Source of the DNA: Clostridiales bacterium
GTDB taxonomy: Bacteria; Bacillota; Clostridia; Christensenellales; Aristaeellaceae
Reading direction: 5' to 3'
Assembly: GCA_024695415.1 (NCBI GenBank)
Contig: JAILIE010000069.1
Coordinates: forward strand, 1 to 62,893
DNA length: 62,893 nucleotides
This document shows positions 1 through 62,893 of the stretch, one piece after another. Below the pieces are notes generated by a model. That model had not been told where the DNA came from and made no database searches. It saw only the letters and a program-made list of their open reading frames with translations. The translations under genes and the position numbers were made by a program. Within the stretch, counting starts at the first letter, position 1, and each line of letters begins with the position of its first letter.

Positions 1-34
1 AAAAAACCAGGCAGGAGCGGGTGCTCCTGCCTGG
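1..34 (-). terminator. Rho-independent terminator of hppA
   Basis: Read on the minus strand, a perfect 12-bp stem (7-18 with 23-34) with a four-base loop is followed by a run of six T. It lies 15 bases past the hppA stop codon. Confidence 0.92.
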
Positions 35-49
35 AGGATATTCGGGGGA

Positions 50-2209
50 TTACCGGATCAGCGTGATGTTCCGGAAGACGCTGACCAGGGTGTTGGCGAC
101 GGTGGACATGGTCTTGATGAAGATGTCCAGCGCAACGCCGACGACGTCCTTACGGGTATCGCCGACGGTGTCGCCGGTGACCGCGGCCTTGTGGGCAGCG
201 GTGCCCTTGCCGTGGCCTTCGAGCTCGCCGGATTCAATATACTTCTTGGCATTGTCGAATGCGCCGCCGGAGTTGCCCATGAAGATCGCGCGCGGGATTG
301 CCACGATGGTCGCGCCGATCAGCAGGCCGCCGACGAATTCCACACCGAAGATGAAGCCGCCGACCACCGGGATGACCATGGCCAGGATGGAGGGAACGAG
401 CATCTTCTTCAGCGCCTGGCGGGCGGCCAGGGAGATCATGCGGTTGTAGTCGGGCGTCTTCTTGCCGGCCAGCACTTCAGGCGTCAGCTGCTTGTCGCCC
501 TCGTCGGCCATCAGCTTGGCGGACTCGATCGTGTTGTCGGTCAGCATGGCGGAGAAGTATTCCACCAGGGCGCCGCCGATGATCGCGCCGGCGACGACGA
601 CGAAGGAAGCGATATTCAGGGTCATTTCCTTGCCGGCGGCGGTGTAGTTACCGACGTAGGAAACGATCAGGGACACGGTGGCAAAGGCGGCGGAACCGAT
701 GGCGAAGCCCTTGCCGACGGCCGCGGTGGTGTTGCCCACAGCGTCCAGCTTGTCGGTGATCACACGGACCTTGGCATCCAGGTGGCAGCTTTCGGCCAGA
801 CCGCCGGCGTTGTCCGCGATGGGGCCAAAGGCGTCGATCGAAACGGTGGTGCCGACGAAGGCCAGCATGCCCAGCGCGGCGACAGCCACGCCGTAGAGGC
901 CGGCCAGCTTACCGGAGACGAACAGCGCGATACCGATGACCAGGATCGGCAGCAGGCAGGAACGGGAGCCGATCGCGTCACCCTTGGTGATAACGAAGGC
1001 TTCGCCTTCCGGCGCCATGCCGGCCAGGGCCCGGGTGGGCTTATAATCCGTGGAGGTATAGTATTCGGTAATGGAGCCGATGGCCACGCCGCTGGCGATG
1101 CCCAGGACCGCGCAGATCCACGGGGTCGCCCAGCCGGCTACCCAGTTGTAGGTGTCCTTCAGGACGGAGGCGTCCACGTTCGCGAAGCAGATGGCCGCGG
1201 CGCCGAGGCCCAGGACCATGGTCAGGCCGGCGGAAATCCAGGTGGCCAGGTTCAGTTCCCGGGAAGGATTGTTGCCCATCTTCTTGAAGGCGGCGTAGAC
1301 CAGGCCCAGCAGGCAGCTGAGCAGGCCGGCGCCGGCGAGCAGGACGGGGAACAGGAGGGTGCCGTTGAAGACGCCTTCCAGCGCGGCCATGTTCTCAGCG
1401 AACTTGTCCTTGTACTGGCCGAAGAGGATGACGCCGATCATCAGGGTGGCGGAAATGGTGGCCACGAAGGATTCCAGCAGGTCGGAGCAGTTGCCGGCGA
1501 TGTCGTTCACGTTGTCGCCGATGAAGTCCGCGATGACGTTCGGCACGCGGGAGTCATCCTCGGGCAGGTCGTTCCGGACCTTGGCCAGGATATCGGCGGA
1601 GATGTCCGCCGCCTTGGTATAGTTGCCGCCGGCCACGCGGTTGAACATGGCGACCAGCGAGCAACCCAGGGAGTAGGTGGAGATCCGCATGATGGTGGGG
1701 TTGACGCCTTCGAGGGTGGCGAGGATACCGCCGCCCGCGACATCATGCTTCACATTGCCGAAAATGAACAGTACCGCCATCAGGCCCAGCAGGCCGAACG
1801 CCTGCACGGACAGGCCAGAAACGGAACCGCCGGCCAGGGCGACCTTCACGGTCTCGCCGATGGACATGCTCTCCTTCGCCTTATTCGCCGTACGCACGTT
1901 GGCGTAGGTGGCGGAGCGCATACCGATGACGCAGGCGCAGGAGGACATCAGGGCGCCGAAGAGGAACGTGATGCCCGCGGTCTTTTCCACAAAGAGGCTG
2001 AACACCACAGCCAGCACGGCCACCACGATGATGATGGTCCGGTATTCGGTCTTCATGAAAGTGTTCGCGCCGGAGCGGATGATGCCGGCCATTTCCGACA
2101 TTTCCTCCGTCCCTTCCGGCATTTTCTTGATCCGGAAATAATTGTACGCGACGTAGCCGATCGCGGCGACGATCACGCACAGAATCGGGATATACCATAC
2201 GCTGTCCAT
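50..2209 (-). CDS. hppA: Membrane-bound ion-pumping pyrophosphatase
   Basis: Multi-spanning integral membrane pyrophosphatase (719 aa) that couples PPi hydrolysis to H+ or Na+ export. The PPi/Mg-binding pattern D-xxx-D-xxx-K (AADISADILAKV) is followed by PEDDSR and DNVND, as in the family. The motif GNTTAA carries Ala where K+-independent enzymes have Lys, so a K+-dependent type is inferred. The stretch usually read as DVGADLVGKVE is altered here (DISADILAKVR), so this is a divergent member and the pumped ion cannot be assigned. I start at 2209 (MDSVWYIP) because AAGGAGA lies just upstream; an in-frame ATG seven codons earlier has no ribosome site. Monocistronic, with its own promoter and terminator. 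Confidence 0.93.
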   Translation of the reverse strand: MDSVWYIPILCVIVAAIGYVAYNYFRIKKMPEGTEEMSEMAGIIRSGANTFMKTEYRTIIIVVAVLAVVFSLFVEKTAGITFLFGALMSSCACVIGMRSATYANVRTANKAKESMSIGETVKVALAGGSVSGLSVQAFGLLGLMAVLFIFGNVKHDVAGGGILATLEGVNPTIMRISTYSLGCSLVAMFNRVAGGNYTKAADISADILAKVRNDLPEDDSRVPNVIADFIGDNVNDIAGNCSDLLESFVATISATLMIGVILFGQYKDKFAENMAALEGVFNGTLLFPVLLAGAGLLSCLLGLVYAAFKKMGNNPSRELNLATWISAGLTMVLGLGAAAICFANVDASVLKDTYNWVAGWATPWICAVLGIASGVAIGSITEYYTSTDYKPTRALAGMAPEGEAFVITKGDAIGSRSCLLPILVIGIALFVSGKLAGLYGVAVAALGMLAFVGTTVSIDAFGPIADNAGGLAESCHLDAKVRVITDKLDAVGNTTAAVGKGFAIGSAAFATVSLIVSYVGNYTAAGKEMTLNIASFVVVAGAIIGGALVEYFSAMLTDNTIESAKLMADEGDKQLTPEVLAGKKTPDYNRMISLAARQALKKMLVPSILAMVIPVVGGFIFGVEFVGGLLIGATIVAIPRAIFMGNSGGAFDNAKKYIESGELEGHGKGTAAHKAAVTGDTVGDTRKDVVGVALDIFIKTMSTVANTLVSVFRNITLIR

Positions 2210-2253
2210 AATCCCCATCTCCTTAAGCACATAATAGGATCGAATTCCGACCT

Positions 2254-2282
2254 ATTATATATAAAACAAAGGGGTTTTTCCA
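2254..2282 (-). promoter_or_regulatory. Putative hppA promoter
   Basis: On the minus strand, TGGAAA (2277-2282), 17 bases, then a perfect TATAAT (2254-2259), about 45 bases upstream of the hppA start. The -35 box is weak (4 of 6). Confidence 0.55.
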
Positions 2283-2328
2283 TTCCTTTTTTGGGAAATA
2301 ACCGGGATAATCCGGCAATTATTCCGGC

Positions 2329-2357
2329 TTGCCAATTGAAAAGGGACCTTTTATAAT
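2329..2357 (+). promoter_or_regulatory. Promoter of the phosphoesterase/MATE pair
   Basis: TTGCCA (2329-2334), 17-base spacer, TATAAT (2352-2357), 33 bases ahead of the GTG start at 2391. It diverges from the hppA promoter. Confidence 0.75.
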
Positions 2358-2390
2358 ATCCATACTGTTTCGGGAAGGAGGGGACGCGCG

Positions 2391-3470
2391 GTGAGACGGG
2401 AGAAAAACCAGTATATTTTTGCGTCCGATTCCGCCCGCCTGCAGCGGACCCACCGCTTCCGCAACGCGGTGCTGATCATCCTCCCGATCCTGATCGCGAC
2501 GGTGTTGATCACCAATGTGATGGTATCCCGCCATGTGCGGCTTACAGAGGTACGGCAGACGGTGCTGAACCTGCCGGCTGACCTGGAAGAATACTCCATC
2601 CTGCATATCAGCGACCTGCACGGGGCCCGGTACGGGGAAAAACAGAAGGCGATTGAGACCGCGCTGGGGAGCATCCGGTATTCCTGCGTCGTGATGACCG
2701 GGGATATGCTGGGGGAGGACCATGACGTGGAACCCCTGCTGGAGCTGATTGCCCTGCTGCCGGAAGAAACGCCGAAATACTATATTCCCGGGGACGAGGA
2801 CGGAGACTACCTGGACAGCCGCGCGCACAGCAGCCTTTCCGTCTTTACGGACTGGGCGGTGCGGCTTCAGGAGGCCGGGGTGGTGATTCTGGACCGGCCG
2901 GTGAAGGAAACCCGCGGGAAAGGAACCATCTGGTTCGTTCCGGAGGAACTGTACTCGGTCAACCTGGACGCGCTGGAAGACGTATACAACAACCAGCTCA
3001 AAAGCCTGAACGACCGGGCGGCCAGCCTGACGGCCGACGAGGCGGCCCGGATCCGCGTGCTGGAATACGAGCTGGAGCGGATCGGGGCGATCCGGGAAAG
3101 CAAAGCCGAATTCGACGCCGGGGACATCCAGGTGGTGCTGACCCATACCCCGCTGACGGAGGAATATATCCAGAACGTGATCTCCTGGAGCGGGAAAGAG
3201 GATTACTTCTCCATGCGGTATGCCGGGCTGATCCTGGCCGGGCATTACAACGGCGGGCAATGGCGCGTTCCCTTCGTCGGGGCGGTGTATGTGCCGGAGC
3301 TGGGGTGGTTTCCGGAGGATTCCGAGGTCCAGGGGATGAGTTATCCGCGGGGGATTCCGCAGTATATCAGCCCGGGGCTGGGGTCGGACCCGCATTATGA
3401 CTGGATGAAGGGGAGATTGTTTAATCCGCCGGTGATTACGCGGATTACGCTGACAAGATACGCAAAGTAA
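2391..3470 (+). CDS. Membrane-anchored metallophosphoesterase-like protein, degenerate active site
   Basis: A 359-aa protein with a short cytoplasmic N-terminus, one membrane segment (about 25-45) and a calcineurin-like phosphoesterase fold outside. Motif I is kept (HISDLHG, D75/H77) and so is the GD of motif II (G104-D105). Motif III, normally GNH(D/E), reads GDED (134-137). The final motif, normally GHxHGGQ, reads GHYNGGQ (284-290). Two metal ligands are therefore missing and catalysis is doubtful. A helical insert (about 188-240) separates the motifs. GTG start with GGAAGGAGGGG upstream; 20 bases precede the MATE gene, so the two are probably cotranscribed. It could be a binding protein rather than an enzyme. 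Confidence 0.72.
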   Translation: MRREKNQYIFASDSARLQRTHRFRNAVLIILPILIATVLITNVMVSRHVRLTEVRQTVLNLPADLEEYSILHISDLHGARYGEKQKAIETALGSIRYSCVVMTGDMLGEDHDVEPLLELIALLPEETPKYYIPGDEDGDYLDSRAHSSLSVFTDWAVRLQEAGVVILDRPVKETRGKGTIWFVPEELYSVNLDALEDVYNNQLKSLNDRAASLTADEAARIRVLEYELERIGAIRESKAEFDAGDIQVVLTHTPLTEEYIQNVISWSGKEDYFSMRYAGLILAGHYNGGQWRVPFVGAVYVPELGWFPEDSEVQGMSYPRGIPQYISPGLGSDPHYDWMKGRLFNPPVITRITLTRYAK

Positions 3471-3490
3471 ACCGGAAGGAGGGGCGGGCG

Positions 3491-4873
3491 GTGCTGAGAT
3501 TCTGGAATCGGAGAAGCAAAAAGCACGAGATCGATATGACCGAAGGCCCGCTTCTGCCTAAAATCCTGTCGTTCTCCGGGCCGCTGGTGCTGACGGGCAT
3601 CATGCAGCTTTTATACAACGCGGCGGATGTGATCGTGGTCGGGAACTACGCGGACGGGCATGAGCCGCTGGCGGCGGTGTCCTCCACCGGATCGCTGATC
3701 AACCTGCTGGTGAATATATTCATGGGGCTGAGCGTCGGCGCGAGCGTCGTGATCGCCCGGCGGTACGGGGCGCGGGACGTGCCCGGGATGCGGAAGGCGG
3801 AGCATACGGCGATGACTGTCGCACTGCTGACCGGATTCGGCGTCGGCCTGTTCGGCTTCCTGATGGCCCGGCCGCTGCTGGAGATGATGGGATCGCCGGC
3901 GGACGTGATCGACGGGGCGACCCTGTATGTTAAAATCTATTTCCTGGGGATGCCGGCCAACATGCTTTACACCTTCGGCGCCGCTGTGCTGCGGGCGGTG
4001 GGGGATACAAAGCGGCCGATGTTCTACCTGATGATCGCCGGGCTGGTGAACGTGCTGCTGAACCTGGTGCTGGTGATCGTTTTCCATATGGACGTGGCCG
4101 GCGTGGCTATCGCCACGGTGGCGAGCCAGGTGATCAGCATGATCCTGGTGCTGACCTGCCTGCTCCGCACGCGCGGCGTGATCCAGCTGGTGATCAGCGA
4201 ATGCCGGATCGACCGGAAGAGCCTGCGGGAGATCATCCGGATCGGGCTGCCGGCCGGACTGCAGGGGAGCCTGTTCTCCATCTCCAACGTGCTGATCCAG
4301 TCCTCGGTGAATTCCTTCGGGTCGGTGGTCATGGCCGGGAACGGCGTGGCCTGCAATATCGAGGGTTTCGTCTATACGGCAATGAACGCGCAGCACCAGG
4401 CGGACATGACATTCGCCAGCCAGAACTACGGCGCGGGCAAGCCGGACCGGGTCCGGAAGACCCTGTGGTGCTGCCTGGGCGCCGTGACGGTGACCGGGCT
4501 GGCGATGGGCCTGGTGATCCGCCTGTTCGGCGCGCCGCTGATGGGCCTGTACAATTCGGATCCGGACGTGATCAGCGCCGGCCTGGTCCGGATGGACGTG
4601 ATCCTTCCCACCTATTTCCTGTGCGGGCTGATGGACGTGATGGTCGGCCAGCTGCGCGGAATCGGCTATTCCATCATGCCGATGATCGTATCCCTGACCG
4701 GCGCGTGCCTGTTCCGGATCGTCTGGATCCTGACGGTATTCGCCGCGAATCCCACGCCGACCATCCTGTATCTGTCCTATCCCATTTCCTGGTTTGTGAC
4801 GTTCGCGGCGCACGGCGCCTGCTACCTGCTGTCCGCCCGGAAACGCCTGAATACCCTGCGCGCCGCGGATTGA
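3491..4873 (+). CDS. MATE-family multidrug/Na+ antiporter
   Basis: A 460-aa polytopic protein with the two-fold repeated twelve-helix layout of MATE exporters, which extrude cationic drugs or metabolites using an Na+ or H+ gradient. The N-terminal half shows the typical pattern LYNAADVIVVGNY followed by GLSVGASVVIARRYGAR, and the second half repeats it (SQNYGAGKPDRV). Length matches the family (about 450). GTG start with AAGGAGGGG upstream. It follows the phosphoesterase-like gene in one transcript; no regulator gene is adjacent, and the substrate cannot be read from sequence. Confidence 0.9.
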   Translation: MLRFWNRRSKKHEIDMTEGPLLPKILSFSGPLVLTGIMQLLYNAADVIVVGNYADGHEPLAAVSSTGSLINLLVNIFMGLSVGASVVIARRYGARDVPGMRKAEHTAMTVALLTGFGVGLFGFLMARPLLEMMGSPADVIDGATLYVKIYFLGMPANMLYTFGAAVLRAVGDTKRPMFYLMIAGLVNVLLNLVLVIVFHMDVAGVAIATVASQVISMILVLTCLLRTRGVIQLVISECRIDRKSLREIIRIGLPAGLQGSLFSISNVLIQSSVNSFGSVVMAGNGVACNIEGFVYTAMNAQHQADMTFASQNYGAGKPDRVRKTLWCCLGAVTVTGLAMGLVIRLFGAPLMGLYNSDPDVISAGLVRMDVILPTYFLCGLMDVMVGQLRGIGYSIMPMIVSLTGACLFRIVWILTVFAANPTPTILYLSYPISWFVTFAAHGACYLLSARKRLNTLRAAD

Positions 4874-4898
4874 CAAACCCGCGGGAGCGCCTTATCAT
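4870..4898 (+). promoter_or_regulatory. Consensus promoter overlapping the MATE stop codon
   Basis: Perfect TTGACA (4870-4875), 17 bases, TATCAT (4893-4898). It overlaps the last codons of the MATE gene and sits 45 bases ahead of the next start. Confidence 0.75.
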
Positions 4899-4942
4899 GA
4901 GAGCATCGGATGAAAACGGACCCTTCGCGGAGGTGGCCGGAC

Positions 4943-5443
4943 ATGAACGATGCTCTTTTTGCCGCGCGGGAAAAACTGAAAACGGTGACACCGCTGAAGA
5001 GGGACTGCGGAAAAATCTGCGGCGCCCGCTGTTGCCGTTCCCTGGACGGGGAGGAAACCGGCATGCTGCTGTTTCCCGGCGAGGAGGAGGAATACCGCGG
5101 AAGGCCCGGATGGAAGGTGCTGGATACGGAAAGGGGCCCCCTGGCGGTCTGCCCGGGGACGTGTGAGCGGGACGGACGCCCGCTGGCGTGCCGGATGTTC
5201 CCGCTGCTGCCCGTGATCCGGGAGGCGGGAACGGCCGCAGAGACGGACCTGCGGGCCGGCACGGTCTGCCCCCTGGCGCGGCAGGGAATCCGCGCCATGG
5301 ATCCCGCGTTCGTGGAAGCGGTGAAGGAGGCAGGCGCCCTGCTGGCGGCGGACCCGGCGCAGCGGGCGTTCCTGGAGCGGCTGGCCGCGGAGCAGGAGGA
5401 GCTCAGGCAGATGAAAAGGGAATGGAGGGGAAAGCATGTTTGA
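4943..5443 (+). CDS. Cysteine-cluster protein, YkgJ-like
   Basis: A 166-aa soluble protein with a dense N-terminal Cys cluster (CGKICGARCC) followed by GMLLFPGEE and later CPGTC, CRMFP and CPLA. This resembles the YkgJ-type zinc/iron-chelating cysteine-cluster proteins; the biochemical role is unknown. I take the ATG at 4943 because GGAGG lies nine bases upstream; the in-frame ATG at 4910 has no ribosome site and lies about where transcription should start. Its end overlaps the methyltransferase gene by eight bases, so the two are translationally linked. Confidence 0.7.
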   Translation: MNDALFAAREKLKTVTPLKRDCGKICGARCCRSLDGEETGMLLFPGEEEEYRGRPGWKVLDTERGPLAVCPGTCERDGRPLACRMFPLLPVIREAGTAAETDLRAGTVCPLARQGIRAMDPAFVEAVKEAGALLAADPAQRAFLERLAAEQEELRQMKREWRGKHV

Positions 5444-6653
5444 ACAGGTCGGCGTCCATCGGGAAGTATACGGAAACGGGGAGAACCTGCTGGTCTGCGG
5501 AAATGTGATGTCCCCTCCGGAGGAAATCACGAACCTGGCGGGACAGGCGCAGTGCGTATACCTGGATCCCCCGTTCATGACCGGAGAGAAGTTTGAGCGG
5601 ACCCGGCCCTACGGGGAAAAGGGGTGGAAGAAAGGCACGCCGGTCGTCCGGTTCAAGGGGTATGAGGACCGGTTCGCGGGGGAGAAGGACTACCGGAAGC
5701 TGCTGCGGAAGATGGTGAAAACCTCCTGGAGCCTGCTGAAGCCGGATGGGGTTTTCTATCTCCACCTGGACTGGCGGATGGCCGCGCAGGCGCGCATCAT
5801 CTGTGACCAGGTGTTCGGGAAGAACCAGTTCCTGAATGAGATTATCTGGAGCTACGAGAGCGGGGGACGGAGCAAGAAGTTCTTCTCCCGGAAGCATGAC
5901 ACGATCCTTTTGTACGCGCGGAGCCGGAAGTACCGGTTCGACATCACGAAGGTGCCGCTGGACCGGTCGACGAAACGCCGGAACCATATGGCGCGCGGCG
6001 TGGACGACCAGGGAAGGCTGTATTCCAGCATCGTGACCCGCGGGAAGGAATACCGGTACTATGACGACGAGCCGGTTTATCCGGGCGACGTATGGACGGA
6101 TATCAGCCACCTGCAGCAGCGGGATCCGGAACGGACGGGATATCCGACCCAGAAGCCCCTGAAGCTGCTGGAGCGGCTGCTGCTGCCGGCGACGGAGCCG
6201 GGAGACCTGGTGGTGGACCTTTGCTTCGGCAGCGGGACCACGCTGGAGGCGGCCCAGCGGCTGGACTGCCGCTTCGCGGGACTGGACGCGAACCCCGAGG
6301 CGGCGGCCATCGCCCTTTCCCGGCTGAAGACGGAGAACCTGACTGTGATCTGCCCCTGCGGAAAGGGGAAGGCGGGACTGGTGACCGAGGAATCCGACGG
6401 CCGGTTCTTTATGGGCGGCCTGGAGACGGACAACCCGGCTTTCCCGGCTTCGGCGACCCCCGCGGACAACCTGGAGGCATGGGAGACCGGGCGGATCGAG
6501 GAAGGGGTGTTCTACGCGGAGCAGACCTGGCGCCGCAGCTTCCGGTATCCGGAACTGGTGCAGGCCCTGAAGACGGATCCGGAGCAAATCCGCGCGGTGA
6601 TGACCACGGACGCGGCCGGTATCCGGAGGGCGTTCCGGAGAAGCGAAGAATAA
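5436..6653 (+). CDS. Orphan DNA methyltransferase (N6-adenine or N4-cytosine, DPPF type)
   Basis: A 405-aa SAM-dependent DNA amino-methyltransferase. The catalytic motif IV is VYLDPPF (about 42-47) and the SAM-binding motif I, VVDLCFGSGTT, comes later (about 258-268), which is the beta-class order. The central region holds the putative target-recognition part (SYESGGRSKKFFSRKHD). About 110 residues after motif I (from about 295) form an extension I do not recognise. No restriction endonuclease or specificity subunit is next to it, so it is an orphan enzyme. Start ATG with GGAGGGG upstream; overlaps the preceding gene by eight bases and lies just ahead of recA, which has its own promoter. The recognition sequence cannot be predicted. 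Confidence 0.88.
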   Translation: MFEQVGVHREVYGNGENLLVCGNVMSPPEEITNLAGQAQCVYLDPPFMTGEKFERTRPYGEKGWKKGTPVVRFKGYEDRFAGEKDYRKLLRKMVKTSWSLLKPDGVFYLHLDWRMAAQARIICDQVFGKNQFLNEIIWSYESGGRSKKFFSRKHDTILLYARSRKYRFDITKVPLDRSTKRRNHMARGVDDQGRLYSSIVTRGKEYRYYDDEPVYPGDVWTDISHLQQRDPERTGYPTQKPLKLLERLLLPATEPGDLVVDLCFGSGTTLEAAQRLDCRFAGLDANPEAAAIALSRLKTENLTVICPCGKGKAGLVTEESDGRFFMGGLETDNPAFPASATPADNLEAWETGRIEEGVFYAEQTWRRSFRYPELVQALKTDPEQIRAVMTTDAAGIRRAFRRSEE

Positions 6654-6663
6654 AACATTTCCC

Positions 6664-6692
6664 TTGTGTTTTCATGCTGCCGGTGGTAGGAT
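6664..6692 (+). promoter_or_regulatory. recA promoter
   Basis: TTGTGT (6664-6669), 17 bases, TAGGAT (6687-6692). The leader then holds a small hairpin with a TTCG loop (6708-6721). No GAAC-N4-GTTC LexA box is visible, so SOS control of the Bacillus kind is not supported here. Confidence 0.6.
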
Positions 6693-6750
6693 GAGCGTGC
6701 ATGAAAGATCGCTTCGGCGATGAGATCTGAAGAGTGAAAGGATGAGCAAC

Positions 6751-7887
6751 ATGGCAGCAAAGAAACCGACAAAACCCGAGAAAGACACCGCTGTTTCCAA
6801 CGTACAGGAGGAAAAGCTCAAGGCGCTGGAACACGCGCTGGCGGACCTGGACAAGCAGTTCGGAAAAGGCGCGGTCATCCGGATGGGCGCTGAGGCGACG
6901 AACCGGGACATCCCGGTGATTCCGACCGGATGCCTGACCCTGGATTACGCGCTGGGCGTCGGCGGGATTCCCCGGGGACGCATTGTGGAGATATACGGAC
7001 CGGAATCCTCCGGTAAGACGACGGTGGCGCTGCATGTGGTCGCCCAGGCCCAGAAAGCCGGCGGCATCGCGGCGTTTGTGGACGCGGAGCACGCGCTGGA
7101 TCCCGTGTACGCCCAGAAGCTGGGCGTCAAGGTGGACGAGCTTTATGTTTCCCAGCCGGATACCGGCGAACAGGCCCTGGAGATCACCGAAGCGCTGGTG
7201 CGCAGCGGCGCGCTGGACGTGGTCGTCATCGACTCGGTGGCCGCGCTGGTGCCGAAGGCGGAAATCGACGGCGAAATGGGCGATTCCTTTGTCGGCCTGC
7301 AGGCCCGCCTGATGAGCCAGGCCCTGCGGAAGCTGACCGGCGTAATCAACAAAACCGGCTGCGTGGCGATTTTCATCAACCAGCTGCGCGAGAAGGTCGG
7401 CGTGATGTACGGAAACCCGGAGACCACGCCCGGCGGACGCGCCCTGAAGTTCTACTCCTCCGTCCGGCTGGACGTCCGCAAGGGCGAGCAGCTGAAGAAC
7501 GGCAGCGAGGTGGTCGGCAACCGGACGAAGGTCAAGGTGGTCAAGAACAAGGTAGCCCCGCCCTTCCGCGTCGCGGAGTTCGACATCATCTACGGCGAGG
7601 GCATCAGCGCGGAGGGAACGCTGCTGGACCTGGCGGTGGAAAAGGACATTATCCACAAGAGCGGCGCCTTCTTCTCCTATAACGACCAGCGCCTGGCCCA
7701 GGGCCGGGACAACGCCCGCACCTACCTGAAGGAGCATCCGGAGCTGGCGGCGGAGATCGACCAGAAGGTCCGCGCCATCCTCTTCGCGCCCAAGGACATC
7801 ACCCCGGAGGAGCAGACGGCCGTCAACGCCCAGGAGGCGGAGGAAGAGGACGACCTGGCCCTGCTGGAGGAGGATCTCGGGGAATAA
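6751..7887 (+). CDS. recA: Recombinase RecA
   Basis: A 378-aa RecA that forms filaments on single-stranded DNA and catalyses homologous pairing and LexA-type self-cleavage. The Walker A motif GPESSGKTT lies near residue 85, followed by the conserved DAEHALDP and the L2-loop region with the family pattern [21 protein letters not shown] split by no gap. The C-terminal tail is acidic (EAEEEDD). The ATG at 6751 is preferred because AAAGGATGA ends at a suitable distance; an ATG nine bases earlier sits almost on that ribosome site. Monocistronic; the CIRCE inverted repeat and T-rich stretch downstream could also serve as its terminator. Confidence 0.97.
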
Positions 7888-7907
7888 CAGACCGGAACAG
7901 CACATTA

Positions 7908-7934
7908 TTAGCACTCGCCGCCGGCGAGTGCTAA
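7908..7934 (+). promoter_or_regulatory. CIRCE operator (HrcA binding site)
   Basis: A perfect CIRCE element: TTAGCACTC, nine bases, GAGTGCTAA. HrcA, the heat-shock repressor of class I genes, binds this sequence. It lies eight bases ahead of the -35 box of htpG. On the recA transcript the same inverted repeat, followed by a T-rich stretch, may act as a terminator. Confidence 0.95.
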
Positions 7935-7941
7935 TTTCTTC

Positions 7942-7970
7942 TTGCTTTTGTCCGCCTCCGGTGCTACAAT
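7942..7970 (+). promoter_or_regulatory. htpG promoter
   Basis: TTGCTT (7942-7947), 17 bases, TACAAT (7965-7970), immediately downstream of the CIRCE element. Confidence 0.7.
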
Positions 7971-8034
7971 ACCGGCGGAACAAAGAAAATCAAGCTTCGG
8001 AAGAGTTTCCGGGGCTTCGGGAGGCAAAGGCATT

Positions 8035-9942
8035 ATGGCGATTCAGAAAGAAAACGGTTCCGTATCCATCGATGCGCAGAACATTATGCCGGTCATCAAG
8101 CGCTGGCTGTATTCAGATAAGGATATCTTCCTGCGGGAAGCAGTTTCCAACGCGTGCGACGCGATCACCAAGTTCCGGATGCTGCATCCGGACAGCGAGG
8201 AAGCCATGACGGTGACCGTGTCGGTGGACAAGGAGCAGAAGACCATCCGCATTTCCGATACCGGCATCGGCATGACGGCGGACGAGGTGCGCAAGTATAT
8301 CAACCAGGTGGCGTTCTCCGGCGCTTCGGAATTCATGAAGCAGTTTGAGGACAAACCGGACGAGAAGGCGGACATCATCGGCCACTTCGGCCTGGGCTTC
8401 TATTCCGTATTCATGGTCAGCGACAAGGTGGAGATCGAGACGCTGAGCAGCGAAGGCGAAGCGGAGCCGGTGCACTGGGTTTCCGAGGACGGGATGGGCT
8501 ACGAGCTGTCCGAAGGCACCCGCGCCGCGCACGGAACGGATATCATCCTGCATATTACGGAAGAGGACAAGGAATTCCTGGAGACCTGGCGCGCGCGGGA
8601 GGTGCTGAACCGCTACTGCGGATACATGGCGTACCCCGTGATGCTCGAGGACGCGAACGCGAAGCCGGGGGAGAAGGAGGTGCCCGTCGGCGACGAGAAG
8701 AACGAGGACGGCTCCCCAAAGACCGAAAAGATCCTGGAGATGCCCAGGCCCCAGCAGGTCAACGACACGGCGCCCCTGTGGCTGAAGAAGCCGGCGGACT
8801 GCACGGACGAGGAGTACAAGGCGTTCTACCGTAAGGTGTTCATGGACTATGAGGAGCCGCTGTTCTGGATCCACCTGAACGTGGACTACCCCTTCAACCT
8901 GAAGGGCATCCTGTACTTCCCGAAGCTGAAGAACGACTTCGGTACCCACGAGGGCCAGATCAAGCTTTTCGCGGGACAGGTGTTCGTGGCGGACAATATC
9001 AAGGAGGTCATCCCCGAGTTCCTGATGCTGCTCAAGGGCGTGATCGACTGCCCCGACCTGCCCCTGAACGTCAGCCGCTCCTTCCTGCAGAACGACGGCT
9101 ATGTGAAAAAGATCAGCGCGCACATCACCAAGAAGGTGGCGGACAAGCTGAACAGCCTGATGAACACCGAGCGGGAGACCTACGAGGGCTACTGGGACGA
9201 TATCGCGCCCTTCGTCAAGTACGGCGCCATCAAGGACAGCAAGTTCTACGACATGGTCAAAGGCGCGATCCTGATGCGGAAGACCGACGGGAAGTATGTG
9301 ACGATCGAGGAATACAAAGCCGCGAACTTCGACAAGACCGACAAAAAGGTCTATTACACCAACGACGAGAAGCGCCAGGCGGCATCGGTCAAGCTCTACA
9401 CGGACCGGGGAATCGACGTGGCCGTGATGAGCACCCTGATCGACGGAAACTTCATGTCCTTCATGGAATACCAGGGCAAGGAGGAGGAGCGGGTGACCTT
9501 CGCCCGGGTCGACGCGGACATCGACGGGCTGAAGGAGGAATCCGAGGAAGGGAAGGAACTGGACGCGGAGAAGCTGCAGGCCATGTTCCGCTCCGCGCTG
9601 GGCCGGGAGGACCTGGAAGTGAAGCTGGAGTCCCTGGGCGACGCGGAGATGACCGCCATGGTGACCGAGGACGAGCAGATGCGCCGCTTCAAGGAGATGA
9701 GCAGGATTTACGGGCAGAACTTCCCGATGCCGGACAGCTTCACCCTGGTGCTGAACCGCCGGAACGAAACCGTGCAGGCCCTGGCCGGACGGGATCCGGA
9801 GGACGAGGATACAAAGATGATCTGCTGCCAGGTGTACGACCTGGCGCGGATGGCGGCCCAGCCGCTGGAGGCGGAGGAAATCACCGCGTTCCTGGAGCGG
9901 AGCCGGAAGATCCTGAGCCGCGTGGCCCGGGAAACCAAATAA
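8035..9942 (+). CDS. htpG: Chaperone HtpG (Hsp90)
   Basis: A 635-aa cytosolic ATP-dependent Hsp90 chaperone. The N-terminal GHKL ATPase shows SNACDAI, DTGIGM and GHFGLGFYS. The middle domain and C-terminal dimerisation domain follow. A charged insert near residues 208-225 (PGEKEVPVGDEKNEDG) carries the linker expected between the N and middle domains. Start at 8035 is set by GGGAGGCAAAGG just upstream; the open frame runs further back but that part lies in promoter and leader. The CIRCE site implies control by HrcA, so this is a class I heat-shock gene here. Followed by a strong terminator. Confidence 0.96.
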   Translation: MAIQKENGSVSIDAQNIMPVIKRWLYSDKDIFLREAVSNACDAITKFRMLHPDSEEAMTVTVSVDKEQKTIRISDTGIGMTADEVRKYINQVAFSGASEFMKQFEDKPDEKADIIGHFGLGFYSVFMVSDKVEIETLSSEGEAEPVHWVSEDGMGYELSEGTRAAHGTDIILHITEEDKEFLETWRAREVLNRYCGYMAYPVMLEDANAKPGEKEVPVGDEKNEDGSPKTEKILEMPRPQQVNDTAPLWLKKPADCTDEEYKAFYRKVFMDYEEPLFWIHLNVDYPFNLKGILYFPKLKNDFGTHEGQIKLFAGQVFVADNIKEVIPEFLMLLKGVIDCPDLPLNVSRSFLQNDGYVKKISAHITKKVADKLNSLMNTERETYEGYWDDIAPFVKYGAIKDSKFYDMVKGAILMRKTDGKYVTIEEYKAANFDKTDKKVYYTNDEKRQAASVKLYTDRGIDVAVMSTLIDGNFMSFMEYQGKEEERVTFARVDADIDGLKEESEEGKELDAEKLQAMFRSALGREDLEVKLESLGDAEMTAMVTEDEQMRRFKEMSRIYGQNFPMPDSFTLVLNRRNETVQALAGRDPEDEDTKMICCQVYDLARMAAQPLEAEEITAFLERSRKILSRVARETK

Positions 9943-9958
9943 CGGAAGGACGGAACAG

Positions 9959-9990
9959 GGCGCCCCGGAGAGAAGCCGGGGCGCCTTGTT
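9959..9990 (+). terminator. Terminator of htpG
   Basis: Ten-bp GC-rich perfect stem (9959-9968 with 9976-9985), seven-base loop, then TTGTTT. Confidence 0.85.
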
Positions 9991-9996
9991 TCCGCC

Positions 9997-10026
9997 TTTA
10001 CAAGGGCAAAGGGATTTTGATATACT
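9997..10026 (+). promoter_or_regulatory. Promoter of the MgtC-like/NusG-like/SpoU group
   Basis: TTTACA (9997-10002), 18 bases, TATACT (10021-10026). Transcription should start near 10033, which argues against the ATG codons at 10017 and 10032 as starts of the next gene. Confidence 0.6.
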
Positions 10027-10061
10027 GCAAAATGGAAGAAACCGGAAAAGAGGCAGTTGCT

Positions 10062-10514
10062 TTGAGCGGATTTCTGGACGGACTGAGGGATTTCAGCTTC
10101 GGCACCATGGCGCTGCGGCTGGCGCTGGCCATGCTCTGCGGCGGCGTGCTGGGATACGGCCGGAGCCGGCAGGCGCGGCCCGCCGGCCTGTGGACCTACA
10201 TGCCGGCCTGTGTCGGCGCGACGGCGGCTGTGCTGCTGGCGGAAACCGTATTCAACAAGCCGGGAAAAAAGATCCGGCAGACGCCGGAATACACCCTGGA
10301 AGTGTTTTATAACGAGAAGAACCCGCTGGACGACGTGCTGCGGTACTGCAAGAACAATACCATGACCATCGTCCGGCTGAAGATTCACACCCTGGAGGAC
10401 AGGGACCAGGCACAATACGCCGCGGAGGTTCAGCTGCGGGGCGGCGTGAACAGCGGGGATATGACGGAACGCGTGGAGCGGATGCCCGGAATCGTATCGG
10501 TCGTCACGCTGTAA
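10062..10514 (+). CDS. MgtC/SapB-like protein lacking its central membrane helices
   Basis: A 150-aa protein that joins two parts of the MgtC/SapB family. The N-terminus matches the first two helices (LALAMLCGGVLGYGRS, then RPAGLWTYMPACVGA). The C-terminal about 80 residues match the ACT-like cytosolic domain that follows the membrane part. The expected middle, three more helices with the GIGFLGAG-type motif, is absent, so the protein is about 75 to 80 residues short, without a frameshift. I choose TTG at 10062 because AAAAGAGG lies nine bases upstream and the promoter's start point excludes earlier ATG codons. It heads a three-gene run. Transport or regulatory function is uncertain. Confidence 0.62.
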   Translation: MSGFLDGLRDFSFGTMALRLALAMLCGGVLGYGRSRQARPAGLWTYMPACVGATAAVLLAETVFNKPGKKIRQTPEYTLEVFYNEKNPLDDVLRYCKNNTMTIVRLKIHTLEDRDQAQYAAEVQLRGGVNSGDMTERVERMPGIVSVVTL

Positions 10515-10527
10515 GGAGGGGAACGGG

Positions 10528-11052
10528 ATGTACGTATACTGCCTGTTCTGCCGGACGCAGCGCTGCAAACGGATCGCGCAGCTGATGGAGATCCGGGGCG
10601 TGAATCGGGCGTTTTCCCCGCAGATCATGCAGCGCCACCGGAAGCAGGGGCAGAACCTGCGGGAGGAGCGGGACCTGCTGCCGGGTTATGTGTTCATATT
10701 CAATGACGAGAAACTGACGGACTACCGGGTTTTCTTCGGGATCGACGGCGTGATCCGCCGGGTCGGCCGGCCGGAGGAATGGTACGAGCTGCAGGGCGCG
10801 GACCGGGAATTCGCCCTGAACCTGCTGGAAAAGGACGGCCTGGTCGGCGCGGTGCAGATGGTGAAGATCGGGGACCGGGTGAAGCTGGATGATCCCCTGT
10901 TCGCCGCCACGAAGGGCGAAGTGACCAAAATCGATTACCGGAAGGAACGGGCCCGGGTGGACTTCGTGTTCGACGGGCACGCGAGCTATGTATGGGTATC
11001 GCTGGAACAGGTGAAGGAGATTGATCGGAATGCCGTCACTGGAAGCGTATAA
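10528..11052 (+). CDS. NusG-family transcription elongation factor paralogue (LoaP-like)
   Basis: A 174-aa protein with an N-terminal NGN domain (begins MYVYCLFCRTQ and contains LLPGYVFIF) and a C-terminal KOW domain (VKIGDRVKLDDPL, about 110-165). NusG binds RNA polymerase and either promotes pausing and termination or antiterminates. This lacks the secE-rplK neighbours of housekeeping nusG, so it is probably a specialised paralogue of the LoaP or RfaH kind. AAGGAGGGG precedes the ATG. It overlaps the next gene by 23 bases. Its target operon is not evident from the neighbours. Confidence 0.78.
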   Translation: MYVYCLFCRTQRCKRIAQLMEIRGVNRAFSPQIMQRHRKQGQNLREERDLLPGYVFIFNDEKLTDYRVFFGIDGVIRRVGRPEEWYELQGADREFALNLLEKDGLVGAVQMVKIGDRVKLDDPLFAATKGEVTKIDYRKERARVDFVFDGHASYVWVSLEQVKEIDRNAVTGSV

Positions 11053-11767
11053 AGCCGCGCTGGACTACAGCTACGCGCCGGGCGTTTTTCCGAGCATGGA
11101 GTGCCTGGAGCACCGGCCGGAGCAGGTCCGCCGGCTGCTGGTTCATTCCTCGGCCGCGGGCCGGGAGGGCGTGGGCCGGCTGACCGCCCGGGCGGAGGCA
11201 CTCGGCGTGCGGGTGGAGGAGGCGGACCGGGCGCTCGCCCGGATCAGCGGCAAAGAGAACTGCTTCGCCGCGGCAGTGTTCGGGAAGTTTTCGGACACGC
11301 TGGCGGCCGGGAAGCCGCATGTGGTACTGCACCACCCGGGAGACAGCGGCAATGTCGGAACCATCCTGCGGACGGCGCTGGGATTCGGCGTGGAGGACGT
11401 GGCGATGATCCGGCCCTGCGCGGACCCGTTTGACCCGAAGACGGTCCGGGCGAGCATGGGCAGCCTGTTCAGCCTCCGGATCCATCTGTACGACACCTTT
11501 GAGGATTACCGGGCGGATTACCCGGACCGGATGCTGTATCCGTTCATGCTGGACGCGTCCCTGCCGCTGGGGGAGGTGCTGAACGCGCCGCGCCCCGAAG
11601 CCTGGTCCCTGATCTTCGGAAACGAGGGGAGCGGACTGCCCGCGGAGTTCGCCGGATTCGGCCAGCCGGTCCGGATTGAAAGCAACGACCGGGTAGATTC
11701 CCTGAACCTGGCCGTCGCGGCGGCCATCGCGATCTACCGCTTTATGATCCCCGGAAACAAGGCTTGA
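11030..11767 (+). CDS. SpoU/TrmH-family RNA 2'-O-ribose methyltransferase
   Basis: A 245-aa SPOUT enzyme. The C-terminal half carries the three SpoU motifs: NVGTILRTALGFG, then LIFGNEGSGLP, then VDSLNLAVAAAIAIY, which together form the knotted SAM site. The N-terminal part is the substrate-binding region. It methylates a tRNA or rRNA ribose; the exact site cannot be told. Start ATG at 11030 is nine bases after GAAGGAGA; a TTG at 11021 sits directly against that site and is less likely. Translationally coupled to the NusG-like gene by overlap. Confidence 0.88.
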   Translation: MPSLEAYKAALDYSYAPGVFPSMECLEHRPEQVRRLLVHSSAAGREGVGRLTARAEALGVRVEEADRALARISGKENCFAAAVFGKFSDTLAAGKPHVVLHHPGDSGNVGTILRTALGFGVEDVAMIRPCADPFDPKTVRASMGSLFSLRIHLYDTFEDYRADYPDRMLYPFMLDASLPLGEVLNAPRPEAWSLIFGNEGSGLPAEFAGFGQPVRIESNDRVDSLNLAVAAAIAIYRFMIPGNKA

Positions 11768-11782
11768 TTTGTTCGTACTTTT
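11765..11782 (+). promoter_or_regulatory. Possible AraR-type operator
   Basis: GATTTGTTCGTACTTTTT resembles the ATTTGTACGTACAAAT consensus of AraR, mostly in its left half. It lies 13 bases upstream of the -35 box of the AraR-like gene, fitting self-regulation. The match is imperfect. Confidence 0.3.
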
Positions 11783-11795
11783 TGGCTCCAATCTA

Positions 11796-11824
11796 TTGAA
11801 AATCAAGGAGTTGTCTGTTACAAT
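11796..11824 (+). promoter_or_regulatory. Promoter of the AraR-like regulator
   Basis: TTGAAA (11796-11801), 17 bases, TACAAT (11819-11824). Confidence 0.75.
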
Positions 11825-11855
11825 GGGAACAACCTGAGGAAGGGATGTGTTTTTT

Positions 11856-12947
11856 GTGGCAGAACAGCCCAAGTATTTGCTGGTGGCGGACATCCTGCGC
11901 CGGGAAATCGCCCGCGGCGTATTCCGGGACGGGCAGACGCTGATGACGGAGGAGGATCTCCGCCTTCGCTTCGGTGTGTCGCGTCAGACGATCCGGCAGG
12001 CGATTGCCCTGCTGGAGGACGACGGGCTGGTGGACCGGCGCCGCGGAAGCGGCACCTATGTGCGCCACGGGCCGCGCCGCCGCCAGGGAACCATCCACGT
12101 CGGCGTGGTGGCGACCTATATTACGGACTACATCTTCCCTTCCATCGTGCAGGGGATTGAATCGGTGCTGAACAACGCCGGGGCCGTCATGTCCCTGAGC
12201 GCCACCTATAACGACAGCCGGACGGAACGGAGCATCCTGGAGCGGATGCTGGACGGGCAGGTGGACGGCTTGATCATCGAAGGCACCCGGACCGCGAGCG
12301 AACCCCCGAACGCCGATCTTTTCCTGCGCCTGGCGGAGCGGAACATCCCGGTCCTGTTCATGAACGGGTATTATCCGGGCATCAGCCAGGTGCCCCATGT
12401 GGTGATGGACGACTACGCCGGCGGAAAAATGGCGGCGAGCATCGCGCTGGACCGCGGATACCGGCGGCCGGCGGGCATATTCAAGACGGACGACCTCCAG
12501 GGTGAGGAACGCCTGGCCGGGTTCCAGGACGAAATGGACGCCCGGGGAATCGACGTTCCGCCGGAGCGGCTGCTGCTGTTCGGCACCGAGGAGCGGATGA
12601 ATCTGTTCGATACGCCCGCGGGCGTGGATTTCATCAACATGCTGGTGCGCAAGGAAGCGGACTGCGTGATCGGCTACAATGACGTTTTCGCGGCGACGCT
12701 GATGGGCATCCTGCTGACAGCCGGAATGCACCTGCCGGAGGATATGGGCGTGATCGGCTTCGACAACGCCACCTTCTCACCGATGGTGCAGCCCCCGCTG
12801 ACTACCCTCGGCCATCCGAAGGAGAAGTTCGGCGCCATGGCGGCGGAGAAAATCCTGCGAATGATCGACGGCGAGAAGGAAAAGAGCGTCAGCATGCCCT
12901 GGATCCTGGCGGAACGGGAAAGCCTGCCCCGGATCATTCCGGAATGA
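11856..12947 (+). CDS. GntR-LacI hybrid sugar-responsive repressor (AraR-like)
   Basis: A 363-aa regulator. Residues 1-70 form a GntR-type winged helix (LRLRFGVSRQTIRQAIALLE, then RRRGSGTYV). The rest is a LacI/periplasmic-binding-type effector domain (HVGVVATYITDYIFPSIVQG at its start, ending VIGFDNATFSP). This domain order is that of AraR, the arabinose repressor. No sugar-use genes are adjacent, so the effector is unknown. GTG at 11856 is preferred over GTG at 11847 because GAGGAAGGG is then at a normal distance. It overlaps rlmH by four bases (ATGA). Confidence 0.85.
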   Translation: MAEQPKYLLVADILRREIARGVFRDGQTLMTEEDLRLRFGVSRQTIRQAIALLEDDGLVDRRRGSGTYVRHGPRRRQGTIHVGVVATYITDYIFPSIVQGIESVLNNAGAVMSLSATYNDSRTERSILERMLDGQVDGLIIEGTRTASEPPNADLFLRLAERNIPVLFMNGYYPGISQVPHVVMDDYAGGKMAASIALDRGYRRPAGIFKTDDLQGEERLAGFQDEMDARGIDVPPERLLLFGTEERMNLFDTPAGVDFINMLVRKEADCVIGYNDVFAATLMGILLTAGMHLPEDMGVIGFDNATFSPMVQPPLTTLGHPKEKFGAMAAEKILRMIDGEKEKSVSMPWILAERESLPRIIPE

Positions 12948-13426
12948 GCACCGCGGTTATATGCGTCGGCCGGATGAAGGAGAAGCCGTACCGCCAGATG
13001 GCGGACGAATACCTGAAACGGCTGACCCGGTACGGAAAGACGGAGGAGATTGAGATCCCCGACCTGCCGGAACCCGCGGGAGGAAGCTCCCCCGCGCTGG
13101 AGGAGCAGATCCGCCGCCGGGAGGGGGAAGGCATCCTGAAGGCCATCCGCCCGGGGGATCGGGTGATTGCCATGACTATTCCCGGAGCACGGATGGGATC
13201 GGAGGAACTGGCGGAGCACCTGGAAAAACTCCGCGCCGGCGGCGCCGGAAGGATCGTGTTCGTGATCGGCGGCAGCCTGGGACTGGGAAAGAACGTGCTG
13301 GAGCGGGCCGACGAGGAACTGTCCATGAGCCCGATGACCTTTCCGCACCAGCTGGCCCGCGTGATGCTGCTGGAGCAGCTGTACCGCGCGGAAAAGATCC
13401 TGGCCGGGGAACGATACCACAAATAA
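12944..13426 (+). CDS. rlmH: 23S rRNA pseudouridine-1915 N3-methyltransferase
   Basis: A 160-aa SPOUT methyltransferase that modifies position 1915 in helix 69 of 23S rRNA. The family hallmarks are clear: IVFVIGGSLGLG, then LSMSPMTFPHQLARVMLLEQ, and the C-terminal YHK. Length is the family norm (about 155-160). The start overlaps the stop of the AraR-like gene (ATGA). Downstream gaps of 30 to 40 bases suggest that the next three exported-protein genes may share the transcript. Confidence 0.95.
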   Translation: MSTAVICVGRMKEKPYRQMADEYLKRLTRYGKTEEIEIPDLPEPAGGSSPALEEQIRRREGEGILKAIRPGDRVIAMTIPGARMGSEELAEHLEKLRAGGAGRIVFVIGGSLGLGKNVLERADEELSMSPMTFPHQLARVMLLEQLYRAEKILAGERYHK

Positions 13427-13466
13427 CGGACCCGTGCGCGGTTCCGGAAGAAAGGCTGGAAGAACC

Positions 13467-14042
13467 ATGAGAAGCAGAACCCGGGCGCTGGCGGCGCTCC
13501 TCCTGGCCATGCTGCTGGTTCTGGCCGGCTGCGGGGCAAAGGAGAGCGCGGAACTGCCGGCGCGGACAGAGGTTGTCCGGGCGGCGGAAACCGCCGCGGA
13601 GACACCGCCGGAGGAAGTGCCGGCGGAAAAACCGACCGGGAAACCGACGGAGACGCCGACCGCCCCGCCGAAGGAGACGGAGAAACCCGGGCCGATCATC
13701 GATCCGCAGGAAATCGCGGACTACCTGTTCACCTACGGGAAGCTGCCGGACAACTTCATCACGAAGCAGGAAGCGCAGAACCTCGGGTGGGACAGCAGCC
13801 GGAATTACGTCAGCGACGTGGCGCCGGGCAAGAGTATCGGCGGGGACCGGTTCGGCAACTACGAGGGAAACCTGCCGAAGGTCAAGGGCCGGACCTATTA
13901 CGAGGCGGACTGCGGTTATACCAGAGGGAAGCGCGGGGCCGCGCGGATCGTTTATTCAAGCGACGGGCACGTGTGGTATACCGAGGACCACTACACCACG
14001 TTTACAGAACTGTTCCCATCGGGGCAGGATCCTTCGGAATAA
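13467..14042 (+). CDS. Barnase-like secreted ribonuclease, lipoprotein
   Basis: A 191-aa lipoprotein: signal peptide with lipobox LAGC (Cys22), a Pro/Glu/Thr-rich spacer (about 30-75), and a complete barnase-type guanyl-specific RNase domain (about 80-185). The domain matches barnase closely (LPDNFITKQEAQNLGW, DVAPGKSIGGDRFGN). The catalytic set is present: Glu146 in the EAD motif, Arg160, and His175 in DHYTTF. It should act outside the membrane, tethered to it. No barstar-like inhibitor gene is visible nearby, which would be tolerable for an exported enzyme. ATG at 13467 is preferred because it gives a proper signal peptide. First of three exported proteins in a row. Confidence 0.9.
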   Translation: MRSRTRALAALLLAMLLVLAGCGAKESAELPARTEVVRAAETAAETPPEEVPAEKPTGKPTETPTAPPKETEKPGPIIDPQEIADYLFTYGKLPDNFITKQEAQNLGWDSSRNYVSDVAPGKSIGGDRFGNYEGNLPKVKGRTYYEADCGYTRGKRGAARIVYSSDGHVWYTEDHYTTFTELFPSGQDPSE

Positions 14043-14075
14043 GCCGGGACAATCCTTTTGGGGAGGGATTCATCC

Positions 14076-16052
14076 ATGAAGAGAAACGGAAAGATCATCG
14101 CTATCGCGGCGGCGCTGAGCCTGTGCCTGCTGCTGACGGGATGCTATATCGCGCCGGACGACGTGAACAACAACGGCGGAAACACTACGGTGAACAACCT
14201 GCCGTTCCAGACGATGGCGCCGACCCCGACGGTTACGGTCACCCCGGATACCGTGGTGGTTGAAACCCAGAACGTATTCGGCACGCCGTCCGGGCAGACC
14301 GGCACGGCGGCGACGCCCACGCCCGCGTCCACATCCGGGACCGGCGGATGGAGCGACTGGGGATCCGCGGGTTCCCCGACCGGCTCCCCGACCGCGGTGC
14401 AGACCGGCGGCACGATCGTGTTTTCCGGCGAAACCGTCTCTCCCGGACCGGACGGGACGATTTCGGTGGTAACCGAAATGCCGGCGACGCCCACGCCCAC
14501 CCTCGCGGTCGTGACGCCGTCCCCGACGCCGCCGAGCCTGCAGCTGGGCTTTACGGGAAGCGAATCCGTCCGCGCCCTGCAGCGGCGGCTGAAGGAACTG
14601 GGATACTACAAGGGCAGCATCGACGGCGATTTCGGCACGAATACGGAAAAGGCCGTGAAGGAATTCCAGAAGGCGAACGGACTGTCCGCGGACGGAAAGG
14701 CCGGGGAAAAGACGCTGGCCAAGCTGAACTCCAAGAACGCGATCTCCTACAAGCAGGCGCACGCGACCCCGACCCCGAAGGCCACGGCGAAGGCGACCGC
14801 CAAAGCGACCGCCAAGACGACCCCGACCCCGAACCTGAGCAAGAACTACTACCTGACCGACGGTTCCAGCGGAAAGAAAGTGGAAACCCTGCAGCGCCGG
14901 CTGATCGAGCTGGGCTGGCTGGACGGAAAGGTCACCGGCACCTATGATTCCGCCACGGAGCAGGCGGTGCGCGCCTTCCAGCGGAAGACTTCCGGACTGT
15001 GGGAGGACGGGATCGCCGGGCCGGATACCCTGCGGGCGCTCTACTCGTCCAAAGCGGCGCGGACCAGCAAGGCGGTGGCCAGTTCCGGGGAAACCCTGGA
15101 GTTTGGCAGCGAGGGCAGCGCGGTGAAGAAGCTGCAGCAGAAGCTGAAGGACCTGGGCTACCTGAGCGGTTCCGTGGACGGCAAGTTCGGTGTGGCGACC
15201 CAGGCGGCGGTCATCGCCTTCCAGAAGAACAACAACCTGACGGCGGACGGCAAGGCCGGTACCGCCACGCTGAGCAAGCTGTATTCCGGAAACGCCAACA
15301 AGGCCAGCGGAAACGCCGCGAAGATCACCACCAATGAAAAGAACAGCTCCGGACGGGACACTTCCGGCATCGCTTCCACCGGATACGATACGCTGGAGGA
15401 CGGGTCCACGGGCAGCGCGGTGAAGAAGCTGCAGCAGAAGCTGAAGGACCTGGGTTATTACCACGGAAAGATCGACGGCTCCTTCGGCGAGGAAACCGAG
15501 GCCGCGGTCATGGCCTTCCAGCTGCAGAACAACCTGACGGTGGACGGCAAGGCCGGCCCCGCGACCCAGCGGGTGCTGTACGGTACGGGCGGCAAGAGCG
15601 CGGTCACCTATTCCGCCCTGCGGATGGGCGACACGGGAACCGCCGTACGGAACCTGCAGTATACCCTGTATGAGCTGGGATACTACGACGGATCGATCGA
15701 CGGCGATTACGGCCAGACCACGTCGGACGCCGTACGTGCCTTCCAGATCCAGAACAGCATTTCCCCGGTGGACGGGGTCGCCGGCAGCGTAACGCTCGGC
15801 AAGCTGTACTCTTCCGAGGCCAAGGCCGCCACGTCCGCCAATGTCCAATACGACACGGTACGCCCCGGAGACACGGGAGAGATCGTGGTAGAGATCCAGG
15901 ACTGCCTGGTCCAGATGGGCTATCTCGACAATATCAACGGCGTGTATGACGACGCGACCACCGCGGCCGTGAAGGCGTTCCAGAGCGCGAACGGACTGAC
16001 GGCGGACGGCGTGGCCGGGGCGAAGACCCTGGTCATCCTGTTCGGCTATTGA
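14076..16052 (+). CDS. Lipoprotein with six peptidoglycan-binding repeats
   Basis: A 658-aa lipoprotein: signal peptide with lipobox LLTGC (Cys23), a Thr/Pro/Gly-rich spacer to about 150, then six PG_binding_1 modules (about 155-218, 261-325, 342-405, 440-502, 512-578, 595-658). Each has the pattern LQxxLxxLGYYxGxIDG, FG.xTxxAVxxFQ and DGxAGxxTL. No catalytic domain is present, so it probably links the membrane to the cell wall. Modules 3 and 4 are nearly identical at the DNA level, pointing to recent duplication. GGGGAGGG precedes the ATG at 14076. It sits between the barnase-like and caspase-like genes with gaps of about 30 bases. Confidence 0.92.
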   Translation: MKRNGKIIAIAAALSLCLLLTGCYIAPDDVNNNGGNTTVNNLPFQTMAPTPTVTVTPDTVVVETQNVFGTPSGQTGTAATPTPASTSGTGGWSDWGSAGSPTGSPTAVQTGGTIVFSGETVSPGPDGTISVVTEMPATPTPTLAVVTPSPTPPSLQLGFTGSESVRALQRRLKELGYYKGSIDGDFGTNTEKAVKEFQKANGLSADGKAGEKTLAKLNSKNAISYKQAHATPTPKATAKATAKATAKTTPTPNLSKNYYLTDGSSGKKVETLQRRLIELGWLDGKVTGTYDSATEQAVRAFQRKTSGLWEDGIAGPDTLRALYSSKAARTSKAVASSGETLEFGSEGSAVKKLQQKLKDLGYLSGSVDGKFGVATQAAVIAFQKNNNLTADGKAGTATLSKLYSGNANKASGNAAKITTNEKNSSGRDTSGIASTGYDTLEDGSTGSAVKKLQQKLKDLGYYHGKIDGSFGEETEAAVMAFQLQNNLTVDGKAGPATQRVLYGTGGKSAVTYSALRMGDTGTAVRNLQYTLYELGYYDGSIDGDYGQTTSDAVRAFQIQNSISPVDGVAGSVTLGKLYSSEAKAATSANVQYDTVRPGDTGEIVVEIQDCLVQMGYLDNINGVYDDATTAAVKAFQSANGLTADGVAGAKTLVILFGY

Positions 16053-16084
16053 CAGGATCCGCCGGAGTATAAAGGAGAAACAGA

Positions 16085-17233
16085 TTGAAAGGACGGAGGC
16101 TGCTGCCCGCGGCAATCATGACCCTGGCGCTGGCAGTATGCCCGGCCGGACGGGGCGGAAGAGCGCCGGATGAAATCCGCGGCACCAACCGGTGCCTGGT
16201 GATCGGCTACGACCACTTCACCTCGATGCCCGACACGGCGCCGTGCTCCGCCAACAACGTGGAAATCATGGCGGCGCTTCTGTCGGACTATACGCCGGAA
16301 ACGGAAAGGGTGATCCGGCGGGTGGACGGACCGGGGACCGGCGAGGAGCTGGAAGAGCTGATCCGGGATACCTTCCGGAACGCCGGGGAAGCGGACACCT
16401 CCTACGTCTACCTGAGCACCCACGGTGTTGCCTGGGCGGAGGACGGCGCGGAGCGGATGGCTTTCCTCCTCTGCGACGGAACGGCGGAAACAGAGCTGGA
16501 ACCCGCGCGGCTGCGGGAGATGCTGGACGCTGTTCCCGGACGGAAGGTGCTGATCCTGGACGCGTGCCATTCCGGCGCTGCGCTGGCGGCCTTCGACGGT
16601 CCCGAATACCGCGTGATGGCATCGGGCCGCGCGGATGAGGACAGCTATTTCTGGATGTCCGGACCGGACCGGGATACCGGGACGGGATACTTCACCTCCG
16701 CGCTGGACGGCGCGCTGCGGGCCAGCCTCCGGGAGCAGATCGACCCGGACGGGGACGGACGCGTCACCATGGCGGAACTTCGGGCACGGACCGGTGAGAT
16801 TTACGGGGCATCCGATGCCCAATGGCTGACAGGCGGGGCGGACGACGCCCTGTTTTCCCTTCCGGAGGAACCGCAGTGCGAGGAACGGATCCGCGGCCTG
16901 ACCTTTGACGGCCTGACCCGGGAGGAGGATACGCTGGTGCTGTCCTTCCGGTTTTCCCTGGACGAGGCCACCCGGATGGAGTACCGCATCGTCACCCGGA
17001 AGGACGGGAAGTGGGATTTTGAGAACGCGTCGCGGCTGCCGGACCGGGAGAGGACCGGAACGGTCCGCGGGCTGCTTTCACCGGGGGACAAGACCCGGAA
17101 GATCCGGATTTCCGCAGACAGCCTCGGGGAGGAGGGCACGGTCCTGCTGCAGATTATTTCCCTGCGGGGTCTGCACGGCCAGGTGCCGGTGCTGGAAGCC
17201 AGCCGGCGCATCTCCGCGGACGGGGCAGAATAA
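16085..17233 (+). CDS. Secreted caspase-like (C14) protease with EF-hand loop
   Basis: A 382-aa exported protein. A signal peptide (1 to about 27) precedes a caspase-fold domain with the His/Cys dyad: His113 in YLSTHGVAW and Cys161 in LILDACHSG. Residues 220-231 (DPDGDGRVTMAE) form a complete 12-residue Ca2+ loop with acidic residues at positions 1, 3, 5 and 12. From about 265 to the end the fold looks beta-rich and unassigned. Bacterial caspase homologues cleave after Arg/Lys or Asp and several are Ca2+-activated; applying that here is inference. TTG start, seven bases after AAAGGAG. Last of the three exported-protein genes. Confidence 0.85.
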   Translation: MKGRRLLPAAIMTLALAVCPAGRGGRAPDEIRGTNRCLVIGYDHFTSMPDTAPCSANNVEIMAALLSDYTPETERVIRRVDGPGTGEELEELIRDTFRNAGEADTSYVYLSTHGVAWAEDGAERMAFLLCDGTAETELEPARLREMLDAVPGRKVLILDACHSGAALAAFDGPEYRVMASGRADEDSYFWMSGPDRDTGTGYFTSALDGALRASLREQIDPDGDGRVTMAELRARTGEIYGASDAQWLTGGADDALFSLPEEPQCEERIRGLTFDGLTREEDTLVLSFRFSLDEATRMEYRIVTRKDGKWDFENASRLPDRERTGTVRGLLSPGDKTRKIRISADSLGEEGTVLLQIISLRGLHGQVPVLEASRRISADGAE

Positions 17234-17235
17234 GC

Positions 17236-17262
17236 TTGACGGAGACGGGGATCAGGTATATC
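17236..17262 (+). promoter_or_regulatory. Possible mrp promoter
   Basis: TTGACG (17236-17241) followed after 15 bases by TATATC (17257-17262), or after 17 bases by TATCTT. Spacing is ambiguous. Confidence 0.45.
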
Positions 17263-17284
17263 TTTGTGTTTTGAGGTGATTGAA

Positions 17285-18106
17285 ATGTCTGAATGCACGC
17301 ACGACTGCGCTACCTGCGGGGCGGACTGCGCGTCCCGGAAGCCGGAGAGCCTGCTGGAACCGCAGAATCCCATGAGCGATATCAAAAAAGTGATCGCGGT
17401 GATGTCCGGCAAGGGCGGCGTCGGGAAAAGCCTGGTAACCGGCCTGCTGGCGACGCTGACACAGCGCAACGGGAAAAAGGCCGCGATCCTGGACGCGGAT
17501 ATTACCGGGCCGTCCATTCCGAAAATGTTCGGGATCCATGACAAGGCCATGGGATGCGAGGACGGGATCCTTCCCGCCCAGAGCCGCACGGGCGTCAAAA
17601 TGATGAGCCTGAACCTGCTGCTGGAAAAGGATACGGATCCGGTGGTATGGCGCGGAAGCCTGATTTCCGGAACGGTCAAACAGTTCTGGACCGACGTGGT
17701 CTGGGGCGACGTGGACTATATGTTCGTGGATATGCCCCCGGGAACCGGGGACGTTCCGCTGACGGTGTTCCAGAGCCTGCCGGTGGACGGGATCCTGATC
17801 GTGACCAGTCCGCAGGAACTGGTCAGCATGATCGTGGAAAAGGCCGTCAACATGGCGAAGATGATGAATATCCCGGTGCTCGGTATCGTGGAGAACATGA
17901 GCTGGATCGCCTGCCCTGACTGCGGAAAGAAGATCTACCCCTTCGGGGAAAGCCGCACGGCGCAGGTGGCGCTGGAACACGGTATCCCGCTGCTGGCGCA
18001 GCTTCCGCTGGATCCGGCCCTGGCCCGGGCCTGCGATACCGGCGTCATCGAACTGTTTAACGAGGACTGGATGAATCCGGTCACCGACCGGATTGAGGCG
18101 CTGTAA
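17285..18106 (+). CDS. mrp: Mrp/NBP35-type Fe-S cluster carrier ATPase
   Basis: A 273-aa cytosolic P-loop protein of the Mrp/ApbC/NBP35 group that assembles and transfers Fe-S clusters. The deviant Walker A is SGKGGVGKS (41-49). An N-terminal Cys set (C4, C8, C11, C15) is of the NBP35 kind and a second CPDC motif near 210 is expected to bind the shared cluster at the dimer interface. The ATG at 17285 follows GAGGTGATTGAA. The stop overlaps the next start (TAATG). Confidence 0.9.
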   Translation: MSECTHDCATCGADCASRKPESLLEPQNPMSDIKKVIAVMSGKGGVGKSLVTGLLATLTQRNGKKAAILDADITGPSIPKMFGIHDKAMGCEDGILPAQSRTGVKMMSLNLLLEKDTDPVVWRGSLISGTVKQFWTDVVWGDVDYMFVDMPPGTGDVPLTVFQSLPVDGILIVTSPQELVSMIVEKAVNMAKMMNIPVLGIVENMSWIACPDCGKKIYPFGESRTAQVALEHGIPLLAQLPLDPALARACDTGVIELFNEDWMNPVTDRIEAL

Positions 18107-19296
18107 TGGCAAGAGGAAACCAGAACATCAACGATCAGCTGTACCGGACCCGAAGCCGGAACGCCGCGGAGGAGCGGCGCGCGCCGTCGGAGGATCACCG
18201 GAAAAGGCAGATCCGGGCATGGATCATTGTGGTGGCGGTCGTGCTGGCGGTGCTGCTGGGCGTTCATTTCTTCCGCGGATACAGCCGGGGGAAGGACATC
18301 AGCATGGTCCGCCTGCCCTGCTACTCCAACCAGAACGTGACGCCGTTCCGGGACGGGGTTCTGTATTATGACGGCGCGTCGATCCACTACCTGTCCAGTT
18401 CCGGAACCATCCGCTGGAGCTTTCCAGCCGGGAGTGAGGTCAAGTTCAGCGCCGGGCCGACGCATATGGCGGTCTGGAGCGGAAACCAGCTGTACCTGGT
18501 GGACCAGAACGGAAACGCCACCTTCAACGAAAGCATGGAAGGCACCGTGCAGTTCGCCCGGGTCGGGGAACGCTACGCGGCGGCCGCGGTCGGGGACGAT
18601 ACCGCGCCGAAGCTGGTCGTGAAGGACCTGCAGGGCTCGCAGGTGGACGCGGAAGCGGACGCATTCTCCGGGCTGATGCTGCTGGACGTGGGATTCTACG
18701 GCGACCAGGGCGAGTACATGTGGACGCTGTCGCTGGACGTGTTCGGTACCGCGCCGAACACGGTGCTGAATACCTTCCAGGTCGGCAAGATGAACACCGG
18801 CGAGGTGTCGCTGGGCGAGGACCTGACCTACCGGGTGATTTACGAAAACGCGAAGCTGCGGGTATTCACCACCCAGCAGGTTTATACCTACGATTACAAG
18901 TGCGTCCAGGATACCAACGCGACGATGCTGGTATACGGCTGGAAGCTGATCGACGCGGAGGTCCCGGACCGGGGACGGGCGAAAATGCTGCTGGCTCCGA
19001 CCAGCCAGACATCCAGCACCCAGATCATCTCGGAACTCCGTGTCCTGGAAGGGGACCGGGACAAGCGCTACACGCTGCCGACGAGCTGCGTCGGCGCCTG
19101 TATCTACGGAAGCAACATCTACGCCGCCTCCGGGGATTATATCTACCGGGCGGACGTTTCCAGCCAGCGGTTCTTCGGGTACAAGATCCCGATCAGCGAC
19201 GGCGGGAACATCACCGCGTACTATGGCACCACCACCGACGGGAAAATGCTTCTGGCGTCCGGCGAAACGATGTATTCGCTGACGCTGCCGAACTAA
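18106..19296 (+). CDS. Membrane-anchored extracellular beta-propeller-like protein (DUF5711-like)
   Basis: A 396-aa protein with a basic cytoplasmic N-terminus (1-37), one membrane helix (about 38-57) and a large outside domain rich in short repeated beta units (for example GVLYYDGASIHYLSSSG and YLVDQNGN), which suggests a propeller. It resembles the DUF5711 family of Firmicutes, whose function is unknown. Start overlaps the mrp stop (TAATG). A similar plan recurs in the larger protein at 46311. Substrate or partner cannot be inferred. Confidence 0.7.
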   Translation: MARGNQNINDQLYRTRSRNAAEERRAPSEDHRKRQIRAWIIVVAVVLAVLLGVHFFRGYSRGKDISMVRLPCYSNQNVTPFRDGVLYYDGASIHYLSSSGTIRWSFPAGSEVKFSAGPTHMAVWSGNQLYLVDQNGNATFNESMEGTVQFARVGERYAAAAVGDDTAPKLVVKDLQGSQVDAEADAFSGLMLLDVGFYGDQGEYMWTLSLDVFGTAPNTVLNTFQVGKMNTGEVSLGEDLTYRVIYENAKLRVFTTQQVYTYDYKCVQDTNATMLVYGWKLIDAEVPDRGRAKMLLAPTSQTSSTQIISELRVLEGDRDKRYTLPTSCVGACIYGSNIYAASGDYIYRADVSSQRFFGYKIPISDGGNITAYYGTTTDGKMLLASGETMYSLTLPN

Positions 19297-19321
19297 TTCA
19301 GAAAGAACAGGAGACGGAACC

Positions 19322-20770
19322 ATGGCGAAGGAACAGAAACAGGAATTTGTCACGCATATCACTCCCCGGAGCGAGGATTTTTCCCAGTGGTATACGGATG
19401 TGATCAAGCAGACGGAGCTGTGCGACTACGCGCCGGTCCGCGGATGCATGATCATCCGGCCCTACGGCTATGCCATCTGGGAGCGGATCCAGGCGGAAAT
19501 GGACGCCCGGTTCAAGGAAACCGGCGCGGAGAACGTCTATTTCCCGATGCTGATTCCGGAAAGCCTGCTGCTGAAAGAGGCGGAGCATGTGGAAGGCTTC
19601 GCGCCGGAAGTGGCCTGGGTAACCCAGGGAGGAACGGAAAAACTGCAGGAGCGCCTGGCGGTGCGCCCGACCAGCGAGACGATTTTCTGCTCCATGTATT
19701 CCAAGTGGGTCCAGACCTGGCGGGACCTGCCGATGATGTACAACCAGTGGTGCTCCGTCATGCGCTGGGAAAAGGCGACGCGCCCCTTCCTGCGCACGAG
19801 TGAGTTCCTGTGGCAGGAAGGCCATACCATCCACGCCACCGCTGAGGAGGCGGAGGAAGAGACGCTGAAGATGCTGGAGGTATACCGGGAGGTCGCCGAG
19901 GACGTGCTGGCGCTGCCCGTGTATGTCGGCCGCAAGAGCGACAAGGAGAAGTTCGCGGGCGCCCGGGCTACCTATTCCATGGAAGCGATGATGCAGGACG
20001 GAAAGGCCCTGCAGGCGGGTACGAGCCATAACTTCGGCACCAATTTTGCCGAAGCCTTCGATATCCAGTACCAGAGCAAGGAAGGCAAGCTGGAGTACGT
20101 GCACGAGACCAGCTGGGGCGTCAGCACCCGGCTGATCGGCGCGATCATTATGACGCACGGCGACGAGCGCGGCCTGCGGCTGCCCCCGAAGGTTGCCCCG
20201 ATCCAGGCGGTGATCCTGCCGATTGCGGCCCATAAGGGCGGCGTGCTGGAAGCCTGCGAGAAGCTGCGGGCTGAACTGAAGCAGGCCGGTTTCCGGGTGA
20301 AGCTGGACGACCGGGATACGGTCAGCCCCGGGTTCAAGTTCAACGACTGGGAGCTGAAGGGCGTCCCGGTACGGCTGGAAGTCGGTCCGCGGGACCTGGA
20401 GAACGGCGTCGCGACCGTGTTCCGCCGGGATACCTTCGAGAAGTTCACGCTGCCGCTGGAGAACATCGCCGCGGAGCTGCAGGCGCTGCTGGACAATATC
20501 CAGAAGACCATGTACGAGCAGGCGAAGGCTTTCCGGGACGAGCGGACCACGGAAGTGCACAACATGGACGAGCTGGAAAAGGCGGTCGAAAACGGCTTTG
20601 CCCGTGCGATGTGGTGCGGGGACCGGGCGTGCGAGGACGAAATCAAGGAGAAGTTCAACGCGTCTTCCCGGAACATGCCGTTCGACCAGGAGAAATACCG
20701 CTTCGGCGATACGTGCGTATGCTGCGGCAAAAAGGCCGACAGGGTCATGTACTTCGCGAAGGCTTATTGA
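19322..20770 (+). CDS. proS: Prolyl-tRNA synthetase, archaeal/eukaryotic type
   Basis: A 482-aa class II synthetase that charges tRNA-Pro. It has the short type-3 layout without the editing insertion found in E. coli ProS. Class II motifs are seen in YFPMLIPES, RPTSETIF and, in the adenylation core, HGDERGLRLPP. The C-terminus carries the zinc-site cysteines (two near 430-440 and the CVCCGKK motif) and ends in AKAY, as in archaeal-type enzymes. ATG follows CAGGAGACGG. No T-box leader is visible in the 26 bases upstream. Confidence 0.95.
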   Translation: MAKEQKQEFVTHITPRSEDFSQWYTDVIKQTELCDYAPVRGCMIIRPYGYAIWERIQAEMDARFKETGAENVYFPMLIPESLLLKEAEHVEGFAPEVAWVTQGGTEKLQERLAVRPTSETIFCSMYSKWVQTWRDLPMMYNQWCSVMRWEKATRPFLRTSEFLWQEGHTIHATAEEAEEETLKMLEVYREVAEDVLALPVYVGRKSDKEKFAGARATYSMEAMMQDGKALQAGTSHNFGTNFAEAFDIQYQSKEGKLEYVHETSWGVSTRLIGAIIMTHGDERGLRLPPKVAPIQAVILPIAAHKGGVLEACEKLRAELKQAGFRVKLDDRDTVSPGFKFNDWELKGVPVRLEVGPRDLENGVATVFRRDTFEKFTLPLENIAAELQALLDNIQKTMYEQAKAFRDERTTEVHNMDELEKAVENGFARAMWCGDRACEDEIKEKFNASSRNMPFDQEKYRFGDTCVCCGKKADRVMYFAKAY

Positions 20771-20773
20771 TGC

Positions 20774-21050
20774 ATGAATATCTATTATGTTTACATTATG
20801 ACGAATAAAACAATAATGTAAGTATACAGGAGTGACCAACAATATTGCCAGAAGGGTATATGAGCATAAAAACGGCGTTGTGGATGGGTTTACGAAACGG
20901 TATCAGGTTCACAAACTCGTGTATGTTGAAAGCTGCTCAGAAGTGACTGACGCAATTGCGAGGGAAAGGCAGCTGAAAAAATGGTCGAGGGTGAAAAAGA
21001 ATCAGCTGGTTGAATCCGTAAACCCGGACTGGCACGAGATTGGAGCGTAG
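20774..21050 (+). pseudogene. Frameshifted GIY-YIG endonuclease
   Basis: Reading from ATG at 20774 gives MNIYYVYIMTNKT and then a stop at 20819; one frame over, from about 20820, it continues as KYTGVTNNIARRVYEHK to a stop at 21050. Together they make a normal small GIY-YIG nuclease (the YVYI and YTGVT halves of the motif), so one frameshift (a one-base gain or two-base loss) lies near 20811-20820. A GTG at 20832 could in principle start the second part, but this would lack the catalytic GIY Tyr. Local base composition is clearly AT-rich compared with neighbours, suggesting acquisition from elsewhere. Confidence 0.75.
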
Positions 21051-21187
21051 GAGATCTCTCGACTATGCTCGAGATGACACGCCGGGGCTTGACTGATCGA
21101 TCCGGGCTGGTATGGCCAGGAACAGGGAAATCAAGCCGCGTGGTGTCATTTCGACCAAGGGCCGTAAGGCCCGCGTGGAGAAATCTC
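21051..21187 (+). repeat. Large palindromic intergenic element
   Basis: Nested inverted repeats: 21051-21063 pairs with 21175-21187 (11 of 13), 21071-21080 with 21143-21152 (9 of 10), and 21086-21092 with 21131-21137 (perfect). A further hairpin, GGGCC-GTAA-GGCCC, lies at 21159-21172. The whole fills the gap between the broken GIY-YIG gene and plsX. The form recalls REP/BIME-like dispersed palindromes. Only one copy is in this window, so dispersal is untested. Confidence 0.65.
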
Positions 21188-21212
21188 AGAAAAGAAGGAG
21201 CTGGCTGCTTAT

Positions 21213-22232
21213 ATGAAGATCTATGTGGACGCGATGGGCGGGGACCTGGCGCCGGAAGCGCCGGTCAAAGGCACGCTGCAGGCGCTGCGGAAATATCCGG
21301 AGCTGGAGATCATCCTGGCCGGAAAGCTGGACGAGGTCCGGCCTTTCCTGACAGACTGGGACGACGTGAAGGACCGGCTGACGCTGGAGGAAGCCCCGGA
21401 AGTCATTACCAACCATGAAAGCCCGGTGATGGGCGTCCGGAAAAAGGTCAACAGCGCCACGGTCCAGGGGATGCTGAAGGTACGGTCCGGGGAAGCGGAC
21501 GGCTTCGTGTCCGCCGGATCCACCGGCGCGACCCTGGCGGGCGGCATGTTCCGCCTCGGCCGGATTCCCGGCGTGGAGCGGCCGGCCCTGGCGCCTCTGA
21601 TGCCCAACGGCAAGGGTTATTTCCTGCTGATCGACTGCGGCGCGAACGTGGACTGCAAGCCGGAATACCTGGTGCAGTTCGGCGTCATGGGCGACGCCTA
21701 TATGAAGGGCGTGCTCGGCATGGAGAATCCCCGGATCGGCCTGGTGAATATCGGCGCGGAAGCTGAAAAGGGAAACGCGCTGGTCAAGGAGACCTATCCG
21801 CTGATGGAGAAGGCGCCCTACAACTTCGTCGGAAACGTGGAAGCCCGGGATATTCCGCTGGGCCAGGCGGACGTGGTGGTGACGGACGGATTCGGGGGCA
21901 ACCTGATCCTGAAGTATACCGAAGGCCTGGCGAAGGCACTGCTGGGCATCATCAAGACCGAGATGATGGCGGACATGCGCGGAAAGATCGGCGGACTCAT
22001 CGCCAAGCCGGCCTTCAAACGGGTCAAAAAGGTTATGGACTCCGACGAGATCGGCGGCGCGCCGCTGCTGGGCGTGCAGGGCGCGGTGGTGAAGGCCCAC
22101 GGATCCAGCAACGCCTACGCGTTCTGCAGCGCGATCGGACAGTGCGTCAAGATGATTGACGGCCAGGTGGTCCGGATCATCGGGGAAGGCGTGGCCAAAC
22201 TGAACCGGGCGGAGGAACAACCGGAAGGGTAA
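21213..22232 (+). CDS. plsX: Phosphate acyltransferase PlsX
   Basis: A 339-aa peripheral membrane enzyme that converts acyl-ACP to acyl-phosphate, the first step of phospholipid synthesis with PlsY. Clear family signatures: VDAMGGDLAPEAPVKG at the start, VSAGSTGATLAGG, and VTDGFGGNLILK. Full length. AAGGAG is 12 bases before the ATG, a little long. It leads the classical plsX-acpP-rnc group. The palindromic element is directly upstream; no clear promoter is seen between them. Confidence 0.96.
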   Translation: MKIYVDAMGGDLAPEAPVKGTLQALRKYPELEIILAGKLDEVRPFLTDWDDVKDRLTLEEAPEVITNHESPVMGVRKKVNSATVQGMLKVRSGEADGFVSAGSTGATLAGGMFRLGRIPGVERPALAPLMPNGKGYFLLIDCGANVDCKPEYLVQFGVMGDAYMKGVLGMENPRIGLVNIGAEAEKGNALVKETYPLMEKAPYNFVGNVEARDIPLGQADVVVTDGFGGNLILKYTEGLAKALLGIIKTEMMADMRGKIGGLIAKPAFKRVKKVMDSDEIGGAPLLGVQGAVVKAHGSSNAYAFCSAIGQCVKMIDGQVVRIIGEGVAKLNRAEEQPEG

Positions 22233-22287
22233 TCCCGGCGGAAGCCGGTTGCCGATAGAGAACAAAAGACGCAGAGGAGGAACCAAC

Positions 22288-22518
22288 ATGGATTTTGAAA
22301 CCGTCAAGAGCATGATTGCCGACCAGCTGAAGGTGGATCCCGCGACCATTACCCCCGAATCCCGCCTGATGGAGGACCTGAAGGCTGATTCCGCCAACAT
22401 TATGGTCATGATTATGGACCTGGAAGACCGCTTCGGCATTACCGTGGAAGACGACCAGATCATGAAACTGCATACCGTGGGCGATGTGGTGAACTATATC
22501 GCGAAGGCGAAAGGCTGA
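22288..22518 (+). CDS. acpP: Acyl carrier protein
   Basis: A 76-aa acidic four-helix carrier of fatty-acid intermediates. The phosphopantetheine site is Ser35 in LKADSANIM; the usual DSL is DSA here. Start ATG at 22288 has GGAGGAACC upstream. It lies between plsX and rnc, with six bases before rnc. Confidence 0.95.
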   Translation: MDFETVKSMIADQLKVDPATITPESRLMEDLKADSANIMVMIMDLEDRFGITVEDDQIMKLHTVGDVVNYIAKAKG

Positions 22519-22523
22519 GCGCA

Positions 22524-23183
22524 TTGAAACAGCTGATGCAAGCCCTGGGCTATACGTTCCGCGACGAAGCCCTGCTTCGCCGCGCGCTGACGCATCCGTC
22601 CGCGGGCCGGCAGGATAACCAGCGCCTGGAGTTTCTCGGGGACGCGGTGCTGCAGTACCTGATGAGCGACCGGCTGTACCGCCGGCATCCGGAGGACCGG
22701 GAAGGCGCGCTGACCCATCTGCGCGCGCTGCTGGTCTGCGAGGCGTCCCTGAGCCAGATCGCCGCGCGCCTTGGCATCGGCGAGGCGCTGATCATGGACC
22801 GCGGGGAGGAACTGACCGGCGGAAGGACCAAACCCAGCGTCCTGTGCGACGCGATGGAGGCGGTGCTGGCCGCGGTTTACCTGGACGGCGGTATGGAAGC
22901 CGCCCGGGCGGTGGTGGAACGCTGCTGGCCCGGGGAGGAAGAGGTCAGCCGCCCCATGCAGGACAGCAAAGGGCTTCTGCAGGAGGAACTGCAGAAAAAC
23001 GGCGGGGAGACGCCGGTATACCGGATTCTCGGCTCCAGCGGGCCGGCCCATGCGCCGTCCTTCGAGGCCGCGGTTTACCGGGGCGACCGCCTGCTGGCCA
23101 CCGGCACCGGAAAGACCAAGAAGCAGGCCGAACAGGCGGCCGCGGTGGAAGCGCTGAAGGCCCTTCGCGAAATTGTTGAATAA
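22524..23183 (+). CDS. rnc: Ribonuclease III
   Basis: A 219-aa double-strand-specific endoribonuclease that processes rRNA precursors and structured mRNA. The RNase III signature NQRLEFLGDAVL is at 32-43, a second acidic site DAMEAVLAAVYLDGG at about 112-126, and a double-stranded RNA-binding domain at about 148-219 (GTGKTKKQAEQAAA). TTG start six bases after acpP, with a weak ribosome site, so coupling to acpP translation is likely. The transcript ends at a large hairpin (23200-23267). Confidence 0.95.
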   Translation: MKQLMQALGYTFRDEALLRRALTHPSAGRQDNQRLEFLGDAVLQYLMSDRLYRRHPEDREGALTHLRALLVCEASLSQIAARLGIGEALIMDRGEELTGGRTKPSVLCDAMEAVLAAVYLDGGMEAARAVVERCWPGEEEVSRPMQDSKGLLQEELQKNGGETPVYRILGSSGPAHAPSFEAAVYRGDRLLATGTGKTKKQAEQAAAVEALKALREIVE

Positions 23184-23199
23184 GTATTACAGAACAATG

Positions 23200-23268
23200 A
23201 AAATCCCGTTGACATTCTGATACGCGCATTGTAAAATTATGCTGAATCCGAATGTCAACGGGATTTTT
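23200..23268 (+). terminator. Long-stem terminator of rnc that contains a promoter
   Basis: A perfect 18-bp inverted repeat (23200-23217 with 23250-23267) with a 32-base loop ends in GGGATTTTT. RNA read through from rnc would form the full hairpin. The loop and left arm contain a complete promoter for the next gene. Confidence 0.75.
23209..23237 (+). promoter_or_regulatory. Consensus promoter inside the rnc terminator
   Basis: TTGACA (23209-23214), 17 bases, TAAAAT (23232-23237). The -35 box is in the left arm of the terminator stem; transcription should start near 23244, so new transcripts carry only the right arm and cannot form the terminator. Confidence 0.8.
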
Positions 23269-23300
23269 GTACCCGTTTTTCAGCGCTGGAGGGAAGAAAC

Positions 23301-25583
23301 ATGAAGCAGGTGAAGAAAGTGACACGCCGGATGCTGCTTCTGGCGGCGGCGGTGGTCCTGTGCCTGGGCGCCGTGCTGCCGGCGGTGACCGGAGCGGCCG
23401 CGGAAGAGGAAACCATGGAGATCGTCGGGAGCTATCCCTATACGACGGTCACCCGGGTGAAAGTCAACCTGCGCTCGTCGCGCTCGGTCCGTTCGGACCT
23501 GCTGCGAAAGATTCCCGAAGGCGCGGAGATCACCGTTCACGGCGTAAAGGGCTCGTGGGCGGAAGTGACGTACGGCAAATATTCCGGCTTTGTCAAGACG
23601 GACTATATCGTGCTGAAAAAGGTCCAGAAGATCAAGGTGACCCCGACGCCCACCCCGGTACCCACCCTGACCCCCGAGGAGAACGCGGGCGGGTATGTGA
23701 TCCTGCGCAGGGGAAGCAGCGGCAGTGAAGTGAAAGCCCTGCAGGAAGCGCTGATTGAACTGGGTTTCCTGAAAGGCAAGGCGGACGGGGAATTCGGCGC
23801 GGCGACGGAAACCGCGGTCATCTCCTTCCAGCGGGCGAACAATTATCCGGACACCGGCCTGATGGACGCGAATGTCCAGGCGTTCCTGTATTCCGGCTCC
23901 CCGAAGAACGCTTCCGGAACGGCGACGAAGATCAAGACGCTGAGCCCCGCGGAGGGCGTGACCATCCGCAAGGGAAACCAGGGGGAACTGGTCGGGGAAC
24001 TGCAGATCCGGCTGAAGGACCTGGGATATTATACCGGCAGCATCAACTACACGTATGACAACGACACCATCGCCGCGGTCAAGGCGTTCCAGAAGAAAAA
24101 CGGACTGAAGACGGACGGAATCGCCGGCCCCGAAACGCAGAAGGCGATCCTTTCGAACAGCGCGACCGACGCGAACAGCCCGACCGCTACCGCGACGCCG
24201 AAACCCACCGCCACACCGACCGCCGCGCCGACCTATACCATTCCCACGTCCACCGTGAAATCCGGTTCGGAAGGCACGGAGGCAAAGACGGTCCAGCGCC
24301 GGCTGAAGGAGCTCGGATACTACAAGGGAAGCATTGACGGACGGTTCGGCAGGGGAAGCGTCGACGCCCTGAAGGAGTTCCAGGAAGCGAACGGCCTGAA
24401 AGCGGACGGCGTGGCCGGACAGTCCACCTACAAGGTGCTGTTCGGAGACAGCGCCATCAACGCGGAGGAAGCGCGCGCCACCCCGATTCCGGTGCATACC
24501 GAAGCCCCCGAAACGGCGGAGCCGGCCGCGACCGCGGAGCCGGCGGCAACCGCCGTGACAAAAACCTCATGGACTACGCTGCGCAAGGGCGACAGCGGCA
24601 GCGAAGTTACCCAGCTGCAGGAGAGACTGATCCAGCTCGGCTACCTGGCCGGCACGGCGGACGGCCAGTACGGCAGCGGCACGGTGGACGCCGTGAAGGC
24701 CTTCCAGAAAGCGAACAACCTGAAGACGGACGGCGTAGCCGGTACGGAAACCCAGAAGCTGATGTTCGGCGCAACCGCGAAGGCGGCCGCTGTGAAGGCG
24801 ACCGTCGCGCCGACCGCGACCCCCAAAGCCACCGCGACGCCCAGGGCGACCGCCACCCCCAAGCCGTCCGAAACGGCTTCCGCGTCAATTTTACGCCGGG
24901 GGGACAAGGGAAGCGAAGTGCGCGAACTGCAGCGGAAGCTGATCCGGCTGGGCTATCTGAGCGGCAGCGCGGACGGCGTGTACGGCAAGCTCACCACCGC
25001 GGCGGTCAAGGCGTTCCAGAAGGCCAACAAGCTGACCCAGGACGGGGTGGCCGGGGCCCAGACGCAGGCGAAGCTGAACGGGACTTCCGTGTCCGTCTCC
25101 GCCACCGCCACGCCGGCCGCTTCCAGCCAGACCGGAACTGTCACCGGGAAACCCAGCGCGTCCAAGGTGATCTACGCCAACTGGTATACGACGGTGAAGG
25201 CGGTCTGCCGGCAGTATCCCTACGCGACCGTGTATGATTATTCCACCGGGATTTCCTGGCAGGTGCATATTTTCTCCCTCGGCGCCCACGCGGACTTCGA
25301 GCCGCTGACGGCCAACGACACGGCGAAGATGCTGCGCGCATTCGGCGGAAACACATGGAATCCGAAGGCGGTATGGGTGATCTTCGCGGACGGCAGCGTT
25401 TATATGGCGTCCACGCATTCCAACCCGCACGGGACCCAGCATAACAAGGACAACAATTTTGACGGCCACGCCTGCATCCACTTCCCGCGGACCCAGGAGC
25501 AGGTGGAAGCCATCGGACCGTACGCGACCAGCCACCAGACGATGATCGACAAGGGCTGGGCGGCGACGCAGGCGATGAAGTAA
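23301..25583 (+). CDS. Secreted SH3 and peptidoglycan-binding protein with unassigned C-terminal domain
   Basis: A 760-aa exported protein: signal peptide (cleavage near 34), an SH3b domain (about 41-107), five PG_binding_1 modules (about 132-197, 219-283, 317-380, 424-490, 530-593) joined by Thr/Pro/Ala linkers, and a distinct C-terminal domain (about 620-760). The latter contains VHIFSLGAHADFEPL, STHSNPHGTQH and DGHACIHF (His723, Cys725, His727). That last motif recalls the HGC(I/V)R site of L,D-transpeptidases, but the fold is not clearly YkuD. GGAGGGAA precedes the ATG. An L,D-transpeptidase gene follows. Confidence 0.88.
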   Translation: MKQVKKVTRRMLLLAAAVVLCLGAVLPAVTGAAAEEETMEIVGSYPYTTVTRVKVNLRSSRSVRSDLLRKIPEGAEITVHGVKGSWAEVTYGKYSGFVKTDYIVLKKVQKIKVTPTPTPVPTLTPEENAGGYVILRRGSSGSEVKALQEALIELGFLKGKADGEFGAATETAVISFQRANNYPDTGLMDANVQAFLYSGSPKNASGTATKIKTLSPAEGVTIRKGNQGELVGELQIRLKDLGYYTGSINYTYDNDTIAAVKAFQKKNGLKTDGIAGPETQKAILSNSATDANSPTATATPKPTATPTAAPTYTIPTSTVKSGSEGTEAKTVQRRLKELGYYKGSIDGRFGRGSVDALKEFQEANGLKADGVAGQSTYKVLFGDSAINAEEARATPIPVHTEAPETAEPAATAEPAATAVTKTSWTTLRKGDSGSEVTQLQERLIQLGYLAGTADGQYGSGTVDAVKAFQKANNLKTDGVAGTETQKLMFGATAKAAAVKATVAPTATPKATATPRATATPKPSETASASILRRGDKGSEVRELQRKLIRLGYLSGSADGVYGKLTTAAVKAFQKANKLTQDGVAGAQTQAKLNGTSVSVSATATPAASSQTGTVTGKPSASKVIYANWYTTVKAVCRQYPYATVYDYSTGISWQVHIFSLGAHADFEPLTANDTAKMLRAFGGNTWNPKAVWVIFADGSVYMASTHSNPHGTQHNKDNNFDGHACIHFPRTQEQVEAIGPYATSHQTMIDKGWAATQAMK

Positions 25584-25669
25584 TAACAAGAGGGCTTTCC
25601 AATCGGATCCAATTCAGGCGCCACCGGCGCCCGCGCCCCTTCGGGACAACAGGTTTGACAATAGGTTTT

Positions 25670-26890
25670 ATGATGAGAGCATGTAAAAAGAAATGGTCAG
25701 GTTTTCTGGCAGCCTTGCTGGCAGGGCTGCTTTTCCTTTCCTGCGGGATCTGCGAAGAGATCGAGGAGGTGGAGCTGGAAAGCGGGCTGTCCACGCTCGG
25801 ATGGGCGGAGGATATCGTCTTTCACAGCGCCAATGAAAACAGCCCCGTGAAATGCGACCACGACCTGTGCTTCTGGAACATGAAGATGGGCTGGATGGAC
25901 GAGTCGGAGATCTGGCAGGTGCTGACCCAGCCGGTGACCGTGCTGGACGGCAGCCAGCGGCAGCAGTACAAGGTCCGGGCGCTGCCCGACGCGGACTGCG
26001 AAGACTATGTCGGCTGCGTGACCTACGCGAGCCAGGGCGTGCACGTGCTGGAACGCGGGGAGGAATGGAGCCTGATCGAGGCCTATTCCTCCAGTGTGGA
26101 AGGATCGCCGGTGAAGGTCTACGCCACACTGTTCCAGGGATATGTGGAGACCGCGCTGCTGAAGGAGGTGCCGGTGGACCAGACCTATGGCCTGGTGATC
26201 GACAAGCAGACGCAGCGGATGTATGTTTTCAAAGAGGGGAAACTGCTGACCGTCATGCTGGTTTCCACGGGGTTCTATAACCCCAAAAAGAAAAACCCGT
26301 GGAACGAGACGCCGGCGGGAGAATTCCTGGCCATCAGCTGGACCGGGGATTTCCCGCTGAAGGACGACGACGGCAACGTCACGATGATCTGCAAGCGCGC
26401 CATCCGGATCAACGACGGGATCCTCCTCCACGAGGTTCCGATGATCCCGAAGACGGACAGCGAGGGCAACACCACCTGGAGCTACGACCGCTGCGAACGC
26501 TACCTGGGCGAGAAGGCGAGCCACGGCTGCATCCGGATCCAGCGGCGGAAGACGCCGGAGGGGATCAACGAGGAATGGCTCTGGAAAAACCTGAGCGACG
26601 GAACGAAGAAGGGAAAGGATTACACCAAGGTCATCATCTGGGACGACGCCGGGCGGGAGCTCGGATACCCGGACGACAGCCTCAACCTGTACTACAACGC
26701 CAAGCGCGACAAGTCGTATTACCACTCCAGCCCGGAGTGCGAGCGGATCAAAGGATCCTCCAAAACCGTCGCGTTTACCTGGGGCGAGCTGGAGGATAAA
26801 ACCTACCGGAACCTTTCACCCTGTCCGAACTGCGCGCCGCAGCTGCGGAAATCCGGCATCGACGAACTGAACGAGAAGAATAACCGGTAA
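25670..26890 (+). CDS. L,D-transpeptidase (YkuD) with C-terminal Cys/His motif
   Basis: A 406-aa exported enzyme. A signal sequence (1 to about 27) precedes an SH3-like region and then the YkuD catalytic domain (about 165-325), beginning TYGLVIDKQTQRMYVF. The active site SHGCIR is at 284-289 with Cys287 as nucleophile. Such enzymes form 3-3 peptidoglycan cross-links or attach wall proteins. The C-terminus adds YYHSSPECERI and LSPCPNC, which look like a small metal-binding module. Start could be ATG at 25670 or 25673; the ribosome site (ATAGG) is weak. It follows the peptidoglycan-binding protein gene and ends at a bidirectional terminator. Confidence 0.9.
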   Translation: MMRACKKKWSGFLAALLAGLLFLSCGICEEIEEVELESGLSTLGWAEDIVFHSANENSPVKCDHDLCFWNMKMGWMDESEIWQVLTQPVTVLDGSQRQQYKVRALPDADCEDYVGCVTYASQGVHVLERGEEWSLIEAYSSSVEGSPVKVYATLFQGYVETALLKEVPVDQTYGLVIDKQTQRMYVFKEGKLLTVMLVSTGFYNPKKKNPWNETPAGEFLAISWTGDFPLKDDDGNVTMICKRAIRINDGILLHEVPMIPKTDSEGNTTWSYDRCERYLGEKASHGCIRIQRRKTPEGINEEWLWKNLSDGTKKGKDYTKVIIWDDAGRELGYPDDSLNLYYNAKRDKSYYHSSPECERIKGSSKTVAFTWGELEDKTYRNLSPCPNCAPQLRKSGIDELNEKNNR

Positions 26891-26891
26891 C

Positions 26892-26930
26892 AAAAGAGGG
26901 ACTTCCCGGCAACGGGAAATCCCTCTTTTT
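26892..26930. terminator. Bidirectional terminator between the transpeptidase gene and asnA
   Basis: Stem of AAAAGAGGGA with TCCCTCTTTT (26892-26901, 26920-26929) continued by TTCCCG with CGGGAA and a GCAA loop. T-runs lie on both strands, serving the two convergent genes. Confidence 0.9.
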
Positions 26931-26939
26931 CACATGGGT

Positions 26940-27950
26940 TTACAGCAGCGGAATATTCGCGTTCCGGCAGGCTTTGACCACGTCGTCCGGCCAGATGCTG
27001 GCCTGCACCTCGCCCACGTGCGCCTTGCGGAGGAAGTAAACGCACATGCGGCTCTGGCCGATACCGCCGCCGATGGTCTGGGGCAGTTCGCCGTTCAGCA
27101 GCGCCTTCTGGAAGGGCAGTTCCGCGCGCTCCTCGCAGCCGCGGATCTTCAGCTGGCGGCGCAGGGCATCCGGGTCCACGCGGATGCCCATGGAGGACAC
27201 TTCCAGGGAGATGTCCAGCAGGGGGCTGTACAGCAGGATGTCGCCGTTCAGGTCCCAGTCGTCATAGTCCGGGGCGCGGCCGTCATGGGGCCGGCCGCTG
27301 CGGAGGGCGCCGCCCACCTGCATCAGGAAGACCGCGCCGTATTCCTTCGCGGCCTTGTATTCGCGTTCCTTCGGGGTCAGGTCCGGATAGCGGTCCTCCA
27401 GTTCCTGGGTGGTGACGAAGGTAATGTTATCCGGCAGTTCCGGCTTGATGTGGGGATAATGCGCGCAGACGAAGCCCTCGGTTTTCCGCAGGGTCATGTA
27501 GATGCGGCCCACGATGTCGCGCAGGAACTTCTCGTTGCGTTCCGACGGCGCCATGATCCGCTCCCAGTCCCACTGGTCCACGAAGATGGAATGGATATTG
27601 TCGGTGGTCTCGTCGCGGCGGATGGCGTTCATATCCGTATAGAGGCCTTCGCCGACCGCGAAGCCGTAGGTTTTCAGGGCCTGGCGCTTCCACTTGGCGA
27701 GGGAATGAACGATTTCCACCTGACGGCCGGTTTCCAGCACGTCAAAGGAAACGGGGCGCTCCACGCCGTTCAGGTTATCGTTCAGGCCGCTTTCCGGATG
27801 TACCATGATCGGCGCGGACACACGGGTCAGGTTCAGCGCCCGGGCGAGCTCCGTCTCAAAGAAGTCCTTGACCAGCTTGATGGCGATTTCCGTGTCCCGC
27901 AGGTCCAGGACGGGGTTATAGTTCTTCGGAATGATCAGATTCACAATCAT
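26940..27950 (-). CDS. asnA: Ammonia-dependent asparagine synthetase
   Basis: A 336-aa class II synthetase-like enzyme making asparagine from aspartate, ammonia and ATP. Family signatures: ESGLNDNLNGVERPV, DMNAIRRDE, HSIFVDQWDWE and, at the C-terminus, IGGGIGQSR. Length matches AsnA (about 330). ATG follows GAAAGGGTGA. Monocistronic, with its own promoter; no AsnC regulator nearby. Confidence 0.96.
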   Translation of the reverse strand: MIVNLIIPKNYNPVLDLRDTEIAIKLVKDFFETELARALNLTRVSAPIMVHPESGLNDNLNGVERPVSFDVLETGRQVEIVHSLAKWKRQALKTYGFAVGEGLYTDMNAIRRDETTDNIHSIFVDQWDWERIMAPSERNEKFLRDIVGRIYMTLRKTEGFVCAHYPHIKPELPDNITFVTTQELEDRYPDLTPKEREYKAAKEYGAVFLMQVGGALRSGRPHDGRAPDYDDWDLNGDILLYSPLLDISLEVSSMGIRVDPDALRRQLKIRGCEERAELPFQKALLNGELPQTIGGGIGQSRMCVYFLRKAHVGEVQASIWPDDVVKACRNANIPLL

Positions 27951-27977
27951 TCACCCTTTCCCTGTCATTTGCGATAG

Positions 27978-28006
27978 ATGATAACACCATTCCGGCGCTT
28001 TGGAAA
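27978..28006 (-). promoter_or_regulatory. asnA promoter
   Basis: On the minus strand, TTTCCA (28001-28006), 17 bases, TATCAT (27978-27983), 28 bases before the start codon. Confidence 0.6.
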
Positions 28007-28021
28007 GTACTGGTTGTGTTC

Positions 28022-28050
28022 TTGACAGGGCGGGAAAAACATGAGAAACT
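28022..28050 (+). promoter_or_regulatory. Possible pth operon promoter
   Basis: Perfect TTGACA (28022-28027) with a poor -10 (GAAACT, 28045-28050) at 17 bases. Confidence 0.45.
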
Positions 28051-28115
28051 GTGCGCAGCGAAGGGGATGGGTCTCCTTCGCCGAGGGTATTTAACCATGG
28101 GAAAGGATCAAAACG

Positions 28116-28691
28116 ATGGCGAAGAAGGATGTCCGCCTGATTGTCGGACTGGGAAACCCGGGGGAGAAATACGCCCACACCCGTCACAACGCGGGCTTTG
28201 AGGTCATGGCCCGGCTGGAAAGCCGTTTCGGCGTCCGGGTCCGGAGATGGTTCCTGCTGCGCGGCGCCGCCGCGGCTGTCCGGAGCGGGGAAAAGCGGAT
28301 GGTGCTGTGCAAGCCGCTGACCTACATGAACAAAAGCGGGGAGTGCGTCAGGCGCCTGCTCCGGCGGTACCGGTGCGCGCCGGAAAACATGATCGTGATC
28401 TATGACGACATCGACCTGCCGCCCGGAAAGATCCGGATCCGGAAGAGCGGCGGACCGGGAACGCATAACGGCATGCGCAGCATCGTCAGCTGCATCGGGA
28501 CGCAGGAGTTCCCCCGGATCCGCGTCGGCACCGGAGACCGGCCGGCGGGGGAGGACCTGGTGGAATGGGTGCTGGGGCATCCGGGGCCGGAAGAGAAGGA
28601 AAAGATGGACGCGGCTTTTGACAAAGCGGCGGAATGCGCCGTGCTGTGGGCGCAGCAGGATATCGACGCGGCGATGAGAGGAAATAAGTAA
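28116..28691 (+). CDS. pth: Peptidyl-tRNA hydrolase
   Basis: A 191-aa esterase that recycles peptidyl-tRNA. Signatures: IVGLGNPGEKY, TRHNAGFE with catalytic His24, KPLTYMNKSG, and YDDIDLPPGK. The usual GGSAGGHNG loop reads GGPGTHNG, a small shortening. GAAAGGAT precedes the ATG. It heads pth-mfd-lspA-rluD, the order of pth and mfd being typical for Firmicutes. Confidence 0.96.
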   Translation: MAKKDVRLIVGLGNPGEKYAHTRHNAGFEVMARLESRFGVRVRRWFLLRGAAAAVRSGEKRMVLCKPLTYMNKSGECVRRLLRRYRCAPENMIVIYDDIDLPPGKIRIRKSGGPGTHNGMRSIVSCIGTQEFPRIRVGTGDRPAGEDLVEWVLGHPGPEEKEKMDAAFDKAAECAVLWAQQDIDAAMRGNK

Positions 28692-28692
28692 G

Positions 28693-31600
28693 TTGCTGAA
28701 CACATTGACATTCCCCGGACTGGAGGACCTGGTCCGGCTGAAGCCGGGGCAGGTGATGGCGCTGACCGGCGTCACCCCGACGCTGGCGGCGGCGGTGGCG
28801 GCCATCGCGGCGCGGGAGGGCAGGAAAACCCTGCTGATCATGGACAACGACCTGAAAGCCGCCCGGGCGGCGGACGACGTGCGGCAGCTGACCGGCGGGC
28901 AGGGCGCGTTCCTGCCCGGCGGGGAGATCGACCTGACCCGCGCGGCGGGCAGCCGGGAAAGCAGCTGGCGGCGCCTGGAGGCGCTCTCGGCGGTGACGGC
29001 GGGGGAGGTGCCGGTGCTCTGCACCGGCGCGGAGGCCATGGCGCTGCGGATGGGAAGGCCGGAGCCGTTCCGCGCGGCGTGCGTGACCCTGAAAACCGGG
29101 GATGTGTTTTCCCCGGCCAGCCTGACGCAGCGGCTGACGCGCATGGGATATGAGCGCGTGGGCATGGTGGAGGGCAAGGGCCAGTTCGCCCTGCGCGGAT
29201 CCATCCTGGACGTCTATCCCCCGGCGCTCAGCCAGGGGCTGCGCATCGAGTTTTTTGACGACGAGGTGGACAGCCTCCGGGAATTCGACTGCATCAGCCA
29301 GCGGAGCCTGGGAGAGGCGTCGGAAGCCCGGCTGACCCCGGCATGCGAGACGCTGCTGGACGAAAAGGAATACGCGGCGGCCGCGGCGAAAATGCGGGAG
29401 CTGCTGGCCGGGGAAGCGGCGGCCGCCCCGGAAACGGAGCCGGTGCTGTTCGACAGCCTGCCACCGCTGCCGGAGGACGACGAGGACGATGCGGAGCTGT
29501 TCGACCGGGCGGTGGCGCCGGCCCTGCGCGAGGCGAAGTACCGGGAAGCGGAAACCAGCGAAAAGGCCCGCCGGACGGAGCGCCTGCTGGCAGACGCGGA
29601 CCTTATGGAAAGCGGGATTCCCTTCCGCCGGATGCGCGCCTGGATTACGCTTCTGACCGACCATACCGCGACGGTGTGCGACTGGTTCCGGCCGGACCTG
29701 ATCCTGATGTGCGAGCCGGACAAGCTGCGGACGCGGACCGGGGAGCGGCTTCAGGGATTCGCGGAAGACCTGGCGTCCGCCATCGCGCGCGGCGAAGCCG
29801 TTCCGGAGCAGGAAGGGCTGCTGACGGACTGGGAAGGCGTCCTGAGGGAAACGGAGGGATATCCCCGGGCGGCGCTGACGGAAATGCTCCTGTCCCTGGG
29901 CGGGCTGAAGCCCGAAAAGACGGTGACGCTGGACGCGGCCGGCATTCCCGGATACGGCGGGCAGATCCGGACCCTGAAGAACGACCTGGCCGCCTGGCGG
30001 GGCAAGGGATGGCGGGTTTACCTGCTGTCCGGCGGCGAGTCCCGCGGAAAGCGGCTGCAGGAAAGCCTGGAGGAACTGGGCGAAAAGGCGGTGTTCAGCG
30101 CCGCGGCACGCGAAGCGGCGCCCGGGGAAACCCTGATCCTGCCGATGACCCTGCGGGGCGGCTTTATCCTGAAGGACTGCGGAACCGTGGTGGTGTCCGA
30201 CGCGGACATCTGGGGCGAGGGATATCGCAAGAGCAAGAGCCGGAAGCATTCCGGCGAGCGGATCTCCACGTTCACGGACCTAAAGGTCGGGGACTATGTG
30301 GTGCACGAGGACCACGGCGTCGGCATCTACCAGGGAACGACACGGATCCAGAGCGAAGGCACCTGGCATGACTACCTGCTGATCCAGTACGACGGCAGCG
30401 ACAAGCTGTATGTGCCGGTGGAGCAGCTGGAGCGGGTGCAGCGGTATATCGGCAACCCGAACCAGAAGCCGAAGCTGAACCGGCTCGGCGGCGGGGAATG
30501 GGCCCGCCAGAAGGGGAAGGTCCGGGAAAGCCTGAAGACCCTTGCCTTCGACCTGAAGGAACTGTACGCGGAGCGCTCCAGCAATACGGGGTACGCTTTC
30601 GGTCCGGACACCGCCTGGCAGCGGGAATTCGAGGACGAGTTCCCCTGGGAGCTGACCGCGGACCAGGCGCAGTCCGTCCGGGAGATTACGGAGGACATGG
30701 AGAGCGACCGGAACATGGACCGGCTCCTGTGCGGGGACGTGGGCTACGGAAAGACCGAGGTCAGCCTGCGGGCGGCGTTCAAGGCCATCGCGGACAACAA
30801 GCAGGTCGCGCTGCTGGCGCCGACCACCATCCTGGTGCAGCAGCACTACAATACGGTGGTCAAGCGCTTCCAGCACACCGGCGCGCGGGTGGACTACCTG
30901 AGCCGGTTCCGGACCGCGAAACAGCAGAAGGAGACCCTGGCGCGGCTGGCGGCGGGCGATATTGACATCATCATCGGTACGCACCGCCTGCTGGCGAAGG
31001 ACGTGAAGTTCAAGGACCTGGGCCTCCTGATCGTGGACGAGGAGCAGCGCTTCGGCGTCGCGCACAAGGAAGTCATCAAGAACATGAAGCGCCAGGTGGA
31101 CGTGCTGACGCTCTCCGCTACGCCAATTCCGCGGACGCTGCACATGTCCATGACCGGCATCCGGGATATGAGCGTGCTGGAGACGCCGCCGGAAGAACGG
31201 ATCCCGGTGCAGACCGTGGTGACGGAATATTCCGACGCGCTGATCCGCGACGCCATCCTGCGGGAGATCGGGCGCGGCGGACAGGTGTACTTCCTGTACA
31301 ACCGGGTCCGGAGCATCGAGCGCTTCTACGAGCGGCTGCGGGCGCTGGTGCCGGAGGCGCGGGTCGGCGTCGCCCACGGGCAAATGCGGGAACACCAGCT
31401 GGAAGATGTGATGATGGACTTCTATGCCGGCAGCTACGATGTGCTGCTGTGCACGACCATCATCGAGAACGGCCTGGACGTCCCCAGCGCCAACACGCTG
31501 ATCGTCTACGACGCGGAACGCTTCGGCCTGAGCCAGCTGTACCAGCTGCGGGGCCGGGTCGGCCGGAGCAACCGGCAGGCCTATGCCTACTTCACCGTGC

Positions 31601-32304
31601 GGACGGACCATATCCTGACGGAGACCGCCCAGCAGCGGCTGGCGGCGATCCGGGAGTTCACCGAGTTCGGCGCGGGATTCCGCATCGCCATGCGCGACCT
31701 GGAGATCCGCGGCGCGGGCAACATCCTGGGCCCGGAACAGCACGGGCACCTGGCGACCGTCGGCTACGACATGTACTGCAAGCTGATGGAGGAAACGCTG
31801 GCGGAAGTGCAGGGCAAGCGGGTTACCCGGGAGCTGGAAACCCGGGTGGACCTGCGCGTGGATGCTTTCCTGCCGTCGGAATATGTGGCGGAGGAAAAGC
31901 AGCGCATGGAGATGTACAAACGGATCGCCTCCATCACCACGGACGAGGAGCGCGCGGACGTGACCGACGAGCTGATCGACCGGTACGGAACGCTGCCGCC
32001 GGTGGTGGAAACGCTGCTGGATATCAGCCAGCTGCGGGCGCTGTGCAACCGGATGGGCATCAGCCAGGTTTCCCTCGGAAAGGGCGGCCTGGTGATGCGG
32101 CTGGACGAGCGGTATATTCCGGATCCGGCCCTGTTCCTGCAGGCGATCGCGGAAACAGACGGGCGCCTGAGCCTGAGCGCCCGGCAGCCGGCGAGCCTGC
32201 TGCTGAAGGACCCGACGCTGAAGGAACGGGAGGCGCCGGGCGAAGCGCTGAAGGTCATGCGGAAACTGAACAACAGAATGGAGCAGCTGAGCCATGTGGA
32301 ATAG
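28693..32304 (+). CDS. mfd: Transcription-repair coupling factor Mfd
   Basis: A 1203-aa SF2 translocase that removes stalled RNA polymerase at lesions and recruits UvrA. Order: UvrB-like N-terminal region (VYPP motif near 177), acidic stretch near 255-265, RNA polymerase-interacting domain (VVHEDHGVGIYQG near 536), helicase with Walker A GDVGYGKTE near 680 and DEEQRFGV near 781, conserved TRG region (GRVGRSNRQAYAYF), and C-terminal UvrA-masking domain. TTG start, one base after the pth stop; AGAGG is 13 bases upstream, so coupling to pth is probable. Overlaps lspA by 11 bases. Confidence 0.96.
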   Translation: MLNTLTFPGLEDLVRLKPGQVMALTGVTPTLAAAVAAIAAREGRKTLLIMDNDLKAARAADDVRQLTGGQGAFLPGGEIDLTRAAGSRESSWRRLEALSAVTAGEVPVLCTGAEAMALRMGRPEPFRAACVTLKTGDVFSPASLTQRLTRMGYERVGMVEGKGQFALRGSILDVYPPALSQGLRIEFFDDEVDSLREFDCISQRSLGEASEARLTPACETLLDEKEYAAAAAKMRELLAGEAAAAPETEPVLFDSLPPLPEDDEDDAELFDRAVAPALREAKYREAETSEKARRTERLLADADLMESGIPFRRMRAWITLLTDHTATVCDWFRPDLILMCEPDKLRTRTGERLQGFAEDLASAIARGEAVPEQEGLLTDWEGVLRETEGYPRAALTEMLLSLGGLKPEKTVTLDAAGIPGYGGQIRTLKNDLAAWRGKGWRVYLLSGGESRGKRLQESLEELGEKAVFSAAAREAAPGETLILPMTLRGGFILKDCGTVVVSDADIWGEGYRKSKSRKHSGERISTFTDLKVGDYVVHEDHGVGIYQGTTRIQSEGTWHDYLLIQYDGSDKLYVPVEQLERVQRYIGNPNQKPKLNRLGGGEWARQKGKVRESLKTLAFDLKELYAERSSNTGYAFGPDTAWQREFEDEFPWELTADQAQSVREITEDMESDRNMDRLLCGDVGYGKTEVSLRAAFKAIADNKQVALLAPTTILVQQHYNTVVKRFQHTGARVDYLSRFRTAKQQKETLARLAAGDIDIIIGTHRLLAKDVKFKDLGLLIVDEEQRFGVAHKEVIKNMKRQVDVLTLSATPIPRTLHMSMTGIRDMSVLETPPEERIPVQTVVTEYSDALIRDAILREIGRGGQVYFLYNRVRSIERFYERLRALVPEARVGVAHGQMREHQLEDVMMDFYAGSYDVLLCTTIIENGLDVPSANTLIVYDAERFGLSQLYQLRGRVGRSNRQAYAYFTVRTDHILTETAQQRLAAIREFTEFGAGFRIAMRDLEIRGAGNILGPEQHGHLATVGYDMYCKLMEETLAEVQGKRVTRELETRVDLRVDAFLPSEYVAEEKQRMEMYKRIASITTDEERADVTDELIDRYGTLPPVVETLLDISQLRALCNRMGISQVSLGKGGLVMRLDERYIPDPALFLQAIAETDGRLSLSARQPASLLLKDPTLKEREAPGEALKVMRKLNNRMEQLSHVE

Positions 32305-32764
32305 GATCTGGCCCTGGGCTTTGGCCGCGGCGGTGTTCGCGGCGGACCGGGCAACGAAGATGTTTGCCGGGCGGATTCCCGCGGACGGCACGGTCCTGGT
32401 TCCCGGGGTGGTCGGCCTGCGGTATACCGAGAACCGCGGGATCGCCTTTTCGATGCTGAGCGGCCGGCCGTGGCTGCTGGGCGTTTTCAGCCTGCTGGCC
32501 ATCGCCGCCGCCTTCCTGTACCTGCGCAAAAAGGAAATCCGGCCGCTTTCCATGGCCGGACTGATGATGATGCTCGGCGGCGCCGCGGGGAACATGGTGG
32601 ACCGGTTCGTGACCGGATACGTGCCGGACATGATCGAGTTCCTGTTCGTCCGGTTCGCGATTTTCAACGTGGCGGACGCGTTCCTGTGCGTCGGGTGCGC
32701 GCTGGTGATGATCAGCCTGCTGATTCCCCGGGGGAAGCACGGGAAGGGCGAAACAGATGAGTGA
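32294..32764 (+). CDS. lspA: Lipoprotein signal peptidase II
   Basis: A 156-aa membrane aspartyl protease with four helices that cleaves prolipoprotein signal peptides. The catalytic aspartates are Asp103 (GNMVDRF) and Asp128 (FNVADAF); the family motif TENRGIAF is at 45-52. Starts inside the end of mfd and overlaps rluD by eight bases. It would process the lipoproteins encoded at 13467 and 14076. Confidence 0.95.
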   Translation: MWNRIWPWALAAAVFAADRATKMFAGRIPADGTVLVPGVVGLRYTENRGIAFSMLSGRPWLLGVFSLLAIAAAFLYLRKKEIRPLSMAGLMMMLGGAAGNMVDRFVTGYVPDMIEFLFVRFAIFNVADAFLCVGCALVMISLLIPRGKHGKGETDE

Positions 32765-33692
32765 ACGGGAGAAAAGCATGGAAGGGAAAGAAATCCGCTG
32801 CCTGAGCGACGGGCGCAGGATTGACGTGCAGCTGAGCGAGGTGTCCGGGCTGAGCCGGAGCCGCGTAGCCGCGCTGATGGAAGAGGGCTGCTGCCTGCTC
32901 GGCGGGGAAACGTGCCGTAAAGCGGGCACCCGCCCCGCGGAGGGGAGGGAAATCCGCCTGGCGATTCCGGAACCCCGGGACCCGGTTCCGCAGCCGGAGG
33001 CCATTCCGCTGGAGATCCTGTATGAGGACGCGGACCTGGCCGTGATCGTCAAACCCCGGGGCATGGTGGTGCATCCGGCGGCGGGACACGAGGAAGGCAC
33101 GCTGGTCAACGCGCTGCTCGGGAACCTGTCCGAGCTGAGCGGGATCGGCGGGGAAAAGCGCCCGGGCATCGTGCACCGGCTGGACAAGGACACCAGCGGC
33201 CTGATGATGGTGGCCAAGAACGACGAAACGCAGACGGCACTGAGCGATATGCTGAAGGAACGGAAAATCGAAAAGCACTACCTTGCCCTGGTGGAAGGCG
33301 CGATGAAAGAGGCGGAAGGCCGGATCGAGGCGCCGATCGGCCGGAGCAAAAAGGACCGGAAAAAGATGGCGGTGGACCCGGCGGGCCGGCCGGCGGTGAC
33401 CGAATGGAAGACACTGGCGGAGGGAAAGGGGTGTACGCTGCTGGACGTGCATATCCTGACGGGGCGGACCCACCAGATCCGCGTGCATATGCGCAGCACC
33501 GGGCACCCGGTCTGCGGCGATCCGCTGTACGGCTTTGAAAAGGGCGCACGGGTGCCCTGCCTGATGCTGCACGCGGCGAAGCTGGCCTTCGACCATCCGC
33601 GGACGGGACAAAAAATGGCCTTCCAGGCGCCCCCTCCCGGGGACTTCCTGCAAGGCCTGAAAAGCAACGGGATAACGGTTATTCCTCTTTAA
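32757..33692 (+). CDS. rluD: RluA-family 23S rRNA pseudouridine synthase (RluD-like)
   Basis: A 311-aa enzyme with an N-terminal S4 RNA-binding domain (about 18-70) and a pseudouridine synthase domain. The catalytic Asp143 lies in HRLDKDTSGLM; TGRTHQIRVHM and GDPLYG are also present. Pairing with lspA is common in Firmicutes. An alternative start at 32778 (GGGAGAAAAGC before it) would shorten it by seven residues. Its 3' end overlaps the convergent rfbD by 14 bases and no terminator is visible. Confidence 0.92.
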   Translation: MSEREKSMEGKEIRCLSDGRRIDVQLSEVSGLSRSRVAALMEEGCCLLGGETCRKAGTRPAEGREIRLAIPEPRDPVPQPEAIPLEILYEDADLAVIVKPRGMVVHPAAGHEEGTLVNALLGNLSELSGIGGEKRPGIVHRLDKDTSGLMMVAKNDETQTALSDMLKERKIEKHYLALVEGAMKEAEGRIEAPIGRSKKDRKKMAVDPAGRPAVTEWKTLAEGKGCTLLDVHILTGRTHQIRVHMRSTGHPVCGDPLYGFEKGARVPCLMLHAAKLAFDHPRTGQKMAFQAPPPGDFLQGLKSNGITVIPL

Positions 33693-34527
33693 GCTCCGCC
33701 AGGTAGCGGTCCAGCGCGTCCTCCACGGAGGGCATCGGCGCGAACCCGGCTTCCGCCAGCTGGCGGCCGGACAGGCGGGAGTTGAGCGGGCGGCGCGCGG
33801 GCGTCGGATACTCAGAGGAGGGAACGGGAATGATCCGGCAGGCAAGGCCGGATTTTTCCATAATCATGCGGGCAAAATCCGCCCAGGAGATATAGCCTTC
33901 ATTCCGGACATGATAGATGCCGTATTGCTCGGTCAGGATCATATCGCAGATGACCCGGGCCAGGTCCACGGCGTAGGTGGGGGATCCGATCTGGTCGCAG
34001 ACCACCCGGAGCTCCTTTTTTTCCACGCCGAGCCGGAGCATGGTGCGAACGAAGTTTTTGCCGTTCTTTCCGAAAACCCAGCTGGTCCGGAGGATGTAGT
34101 ACCGGGTCATCAGCGAACGGACCGCGTCCTCTCCCTGTACCTTACTGACGCCGTAGACGTTCTTCGGCCCGTAGGGGTCGTTGATTTCAAACGGCGTTTC
34201 CCCGGTGCCCGGGAAGACGTAATCCGTGGAGATGTAAACCAGCTTCGCCCCGACGCTCAGCGCGGCGCGTACCATATGCACGGTGCCCATGCCGTTGACA
34301 GCCGCGCAGATCTCCGGCTCGGATTCCGCCTTGTCGACATTGGTGTAGGCGGCGCAGTGGACGATCACATCCGGCGCGTAGTCCCGGATATAATTCATTA
34401 CGGAATCCGCGTCGGTCAGGTTGAAATCCCCCATGTCCACGCCCCGGCATTCCACACCGCGGCTTTCCAGGAGACGGACCACCTCATAGCCGAGCTGGCC
34501 GGCATAACCGGTAACCAGTACTTTCAT
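33679..34527 (-). CDS. rfbD: dTDP-4-dehydrorhamnose reductase-like protein
   Basis: A 282-aa extended short-chain dehydrogenase of the RmlD/RfbD type, which reduces dTDP-4-keto-rhamnose to dTDP-rhamnose. N-terminal NAD(P)-binding GYAGQLG (7-13), YISTDYVF, the catalytic Tyr/Lys in YGVSK, and LRTSWVFGKNGKNF. The other dTDP-rhamnose genes (rfbA, B, C) are not here. ATG at 34527 follows GATGAGG; the ATG four codons earlier is less well placed. Second gene of lysC-rfbD. Confidence 0.85.
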   Translation of the reverse strand: MKVLVTGYAGQLGYEVVRLLESRGVECRGVDMGDFNLTDADSVMNYIRDYAPDVIVHCAAYTNVDKAESEPEICAAVNGMGTVHMVRAALSVGAKLVYISTDYVFPGTGETPFEINDPYGPKNVYGVSKVQGEDAVRSLMTRYYILRTSWVFGKNGKNFVRTMLRLGVEKKELRVVCDQIGSPTYAVDLARVICDMILTEQYGIYHVRNEGYISWADFARMIMEKSGLACRIIPVPSSEYPTPARRPLNSRLSGRQLAEAGFAPMPSVEDALDRYLAELKEE

Positions 34528-34535
34528 ACCGCACC

Positions 34536-35858
34536 TCATCCTACAAACTCGTGGTAGATCGCGTGAATGGTGGCTTCAAAATCGTTGTCGTTGACACCGA
34601 CGATAATACTCAGCTCGCTGGAACCCTGGTCGATCATGCGCACATTGATCCGCGCCCGGCTCATGGCGGAGAACAGGCGGGCCGCCGTGCCGCAGTTATG
34701 CACCATGCCGCGGCCGACGGTGGCGATGATGGACATGTTGTCGCTGACGGAAACGCTGCCGCTTCCCTCGACCAGCTTCTCGATCTTCGCGAGGATATCC
34801 TCCCGGTGGGGCGCCAGCATCTTGCTGTTGACGACGACGCACATGCTGTCGATACCGGTGGGCATATGCTCGAAGGAAACGCCCGCGTCCTCCAGCACCT
34901 GCAGCACCTTGCGGCCGAAACCGACCTCGCTGTTCATCATGTTCTTTTCCACGCTGATGACGCTGTAGCCCTTATGGCCGGCGATGCCGGTGATCGTGGG
35001 AACGGAGATCTCATGCGGGGCGTTCTTGCTGATCATCGTGCCGGGATGATAGGGCTTGTTGGTGTTGCGGATATTGGTCGGGATTCCGGCGCGGTGAACC
35101 GGGAACATCGCGTCCTCATGCAGGACGGAGGCGCCCATATGGCTCAGCTCCCGGAGTTCCTTATAGGTAATGGAGGAGATTTCCGCCGGACCGTCGATGA
35201 TCCGTGGGTCCGCCATCAGGAAACCGGACACGTCGGTCCAGTTCTCATATACGTCGGCGTTGACGGCACGGGCCACCAGGGCGCCGGTAATGTCGCTGCC
35301 GCCGCGGGAGAAGGTCTGCACCTCCCCGTTTTCACGGGCGCCGTAGAAGCCGGGCACGACGGCGGAACGGCCGTCCGCCAGCAGGGCGGAAAGCTTCTGC
35401 TGGGTCTTTTCGTCATCCAGCAGACCGTCTTCCCGGAAGACGATGCCATCGGCGGCGTCCACGAAGGACCAGCCCAGGTAATCCGCCATCAGCAGGGCGC
35501 AGAGATACTCGCCGCGGCTGGCGCACCAGTCCTTGTTTTTGCCGGAAGCGATGCCTTCCTCCACCTCGTTGAGTTTACTCTCGATATCGACTTTCAGATG
35601 CAGGCCGCGGGCGATGTCCAGGTACCGTTCCCGGATCTTCGCAAACTCGTCCGCGAAAGGCTTGCCTTCCTTTGCCAGCTTATGGCAAAGGTAAAGCAGG
35701 TCCGTGACCTTTTCATCATCGGGGAAACGCTTGCCCGGAGCGCTGGGGACCAGGTAGCGCCGGGTGGGCTCCAGCTCCAGGATGCTGCGGACTTTGCGGA
35801 ACTGTTCGTCATTGGCCAGAGAACTGCCGCCGAATTTGGTTACGATACATTCAAGCAC
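34536..35858 (-). CDS. lysC: Aspartate kinase
   Basis: A 440-aa kinase for the first step of lysine, threonine and methionine synthesis. KFGGSSLA opens the kinase domain, FSRGGSDITGALVA forms the substrate/nucleotide site, and two ACT domains fill the C-terminus (from about 300), the seat of amino-acid feedback. The single-chain layout resembles the III/Lys-sensitive type. GTG start after GGAGGG. The leader is only about 30 bases, so no lysine riboswitch. Confidence 0.94.
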   Translation of the reverse strand: MLECIVTKFGGSSLANDEQFRKVRSILELEPTRRYLVPSAPGKRFPDDEKVTDLLYLCHKLAKEGKPFADEFAKIRERYLDIARGLHLKVDIESKLNEVEEGIASGKNKDWCASRGEYLCALLMADYLGWSFVDAADGIVFREDGLLDDEKTQQKLSALLADGRSAVVPGFYGARENGEVQTFSRGGSDITGALVARAVNADVYENWTDVSGFLMADPRIIDGPAEISSITYKELRELSHMGASVLHEDAMFPVHRAGIPTNIRNTNKPYHPGTMISKNAPHEISVPTITGIAGHKGYSVISVEKNMMNSEVGFGRKVLQVLEDAGVSFEHMPTGIDSMCVVVNSKMLAPHREDILAKIEKLVEGSGSVSVSDNMSIIATVGRGMVHNCGTAARLFSAMSRARINVRMIDQGSSELSIIVGVNDNDFEATIHAIYHEFVG

Positions 35859-35897
35859 GGGATTCCCTCCATCGTTTCACATAAAGCACCAAACTAC

Positions 35898-35926
35898 ATT
35901 CTACCGCCGATATGTGAAAAAGTAAA
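35898..35926 (-). promoter_or_regulatory. lysC promoter
   Basis: On the minus strand, TTTACT (35921-35926), 17 bases, TAGAAT (35898-35903). Confidence 0.6.
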
Positions 35927-35936
35927 GATGAAGGTT

Positions 35937-36653
35937 TCACCAGACGGCGCGGGAGCCGGAAGCCCGGGTAAAGGTCAGCACAGCGACGTGTTCCGCGCCG
36001 GCGGACCGGAGCGCTTCCGCGCAGCGGCGGGCGGTGGTGCCCGTGGTCAGTACGTCGTCCACCAGCAGGACGGGAAAGGTGATGGTTTCCGCGGGGGAGA
36101 AAGCGTTCTGAAGGTTCCGCTGCCGCATCTCCCGGTTCAGGGACGCCTGGTTCCTCTCCCGGGTTTCCCGGCGCAGGAGAAGCTTCCGGCAGGGCAGGCC
36201 CAGCCTCCGGGCGGTTTCTTCCGCCAGCAGGCGGCCGTGATCGACGCAGCGATCCCTCCGGCGGCTTTCCGGCATGGTGACCCAGGTGACCACCGTATCC
36301 GGCGGGAAAACGACGTCCGGCGGAAGGGGCAGGATCAGGTCCGCCAGGGTACGCGCCGCGCAGGCTTCGGCCTGGTGCTTCAGGCGGAGCACCAGGTCGC
36401 GGGCGACGCCCTGATGGGGCCGGAGGGAATACGCGGTCAGGCCGGGCTCCACTTCCTCCGCCTGCCAGCTGAAAAGCGCCCCGTCATCCCGCAGCCGGGC
36501 CGTGCAGGCCGGGCAGAGCACGCCGCCGTCCGATATTTTGCCACAGCTGCGGCAGACCGCGCCTTCCGGCCAGACCACGTCCAGGAAAAAACGCCGGACC
36601 GCGGGCCAGTTCGCTCCGAAGCGGACATACAGAAAATCAGTCTTCATCGGCAT
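35937..36653 (-). CDS. comF: ComF-family phosphoribosyltransferase-like protein
   Basis: A 238-aa protein: N-terminal zinc-ribbon cysteines (CRSCGK, then CPAC; about 34-50) and a C-terminal phosphoribosyltransferase fold with the PRPP-loop VLLVDDVLTTGTT. ComF supports DNA uptake during natural transformation in Bacillus, probably with the ComFA helicase, which is not present here. RNQASLNREMRQRN is the typical internal motif. Overlaps the end of recD2 by 17 bases, so it shares that transcript. Confidence 0.92.
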   Translation of the reverse strand: MPMKTDFLYVRFGANWPAVRRFFLDVVWPEGAVCRSCGKISDGGVLCPACTARLRDDGALFSWQAEEVEPGLTAYSLRPHQGVARDLVLRLKHQAEACAARTLADLILPLPPDVVFPPDTVVTWVTMPESRRRDRCVDHGRLLAEETARRLGLPCRKLLLRRETRERNQASLNREMRQRNLQNAFSPAETITFPVLLVDDVLTTGTTARRCAEALRSAGAEHVAVLTFTRASGSRAVW

Positions 36654-38871
36654 TCCCCGCTTCCGAAAGCCGGAGGGCCAGCGTGGTGTAGCGGCGGGTC
36701 ACGTGGTCGTTTTCCACCATCTGCCGGATGATTTCCTCCCGCCCCACCAGGACCACCATGGACCGGGCCCGGGTCAGGGCCGTATAGAGCAGGTTCCGGG
36801 TCAGCAGCATGGGCGGCCCGCCGGTGACGGGCATGACGATGACCGGGAACTCGCTGCCCTGGGACTTATGGACAGACAGGCAGTAGGCGGGATCCAGGGA
36901 TTCCAGGTCCCCGGTTTCATAGACAACCTCCCGCTCCTCGTCGAAGAGCACGGTCAGGGTGTTGTTCTCCGCGTCCACGGCCGTGATGAAACCGACATCC
37001 CCGTTGAACACGCCGGTGCCGTCCTCCCAGCCGGCGGCGGTCTGCCGCGTCCATTCCAGCTGGTAGTCGTTCTTCGTCTGGATCACCTTGTCCCCGAGCC
37101 GGAAGATGGTTTCCCCCCAGGAAAGCTGGGGTTTGCCGGCCGCGGGCGGATTCAGCGTTTCCTGCAGCAGCGCGTTCAGGCTGTTGACTCCGCATTCCCC
37201 TTTCCGGGCCGGGGCGAGCACCTGGATGTTCCGGACGGCCAGGGCGGCCGCGTCTTCCTCCGGATAGCCGAGATAGGCCGGCAGCCGGCGGGAGAGCAGG
37301 GACACGACCGTGGAAGAGGCCTGGGCGGCGGTGTCTTTGCGCTCGAAGAAGAAATCGGTTCCTTTTTCATTCAGAAGGGGCATCTTCCCCTGGTTGATCA
37401 GGTGCGCGTTCACCACGATCCGGCTGGTTTCGTTCTGGCGGTAGATATCCGTCAGCCGGACGCAGGGGACCATTCTGCTCTCCAGGATGTCCCCGAGGAC
37501 GTTCCCGGCGCCGACGCTGGGCAGCTGGTCGGCGTCCCCGACCAGGATCAGGCGGCATCCGGGCTCAATGGCCCGCAGCAGGGACCGCATCAGCATCAGG
37601 TCGATCATGGAGGCTTCGTCCGCGATGACGATATCCGCCTCCAGCGGGTTGTCCTGGTTCCGCGAGAAGGAGCCCTCCTCCCCGCCGTATTCCAGCAGGC
37701 GGTGGATGGTCTTCGCCTCCGCGCCGGTGGCTTCGGACATCCGCTTGGCGGCCCGTCCGGTCGGGGCGCAGAGCACGACCCGGTTGTCACCGGACAGGAG
37801 CTCCAGGATGCAGTTGATGATCGTCGTCTTTCCGGTGCCGGGACCGCCGGTGATGACAAAAAAGCCCGTGTCCAGCGCGTCCCGGATGGCCCGGCGCTGA
37901 TTGGGGGAAAAGCTGATTCCGTGATTCCGCTCAAAGGTGGAGATCGCCCGGGAAGCCCCGGCAAACCGGCCGGCCGGGACGGACTTCATCAGTTCCCGGA
38001 TCCGCAGGGCGACTTCCTGTTCGGCGTGCCAGTAGGGATGGAGATAGACGCGGCGGCCTTCCTCCGCGTCCGCCTCCCCGACCAGGGAGCGGGACAGGAG
38101 CAGTGAAGTCAGCGCTTTCCGGCACAGGTCGCGGGGGACCTGGAGCAGCGACGCGGCGGCGCCGCACAGCTCCTCCTCCGGCAGGTAGATATGGCCGGAG
38201 GAGGCGGCGGCTTCCCGCAGGATATATTTCAGCGCGCAGCTGACGCGGCTGGCGCTGTCCGGGGCGACGCCCAGGGCGATCCCGATCCGGTCGGCGGTGC
38301 GGAAACCGACCCCTTCCAGGTCGTCGCAGAGGCGGTAGGGATCTTCCCGGATGATCTCCGGCGTCTGGTCCCCGTAGTATTTGCTGATTTTGACGGCGAG
38401 GGGGGCGGGAATCCCGTAGGACTGGAGGAAGACCATGGCGCGGCGGGCGTTCTGGTGCTCCCGGAAGCTTTCCGTAATCATCGCGCAGCGCTTTTTGCCG
38501 ATGCCGGGTACTTCCGTGAGGCGCTCCGGATGCTCCGAAAGGACGGTCATGGTATCCGCGCCGAAATGGCGGACGATGAGCACGGCGGTGGAGGGGCCGA
38601 CGCCGCGGACCAGGCCGCTGCCCAGGAACCGCTCGATGCCCAGCAGCGTGGTCGGGACCCGAATCTCACAGGAGACGCAGCGGAACTGGCGGCCGTAGGT
38701 CTTATGCTCGATCCATTCCCCGGTAAAAACCGCCTGTTCCCCGGGGCTCAGCTCCGGCAGGGTTCCCACGACGGTGACCTCGCTCCGGCCGGACCGGACG
38801 GTCAGCACGGACCAGCCGTTTTCCTCGTTCCGGAAAACGGTTCCCAGGATGCCGGCCTCCAGCTGTTCCAT
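36637..38871 (-). CDS. recD2: ATP-dependent helicase RecD2
   Basis: A 744-aa SF1B 5'-3' helicase of the RecBC-independent RecD2 type. N-terminal OB-like region, helix-hairpin-helix repeats (VRGVGPSTA, VPGIGKKRC), Walker A GGPGTGKTT near 345, DEASMID near 416, GDADQLPSVGAG, and C-terminal LLYTALTRARS. ATG at 38871 follows GGAGGAACT; upstream in-frame codons lack a site. RecD2 acts in repair and replication-fork maintenance. Cotranscribed with comF. Confidence 0.95.
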   Translation of the reverse strand: MEQLEAGILGTVFRNEENGWSVLTVRSGRSEVTVVGTLPELSPGEQAVFTGEWIEHKTYGRQFRCVSCEIRVPTTLLGIERFLGSGLVRGVGPSTAVLIVRHFGADTMTVLSEHPERLTEVPGIGKKRCAMITESFREHQNARRAMVFLQSYGIPAPLAVKISKYYGDQTPEIIREDPYRLCDDLEGVGFRTADRIGIALGVAPDSASRVSCALKYILREAAASSGHIYLPEEELCGAAASLLQVPRDLCRKALTSLLLSRSLVGEADAEEGRRVYLHPYWHAEQEVALRIRELMKSVPAGRFAGASRAISTFERNHGISFSPNQRRAIRDALDTGFFVITGGPGTGKTTIINCILELLSGDNRVVLCAPTGRAAKRMSEATGAEAKTIHRLLEYGGEEGSFSRNQDNPLEADIVIADEASMIDLMLMRSLLRAIEPGCRLILVGDADQLPSVGAGNVLGDILESRMVPCVRLTDIYRQNETSRIVVNAHLINQGKMPLLNEKGTDFFFERKDTAAQASSTVVSLLSRRLPAYLGYPEEDAAALAVRNIQVLAPARKGECGVNSLNALLQETLNPPAAGKPQLSWGETIFRLGDKVIQTKNDYQLEWTRQTAAGWEDGTGVFNGDVGFITAVDAENNTLTVLFDEEREVVYETGDLESLDPAYCLSVHKSQGSEFPVIVMPVTGGPPMLLTRNLLYTALTRARSMVVLVGREEIIRQMVENDHVTRRYTTLALRLSEAGNADED

Positions 38872-38903
38872 AGTTCCTCCGCGCGCAATCCGATGTTTTT
38901 CCA

Positions 38904-38932
38904 AGCATACCATAAAAAACGGGGATTGTCAT
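38904..38932 (-). promoter_or_regulatory. recD2 promoter
   Basis: On the minus strand, ATGACA (38927-38932), 17 bases, TATGCT (38904-38909). Its -35 overlaps that of the opposite promoter. Confidence 0.55.
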
Positions 38933-38954
38933 TAAGGCATGGGTTTGATATAAT
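38926..38954 (+). promoter_or_regulatory. Promoter of the wall-protein gene at 38992
   Basis: TTGTCA (38926-38931), 17 bases, TATAAT (38949-38954). Confidence 0.75.
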
Positions 38955-38991
38955 TTTATGAGGTGACTCCGGACGAAAGGGAGGGATGCAC

Positions 38992-40203
38992 ATGGACTTT
39001 ATGAAGACGATGCTCATCTACATGGCGGCGACATTTACGCTGGCTGTACAGAGCACCGCCGCGCCTTCCGACACGCCCGAACCCGTTGTAACCCCCGTCT
39101 CCGCGGAGCAGTCCATCGCCGCGCCGACCATCCGGATTATCCAGGGATCCTCCGCCGATCCGGCCGCCCCTTCCGTGACGCCGGCACCGGTTCCGGCCAT
39201 CACGCCGAACCAGTCGTACCACAATATCGCCCAGGGCGCCCGCGGCGCGGAGGTTCGCAAGCTGCAGAACCGCCTGATTGAGCTGGGATACCTGCCGGAA
39301 GGATCCGCGGACGGCGCGTACGGCCGGCAGACCGCCAACGCGGTGAAAAAGTTCCAGTATTACAACGGCCTGACGCAGGACGGTATCGCCGGCCGCCGGA
39401 CGCAGACCTACCTGTATGAGAACCCGGACGTCATGGCTTATCCGGGAGACGTGACCCCCGCGCCGGAAGCGACCGCGGAGCCCACAGAGGCTCCGACCGA
39501 AGCGCCGACGGAAGCGCCCACCGAAGCGCCGACGGAAGCGCCCACCGAAGCGCCCACCGAAGCGCCGACGGCGGAACCCACCGCGGAGCCGACCGCGGAG
39601 CCCACGGCAGCCCCGACGGAGGCACCGACCGAGGCACCGACAGAAGCCCCGACAGAAGCCCCCACCGAAGCGCCGACCGCGGAACCGACGGAGAAACCCG
39701 CGGAGGCGACCGAGGCTCCGGCGGCACAGCCGACGGACGAGCTGGAAGAGATCGACCTGGACGCCGGCGTCTTCATCGAAATCGACGGCCGGATCGCCTA
39801 TAACGAGAACGGAACCCCGCTGGAATGGATCGGCCAGAAGGACGGCGTTCCCGCGGTGATGGTCCCCCGCCTCCAGGAGTGCGACGGGCGGATCCGCGTC
39901 AGCCTGGACGACCTGGCCGCGTGCCTGGAGGGCTGGGAACTGACGGACGACGGAACGGTCGTCCTGCAGGCGGAAGGCCACACACTGGGGATCTATAACG
40001 AGGATGCCGGCGGCGCGGCCACCGTGGACGGGATGGAAATCCCGATGGACATCCTGGATTTTGATTTTGAACACGAAGGGCATTTCATCGACGCTTCCTT
40101 CCTGGCCGGCGCGCTCGGCGGGGAAGCGGAGTGGGACGCCGAAGAGAACACGCTGATGCTGCGGATTCCGGCTGCCGGGGAGGACAGCGGAACGGAGGGC
40201 TGA
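38992..40203 (+). CDS. Secreted peptidoglycan-binding protein with TEAP repeats and a copper-amine-oxidase-N-like domain
   Basis: A 403-aa exported protein. Signal peptide (1 to about 24), one PG_binding_1 module (about 76-140), a roughly 100-residue low-complexity stretch of Pro-Thr-Glu-Ala units (about 150-248), and a C-terminal domain (about 265-400) resembling the copper amine oxidase N-terminal-like stalk found in clostridial wall proteins (VSLDDLAACLEGW, FIDASFLAGALGG). The start at 38992 leaves six bases after GGAGGG. A spacer of this kind likely reaches across the wall. No enzyme motif. Confidence 0.82.
   Translation: MDFMKTMLIYMAATFTLAVQSTAAPSDTPEPVVTPVSAEQSIAAPTIRIIQGSSADPAAPSVTPAPVPAITPNQSYHNIAQGARGAEVRKLQNRLIELGYLPEGSADGAYGRQTANAVKKFQYYNGLTQDGIAGRRTQTYLYENPDVMAYPGDVTPAPEATAEPTEAPTEAPTEAPTEAPTEAPTEAPTEAPTAEPTAEPTAEPTAAPTEAPTEAPTEAPTEAPTEAPTAEPTEKPAEATEAPAAQPTDELEEIDLDAGVFIEIDGRIAYNENGTPLEWIGQKDGVPAVMVPRLQECDGRIRVSLDDLAACLEGWELTDDGTVVLQAEGHTLGIYNEDAGGAATVDGMEIPMDILDFDFEHEGHFIDASFLAGALGGEAEWDAEENTLMLRIPAAGEDSGTEG
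39472..39705 (+). repeat. Coding tandem repeats for Pro-Thr-Glu-Ala units
   Basis: About 20 imperfect 12-base units (of the type GAAGCGCCGACG) encode the low-complexity spacer in the wall protein. Such DNA is prone to length change between strains. Confidence 0.9.
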
Positions 40204-40245
40204 CACCTCCGGGGCGGCAGGGCGCAGAAACGAGGAGGAAAACCC

Positions 40246-40482
40246 GTGAAATCTGTAACCATCCGGCTGAGCCTGGTTGAAAACGTCAATAAATTCGTCA
40301 ATATCGTATCCGCCTTCCCCTATGAGATGGACCTGCGGGCGGGCCGCCACGTGGTGGATGCCAAATCCATCCTGGGCATCTTTTCCCTGGACCTGAGCCG
40401 CCCGATCACGCTGGAAATCTACGCGGAGGACTGCGGGGAACTGATGGAAAAGATCAGGCCCTTCGTCGAGGAAGACAAATAA
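40246..40482 (+). CDS. HPr-like protein lacking the phospho-histidine (Crh-like)
   Basis: A 78-aa HPr-fold protein. The catalytic His15 region of HPr (GxHARPA) reads VENVNKFVN here, so PTS phosphotransfer is not possible. The regulatory serine region is kept (DAKSILGIFSL, Ser41), equivalent to Ser46, which HPr kinase modifies. By analogy with Crh it may act only in carbon-catabolite signalling; HPr kinase and CcpA are not in this window. GTG start after GAGGAGG. Confidence 0.8.
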   Translation: MKSVTIRLSLVENVNKFVNIVSAFPYEMDLRAGRHVVDAKSILGIFSLDLSRPITLEIYAEDCGELMEKIRPFVEEDK

Positions 40483-40494
40483 GCGGAAACAGCC

Positions 40495-40542
40495 AAAAGA
40501 CGAACAATATCCGGCAAAAACCTTTTCAATATTCGGAAAATG
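40495..40542 (+). promoter_or_regulatory. PurBox pair, putative PurR operator
   Basis: Two inverted PurBox-like sites: AAAAGACGAACAATA (40495-40509) and, on the other strand, ATTTTCCGAATATTG (about 40528-40542). The CGAA cores are 27 bases apart, matching boxes separated by 17 bases as in Bacillus. The second box lies between the -35 and -10 of the purR promoter, fitting autorepression. Confidence 0.62.
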
Positions 40543-40551
40543 TGCTACAAT
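40523..40551 (+). promoter_or_regulatory. purR promoter
   Basis: TTTTCA (40523-40528), 17 bases, TACAAT (40546-40551). Start expected near 40558, within the left arm of a terminator hairpin. Confidence 0.65.
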
Positions 40552-40552
40552 T

Positions 40553-40592
40553 CATACTCGGGGGAAAGGAATGTTCCCCCGAGTATGTTTTT
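40553..40592 (+). terminator. Terminator-like hairpin at the start of the purR transcript
   Basis: A perfect 14-bp stem (40553-40566 with 40574-40587), seven-base loop, then five T. It can end the upstream crh-like transcript. Transcripts from the purR promoter would still contain at least nine pairs of the stem, so it may also attenuate purR. Confidence 0.85.
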
Positions 40593-40618
40593 GCCCGCAG
40601 GGCAGAGGAGAAACTTCG

Positions 40619-41452
40619 ATGGACAAGATTCGCCGGAATGAACGCATGAGCGCCATGATGCGGATGCTGGCAGGCGCTCCGAACCGGATATTTACCCTGA
40701 GCAGCTTCTGCGAGATGTTCGGCTCCGCCAAGTCCACGATGAGCGAGGACGTGGACCTGCTGCGCGAGGTCTGCACCGGCTTCGACCTGGGCGAGGTGGA
40801 TACCGTGACCGGGGCGGCCGGCGGCGTCCGTTACCGCCCGACCGTCAGCCGGGAAAAAGCCCGGGCTTATATTGCCGACCTTTGCGAGCGGCTCAGCGGG
40901 GCGGAACGGGTCCTGCCCGGCGGCTTCCTGTACTACAGCGACATCCTGAGCACGCCGGACATCGTGAACCGGATGGGGGAGATTATCGCCACCGAGTATT
41001 ACGGAAGCGAGCCGGATTTTGTGCTGACCATGGAGACCAAGGGAATTCCGGTCGCCTTTGCCACCGCCAACGCCCTCGGCATCCCGCTGGTGATCGCCCG
41101 GCATTCCTCCAAGGTATACGAAGGATCCGCCGTGAACATCAATTACGTTTCCGGATCCGGGAACATCGAAACCATGAGCCTGAGCCGCCGCGCGGTGCGC
41201 GAAAACCAACGCGCGCTGATCGTGGACGATTTCCTGCGGGGCGGCGGCACGGCCAAGGGCATGGTGGACCTGATGCGGGAATTCAACGTGACCGTGACGG
41301 GCATGGCGTTCGTCATGGCGACCGCCGTGCCGGAAAAGAAACGGATATCCGACGTCAAGGCGCTGATGACCCTGACGGTGGAGGACGGGGAACCGGCCGC
41401 CGCCGTGGTGAAGCCCGCCGACTGGCTCACCGGGGCGCCCGTTTCCCGGTAA
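40619..41452 (+). CDS. purR: Purine operon repressor PurR (Bacillus type)
   Basis: A 277-aa regulator: N-terminal winged helix (about 5-75, with KSTMSEDVDLLRE) and a phosphoribosyltransferase-fold effector domain with the PRPP motif ALIVDDFLRGGGTAKGM (about 199-215). In Bacillus it represses purine genes and PRPP relieves binding. Start ATG at 40619 has GAGGAG upstream; the longer open frame runs back into the hairpin. The PurBox pair upstream supports self-control. No pur biosynthesis gene is in the window. Confidence 0.94.
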   Translation: MDKIRRNERMSAMMRMLAGAPNRIFTLSSFCEMFGSAKSTMSEDVDLLREVCTGFDLGEVDTVTGAAGGVRYRPTVSREKARAYIADLCERLSGAERVLPGGFLYYSDILSTPDIVNRMGEIIATEYYGSEPDFVLTMETKGIPVAFATANALGIPLVIARHSSKVYEGSAVNINYVSGSGNIETMSLSRRAVRENQRALIVDDFLRGGGTAKGMVDLMREFNVTVTGMAFVMATAVPEKKRISDVKALMTLTVEDGEPAAAVVKPADWLTGAPVSR

Positions 41453-41459
41453 CCGCGGT

Positions 41460-41489
41460 TTGCCAAAACCGGGCCGGTTATGATATCAT
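41460..41489 (+). promoter_or_regulatory. Possible promoter of the HlyD-like/sepF/divIVA group
   Basis: TTGCCA (41460-41465), 18 bases, TATCAT (41484-41489). Confidence 0.5.
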
Positions 41490-41524
41490 AATATGTTGAA
41501 TCCGACGGGAAAGGGGGACGGGGC

Positions 41525-42757
41525 TTGTACGACATGCTGCCTCCGCAGCCGGCGCAGATGCCGCAGCGGAAGGGAAAAAAGCGGATGAGCGTTGTGCAGA
41601 TCGCGCTGATTGTGCTGACGCTCGGCTTTGTGGCTTGGTACCTGATTACATCCCTGACTCCCGAACCGGAGCGGTACGGCCGGATATCGGCCGGCGTGAT
41701 CGGCGCCCGCTATACCGGGGACTGCCTGATCATCCGGGATGAAACGCCGTATGACGCCGAAGGCCTTTCCAGCGTCGATTATATCGCCGAGGAAGGGTCC
41801 ACGGTGAACATGGGCAGCATCATCTGCAACGTATATTCCTCCGGTTTTTCCACCCGGGAGATGACCACGCTGCAGGATTACCGGAACCAGATCAAGGAAT
41901 ACCAGCTGAAGCTGCTTTCGTCCGAAGTGACGACCGACGCGCGGATGGAGAAACTGGAATCTGACGTGCTGACCCGCGCGCGGGAGGTCCGGGAAATCAT
42001 CCGCGGCGTCCGGGGCAATATGGCCAACCAGGAAAAGCTGCTGAGCACAGCCATCCAGGCCCGCCAGAGCTACCTGAAGGAAAAGTACGGCAACGACCAG
42101 CGCATGACCCGGCTGTATGACGACGAGCAGAGCCAGCTGCAGCGGATCAGCAGCTGGACCAAGCAGTACGCCGCCATGAGCACCGGAATCGTCAGCTTCT
42201 ATTCCGACGGGTATGAGTACGGGCTGACCGTCAAGAACTACGACCAGTTCACGCCTTCGGAAGTCCGGCAGATGATCAACGGGACGAAACCGGGGCAGAG
42301 CGCCCTGCAGAAGGGAAAGACGACGATCTACCGCCTGGTGCGCGACGGGTACTGGTATGTGCTGATGATCATCCGGGACAGCAACTGGAATCCCGTCGAG
42401 GGCGCGGAGTATGAACTCCGGCTCGAGAACTTCAAGGACACCACGGTCAAGGCCCAGGTGGTCAGCTTTACCCGGACCGGCGGCGAACTGGTGGTCCGCC
42501 TGAACGTTCAGGACGAGGTGGCGCCGGTTCTGTATGTGCGGACCTGCACCGGCATCCTGGGCGACAGCGTCTCCAGCCTGACGGTTCCGCCCCGGGCGAT
42601 CTACTACCAGGACAACATGCCGGGTGTGGTGCTGGTGGACGGGGACTATGAATGGTTTATTCCCGTGAACATCCTGGACAAGAAAGACGGGATGGTCTTT
42701 ATTGCCGCGATCCAGCAGGGCGTACTGTTTGAAGGACAGACAGTCCGGCTGTTCTGA
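41525..42757 (+). CDS. HlyD-like membrane-anchored protein next to sepF
   Basis: A 410-aa protein with a short cytoplasmic tail, one membrane helix (about 22-42), then a lipoyl-like beta region (about 55-105), a coiled-coil stretch (about 115-200) and a further beta-rich part, the overall plan of HlyD/membrane-fusion adaptors. No ABC transporter gene is near. Proteins of this sort are found upstream of sepF in Clostridia, which hints at an envelope or division role. TTG start after AAAGGGGG; an ATG three codons on is possible. Confidence 0.72.
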   Translation: MYDMLPPQPAQMPQRKGKKRMSVVQIALIVLTLGFVAWYLITSLTPEPERYGRISAGVIGARYTGDCLIIRDETPYDAEGLSSVDYIAEEGSTVNMGSIICNVYSSGFSTREMTTLQDYRNQIKEYQLKLLSSEVTTDARMEKLESDVLTRAREVREIIRGVRGNMANQEKLLSTAIQARQSYLKEKYGNDQRMTRLYDDEQSQLQRISSWTKQYAAMSTGIVSFYSDGYEYGLTVKNYDQFTPSEVRQMINGTKPGQSALQKGKTTIYRLVRDGYWYVLMIIRDSNWNPVEGAEYELRLENFKDTTVKAQVVSFTRTGGELVVRLNVQDEVAPVLYVRTCTGILGDSVSSLTVPPRAIYYQDNMPGVVLVDGDYEWFIPVNILDKKDGMVFIAAIQQGVLFEGQTVRLF

Positions 42758-42805
42758 GGCCGTCGCGGCGGGATATGAAAAAGGGTTACCAAGGAGAGGA
42801 TTCGT

Positions 42806-43789
42806 ATGGGTTTCAGTGAATTCAGGAACAGTCTGAAGCGGGCTTTTTCCCGCCGGGACGGGGACGCAACCCGCCGTCCGGACGGCGGGACCAGCTGCTA
42901 CCGCCCCGTCCGGAAAAAGACGCCGGAGGAGATGGGCTATACCCAGGCTGAACCGCAGCAGTCCGTGCCCTATGTCCATACCGGGTTCACGGGCATGAAT
43001 CCCCCCTCCGCCTACGGAACGGATCCCTACGCCGCTCCGCCGGCCTGGGACGCCCAGGGCAGCGGATCCTACATGCCGGATCCCTACGCGCCGCAGAACG
43101 CGTGGAGCCAGCCGGCGAACAGCGCTTCCGCCTGGACGCCCGCGTTTACCCAGACGGGCGGGCAGGCGGCGTATTCCCAGCGGCAGGCCTTCGCCCCGTC
43201 CGGACGTGAATCGGAATACCAGACCGCGCCGCGGCCGGAACGCGGATGGTTCGCCCCCCGGGAGGAGGCGCGGCCGCAGAACAATATCTCCTATATGCCC
43301 GGGTACGCGCCGGATGCCGGCTCGTCCTGGACCCATGTGGAGCATATCATGACCATGACCAGCCTGAAGAGCTGCTATGAAGCCATCGAGTGCATGAAGA
43401 ACGGCGAGACGCTGATCATTACGCTGGACGCCATCGCCAACGAGGGCGAGAGCATGCGCTGCCAGGATATGCTGGCGGGCGCCGCGTTCACCCTGGGATG
43501 CAGCGTACGGATGCTGCAGGGGGGACGGCTGGTGCTGATCGCGCCGGAAGGCGTCAAGATCCTGCCGGAGCTGTCTTCCGCCCGGAGCGAGATGCCGCCC
43601 GCGTTCGTGCCGCCGGCCGCGCCGGTTCAGGAAACCCCGCCGGCCGGCCGCCGGGAACGCCGCACCGGCGCCCGCGCGGAGGAATGGAATGCCGCCCGCA
43701 ACGGAGAGCGGGATCACTATAATCCCTATACCGGCACGATGCCGGCGGCGGCCGGGGCGTACGGAAGCTTCGGCGGATACGGATACTGA
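42806..43789 (+). CDS. sepF: Cell division protein SepF with long disordered linker
   Basis: A 327-aa protein. It keeps the N-terminal membrane-targeting amphipathic helix (MGFSEFRNSLKRAFS) and the SepF core (about 178-255; CYEAIECMKNGETLIITLD). Between them lies about 130 residues rich in Pro, Ala, Tyr and Gln, and a further disordered tail follows. Typical SepF is about 150 aa. SepF anchors FtsZ filaments to the membrane and shapes the septum. AAGGAGAGG precedes the ATG. divIVA follows after 26 bases. Confidence 0.92.
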   Translation: MGFSEFRNSLKRAFSRRDGDATRRPDGGTSCYRPVRKKTPEEMGYTQAEPQQSVPYVHTGFTGMNPPSAYGTDPYAAPPAWDAQGSGSYMPDPYAPQNAWSQPANSASAWTPAFTQTGGQAAYSQRQAFAPSGRESEYQTAPRPERGWFAPREEARPQNNISYMPGYAPDAGSSWTHVEHIMTMTSLKSCYEAIECMKNGETLIITLDAIANEGESMRCQDMLAGAAFTLGCSVRMLQGGRLVLIAPEGVKILPELSSARSEMPPAFVPPAAPVQETPPAGRRERRTGARAEEWNAARNGERDHYNPYTGTMPAAAGAYGSFGGYGY

Positions 43790-43815
43790 CCGGAGAGACG
43801 AAAGGAGACGATTCC

Positions 43816-44286
43816 ATGGAAAAGATCACGGTTGACCTGATTTCACGCAAGGAATTTTCCATCTCATCCAAGGGCTACAACCAGACCGAAGTGGACAATT
43901 TTCTGGACGACATCTGCGAGGAAATGGAGCGGATGGAAAACGAAATCATGGAGCTTCGCCAGAAAACCACGGCGGTGCGTCCCGCTGCTCCGGCACCGGT
44001 GTCCGGTGTGAGCGCGGAAGACGAGAACAGCTTCCGGGAGATCCTGGAAATGGCCCGCCAGGTAAAGGACGACACGATCCGCAAGGCCCGCGAGGACGCG
44101 GAAGCCATCCGCGCCAAGGCGGAGACGGAAGCCGCGGAGCGCCTGGACGGCCTGGAGGAGGAGCAGAAGGCGCTGAAGCAGGAAGTGGCGGACCTGAAGG
44201 CCGCGGCCGCGGACTACCGCGCCAAGTTCGAGGCGCTGCTGCAGGCGCAGCAGGAAGCGCTGGAAAAAGCGTCGGATCTTTTCTGA
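43816..44286 (+). CDS. divIVA: DivIVA-family cell-pole/septum protein
   Basis: A 156-aa DivIVA. The N-terminal membrane-binding domain has the family motif FSISSKGYNQTEVDNFLDDI; two coiled-coil stretches follow (about 35-50 and 75-150). It recognises curved membrane at septa and poles and recruits partners. AAAGGAGAC before the ATG. Part of the HlyD-like/sepF/divIVA run; ylmG and ylmH, often between sepF and divIVA, are missing. Confidence 0.93.
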   Translation: MEKITVDLISRKEFSISSKGYNQTEVDNFLDDICEEMERMENEIMELRQKTTAVRPAAPAPVSGVSAEDENSFREILEMARQVKDDTIRKAREDAEAIRAKAETEAAERLDGLEEEQKALKQEVADLKAAAADYRAKFEALLQAQQEALEKASDLF

Positions 44287-44324
44287 GTTTGGTTCGGGCC
44301 GGATAAAGGAGGCTGCGAAACACC

Positions 44325-45224
44325 ATGTTTGGACACAGACCGGACGGAAAAAGGGTGCGCGACGTGGATCCGATCGTCCAGATCACCCCGTACCTGATGC
44401 CCATGCGCTGCGACGCGCAGGTGTTCCTCGAGCACAAGCTGGATTATGAAAAGCTGTCCCGCTATATCGTCCGCAAGGCGCAGGAGGGGGAAAAGATCAC
44501 CTTCATGCACCTGCTGGCGGCGGCGTATGTCCGCGCGGTCAGCCAGAATCCGGAGGTCAACCGGTTCATTTTCAACAAGCAGTATTATTCACGGAACAAC
44601 TGCTCCATTTCCTATACCGTGCTGAAAAATCCCCAGGACAACAGCAGTCCGGAAACCACCGTGCGCATCCTGTTCGACCTGACCGATACCCTGTACGACG
44701 TCCGGGACCGGATGAACGACGCGGTTGAGAAAAGCCGGGCGACGGAGGACGGGGATTTCGTGATCCGGCTGGCCCGCGCGGTACTTAAGATCCCGGGGCT
44801 TGCCACGTTCCTGGTCGGCGGCGTCCGCCTGCTGGACCGCTACGGAATCCTGCCGAAGGTGCTGATCCGGGAACTGCCGTTCTACAGCGGCCTGTTCATT
44901 ACCAACAACGCGTCCATTGGACTGCACCATCCGCTGCATCACATCTACAATTTCGGCAACGTCAGCCTGTTCATGGGCATCGGGAGCGTGCTGAAGGAAG
45001 CGTTTGTGGAGCCGGACGGCAAGGTCCGGATGCGCCGCTGGATGCCGATCGGCATCACGGCGGACGAGCGGGTATGCTCCGGCGCCCATTACGCGGGATT
45101 CTTCGCCGCGGTGATGCACCTGCTGGACCATCCGGAGGAGCTGGAGGTTCCGCCGGAAAGCGTCCGCTTTGATCCGCGCGTCGAATACCATGTGGAAAAA
45201 CTGAAAAAACAGGAAGAAGCATAA
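44325..45224 (+). CDS. Stand-alone E2-type (CAT-fold) acyltransferase domain, altered active site
   Basis: A 299-aa protein made only of the catalytic domain of 2-oxo-acid dehydrogenase E2 subunits, without lipoyl or E1-binding domains. The usual catalytic stretch DHRxxDG reads DERVCSG (247-253), so both His and the second Asp are changed. Other family elements are kept (FMHLLAAAYVRAV near 65; FITNNASIGLHHPLHH near 192). No E1 or E3 genes are near. Either it uses another mechanism or is a non-catalytic scaffold. AAAGGAGGC precedes the ATG. Followed by a terminator. Confidence 0.78.
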   Translation: MFGHRPDGKRVRDVDPIVQITPYLMPMRCDAQVFLEHKLDYEKLSRYIVRKAQEGEKITFMHLLAAAYVRAVSQNPEVNRFIFNKQYYSRNNCSISYTVLKNPQDNSSPETTVRILFDLTDTLYDVRDRMNDAVEKSRATEDGDFVIRLARAVLKIPGLATFLVGGVRLLDRYGILPKVLIRELPFYSGLFITNNASIGLHHPLHHIYNFGNVSLFMGIGSVLKEAFVEPDGKVRMRRWMPIGITADERVCSGAHYAGFFAAVMHLLDHPEELEVPPESVRFDPRVEYHVEKLKKQEEA

Positions 45225-45230
45225 AGAACC

Positions 45231-45262
45231 GGCGGGGCTGTCAGAGAAGCCCCGCCAGTTTT
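45231..45262 (+). terminator. Terminator after the E2-like gene
   Basis: Nine-bp GC-rich stem (45231-45239 with 45248-45256), then AGTTTT. It lies between two convergent genes. Confidence 0.8.
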
Positions 45263-46133
45263 ATACAAAGCTCTCCGGCCGGTTGAACACCGGGATAAAG
45301 TCCCTGTCGGCGGAATCCGCCTCCTGCAGAAATCCCGGCAGGGCGAGGGCCTCCATATGGTCCCGGACCCGGCGGTATTCCCGGTCCGTGATCCGGCGGT
45401 CCAGGCCCGGAACGGACACGCCGTTGCAGGGAACATACTGGCGCATCAGGCTGACCGGTGTGCCGGCGGGCAGTTCGTCCCGGATCCAGGTCAGGAGCTT
45501 CATGCTTTCGGAAGTCAGGCCGGGAAGGATCAGGTGGCGGACCAGGACGCCGCGGGTCATGATGCCCTCGTCGTTATACTGCGCCGGTCCGGCCTGGCGG
45601 CACATTTCCCGGATCGCGGCGGAAGCGGCGGGGAAATAATCCGGCGCGCCGGCGCAGAGCTGCCCCATGCGGGCGGAAAAATGCTTCAGGTCCGGCAGGT
45701 ATACATCCACCGCGCCTTCCAGCATGCGGAGCGTTTCCACCCGTTCATAACCGGAGGTGTTCCACACCACGGGCACGGGAGGCTTCCACAGCTCCAGCGC
45801 GTCGAGGATCCGGGGCACGAAAGGCGTCGCGGTGATCAGGGAAATCGTATGCATCCCCAGGTCGGTGAGGCGCCGGAACGCGTCCGACAGATCCCGCGGC
45901 GAGAAGGCGCGGCCGGCGCCGCGGTGGGAGATTTCCGCGTTCTGGCAGTAGACGCAGCGAAGCGTGCACCCGGAAAAGAAAACGGCGCCGGTTCCGAGAC
46001 GGCCGGAAACGGGTGGTTCCTCCCACAGGTGGGGAGCGACGCGGGCAATCCGCATTTCCTCCCCCTGGCCGCAGAAACCGGTCCGGACGGCACGGTCGAC
46101 ACCGCACATACGGGGGCAGAGGGTACAGCGCAT
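45261..46133 (-). CDS. Radical SAM protein, PflX/PFL-activase-like
   Basis: A 290-aa iron-sulfur enzyme. An N-terminal Cys set (C3, C6, C10, C21) precedes the radical SAM motif CTLRCVYC (C56, C60, C63), followed by YLPDLKHF. This fits the uncharacterised PflX group (COG1313) related to pyruvate formate-lyase activases. No glycyl-radical enzyme gene is nearby, so its target is unknown. ATG after GGAGGTGACC, a strong site. Confidence 0.85.
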   Translation of the reverse strand: MRCTLCPRMCGVDRAVRTGFCGQGEEMRIARVAPHLWEEPPVSGRLGTGAVFFSGCTLRCVYCQNAEISHRGAGRAFSPRDLSDAFRRLTDLGMHTISLITATPFVPRILDALELWKPPVPVVWNTSGYERVETLRMLEGAVDVYLPDLKHFSARMGQLCAGAPDYFPAASAAIREMCRQAGPAQYNDEGIMTRGVLVRHLILPGLTSESMKLLTWIRDELPAGTPVSLMRQYVPCNGVSVPGLDRRITDREYRRVRDHMEALALPGFLQEADSADRDFIPVFNRPESFV

Positions 46134-46177
46134 AGGTCACCTCCGTCAGGTTTTTCCGGCGGATCCGGAATGAAGCC

Positions 46178-46206
46178 ATTATAGCGGCGGACGGTGAAAA
46201 GCGCAA
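46178..46206 (-). promoter_or_regulatory. Promoter of the radical SAM gene
   Basis: On the minus strand, TTGCGC (46201-46206), 17 bases, TATAAT (46178-46183). Confidence 0.65.
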
Positions 46207-46212
46207 ATAAGG

Positions 46213-46241
46213 TTGAGATCGGGCACCGTTTCCGGTATAAT
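46213..46241 (+). promoter_or_regulatory. Promoter of the PQQ-propeller protein gene
   Basis: TTGAGA (46213-46218), 17 bases, TATAAT (46236-46241). The leader holds a nine-bp GC-rich hairpin (46271-46279 with 46284-46292) with no T-run, just before the ribosome site. Confidence 0.8.
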
Positions 46242-46310
46242 ATATCACGCAAACATATATGCAGATTACCTTTCCGCGCAACCGCGCGGAAAGTCAAAGG
46301 AGCCGATATC

Positions 46311-49085
46311 TTGAGCGAGGAACGCAAAGACCTTCCCCGGCGCCGCCGGCGGAGCATGGACCGGGAAAACACACCGGAGGCCGCGCCGGAAACGCCGGAA
46401 TCCGTAACGGAAACACCGGAATCCATACCGGAAACACCGAAGGACATACCGGCGGAGGACGCCGCCATGAGCCAGGGCCCGGACAGCCGGGTGCCGCCCC
46501 AGGCGCGCCGGATGAGCGCGTCGCCTTACGGCAGTGTATCCGACCGGGCGCAGCGCCGCCCCGGGACACGCCCGGCCGCGGCGGTCCGGCGCCCCGCGCC
46601 GGAAACGGACGGAAAACCGGAGCATACATCCCGCGTCCGGGTCGGCTACGCGCCGGGCCGGATGAGCGAAGGTATGACCCGGCCGGTGCCCCAGGCGGAC
46701 CGCAGCCGGGTGCGCGAGTATCCGGAATACCGGTATCCGCCGCAGAACCCGGTGCCGCCTGTCGGGAAAAACCCGGGAACCGGCGGCCGGAAAAACGGCT
46801 CCGGGGGCAAGGGAATCCTGATCGTGCTGATTGTGCTGCTGGTCGCGGCGCTGGCCGCGGGCGGCGTCATGCTGCTTCCGGAGGACAATCCGATCCGCCA
46901 TGGCTTTTCCTCCCTCACCGGGGGAGTCAGGGACACGGTCCGCGGCCTGCTTTCCAAACAGGAACCGGAACCGCCCCGGATCACGGAGTTTACGGTGACC
47001 GGGGACACCGGACTGACGGCCCCCGCGGACGTGACCTTCTCCGTGACGACTGAAAAAGCCGTCCAGGGAATCCGCCTGACGGACGAAGACGGCCGGGAAG
47101 TGCCGACAGAGCTGACCGGAGAGGTGAATTCCGAGGAGGCCGTATGGATCCTGACCCTGCATGTGGCGGACGGATTCGAGGGTACGGTCGCCCTGCAGGT
47201 CCGCCGCGAAGGGGACAAATGGGAAGACACGGAGTACACCACGGAGATCGCGGTCGCGCCGCGCGCGGAGACGACAGTGGAGCCGGGCGGGGAAGCGACG
47301 CCGGAAGCGGGCGCGGAAAACACGCCCGCGCCGGAGGAAACGGGAACGGCGCCGGAAGGGACCCCCGCCCCGGAGGAAACCGCGGGCGTGCCGGGAGAGA
47401 CCGAAAGCCCGGAGGAGACCGCCGAACCGGAGGCCTCGCCGGAGCCGACACCGGATCCCACCGAGACACCGGAGCCGACGCCTGAACCTACGGAGACGCC
47501 GGAACCGACCGCGACGCCGCCGCTGACCGCGGAGGCCGCGCCGGGCGCCAATCCGTCGCTGATCACATCCACCGTGATTTACAACGGATCCAAAAAAGTA
47601 AAGGAATACAGCCGGGCAGCCAAGGAACTGATCCATATGCCGGCCTCCTGGAGTTACACGAAGGAGCAGATCGGCGTGCTGACGTTCCGCGGAAACGCGT
47701 TCCGCCAGAATTCGGCGGTCGGTACCGTAAAGGGCGCCGGGAGCCTGACGAAGATCTGGGACGCGGATTCCGGAAGCGTCCGCGGCACGAACCAGACCTA
47801 TTACGGCGTCGGATGGACCGGTCAGCCGGCTATCGTGAAGTGGAGCCGCCAGGTCCGGGAATCCAGCAATATCGAAGATCCCTTCCGGGAAAAGCAGGGA
47901 CTGAAGGAAGTCATCATCGCCGGACTGGACGGCGCGATCCGCTTCCTGGACCTGGACACGGGCAACATCACCCGGAACAGCATCCGGCTGGGTTACCCGC
48001 TGCGGGGAACCCCCTGCGTCCATCCCGGCGGATATCCCTATATGAACGTCGGCCAGTTTGCCCGGAAGATGAAAGTCAAGACCGGGAAGATCGGCCTGCG
48101 CCAGTACAACATGTATACCCAGAAGGAACTGTCGCTGATCGACGGGCTGGACGGGAAACTGCACCGGGCGCTGAACGATTACGGCAGCTTTGAGACGTCG
48201 GCCCTGATCGACCGGACGAGCGACTGCGTCGTCACCGCCGGAACCAACGGCATGCTGTACCTGATCAACCTGAACAGCGAGTTCGACTGGAAGGCCGGAT
48301 ACTACAATTCCAAGCCGACCACGATCGTGATGACATCCAAGACGAAGAACCAGAAGGCGGCGCAGACCGCGGTGGAGTCCTCCGTCGCCATGTATGACAA
48401 ATATGTGTATTACGCCGACATGGGCGGCATCCTCCGCTGTGTGGACACCAGCCTGCTGACGCCGGTATGGGCAGTGGACACCGGGGATTCCGTAATGGCG
48501 GCGGTCGCGCTGGACCTGAACGGGGAGGACGGCCTGGATCTTTATACGGCCAACATGCTGAACAACCGGAAGAAGGGCAGCGCGCAGATCCGCCGGTTCG
48601 ACGCGCTGAGCGGCCGGGAGATCTGGATGACGGAAATCGGCGTCCAGAAGGACACGAAGAACAAGACGGATTCCGGATGCAAGGCGTCGCCCGTCATCGG
48701 CGAAAAAGACCTGGACGGATTAGTGTATTTCACGGTGACCGGGCTGAACGACGCCGGGCGGGAGACGCTCGGGACCGGAGCGGACGCGAAGGCGGCTCTG
48801 GTGGCGCTGGATAAGGAAACCGGCGAAATCCGCTGGTCCCGCGCGCTGAGCGACCGGAGCGAGTCCTCTCCCATGGCCGTGTATGACGCGGACGGGCACG
48901 GATGGATCATCCAGTGCGCCTGGGACGGCACCGTGATCGCGGTGGACGGCCTGACCGGCGACGTGACCGCGACACTGAAACTGGAAGGCAATATCGAAGC
49001 GTCCCCCGCCGCGTACAACGGCATCATGGTCATCGCCATGACGGGGAAGGGGACGGAAAAGATCTACGGAATCCGAATTGAGTGA
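46311..49085 (+). CDS. Large membrane-anchored PQQ-type beta-propeller protein
   Basis: A 924-aa protein. The cytoplasmic N-terminus (1 to about 163) is disordered, with repeated ETPES-like units; a membrane helix spans about 165-188. Outside it has an Ig-like module (about 220-320), a Pro/Glu/Thr spacer (about 320-410) and a long C-terminal domain (about 420-924) with quinoprotein-like propeller blades (LVALDKETGEIRW, VIAVDGLTGDVTATLKLEG). No quinone-binding dehydrogenase residues are evident. TTG start nine bases after AAAGGAG; the open frame extends further but starts before the promoter. Role unknown; it resembles the smaller protein at 18106 in plan. Confidence 0.78.
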   Translation: MSEERKDLPRRRRRSMDRENTPEAAPETPESVTETPESIPETPKDIPAEDAAMSQGPDSRVPPQARRMSASPYGSVSDRAQRRPGTRPAAAVRRPAPETDGKPEHTSRVRVGYAPGRMSEGMTRPVPQADRSRVREYPEYRYPPQNPVPPVGKNPGTGGRKNGSGGKGILIVLIVLLVAALAAGGVMLLPEDNPIRHGFSSLTGGVRDTVRGLLSKQEPEPPRITEFTVTGDTGLTAPADVTFSVTTEKAVQGIRLTDEDGREVPTELTGEVNSEEAVWILTLHVADGFEGTVALQVRREGDKWEDTEYTTEIAVAPRAETTVEPGGEATPEAGAENTPAPEETGTAPEGTPAPEETAGVPGETESPEETAEPEASPEPTPDPTETPEPTPEPTETPEPTATPPLTAEAAPGANPSLITSTVIYNGSKKVKEYSRAAKELIHMPASWSYTKEQIGVLTFRGNAFRQNSAVGTVKGAGSLTKIWDADSGSVRGTNQTYYGVGWTGQPAIVKWSRQVRESSNIEDPFREKQGLKEVIIAGLDGAIRFLDLDTGNITRNSIRLGYPLRGTPCVHPGGYPYMNVGQFARKMKVKTGKIGLRQYNMYTQKELSLIDGLDGKLHRALNDYGSFETSALIDRTSDCVVTAGTNGMLYLINLNSEFDWKAGYYNSKPTTIVMTSKTKNQKAAQTAVESSVAMYDKYVYYADMGGILRCVDTSLLTPVWAVDTGDSVMAAVALDLNGEDGLDLYTANMLNNRKKGSAQIRRFDALSGREIWMTEIGVQKDTKNKTDSGCKASPVIGEKDLDGLVYFTVTGLNDAGRETLGTGADAKAALVALDKETGEIRWSRALSDRSESSPMAVYDADGHGWIIQCAWDGTVIAVDGLTGDVTATLKLEGNIEASPAAYNGIMVIAMTGKGTEKIYGIRIE

Positions 49086-49094
49086 GGAAGGCGT

Positions 49095-50585
49095 ATGGCA
49101 AAGTATCTGGCGGCGCTGGACCAGGGAACCACCAGTTCCCGGGCAGTCCTTTTTACGACGGACGGACAGATGGTTTCCTCCTGCAACCGGGAGTTTCCCC
49201 AGCATTACCCGAAGCCCGGATGGGTGGAGCATGATCCGCGGGATATCCTGGACACGCAGGTCGCGAGCCTGCGGGAGGCGGTCCGCCTGGCCGGAATCAA
49301 TCCGGGGGATATCGCCGCGATCGGCATCACCAACCAGCGGGAAACCACTTTCCTCTGGGACCGGAAAACCGGGGAATGCGTCGGAAACGCGATCGTCTGG
49401 CAGTGCCGGCGCACCGCGCGGATGGTGGACGACCTGGTCAGCCGCGGCTGCGGGGAGATGATCCGGGAAAAAACCGGACTGATTCCGGACGCGTATTTTT
49501 CCGGCACCAAGCTGAAGTGGATGCTGGACTACTACAACCTGCGGGAACGCGCGGAAAAGGGTGAACTGTGCTTCGGCACGGCGGACAGTTTCCTGTGCTG
49601 GAACCTGCTGGAGGACCGGCCCCACGTGACGGACGCCACCAACGCCGGGCGGACGATGCTTTTCAACCTTCATACACAGGACTGGGATGAGGACCTGCTG
49701 AAGCTGCTGGATATCCCGCGCGCCTGCCTGCCCCGGGTGGTCGATTCCTCCGGGCCGATCGGCATGCTGGATCCCGCGATCCTGGGCTGCCGGATTCCCG
49801 TGACGGGCATGGCGGGAGACCAGCACGCCAGCCTTTTCGGGCAGGCGTGCCTGAAGGCCGGCGACCTGAAGAACACCTACGGCACCGGATGCTTCATGCT
49901 GATGAATACCGGCGCGGAGCCGGTACGGAGCCGGAACGGCCTTTTGACCACCATGGCCTGGCGCATCGGCGGGAAACCGGTCTACGCGCTGGAGGGCAGC
50001 GTATTCATGGGCGGCGCGACGATCCAGTGGCTGCGCGACGAGCTGAAAATCATTTCCACCGCGGCCGAGAGCGAAGCGCTGGCCCAGTCCGTTCCCGGAA
50101 CCGGCGGCGTATACCTGGTGCCGGCTTTCACCGGCCTGGGCGCGCCGTGGTGGGACAGCTACAGCCGGGGCACCCTGATCGGTATGACCCGCGGGACCGG
50201 ACGGCCCCAGATCGTACGGGCGGCCCTGGAGGCAATCGCCTACCAGAGCGCGGACCTGATGGACGCCATGGTGAAGGACTGCGGAAAGAAACCGGAGAGG
50301 CTCCAGGTGGACGGCGGCGCCAGCGCCAACGGCTTCCTGATGCAGTTCCAGGCGGATATCAGCGGCATTCCCGTGGTCCGTCCGAAGGTACTGGAAACCA
50401 CCGCGCTGGGCGCGGCACTGCTGGCCGGACTCGGCGCGGGCGTGTACGCGACGGTGGAGGACACCGCCGCGGTATGGAAAAAAGATCTGGAATTCACCCC
50501 CAAAATGGACGAAGCCACCCGGCTGCTGGAGCTGGGCGGCTGGCATAAGGCGGTGGAGCGGAGCCTGGGCTTCGCCAGGGATTAA
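49095..50585 (+). CDS. glpK: Glycerol kinase
   Basis: A 496-aa FGGY-family kinase making glycerol-3-phosphate. The start LAALDQGTTSSRAVLF is diagnostic, with GITNQRETTFLWDRKTG and the C-terminal FGGY-type region VDGGASANGFLMQFQAD. Nine bases after the PQQ-type gene, with GAGGAAGG upstream. glpF and glpD are not near. Its 3' end overlaps that of pgsA by four bases, convergently. Product feeds phospholipid synthesis, where PgsA also acts. Confidence 0.96.
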   Translation: MAKYLAALDQGTTSSRAVLFTTDGQMVSSCNREFPQHYPKPGWVEHDPRDILDTQVASLREAVRLAGINPGDIAAIGITNQRETTFLWDRKTGECVGNAIVWQCRRTARMVDDLVSRGCGEMIREKTGLIPDAYFSGTKLKWMLDYYNLRERAEKGELCFGTADSFLCWNLLEDRPHVTDATNAGRTMLFNLHTQDWDEDLLKLLDIPRACLPRVVDSSGPIGMLDPAILGCRIPVTGMAGDQHASLFGQACLKAGDLKNTYGTGCFMLMNTGAEPVRSRNGLLTTMAWRIGGKPVYALEGSVFMGGATIQWLRDELKIISTAAESEALAQSVPGTGGVYLVPAFTGLGAPWWDSYSRGTLIGMTRGTGRPQIVRAALEAIAYQSADLMDAMVKDCGKKPERLQVDGGASANGFLMQFQADISGIPVVRPKVLETTALGAALLAGLGAGVYATVEDTAAVWKKDLEFTPKMDEATRLLELGGWHKAVERSLGFARD

Positions 50586-51166
50586 TCCGCGTTTTTCTTC
50601 GGGGCTTTCAGGAATTTCACCGCGTAGACGACCATCGCGACCACCGCGAGGCCGACGGTGATCCACAGGAGGAGGACGTCCGGGGTCAGATCCCAGAGGA
50701 CGACGTTCCCGGCGCGGAAATCCTCCTGGAAGAAGGACAGGACCAGGGACGCGATAAAGAAGACCTGGGCGGCCTTGCCGAAAATGTTGCTGTAGACGAC
50801 CACGTCCCGGTTGAGCATGAAGAAACCGCCCAGCACCATGAGCAGTTCCTTGCAGGCGACGACGATGACGGCGGCAAGCGGAAACACGCCGGCCGCGGTC
50901 TGGCAGACCAGGGCGGTGATGACCATCAGCTTGTCCGCCAGCGGGTCGAACAGCTTGCCGAAATCGGTAATCTGATTCAGTTTCCGGGCGAGCATCCCGT
51001 CCAGCATATCGGTTAGGCTGGCGGCGATAAAAACCGCCAGGGCGGCCTTTTTCCAGCCGTTGACAAAAAGGATGACGAAAACCGGGATCAGCGCCAGGCG
51101 GAGCATGGTCAGCACATTGGGAACATTCCAGACGTTGGAAAAGAGTTTACGGATTTTTTCCTTCAA
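50582..51166 (-). CDS. pgsA: CDP-diacylglycerol-glycerol-3-phosphate phosphatidyltransferase
   Basis: A 194-aa polytopic enzyme of the CDP-alcohol phosphotransferase family that makes phosphatidylglycerol phosphate. The signature D-xx-DG-xx-AR-...-G-...-D-xxx-D is seen in [13 protein letters not shown] and [12 protein letters not shown]-terminal [15 protein letters not shown] is typical of PgsA. TTG start; AAAGAAG upstream is a moderate site. Convergent with glpK. Confidence 0.92.
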
Positions 51167-51198
51167 GGGATTCAGCTTCTTTCGGGCATTTTTACCCG

Positions 51199-51227
51199 TT
51201 AACTATTCGATGCATTTCCGGGAATAT
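51199..51227 (+). promoter_or_regulatory. Possible rph-rdgB promoter
   Basis: TTAACT (51199-51204), 17 bases, GAATAT (51222-51227). A small hairpin CCGGGAA/TTCCCGG overlaps its downstream part. Confidence 0.35.
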
Positions 51228-51264
51228 CCTTTTTTCCCGGCGGCATACAAGGAGGAACCATCGG

Positions 51265-52590
51265 ATGCGCTTTGACGGAAGGCGGCCGGAGGAAAAACGG
51301 CCGGTCACAATTGAAACGGATTTTGTACGCACGGCGTGGGGCAGCTGCCTGATCGCCACGGGGAACACCCGGGTGATCTGCACCGCCAGCGTGGAAGAAA
51401 CGGTGCCGCCCTTCCTGCGGGACAAGGGCCAGGGCTGGGTCACCGCGGAGTACGCGATGCTGCCGGCGTCCACGACGGAGCGGAAAAAACGCGACGGAAT
51501 CAAAAAGGACGGACGGAGCGTCGAAATCCAGCGGCTGATCGGCCGGGCACTGCGCCAGGCGGTGGACCTCAAAGCCCTGGGCGAGCGCACGATCACGCTG
51601 GACTGTGACGTGCTGGAGGCGGACGGGGGCACCCGGACCGCATCGATTACCGGTGCGATGGTGGCGCTGACCTGCGCGGTGGACCGGCTGATCCGGGAAA
51701 AGAAGCTGCTGGTCAGCCCGATCGTGCACCAGGTGGCGGCAATCAGCGCGGGCATCGTGGACGACCTGCCCTGCCTGGACCTGTGCTACCGGGAGGACAG
51801 CGGCGCGCAGGTGGACATGAACTTCGTGATGAACGAGCAGCGGGAGTTCATTGAACTGCAGGGCACGGGCGAAGGCCGCGCGTTCAGCAGCGACGAACTG
51901 AACATGCTGATGAGCTACGGAATGAAGGGCATTTCCGAACTGCTGCAGCTGCAGCGGGAAGCGCTGGGCGACCGGGCGCGCCATATCGCGCCGAAGCCCC
52001 TGCTGCTGGCCGCGACCGGCAACGAGCACAAGCTGCGGGAACTGCAGGAGATGTTCCGGGACTACTATACGCTGGCGCCGATGACCGCGGCCGGATTCTT
52101 CGGACCGATTGACGAAAACGCCTCGACCTTTGCCGGCAACGCGGTGATCAAGGCGGAGGCGGTATGCGAAGCGACGGGGCTGCCGGCGATCGCGGACGAC
52201 AGCGGGCTTTCGGTGGAGGCGCTCGACGGCGAACCCGGGGTGATGTCCGCCCGGTATTCCGGGGAACACGGAAACGACGACGCAAACAACGACCTGCTGC
52301 TGAGCCGGATGGAGGGAAAGGAGGACCGCCGGGCGCATTTCGAGTGCGCGCTGGCGCTGAAGTTCCCGGGGAAGGAGCCGATCGTGACTGAAGGCCGGTG
52401 CCCGGGAGTGATCCTCCACAAGCGCCGCGGAACCGGCGGGTTCGGGTATGATCCGCTGTTCCTGTACGAGCCGATGAACAAGACCTACGCGGAGATGAAC
52501 CAGGAGGAAAAGAACGAAATCAGCCACCGGGCGCGGGCCAGCGAGGCCATGCGGAAGGAAATGGAAAAGCTGAGCCGGGAGGGGAAATGA
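51265..52590 (+). CDS. rph-rdgB: Fused RNase PH and XTP/dITP pyrophosphatase
   Basis: A 441-aa two-domain protein. Residues 1 to about 243 are RNase PH, the phosphate-dependent 3' tRNA-trimming exonuclease ([33 protein letters not shown]-like region, [12 protein letters not shown]). Residues about 248-441 are the Ham1/RdgB nucleotide-cleansing pyrophosphatase ([42 protein letters not shown]). The frame is continuous with no stop between them. Separate genes are usual elsewhere, though adjacency and fusion occur in Firmicutes. AAGGAGGAACC precedes the ATG. Confidence 0.94.
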
Positions 52591-52652
52591 CCCCTTGCGC
52601 GCAAAAGCACAGAAACAGTACATTCCGCGGGAGGCGCGAAAGCCTCAAATCC

Positions 52653-52681
52653 TTGACGAATCAAGGGGAAACATGTAAAAT
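52653..52681 (+). promoter_or_regulatory. Promoter of the HerA-like gene
   Basis: TTGACG (52653-52658), 17 bases, TAAAAT (52676-52681). Confidence 0.8.
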
Positions 52682-52722
52682 ATTCCAAGATTGAGACGCA
52701 AAGACATATCGGAGGAACGCGG

Positions 52723-54210
52723 ATGCTGCACGATGGAAGAATCTGGGTCGGCACAGGCGAAGGCGGTCCGGTTTACCTGCTTCCGCACATGGCCAACCGG
52801 CACGGCCTGATCGCGGGCGCGACAGGGACCGGGAAGACCGTGTCCCTGAAGGTGCTGGCGGAAGGTTTTTCCGACATGGGCGTTCCGGTATTCCTGAGCG
52901 ATATCAAGAGCGATCTGAGCGGCATGGTGAAACCCGGGGCCGGCAGCGAGGCGATCGACCGCCGGCTCGACGGATGCGGTGTTCCGAAGGAAGAGTTCCT
53001 CTTCCATGCCTACCCCTCCGTTTTCTGGGACGTATACGGGGAACAGGGCCATCCGGTCCGCGCGACGGTACAGGACATGGGACCCCTGCTGATGAGCCGG
53101 ATGCTCAGCCTGAACGAAACCCAGAGCGGCGTCATGAATATTATCTTCCGCGTCGCCGCGCGGGAAGGATTCCCGCTGATCGACCTGCAGATGCTTAAAG
53201 ACCTGCTGATCATGGTCGGATCCAACGCGAAGAACTACACGCTGGAATACGGCAACGTATCCGTGGCCAGCGTCGGGGCGATCCAGCGGGCCGTCGCCGT
53301 GCTGGAGGACCAGGGCGGCAGCGTGTTTTTCGGGGAGCCCGCCATCGACATCCGGGACTGGATTGAAACGGACCCCGACAGCGGAAAAGGACGGATCAAC
53401 ATCCTTTCCGCGGACCGGCTTTTCAACAATCCCACGATGTATTCCACGTTCCTTCTGTGGATGCTGACGAAGCTGTACGACCTGCTTCCGGAGCAGGGAG
53501 ACGCGGAGAAACCGAAGATCGTATTCTTCTTTGACGAGGCGCACCTGCTGTTCAACAACTGCAGCCGTCCCCTGATGGAAAAGATCGAGCAGGTGGTCCG
53601 GCTGGTCCGCTCCAAGGGCGTCGGGGTATACTTCATTACCCAGAGCCCGGCGGATATCCCGATGACCATCCTGGGCCAGCTGGGAAACCGCATCCAGCAC
53701 GCGCTGCGCGCGTATACCCCCCTGGACCAGAAGGCGGTGAAAACCGCCGCCCAGACCTTCCGGACGAATCCGGCCTTCGACACCGAAGAGGCCATTACGA
53801 CCCTCAAGACCGGCGAGGCGCTGGTTTCCTTCCTGGACGAGCACGGCGCCCCGGGGGTGGTGGAGCGGGCAACGATCCTTCCGCCGCAGAGCTATATGGG
53901 GGCGATTACCCCGGAAGACCGGAACCTTGTGATTACGACCAGCCCGCTGTACGGGATCTACGAGGAACGGGCGGAAGAACCCGCTCCCGAACCGGAACCC
54001 GCCGCGCCGCAGGCGGCGCCGGTCCAGCCGGCCGCTCAGGTTCCCCAGGCAGTGCCGGTCCAGCCGGCGATACCGGTCCAGCCGGCGATACCGGTCCAGC
54101 CGGCGGTGCCGGTCATCATGGTTCCGCCCGCGCAGGCCGCGGCGCCGGAACAGAAACTGGATGATCCCAGACGCTTTCGGTTCATCAACGGCGTTTGGTA
54201 TTATATTTAA
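52723..54210 (+). CDS. HerA-like ATPase, DUF853 family (YjgR-like)
   Basis: A 495-aa P-loop NTPase of the HerA/FtsK-like DUF853 family. Walker A is GATGTGKT (32-39) and Walker B FFFDEAH (268-274). Conserved VFLSDIKSDLSG and YFITQSPADIP are present. Members are assumed to form hexameric DNA pumps, but their role is unproven. After about 430 the chain becomes Pro/Ala/Val/Gln-rich (an 18-base unit is tandemly repeated) and ends RFRFINGVWYYI. The usual family C-terminus with the GRQ(I/V) and LLGG elements is missing here and appears in the next gene. GGAGGAACGCGG before the ATG. Confidence 0.88.
   Translation: MLHDGRIWVGTGEGGPVYLLPHMANRHGLIAGATGTGKTVSLKVLAEGFSDMGVPVFLSDIKSDLSGMVKPGAGSEAIDRRLDGCGVPKEEFLFHAYPSVFWDVYGEQGHPVRATVQDMGPLLMSRMLSLNETQSGVMNIIFRVAAREGFPLIDLQMLKDLLIMVGSNAKNYTLEYGNVSVASVGAIQRAVAVLEDQGGSVFFGEPAIDIRDWIETDPDSGKGRINILSADRLFNNPTMYSTFLLWMLTKLYDLLPEQGDAEKPKIVFFFDEAHLLFNNCSRPLMEKIEQVVRLVRSKGVGVYFITQSPADIPMTILGQLGNRIQHALRAYTPLDQKAVKTAAQTFRTNPAFDTEEAITTLKTGEALVSFLDEHGAPGVVERATILPPQSYMGAITPEDRNLVITTSPLYGIYEERAEEPAPEPEPAAPQAAPVQPAAQVPQAVPVQPAIPVQPAIPVQPAVPVIMVPPAQAAAPEQKLDDPRRFRFINGVWYYI
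54055..54112 (+). repeat. Three tandem 18-base coding repeats in the HerA-like gene
   Basis: The unit CCGGTCCAGCCGGCGATA occurs about three times, encoding Pro-Val-Gln-Pro-Ala-Ile units in the low-complexity tail. Confidence 0.85.
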
Positions 54211-54304
54211 AACATTTTCCCCGGCGTGAAACTGCCGGCCCCGTCACCCGTTTCCCCCACGACCCCTCTCGCGGCGCAGGAGAAGGAGCACCGCGCAAAA
54301 GAAC

Positions 54305-55123
54305 ATGGGACAGACATTCAAGGTTTTTGATCCGACTACCGGCCAGTATGTGGAAAAGGAACTCGACATGACCCCCGTGCAGGAAGCGGCGCCCGCCGTG
54401 GAACAGGCCGTGCAGCCGGTCGCCGAGGCCGTGCAGCAGGCAGCGGCTCCTGTGGTGGAAGCGGTCCAGCAGGCGGCGGCTCCCGTGGTGGAAGCTGTGC
54501 AGCAGGCACCGGAGGCGGTCCGGCAGGCCGCGCAGCCCGTGGTGCAGGCCGTCCAGCAGGCGGCCCAGCCGGTCGTCCAGGCTGTGCAGCAGGCGCCGGC
54601 CGCGGTTCAGCAGGCCGCGCAGCCCGTGGTGCAGGCGGTTCAGCAGGTCGCCCAGCCCGTGGTCCAGGCCGTACAGCCCGTGGTGCAGGGCGTCGTCCAG
54701 CCCGCGCAGGCGGTTCCCACCATCCAGGTGCAGCCCCAGGTGCAGAAAATGCCCGTGATGGTGCTGGATCCCACGACCGGCCAGTATGTCCAGCAGATGA
54801 TGGACATGGTGCTGGATCCCGCGACCGGCAACTATGTGCCCGCTCCCGTTGCCGCGGATCCCAAGGCGCTGGCGGAACAGCAGAAAGCTGCCGAGAAGGC
54901 CGCGAGGGAAGCCGAACGGAAGGCGAAGGAAGAGGAAGCGGCCGCCCGCCGCGCCCGCGCGGACGAGCTGCGTGAGGAAGCCGCGGAACGTGCCCGCCGC
55001 AACGACTCCGTCGCCGGCCGCGTCAAGAACACCGCGATTTCCACCGCGACCCGCCAGGTCGTATCCAACCTGACCAAGAGCATCACCAAGGCGATCAGCG
55101 GACTGTTCGGCGGAAAGAAGTAA
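54305..55123 (+). CDS. Repeat-rich companion of the HerA-like ATPase
   Basis: A 272-aa protein. It begins with FDPTTGQYVEKEL, and this motif returns as VLDPTTGQYV and VLDPATGNYV near 152-180. Between lies about 110 residues of 11- to 12-residue Ala/Val/Gln/Pro units (of the type QAAQPVVQAVQ). A charged coiled coil follows (about 192-235), and the end (STATRQVVSNL, ISGLFGGKK) resembles the extreme C-terminus of DUF853 ATPases. I infer that the family tail has been split off into its own gene. The ribosome site AAGGAG is 16 bases before the ATG, unusually far. Soluble, no signal peptide. Confidence 0.65.
   Translation: MGQTFKVFDPTTGQYVEKELDMTPVQEAAPAVEQAVQPVAEAVQQAAAPVVEAVQQAAAPVVEAVQQAPEAVRQAAQPVVQAVQQAAQPVVQAVQQAPAAVQQAAQPVVQAVQQVAQPVVQAVQPVVQGVVQPAQAVPTIQVQPQVQKMPVMVLDPTTGQYVQQMMDMVLDPATGNYVPAPVAADPKALAEQQKAAEKAAREAERKAKEEEAAARRARADELREEAAERARRNDSVAGRVKNTAISTATRQVVSNLTKSITKAISGLFGGKK
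54378..54720 (+). repeat. Degenerate tandem repeats, about 33-36 bases
   Basis: Repeated units around GCCGCGCAGCCCGTGGTGCA encode the Ala/Val/Gln-rich middle of the companion protein. Units are similar enough to recombine. Confidence 0.85.
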
Positions 55124-55191
55124 GGGGATCCCGCGGAACGGGCGGAAAACCCGGCCGCAAAATATAAAAATCATCCTGGGAGGGAAAGGAA

Positions 55192-55662
55192 ATGAAGAAG
55201 TTTTTCAAGGAATTCAAGGATTTTGCCATGAAGGGCAACGTCATTGACCTGGCGATCGCAGTCGTCATCGGCGGCGCGTTCGGCAAGATCGTGACCTCTC
55301 TGGTAAACGACGTGTTCATGCCCCTGATCGGCCTGATCACCGGCGGCACGAACGTGTCCGGCATGTTCGCGGTCCTGGGCAAGGTGCCCGAAGGAACTGT
55401 GATCACGAGCCTGGACCAGGCGGCGGAGCTCGGCGTTGCCACACTGAACTACGGCCTGTTCATCCAGGCGATCATCGACTTCATCCTCGTGGCCCTGTGC
55501 CTGTTCCTGGTCGTCAAGGCCATCAACAAGTCCAAGGACCTGAAGAAAAAGGAAGAGGAAGCCCCGGCCGAGCCCACCACCAAGGTGTGCCCCTTCTGCC
55601 AGAGCGAGATCAGCATCAAGGCGACCAAGTGCCCGCACTGCACCAGTGACCTGAAGGAATAA
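55192..55662 (+). CDS. mscL: Large-conductance mechanosensitive channel with zinc-ribbon tail
   Basis: A 156-aa pentameric membrane channel that opens under high membrane tension in hypo-osmotic shock. The N-terminal FKDFAMKGNVIDLAIAVVIG and first helix are typical; the second helix spans about 85-105. The C-terminus adds a zinc ribbon (CPFC and CPHC, about 130-150), a variant common in Firmicutes. GGGAGGGAAAGG precedes the ATG. Followed by a strong terminator. Confidence 0.95.
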   Translation: MKKFFKEFKDFAMKGNVIDLAIAVVIGGAFGKIVTSLVNDVFMPLIGLITGGTNVSGMFAVLGKVPEGTVITSLDQAAELGVATLNYGLFIQAIIDFILVALCLFLVVKAINKSKDLKKKEEEAPAEPTTKVCPFCQSEISIKATKCPHCTSDLKE

Positions 55663-55678
55663 TTTCCGCGCTTTTATG

Positions 55679-55707
55679 CCGCTTCCCGGAAGGGAAGCGG
55701 TTTTTTT
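55679..55707 (+). terminator. Terminator of mscL
   Basis: Perfect nine-bp stem (55679-55687 with 55692-55700), GGAA loop, then seven T. Confidence 0.93.
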
Positions 55708-55717
55708 CGCGGACGCA

Positions 55718-55746
55718 TTGACAAACGCCCCGGAAACGGATAATAT
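55718..55746 (+). promoter_or_regulatory. metK promoter
   Basis: Perfect TTGACA (55718-55723), 17 bases, TAATAT (55741-55746). Transcription should begin at about 55753, just ahead of the riboswitch. Confidence 0.88.
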
Positions 55747-55759
55747 ACATCCCGCAAAC

Positions 55760-55870
55760 CTTATCACGAGTGACCGAGGGACGGGCCCGATGACGTCACG
55801 GCAACCGGCGGAAGCAAGGTGCCAAATCCCGCAGTGCGCACACCCTGAGAAGGAGCACTGACAGATAAGG
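55760..55870 (+). promoter_or_regulatory. SAM-I (S-box) riboswitch aptamer
   Basis: Matches the S-box consensus in order: P1 strand CTTATC (55760-55765) closing with GATAAG (55864-55869), then GAGGGACGGGCCCGATGA, GGCAACCGG, AAGGTGCCAAATCC and CAGTG. S-adenosylmethionine binding stabilises P1 and favours termination. It controls metK, the SAM synthetase gene, giving product feedback. Confidence 0.96.
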
Positions 55871-55893
55871 ACAATCTGATTCAGGATTGAAAC

Positions 55894-55928
55894 CCGTCTG
55901 GTTTGTGTGCAGGCCAGGCGGCTTTTTT
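55894..55928 (+). terminator. Expression-platform terminator of the SAM riboswitch
   Basis: Eight-bp stem (55894-55901 with 55914-55921, one G-U pair), then C and six T. It lies 26 bases before metK. Confidence 0.85.
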
Positions 55929-55953
55929 GTGAAAACAGAAACAGGAGGTTCCC

Positions 55954-57129
55954 ATGCGCAGACTCTTTACTTCCGAATCCGTTACCGAAGGACATCCCGA
56001 CAAGCTGTGCGACCAGATTTCCGACGCGGTGCTGGACGCGATCCTCGCGGAGGATCCCGCGGCGCGGGTGGCCTGCGAAACCTTTGCCACCACGGGCATG
56101 ATCACCGTGATGGGCGAGATTTCCACCACGACCTACGCGGACATTCCGGCGATCGTCCGGAAAACCGTGAAAGAGATCGGCTACGACAGCCCGGAAAAAT
56201 CCTTTAACGGCGCGACCTGTGCCGTGATGACCGCGATCCACGACCAGAGCCCGGATATCGCCATGGGCGTGGACGACGCGCTGGAGACCCGGAACGACGG
56301 GGACGAGGCAGACACCGGTGCCGGCGACCAGGGCATGATGTTCGGATACGCCTGCAACGAAACCCCGGAGAAGATGCCGCTGCCCATCGCGCTGAGCCAC
56401 CGGCTGGCCCGCCGGCTCGCCGAGGTACGGAAGCAGGGAATCCTGCCCTTCCTGTATCCGGACGGAAAAACCCAGGTCACCGTGGAATACGTGGACGGAA
56501 AGCCCGTGTCCGTGGACACCGTGGTCGTATCCGCCCAGCACGCGGCGGACGCGACCCAGGAAGAAATCCGGGACGGGATCATCGCGCAGGTAATCCGGCC
56601 GGTGATTCCCGCGGAACTGATGAAGGACGATACCCGGATCCTGGTGAACCCGACCGGCCGCTTCGTGATCGGCGGGCCCGCGGGGGACACCGGGCTGACC
56701 GGCCGGAAGATTATCGTGGATACCTACGGCGGTTCCGCGCCGCACGGCGGCGGCTGCTTCAGCGGCAAGGACCCGACCAAGGTGGACCGCAGCGCGGCCT
56801 ATGCCGCCCGCTACGCCGCCCGCAACGTGGTGGCCGCCGGCCTGGCGGACCGCTGCCAGATCCAGCTGGCCTACGCCATCGGCGTGGCGGAGCCGGTATC
56901 CGTCCTGGTGGACACCTTCGGCACCGGGAAGGCGGACGACGAAAAACTGGCGGAAGCCGTCAGGAAAGTATTTGATTTCCGTCCGGCCGCGATCATCCGG
57001 AAGCTGGACCTGCGCCGGCCGATCTACCGGCAGACGGCCGCCTACGGGCACTTCGGCCGCACGGATATCGACCTGCCCTGGGAACACGAGGATATGACCG
57101 AAGCGCTGATCAGCGCGGTGAAGGCATAA
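55954..57129 (+). CDS. metK: S-adenosylmethionine synthetase
   Basis: A 391-aa cytosolic enzyme making SAM from methionine and ATP. Diagnostic motifs: [18 protein letters not shown] at the N-terminus, [12 protein letters not shown], and the P-loop-like [16 protein letters not shown]. Full length. CAGGAGG precedes the ATG. Controlled by the SAM-I riboswitch upstream. Confidence 0.98.
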
Positions 57130-57163
57130 AAAACACCGGCCTCCGGAAATTTCCGGGGGCCGG
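57130..57163 (-). terminator. Terminator of pduL
   Basis: A GC-rich stem (57136-57148 with 57151-57163, with a mismatch/bulge). Read on the minus strand it ends GGCCGGTGTTTTTT, so it terminates pduL; on the plus strand no T-run follows. Confidence 0.75.
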
Positions 57164-57180
57164 CGCCGCTTTCAGGGGGG

Positions 57181-57753
57181 TTATTTGATCAGTTCACCCA
57201 TCGTGCCGTTCACGGCGCAGGCGGCGTTGCTCTCATCGGTGTCGATATGCATCGCCAGGGAGAACTTCTCGCTGACACGGACCACGACGTCCCCGAAGAC
57301 CAGGGCGCGGCCGTTGGTGTCCACCTTCACGGAAACGACGTCCTTATCCTTCACGCCGTATTCCGCGGCGTCGGCGGGCGTCATGTGGATGTGGCGCTTG
57401 GCGGCGATCACGCCTTCCGCGACTTCCACTTCACCGGCGGGGCCCACGAGCTTGCAGGCGCCGGAGCCGGCGATGTCGCCGGATTCACGGACCGGGGCGG
57501 TGACGCCGATGGAACGGGCGTCCGTCAGGGAAAGCTCCACCTGGGTGGCGGGGCGGACGGGCCCGAGGATCCGGACGCGCTTCAGGGTGTTTTTCGGGCC
57601 GACGATATCCACCTGCTCCTCGCTGGCGAACTGGCCGGGCTGGGACAGCCAGCTCTTGACAGTCAGCTCATGGCCGGCACCGAAAAGGGTTTCCAGGTCC
57701 TCCTTGGTGACGTGGACGTGGCGGGCGGAGGTTTCCACAAGAATCTTGTTCAT
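57181..57753 (-). CDS. pduL: PduL-type phosphate acyltransferase
   Basis: A 190-aa metal-dependent phosphotransacylase (acyl-CoA + Pi to acyl-phosphate), unrelated in fold to Pta. The duplicated barrel shows SARHVHVTKEDLETLFG near the start and the zinc-ligand motif KRHIHMTPADAAEYG near 122. No encapsulation peptide or microcompartment genes are visible, so it is probably the cytosolic type giving acetyl-phosphate. Start at 57753 gives MNKILVETSARHVH; the longer frame runs through the promoter. AAGAAGG is about 12 bases upstream. Confidence 0.9.
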   Translation of the reverse strand: MNKILVETSARHVHVTKEDLETLFGAGHELTVKSWLSQPGQFASEEQVDIVGPKNTLKRVRILGPVRPATQVELSLTDARSIGVTAPVRESGDIAGSGACKLVGPAGEVEVAEGVIAAKRHIHMTPADAAEYGVKDKDVVSVKVDTNGRALVFGDVVVRVSEKFSLAMHIDTDESNAACAVNGTMGELIK

Positions 57754-57792
57754 AAGGCACAGAACCTTCTTTCTGGAGTATTTGATGGCATC

Positions 57793-57822
57793 ATTATATT
57801 CTGAGGGGGGATAAAAAATCAA
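57793..57822 (-). promoter_or_regulatory. pduL promoter
   Basis: On the minus strand, TTGATT (57817-57822), 18 bases, TATAAT (57793-57798). It diverges from the rpmH promoter, whose -35 starts three bases away. Confidence 0.7.
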
Positions 57823-57824
57823 GC

Positions 57825-57853
57825 TTGACAAGCGGAAACCCCTTCGATATACT
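57825..57853 (+). promoter_or_regulatory. rpmH operon promoter
   Basis: Perfect TTGACA (57825-57830), 17 bases, TATACT (57848-57853). Confidence 0.88.
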
Positions 57854-57922
57854 ATATGGGCTGTTCTGTAAATCTTCGGGGCAGCAGGCCCTGAAGAACG
57901 AAATGGATGAGGAGTGTTGACC

Positions 57923-58057
57923 ATGTTCCGTACGTATCAGCCCAAAAAGCGTCAGCGCAGCAAGGTGCACGGCTTCCGCGCCCGCATGGCGACCAAGAAC
58001 GGCCGCCGGGTTCTGGCTGCCCGCCGCCGCCGCGGCCGCAAAGAGCTGACTGTGTAA
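57923..58057 (+). CDS. rpmH: Ribosomal protein bL34
   Basis: A 44-aa very basic protein of the large ribosomal subunit, beginning [14 protein letters not shown] and ending RRGRKELTV, with the family core [30 protein letters not shown] lies upstream. First gene of rpmH-rnpA-yidD-yidC-jag. Unlike many bacteria, dnaA is not divergent from it here. Confidence 0.97.
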
Positions 58058-58096
58058 TCAGCCTTTGCCTGCTGACTTCGACTTGAGTGAGGATGA

Positions 58097-58128
58097 AGCC
58101 CGCCCGATTTCCAGAGGGCGGGCTTTTC
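58097..58128 (+). terminator. Intercistronic hairpin between rpmH and rnpA
   Basis: Nine-bp GC-rich stem (58097-58105 with 58116-58124) then TTTTCC. Probably a partial terminator that lowers rnpA expression relative to rpmH. Confidence 0.65.
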
Positions 58129-58167
58129 CGCTATATGGAGACTCCGCGGAAGCGGAAGGACGCAATC

Positions 58168-58527
58168 ATGGAAAGATGCTATCGGCTGCAAAAAAACCGG
58201 GCGTTCCAGTATGTCTACCGCAAGGGACATTCTGCCGCCTGCCGTGACCTGGTTCTGCTCCTGGCCCCCGGCCGGGAGCTGAAGGTCGGTTTTTCCGTCA
58301 GCAAGAAAGTGGGCAACGCCGTGACCCGCAACAAGGTCAGGCGCCGCCTGCGGGAATGCTTCCGGCCCCACCTGGGGGACGTGAAAACCGGCCTGTACGT
58401 TTTTGTCGCCAGGCCTTCAGCCGCACAGGCCGCCTTTGAGGAGCTGCGGAAGGACGTGCGCTACCTGCTGCGGAAGCAGGGCGCCTTCCTCCACGAGACA
58501 GCCCCGGAAGGGAACCGCGCCAGATGA
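58168..58527 (+). CDS. rnpA: Ribonuclease P protein component
   Basis: A 119-aa basic protein that joins RNase P RNA to mature tRNA 5' ends. The signature [17 protein letters not shown] is intact. Start ATG at 58168 ([13 protein letters not shown]) follows GGAAGGA; the longer open frame passes through the intercistronic hairpin. Overlaps yidD by four bases. Confidence 0.95.
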
Positions 58528-58766
58528 AAAAGCTCCTTCTCGCGCTGATCCGCTTCTACCGCCGGGAACTCAGCCACCGCAAAAAGCATCCCAGCTGCCG
58601 CTACATTCCCACCTGCTCCGAATACGCCGTGACCGCCATCGAACGGTATGGCGCGCTGAAGGGCGGGCGGATGGCCGCGTGGCGGATTCTGCGGTGCAAC
58701 CCTTTCAGCAAGGGCGGCTATGACCCGGTACCGGAGGACCCGAACACATTATTAAGGAGGGAATAG
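58524..58766 (+). CDS. yidD: Membrane protein insertion efficiency factor YidD
   Basis: An 80-aa protein with the family pattern [21 protein letters not shown] and [15 protein letters not shown]. It assists YidC-dependent membrane insertion. Start overlaps the end of rnpA (ATGA), and yidC follows after six bases. Confidence 0.96.
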
Positions 58767-58772
58767 ACCGTA

Positions 58773-59789
58773 ATGTTTGGATGGATCAATGACGGACTGT
58801 ACTCAATTCTGAACTGGATCTACAGCTGGGTCGGAAATTGGGGATGGGCCATCGTGGTATTCACCGTGATGGTCCGCCTGGTGCTGACTCCCCTGGACAT
58901 CAAGAGCCGGGCCAGCATGCGGAAAACCACGAAACTGCAGCCGAAACTGCAGGAACTGCAGAAGAAGTATGCCAACGACAAGGCCAAGCTGAACCAGAAA
59001 ACCTCTGAGCTCTACAAAAAGGAGCACATCAACCCCCTTTCCAGCTGCCTGCCCCTGCTCCTGACCTGGCCGATCCTGATCGCCGTGTTCGGCGCGATGC
59101 GGACGGTCGCCAACCGGGAGCTGCTGGAACAGGTGGGCCAGATCCTGACCGGCGACGCCGCGAAGGTGAACCTGCAGCAATGGCTGTGGATCAAGAACCT
59201 GTGGATGCCCGACAACCTGTTCAGCCCCGCCTATCCGGACCTGAACACGCTGAGGGCGATCGGCGCCGACCAGTGGCTGAACTGGTTCCACGGCCTGCAG
59301 GAAAGCGGCCTGCCCCAGGTACTGGCTGAAATGAACCTGACGGACGCCAGCTTCTCCGGAGATCAGTTCTCCACAACGCTCCAGGCCATCATCGACGCGA
59401 TGAAGGGCATGGGATTCTACAGCGAGGCGCTGACCACGATCCCGGGCTATACGATCCCGCTGATCAACTGGTCCGTTCCGCACCTGCCGAACGGACTGAT
59501 GCTGCTGCCTGTCCTGTCCGCCGTGACCCAGATCGTCATGACCAAGATCATGAGCGCCGGCCAGCCCCAGCAGCCCGCGGCCAACGGCCAGCCGAACACC
59601 GGCAAGTTCATGCAGTGGTTCTTCCCGATCTTCTCGCTGGTGATCTGCTTCGGCTACAGTGCCGCGTTCGCCCTGTACTGGGTGTCCGGCAACATTGTCA
59701 GCATGGGACAGACCTTCGCGATCAACAAGTACCTGGACAATAAGGAAAAGAAATCCGCGCCTGTCGCCGGAGAGGGGAGTGTCAGATGA
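58773..59789 (+). CDS. yidC: Membrane protein insertase YidC (Oxa1 family)
   Basis: A 338-aa polytopic insertase of the Gram-positive (short) type, without the large outside domain of proteobacterial YidC. Membrane segment near 20-40 (WGWAIVVFTVMVRLVLTPL), cytoplasmic helical hairpin (KLQPKLQELQKKYANDKAKL split by no gap), and later helices ending FALYWVSGN. AAGGAGGGAATAG precedes the ATG. A roughly 80-residue stretch between helices 2 and 3 (about 120-215) is longer than usual. Overlaps jag by four bases. Confidence 0.94.
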   Translation: MFGWINDGLYSILNWIYSWVGNWGWAIVVFTVMVRLVLTPLDIKSRASMRKTTKLQPKLQELQKKYANDKAKLNQKTSELYKKEHINPLSSCLPLLLTWPILIAVFGAMRTVANRELLEQVGQILTGDAAKVNLQQWLWIKNLWMPDNLFSPAYPDLNTLRAIGADQWLNWFHGLQESGLPQVLAEMNLTDASFSGDQFSTTLQAIIDAMKGMGFYSEALTTIPGYTIPLINWSVPHLPNGLMLLPVLSAVTQIVMTKIMSAGQPQQPAANGQPNTGKFMQWFFPIFSLVICFGYSAAFALYWVSGNIVSMGQTFAINKYLDNKEKKSAPVAGEGSVR

Positions 59790-60700
59790 AACAGTACGAA
59801 GCTTCCGCCAGGACCGTAGAGGAAGCCATTGAACAGGGGCTTCAGGAGCTTGGTGTTTCCATCGGTGATGTCGACGTGCGCGTGGTGGAGGAAGGCAGCA
59901 AGGGCCTGTTCGGCCTGTTCGGCTCCCGCCCCGCCAGGGTATGCCTGACCGTGAAGGCGTCCGAAGAGGACCCGCTGGGCAACCTCCTGGAGGAGGAAAC
60001 CGTCAAGGCGGAGAAGCCCGCGAAGAAGGCGGAGAAGAAACCCGAAAACAAGAGCGAAAACAAGCCTGAAAAGAAGGCGGAAAAGAAGCCGGCCGAGAAA
60101 AAGCCGGAGAAGAAGCCCGCCGAAAAGAAGCCGGAACCCGAAAAGAAAGCGGAGAAGGCTGAAGCCGCCGAAGAAGCGGAGAAGCCGGAACCCCGGACGC
60201 TGGAAAAGCCGGAAGTGACGATGATTCCCGCCGACCAGCTGGATCCGGAAAGCCCCGCGGGCGTCGCGAAGGAATTCCTGGGCGAGCTGACGAAGCTGAT
60301 GGGCGTGGACGTGACCATTGACATGGGCACCGACGCCGAGGGCAATGTGTACGGCTATATGAACGGAGACACCCTGGGCATCCTGATCGGCCGCCGGGGC
60401 GAGACGCTGGACGCGCTGCAGTACCTGACCAGCCTGAAGGTCAACCGCGGCCGCGAAGGCTATACCCGGGTGACGCTGGACACGGAAAACTACCGCGCGA
60501 AGCGCGAGGACACCCTGATCCGCCTGGCGAACCGGATGGCGAACCGCGCGCTCCGAACCGGCCGCAAGGTCAGCCTCGAGCCCATGAATCCCTACGAGCG
60601 GCGGATTATCCACTTCGCCCTGCAGCAGAACGAGGGCGTGACCACGCACTCTGAAGGCGACGAACCGAACCGCCACGTTGTCATCACGCACAAGAAATAA
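59786..60700 (+). CDS. khpB: RNA-binding protein Jag/KhpB
   Basis: A 304-aa protein. Jag-N domain (1 to about 55, with GSKGLFGLFG), a Lys/Glu/Pro-rich linker (about 68-145) with many AEKKPEKK-like units, a KH domain (about 155-225, GILIGRRGETLDALQYL) and an R3H domain (to about 298, MNPYERRIIHFAL). With KhpA it binds RNA and affects cell elongation and division. Start overlaps the yidC stop (ATGA). Confidence 0.94.
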   Translation: MKQYEASARTVEEAIEQGLQELGVSIGDVDVRVVEEGSKGLFGLFGSRPARVCLTVKASEEDPLGNLLEEETVKAEKPAKKAEKKPENKSENKPEKKAEKKPAEKKPEKKPAEKKPEPEKKAEKAEAAEEAEKPEPRTLEKPEVTMIPADQLDPESPAGVAKEFLGELTKLMGVDVTIDMGTDAEGNVYGYMNGDTLGILIGRRGETLDALQYLTSLKVNRGREGYTRVTLDTENYRAKREDTLIRLANRMANRALRTGRKVSLEPMNPYERRIIHFALQQNEGVTTHSEGDEPNRHVVITHKK

Positions 60701-60722
60701 TCGAGGACACGGGAGGCATACC

Positions 60723-62003
60723 ATGTTAGATATCAACCTGCTCCGGAATGAGCCGGAGAAAGTCCGGGAGAACATCCGGAAAAAATTCCAGGATCAGAAA
60801 CTGCCGCTGGTGGACGAGGTGATCCGGTTCGACCGGGAGTACCGCGACGCCCAGCAGCAGGCGGACGCCCTGCGCAACAAGCGCAAGACCATGTCCAAAC
60901 AGATCGGCGGCCTGCTGGCCAAAGGCGAGAAGGACGAGGCGGAACGCGTCAAGGCCGAGGTGGCCGCGATGGCGGACGAGCTGGCGGCCCTGGAAGTGAA
61001 GGAAGAGGAGCTGAAGGCGGAGATCCGCAAGCGGATGCTCGTGATTCCGAACATCATCGACGACAGCGTTCCGATCGGCAGGGACGACAGCGAGAACGTC
61101 GAGGTGCAGCGCTACGGCGAGCCTGTCGTGCCCGAATGGGAAATTCCGTACCATGTGGATATCATGGAACGGCTCCACGGCATCGAGCTGGATCCTGCCC
61201 GGGAGACGAGCGGCAACGGGTTCTACTACCTGATGGGCGATATCGCCCGGCTGCACAGCGCCATCCTGAGCTATGCCCGGGACTTCATGATCGACCGCGG
61301 ATTCACCTACGTGATCCCGCCCTTCATGATCCACGGCAACGTGGTGACCGGCGTGATGAGCTTCGCCGAGATGGAAAACATGATGTACAAGATCGAAGGC
61401 GAGGATCTGTACCTGATCGGCACCTCCGAGCACAGCATGATCGGCAAGTTCATCGATACCATCCTGGACGAGAAGGACCTGCCCAAAACCCTGACGAGCT
61501 ACAGCCCCTGCTTCCGCAAGGAAGTCGGCGCCCACGGCATCGAGGAGCGCGGCGTATACCGCATCCACCAGTTCGAAAAGCAGGAAATGATCGTCATCTG
61601 CAAGCCGGAGGATTCCCCCATGTGGTTTGACCGGCTGTGGCAGAACACCGTGGACTTCTTCCGGACGCTGGACATTCCGGTGCGCACGCTGGAGTGCTGC
61701 TCCGGCGATCTGGCGGACCTGAAGGTGAAGAGCCTGGACGTGGAAGCCTGGTCCCCCCGGCAGAAGAAGTACTTCGAGGTCGGTTCCTGCTCGAACCTCG
61801 GCGACGCGCAGGCGCGCCGGCTGCAGATCCGCGTGAAGGACGAAAAGGGCGGCAAGTACTTTGCCCACACGCTGAACAACACCTGCGTGGCTCCGCCCCG
61901 CATGCTGATCGCCTTCCTGGAGAACAACCTCCGGGCGGACGGAACCGTCGCGATTCCCGAACCCCTGCGCATGTACATGGGCGGGAAGGACCATATCGGC
62001 TGA
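60723..62003 (+). CDS. serS: Seryl-tRNA synthetase
   Basis: A 426-aa class II synthetase. The N-terminal long antiparallel coiled coil (about 27-100) binds the tRNA long arm; motif 2 (SYSPCFRKEVG) and motif 3 (NNTCVAPPRMLIAFLE) are clear. ATG at 60723 (MLDINLLRNEPEKV) follows GGGAGG. It takes the place after jag where mnmE usually stands. A terminator follows. Confidence 0.96.
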   Translation: MLDINLLRNEPEKVRENIRKKFQDQKLPLVDEVIRFDREYRDAQQQADALRNKRKTMSKQIGGLLAKGEKDEAERVKAEVAAMADELAALEVKEEELKAEIRKRMLVIPNIIDDSVPIGRDDSENVEVQRYGEPVVPEWEIPYHVDIMERLHGIELDPARETSGNGFYYLMGDIARLHSAILSYARDFMIDRGFTYVIPPFMIHGNVVTGVMSFAEMENMMYKIEGEDLYLIGTSEHSMIGKFIDTILDEKDLPKTLTSYSPCFRKEVGAHGIEERGVYRIHQFEKQEMIVICKPEDSPMWFDRLWQNTVDFFRTLDIPVRTLECCSGDLADLKVKSLDVEAWSPRQKKYFEVGSCSNLGDAQARRLQIRVKDEKGGKYFAHTLNNTCVAPPRMLIAFLENNLRADGTVAIPEPLRMYMGGKDHIG

Positions 62004-62008
62004 CCCAC

Positions 62009-62034
62009 AGCGCCCGGTTTCCGGGCGCTTTTCC
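62009..62034 (+). terminator. Terminator of serS
   Basis: Nine-bp stem (62009-62017 with 62021-62029), three-base loop, then TTTTCC. Confidence 0.85.
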
Positions 62035-62070
62035 ATTGGTTCTTTTGGTGTTCTTTCCGGCCCGGAGCCG

Positions 62071-62098
62071 TTGACATTCATGCCTTTGAGAAGATAAT
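62071..62098 (+). promoter_or_regulatory. Aconitase promoter
   Basis: Perfect TTGACA (62071-62076), 16 bases, GATAAT (62093-62098). Confidence 0.75.
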
Positions 62099-62116
62099 AG
62101 AACCAGAACAACAGGA

Positions 62117-62147
62117 ACGGTCACCCGAAAGAGTGACCGTCCTTTTT
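62117..62147 (+). terminator. Terminator-like hairpin in the aconitase leader
   Basis: Eight-bp stem (62117-62124 with 62133-62140), then CC and five T, located about 12 bases after the expected transcription start and 18 bases before the start codon. It could attenuate the gene. Confidence 0.7.
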
Positions 62148-62164
62148 ACCGGAGGAATGCGGAA

Positions 62165-62893
62165 ATGAACCTCACCCAGAAGATCCTGAACGCCCACCTG
62201 GTCAGCGGGACCCCGAAGGCCGGAGAGGAAGTCTCCATCCGGATCGACCAGACCCTGACCCAGGATTCGACCGGCACCATGGCCTATCTCCAGTTCGAAG
62301 CGATGGGGATCGGCCGGGTCAAGACCCGCCGGAGCGTGGCGTACATTGACCATAACACCCTGCAGACCGGGTTTGAGAACGCGGACGACCACCAGTACAT
62401 CCAGAGCGTCGCGAAGAAGCACGGGATTTACTGCTCCAAGCCGGGCAACGGCATCTGCCACCAGGTGCATCTGGAGCGCTTCGGCGTTCCGGGCATGACC
62501 CTGCTGGGCAGCGACAGCCATACGCCCACCGGCGGCGGCATCGGCATGCTGGCGATCGGTGCGGGCGGCCTGGACGTGGCGGTGGCCATGGGCGGCGGCG
62601 CCTATTTCCTGACCTACCCGAAGGTGGTGGGCATCCGGCTGACCGGGAAGCTGCCCTACGCCGTGGCGGCGAAGGACATCATCCTGGAGGTGCTGCGCCG
62701 GCTGTCCGTCAAGGGCGGCGTCGGCAAGGTGATGGAATATATCGGCGAGGGCGTGGAAACCCTGACCGTTCCGGAACGCGCGACCATCGCGAACATGGGC
62801 GCGGAGCTCGGCGCGACCACCTCCGTGTTCCCCAGTGACGAGGTGACCCGCGCCTTCCTGAAGGCCCAGGGCCGGGAAGCGGACTTCACGCCC
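62165..62893 (+). CDS. acnA: Aconitate hydratase, N-terminal part (cut by window end)
   Basis: The first 243 codons of a 4Fe-4S dehydratase interconverting citrate and isocitrate. DHNTLQTGFENADDH, GNGICHQVHLERFG and LGSDSHTPTGGGIGMLAIG are the aconitase N-terminal motifs (the last two surround substrate and cluster residues); TQDSTGTMAYLQFEAM supports the aconitase rather than LeuC branch, as LeuC usually has a different start. GGAGG is ten bases before the ATG. The cluster cysteines lie beyond the window except the first one in GICH-like region, which I cannot assign firmly. Confidence 0.9.
   Translation, partial: MNLTQKILNAHLVSGTPKAGEEVSIRIDQTLTQDSTGTMAYLQFEAMGIGRVKTRRSVAYIDHNTLQTGFENADDHQYIQSVAKKHGIYCSKPGNGICHQVHLERFGVPGMTLLGSDSHTPTGGGIGMLAIGAGGLDVAVAMGGGAYFLTYPKVVGIRLTGKLPYAVAAKDIILEVLRRLSVKGGVGKVMEYIGEGVETLTVPERATIANMGAELGATTSVFPSDEVTRAFLKAQGREADFTP

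Follow-up and report, generated by a model that had tools for sequence, protein, structure and literature searches.

A row of three genes between rlmH and mrp

The window, by which we mean the whole 62,893-nucleotide stretch of Clostridiales DNA analysed here, holds three forward-strand open reading frames at positions 13467 to 17233, each free of internal stop codons. The trio is flanked by rlmH upstream and mrp downstream, and the features of the locus are as follows.

12944 to 13426, forward strand: rlmH, SPOUT methyltransferase, conserved upstream neighbour (PF02590, E 4.9e-52)
13467 to 14042, forward strand: predicted exported barnase-type ribonuclease, putative lipoprotein of 191 amino acids, domain at about residues 82-182 (PF00545, solved barnases, five active-site residues, lipobox LAGC)
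14076 to 16052, forward strand: putative lipoprotein of 658 amino acids, lacking any enzyme domain, with PG_binding_1 modules in six copies (PF01471, E 1.9e-118 over six stretches; lipobox LTGC)
16085 to 17233, forward strand: predicted exported caspase-fold protease of 382 amino acids, with caspase domain, EF-hand-type loop and C-terminal beta domain (PF00656, H113/C161, AlphaFold2 model, Foldseek)
16742 to 16777, forward strand: codons of the EF-hand-type loop D220-E231 (column counts; coordinates counted from the TTG start at 16085)
17288 to 18106, forward strand: mrp, NUBPL-type P-loop ATPase, conserved downstream neighbour (PF10609, E 1e-88)

The first-pass annotation had described three consecutive same-strand genes with short gaps, and this layout stands: 33 bases separate the barnase gene from that of the wall binder and 32 separate the latter from the caspase gene, with 40 bases between rlmH and the barnase gene and 54 between the caspase gene and mrp. 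It had also placed all three products outside the membrane, a prediction that agrees with the N-termini as read here and in relatives, and with the two lipoboxes. A promoter scan returned 3 promoter-like sites against 1.7 +/- 1.3 expected by chance, including one at 17236 before mrp and another within the wall-binder gene. A terminator scan returned 8 terminator-like sites against 6.5 +/- 2.7 by chance, with none on the forward strand between 13427 and 17264.

A barnase-type ribonuclease and its wall-binding neighbour

The ribonuclease matches PF00545 with E 1.3e-17 and 64.6 bits, above the curated cut-off of 24, and among solved structures it is closest to barnase and binase (E values between about 1e-35 and 1e-30). 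Equivalents of K27, E73, R83, R87 and H102, in what we take to be barnase numbering, occur in the window protein as well as in each of the 37 aligned genus sequences, which bears out the intact active site originally proposed. The product would be a secreted, surface-held guanyl-type RNase that cuts RNA outside the membrane.

Barnase is familiar as a freely secreted enzyme. The earlier description of the present protein as a lipoprotein holds for the window (LAGC) and for one clade of the genus, but it does not extend further: by pattern match, a lipobox occurs in the barnase of 19 of the 20 genus genomes with a short caspase (the 20th reads LNGC), in 0/4 with a long caspase and in 0/10 without a caspase. 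The predicted lipid tether is thus confined to one clade. Outside the genus, a hydrophobic export or anchor segment was recognized by eye in the 35 of 36 barnase loci that have the N-terminus in view. A peptidoglycan-binding domain is fused to the barnase in three of these 36 loci, representing three genomes of another genus, while one has an SH3-like stretch and five carry tandem double barnases. Across the whole family, barnase appears to be kept at the surface in several different ways. Retention of the RNase at the cell would thus seem to matter, for example to retain freed nucleotides. The most likely role of the enzyme would be the scavenging of nucleotides and phosphate, and related Bacillus RNases are described as induced by phosphate starvation (PMC5021464).

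A barstar profile match is found in 44 of 45 genus genomes. In all 36 genus genomes with both genes, the barstar is either encoded on a different contig or separated from the barnase by 250 kb or more. The copy in the genome studied here is an 82-amino-acid open reading frame on another contig that lacks a signal peptide, and it is from this copy that a cytosolic character is read. Such a distant barstar would shield the cell while barnase is being made. Given an intact barnase, a barstar in 44/45 genus genomes and the tandem barnases of 5/36 non-genus loci, one could propose that a surface-held barnase poisons neighbouring cells, either on contact or after being shed, and that barstar confers immunity. 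We consider this unlikely, because the protein has neither a delivery domain nor a repeat region and no immunity gene adjoins it, the barstar is remote in 36/36 genomes, any barnase that is secreted would be expected to have an inhibitor in the cytosol just the same, and the active site is without polymorphism in 37 sequences. We likewise rejected assignment to a polymorphic toxin system, since a 191-amino-acid putative lipoprotein has no trafficking chain and its barstar is encoded on another contig. As a list of parts, the locus does resemble the caspase-processed polymorphic toxins described in PMC3482391 (barnase-like RNase, caspase-like peptidase, peptidoglycan-binding parts), but it differs from that description in having no large trafficking chain, internal peptidase or adjacent immunity gene. 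PADLOC models for anti-phage defence gave no match to the barnase or the wall binder.

The second gene also conforms to what had been proposed, a six-module wall binder free of enzyme domains: it has six PG_binding_1 stretches (PF01471, E 1.9e-118), the lipobox LTGC and, at E 0.01, no match to a catalytic Pfam domain. It scores 319.9 against the SleB-type lytic enzyme profile TIGR02869 (cut-off 236.5), through the six peptidoglycan-binding repeats only, and the best stretch covers profile positions 6-71 of 201. We rejected this assignment because the score is driven by repeats and no lytic Pfam domain is present. The lipoprotein would tie the membrane to peptidoglycan next to the barnase.

A caspase-fold protease with an EF-hand-type loop

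The third gene starts with TTG behind an AAGGAG-like site, and its N-terminus contains no canonical lipobox. The protein matches Peptidase_C14 (PF00656) with E 4.8e-8 and 33.4 bits (curated cut-off 21.4). H113 and C161 are identical in 78/78 aligned sequences, with an Asp two residues N-terminal of the Cys, and the EF-hand-type loop D220-E231 is nearly invariant (D220 in 77/78, D or N at 222 in 78/78, G225 in 75/78, E231 in 78/78). The caspase fold with an intact His/Cys pair, as first read, is therefore upheld, and the proposed Ca2+ loop corresponds to this EF-hand-type loop. The AlphaFold2 model (pLDDT 92.3) has the MALT1 caspase-Ig3 unit as its top Foldseek match (E 5.6e-12, TM 0.42), although an rmsd of 17.8 means that the two domains cannot be superposed as one unit; plant metacaspases and caspases follow. 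A phmmer search of solved structures with the caspase gave no match at 0.001. We rejected an EACC1-associated caspase (NCBIfam NF047832, 60.3 bits against a cut-off of 140), and PADLOC matches the protein only to a generic ‘caspase’ model (28.2 bits, a model without a stated cut-off). Relatives carry an extra FlgD_ig-like C-terminal domain, a weak match below cut-off.

The caspase fold, the His/Cys dyad and the Asp two before the Cys are shared with metacaspases/orthocaspases and paracaspases (C14B, clan CD), whereas predicted export and an EF-hand-type loop after the domain set the present protein apart. The acidic S1 residues of MALT1 are given as D365 (alpha1), D462 (L4) and E500 (L5) (PMC4357240). 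Placed by sequence rather than by superposition, D159 and E185 are found in 78/78 sequences and N58 (78/78) falls where MALT1 D365 would, so that, unlike in MALT1, the third acidic residue of the pocket is apparently Asn58 here. The enzyme would be a Ca2+-responsive protease of metacaspase/paracaspase type that probably cuts after Arg or Lys.

Conservation within the genus

The barnase and the wall binder are adjacent in all 37 barnase-bearing genus genomes, with rlmH preceding the barnase in 36 of them; the contig of the 37th (L251) ends first. The caspase is present in 24 of the 37, in the same slot in 23 and rearranged in one. Among the 13 genomes without it, the slot is empty in 11, and contigs end in the other two. 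On the genus tree, the caspase occurs in 23/23 rows of one clade and in 1/11 of the other; the trees were built with the short contigs L247, L251 and L252 set aside, as were L227, L242 and L243 for a 77-locus set. Median identity to the window protein is 50% for the caspase, 69% for the barnase, 66% for the wall binder, 76% for RlmH and 84% for Mrp, making the caspase the fastest diverging of the five compared. The caspase would have been gained in or lost from its slot as a unit, and the RNase would not need it.

Barnase lipidation and the short caspase co-vary across the genus tree, a pattern also expected from a functional link and thus one that counts against the reading we favour below. 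A test of whether the short caspases belong to one clade on the housekeeping tree gave p 0.047, but for a group that was named after the tree had been seen; the caspase's own tree unites them.

It is important to ask whether the three are merely unrelated surface genes, pure passengers held together by the conserved housekeeping row of a young genus. The genes rlmH, mrp, proS and plsX likewise keep their order in the genus, the trio is conserved in this genus only, and barnase and caspase are not associated at genus level (see below). However, the barnase-wall binder pair is kept in 37/37 genomes, three genomes of another genus have the two functions fused, and the caspase lies by wall-binding genes in two further contexts, such that we find this explanation doubtful, if worth serious consideration. 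The originally suggested tie between the RNase and retention at the wall or surface gains from the same pairing and the same fusion.

Caspase and barnase outside the genus

Both genes are common in genomes of other genera. However, the 63 non-genus caspase loci yielded no barnase and the 17 non-genus barnase loci yielded no caspase, so the gene order that the first-pass annotation had put forward as a test is kept inside the genus but not beyond it. An orthologue-level caspase match occurs in 96 of 150 family genomes, given a limit of E 1e-50 between orthologues and paralogues that was chosen after the match list had been seen. Across all 150 genomes, barnase and caspase show positive co-occurrence (73/30/23/24, p 0.011), which would favour a link and counts against our preferred reading, but the signal weakens once only genomes of 90% completeness or more are counted (53/13/13/8, p 0.14), and at the level of 50 genera no association is seen (20/11/10/9, p 0.55).

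A same-strand peptidoglycan-binding open reading frame lies within 250 bases of the caspase in 12 of 60 non-genus loci; 4 others occur elsewhere within those 60. A Pfam check of one locus per context gave CHAP plus PG_binding_1 (L204) and SH3 plus PG_binding_1 (L200). These 12 neighbourhoods represent two contexts only, and hence few independent events.

These distributions bear on the suggestion that cleavage by the exported caspase in a linker, either that of the barnase or that of the wall binder, frees or activates the RNase, for example on a Ca2+ signal. The shared direction of transcription, the gaps of 32-33 bases, retention of the caspase throughout its clade (23/23 rows) and the coincidence of a lipid-tethered barnase with a short caspase (19/20, the LNGC genome excepted) and with neither other state are all in keeping with it, and caspase-like domains are described as the releasing peptidases of polymorphic toxins (PMC3482391). 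However, in the toxins of that description the peptidase is part of the same chain, whereas here it is a separate protein. Furthermore, the caspase is dispensable in 11 pair-keeping genomes, and it neither adjoined a barnase in the stretches examined outside the genus nor showed genus-level association. A run of basic residues in the linker of the barnase is the obvious spot for a cut after Arg or Lys, but it does not track caspase presence: it is found in caspase-less genomes and is weak or missing in several that bear the caspase. The proposed activation or release of the RNase by the protease therefore fares poorly, and we judge it quite unlikely. A dedicated three-part killing module was rejected outright, the caspase being dispensable within the genus and both unlinked and unassociated outside it.

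More specific still is a Ca2+-triggered surface switch, in which an exported paracaspase-like protease would act in trans on the tethered barnase or wall binder so that the RNase is shed or unmasked. Its signature would be barnase lipidation and a shortened caspase arising jointly within a single clade. We hold this switch to be very unlikely, though if true, an arrangement in which a bacterium exports a paracaspase to control an RNase at its surface would be of a new kind. Programmed lysis, with the caspase executing death via wall proteins and the RNase clearing freed RNA, might be entertained given a caspase-fold protease near wall-binding genes and the record of metacaspases joined to wall-lytic domains (PMC3501461). 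However, the trio is without a lytic enzyme and the caspase is missing from much of the genus, which makes this highly improbable.

Proposed roles and relation to known proteins

On balance, we narrowly favour the view that the locus encodes a surface-retained, barstar-protected RNase and a wall-binding lipoprotein, joined by an accessory metacaspase/paracaspase-type protease, all acting as separate surface proteins. The trio looks more like such a set than like a single killing machine. It would form an island of exported proteins within a housekeeping row, in which two genes make up a stable pair and the third is accessory, and the protease would probably find its substrates among the surface proteins of the wall zone, such as wall binders. 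No separate peptidoglycan-binding gene adjoins the barnase in the 36 non-genus loci, mostly viewed with 1.5 kb flanks, and this counts against the favoured view.

A literature search by listings and the beginnings of abstracts yielded no description that we recognized of such a trio, of a barnase anchored at the surface or of a secreted metacaspase from bacteria. The closest relatives of the RNase among known systems are the secreted N1/T1 RNases of Bacillus (barnase, binase and balifase), which share its domain, active site and apparent export and likewise have their barstar gene at a different place in the genome. In contrast to these, the enzymes described here appear to be retained at the surface via lipid, helix, peptidoglycan-binding or SH3-like segments, and the gene sits in the rlmH-mrp row by a wall-binding lipoprotein. 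For the protease, a parallel exists in prokaryotic metacaspases with peptidoglycan-binding domains, given as 11 of 671 sequences in PMC3501461. There, as here, a caspase-fold protease is tied to the cell wall, but in that account the two parts form a single chain, while in our locus the wall-binding part is a neighbouring gene. The caspase also belongs to a widespread, seemingly exported caspase-fold family of gut Clostridia with a possible role in the wall zone.

Gene order in the genus and beyond

Across the host's genus (45 genomes), the conserved core of this locus is the RNase and the adjoining peptidoglycan (PG)-binding lipoprotein (the wall binder), and the caspase is accessory.

13467-14042, + strand: barnase-type RNase
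14076-16052, + strand: PG-binding lipoprotein with six modules (wall binder)
16085-17233, + strand: caspase-fold protease

The gaps inside the trio are 33 and 32 bases; the RNase starts 40 bases after rlmH ends, and mrp starts 54 bases after the caspase. In the host genome (2.16 Mb in 143 contigs, the window being one; completeness 80%), a profile search gives this RNase as the single PF00545 match, and PG-binding modules occupy 26 stretches over 12 open frames.

Barnase is found in 37 of the 45 genus genomes and a full-length caspase in 24. We read gene order in all 37 barnase neighbourhoods: barnase adjoins the wall binder in every one, and rlmH precedes it in 36, the contig stopping first in the 37th. 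The order wall binder, caspase, mrp is seen in 23 of the 37, and in one further genome (loci L114/L199) the caspase is inverted to face the wall binder and mrp is displaced, through either rearrangement or an assembly fault. Among the 13 genomes lacking caspase, the wall binder runs directly into mrp in 11; in two (L247, L252) the contig stops past the pair, leaving the slot out of view.

Orthologue-level caspases occur in 96 of the 150 family genomes compared (profile search, E up to 1e-50, a limit chosen after the search), and PF00545 in 103. In the other genera, where many stretches span only 3 to 15 kb, no barnase lies at 63 caspase loci or at 13 further ones, nor a caspase at 17 barnase loci. 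The first-pass annotation's expectation of a shared gene order in relatives is borne out within the genus and fails in the stretches examined outside it. Taking all 150 genomes together, the presence of barnase and that of the caspase are associated (73/30/23/24, p 0.011); because this signal is lost when the set is restricted to genomes of 90% completeness or more (53/13/13/8, p 0.14) and over 50 genera (20/11/10/9, p 0.55), incompleteness and kinship may explain it. A serious rival explanation is that the three genes are separate passengers, held together by a stable housekeeping row.

On a genus tree (34 genomes, five housekeeping proteins, three short contigs omitted), all 23 rows of one clade have the caspase, versus 1 of 11 of the other. 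Barnase carries a lipobox, by our own pattern, in 19 of the 20 rows with the short caspase of the window (LNGC in the 20th), and in 0 of 4 rows with the long caspase and 0 of 10 without caspase. This pairing may reflect one or two shared events and is our main pointer to a functional link. Linkers of non-lipidated barnases show a recurrent, strongly basic stretch, such as KSRKKKNTPTP (N-termini of relatives' loci L244-L251, L116 and L117).

The RNase and its surface retention

Residues 82-182 of the RNase align with solved barnases, and its five active-site residues are intact, as they are throughout the 37 genus sequences. Of the 45 genus genomes, 44 give a barstar profile match; in the 36 with both genes, the listed places lie on separate contigs or no less than 250 kb from each other. 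The host barstar is an 82-residue ORF without signal peptide. Because phosphate starvation induces related RNases of Bacillus (PMC5021464), we read the RNase as a putative surface-held scavenging enzyme that barstar would shield.

Among 36 barnase loci of other genera, most with 1.5 kb flanks, 35 have a hydrophobic N-terminal segment as judged by eye, apparent uncleaved helices and lipoboxes among them; the remaining one begins at a contig edge. Barnase lies behind a fused PG-binding domain in three, all of one genus, g6 (L082/L125, L085, L126; three genomes), and one carries a stretch resembling SH3, which at E 0.0012 falls below the Pfam cut-off. These varied anchors and fused parts indicate that predicted surface retention is recurrent in the family, through differing devices. 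No separate PG-binding gene was seen adjoining barnase in the 36, and five, exported proteins of other genera, have two tandem RNase domains (L076, L080, L090, L094, L134).

The caspase

An AlphaFold2 model (78 sequences) has a mean pLDDT of 92.3, and its best Foldseek match is the MALT1 caspase-Ig3 unit (E 5.6e-12, TM 0.42, rmsd 17.8), followed by plant metacaspases, caspases and legumain. H113, C161, D159 and E185 are invariant in all 78 aligned sequences, with an EF-hand-type loop after them. MALT1 grips P1 Arg by D365, D462 and E500 (S1 sites; PMC4357240); D159 (Cys minus two) and E185 would match two of these acids, with N58 apparently at the third's place. We infer that the protease would prefer a basic P1 residue and respond to Ca2+. 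Longer relatives bear a C-terminal FlgD_ig-like domain (Pfam match below cut-off) that the window form lacks.

In 12 of 60 caspase loci of other genera, a same-strand PG-binding ORF lies no more than 250 bases away, and only four others occur across these 727 kb. Nine have a CHAP and PG-binding protein upstream (Pfam-checked in L204), and three a large SH3 and PG-binding protein downstream (Pfam-checked in L200). These neighbours point to the wall zone as the probable workplace of the caspase, through few independent events (two contexts), where it would act on wall-zone proteins. Since caspase-like peptidases release toxins in polymorphic toxins (PMC3482391) and 11 of 671 metacaspases are fused to PG-binding domains (PMC3501461), neither part alone is a new kind. 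For C14 group terms see PMC5756287, and for EACC1, PMC8195603.

Minor observations

The NCBIfam SleB model TIGR02869 scores 319.9 against the wall binder (cut-off 236.5) because six PG-binding repeats alone add up, so automatic annotation could mislabel it as a spore cortex-lytic enzyme. Elsewhere in the window, a second exported-type protein with SH3 and five PG-binding modules (23301-25583) is followed by a YkuD L,D-transpeptidase (25655-26890).

Named relatives bearing the caspase are mostly metagenome bins labelled Clostridia, Clostridiales or Christensenellaceae; ruminant guts are the source of many. A further caspase relative (37% identity over 86%) is encoded at 1538-2584, minus strand, of MT839904.1, an unannotated 6.5 kb 'Bacteriophage sp.' record from human faeces that is perhaps a bacterial contig.
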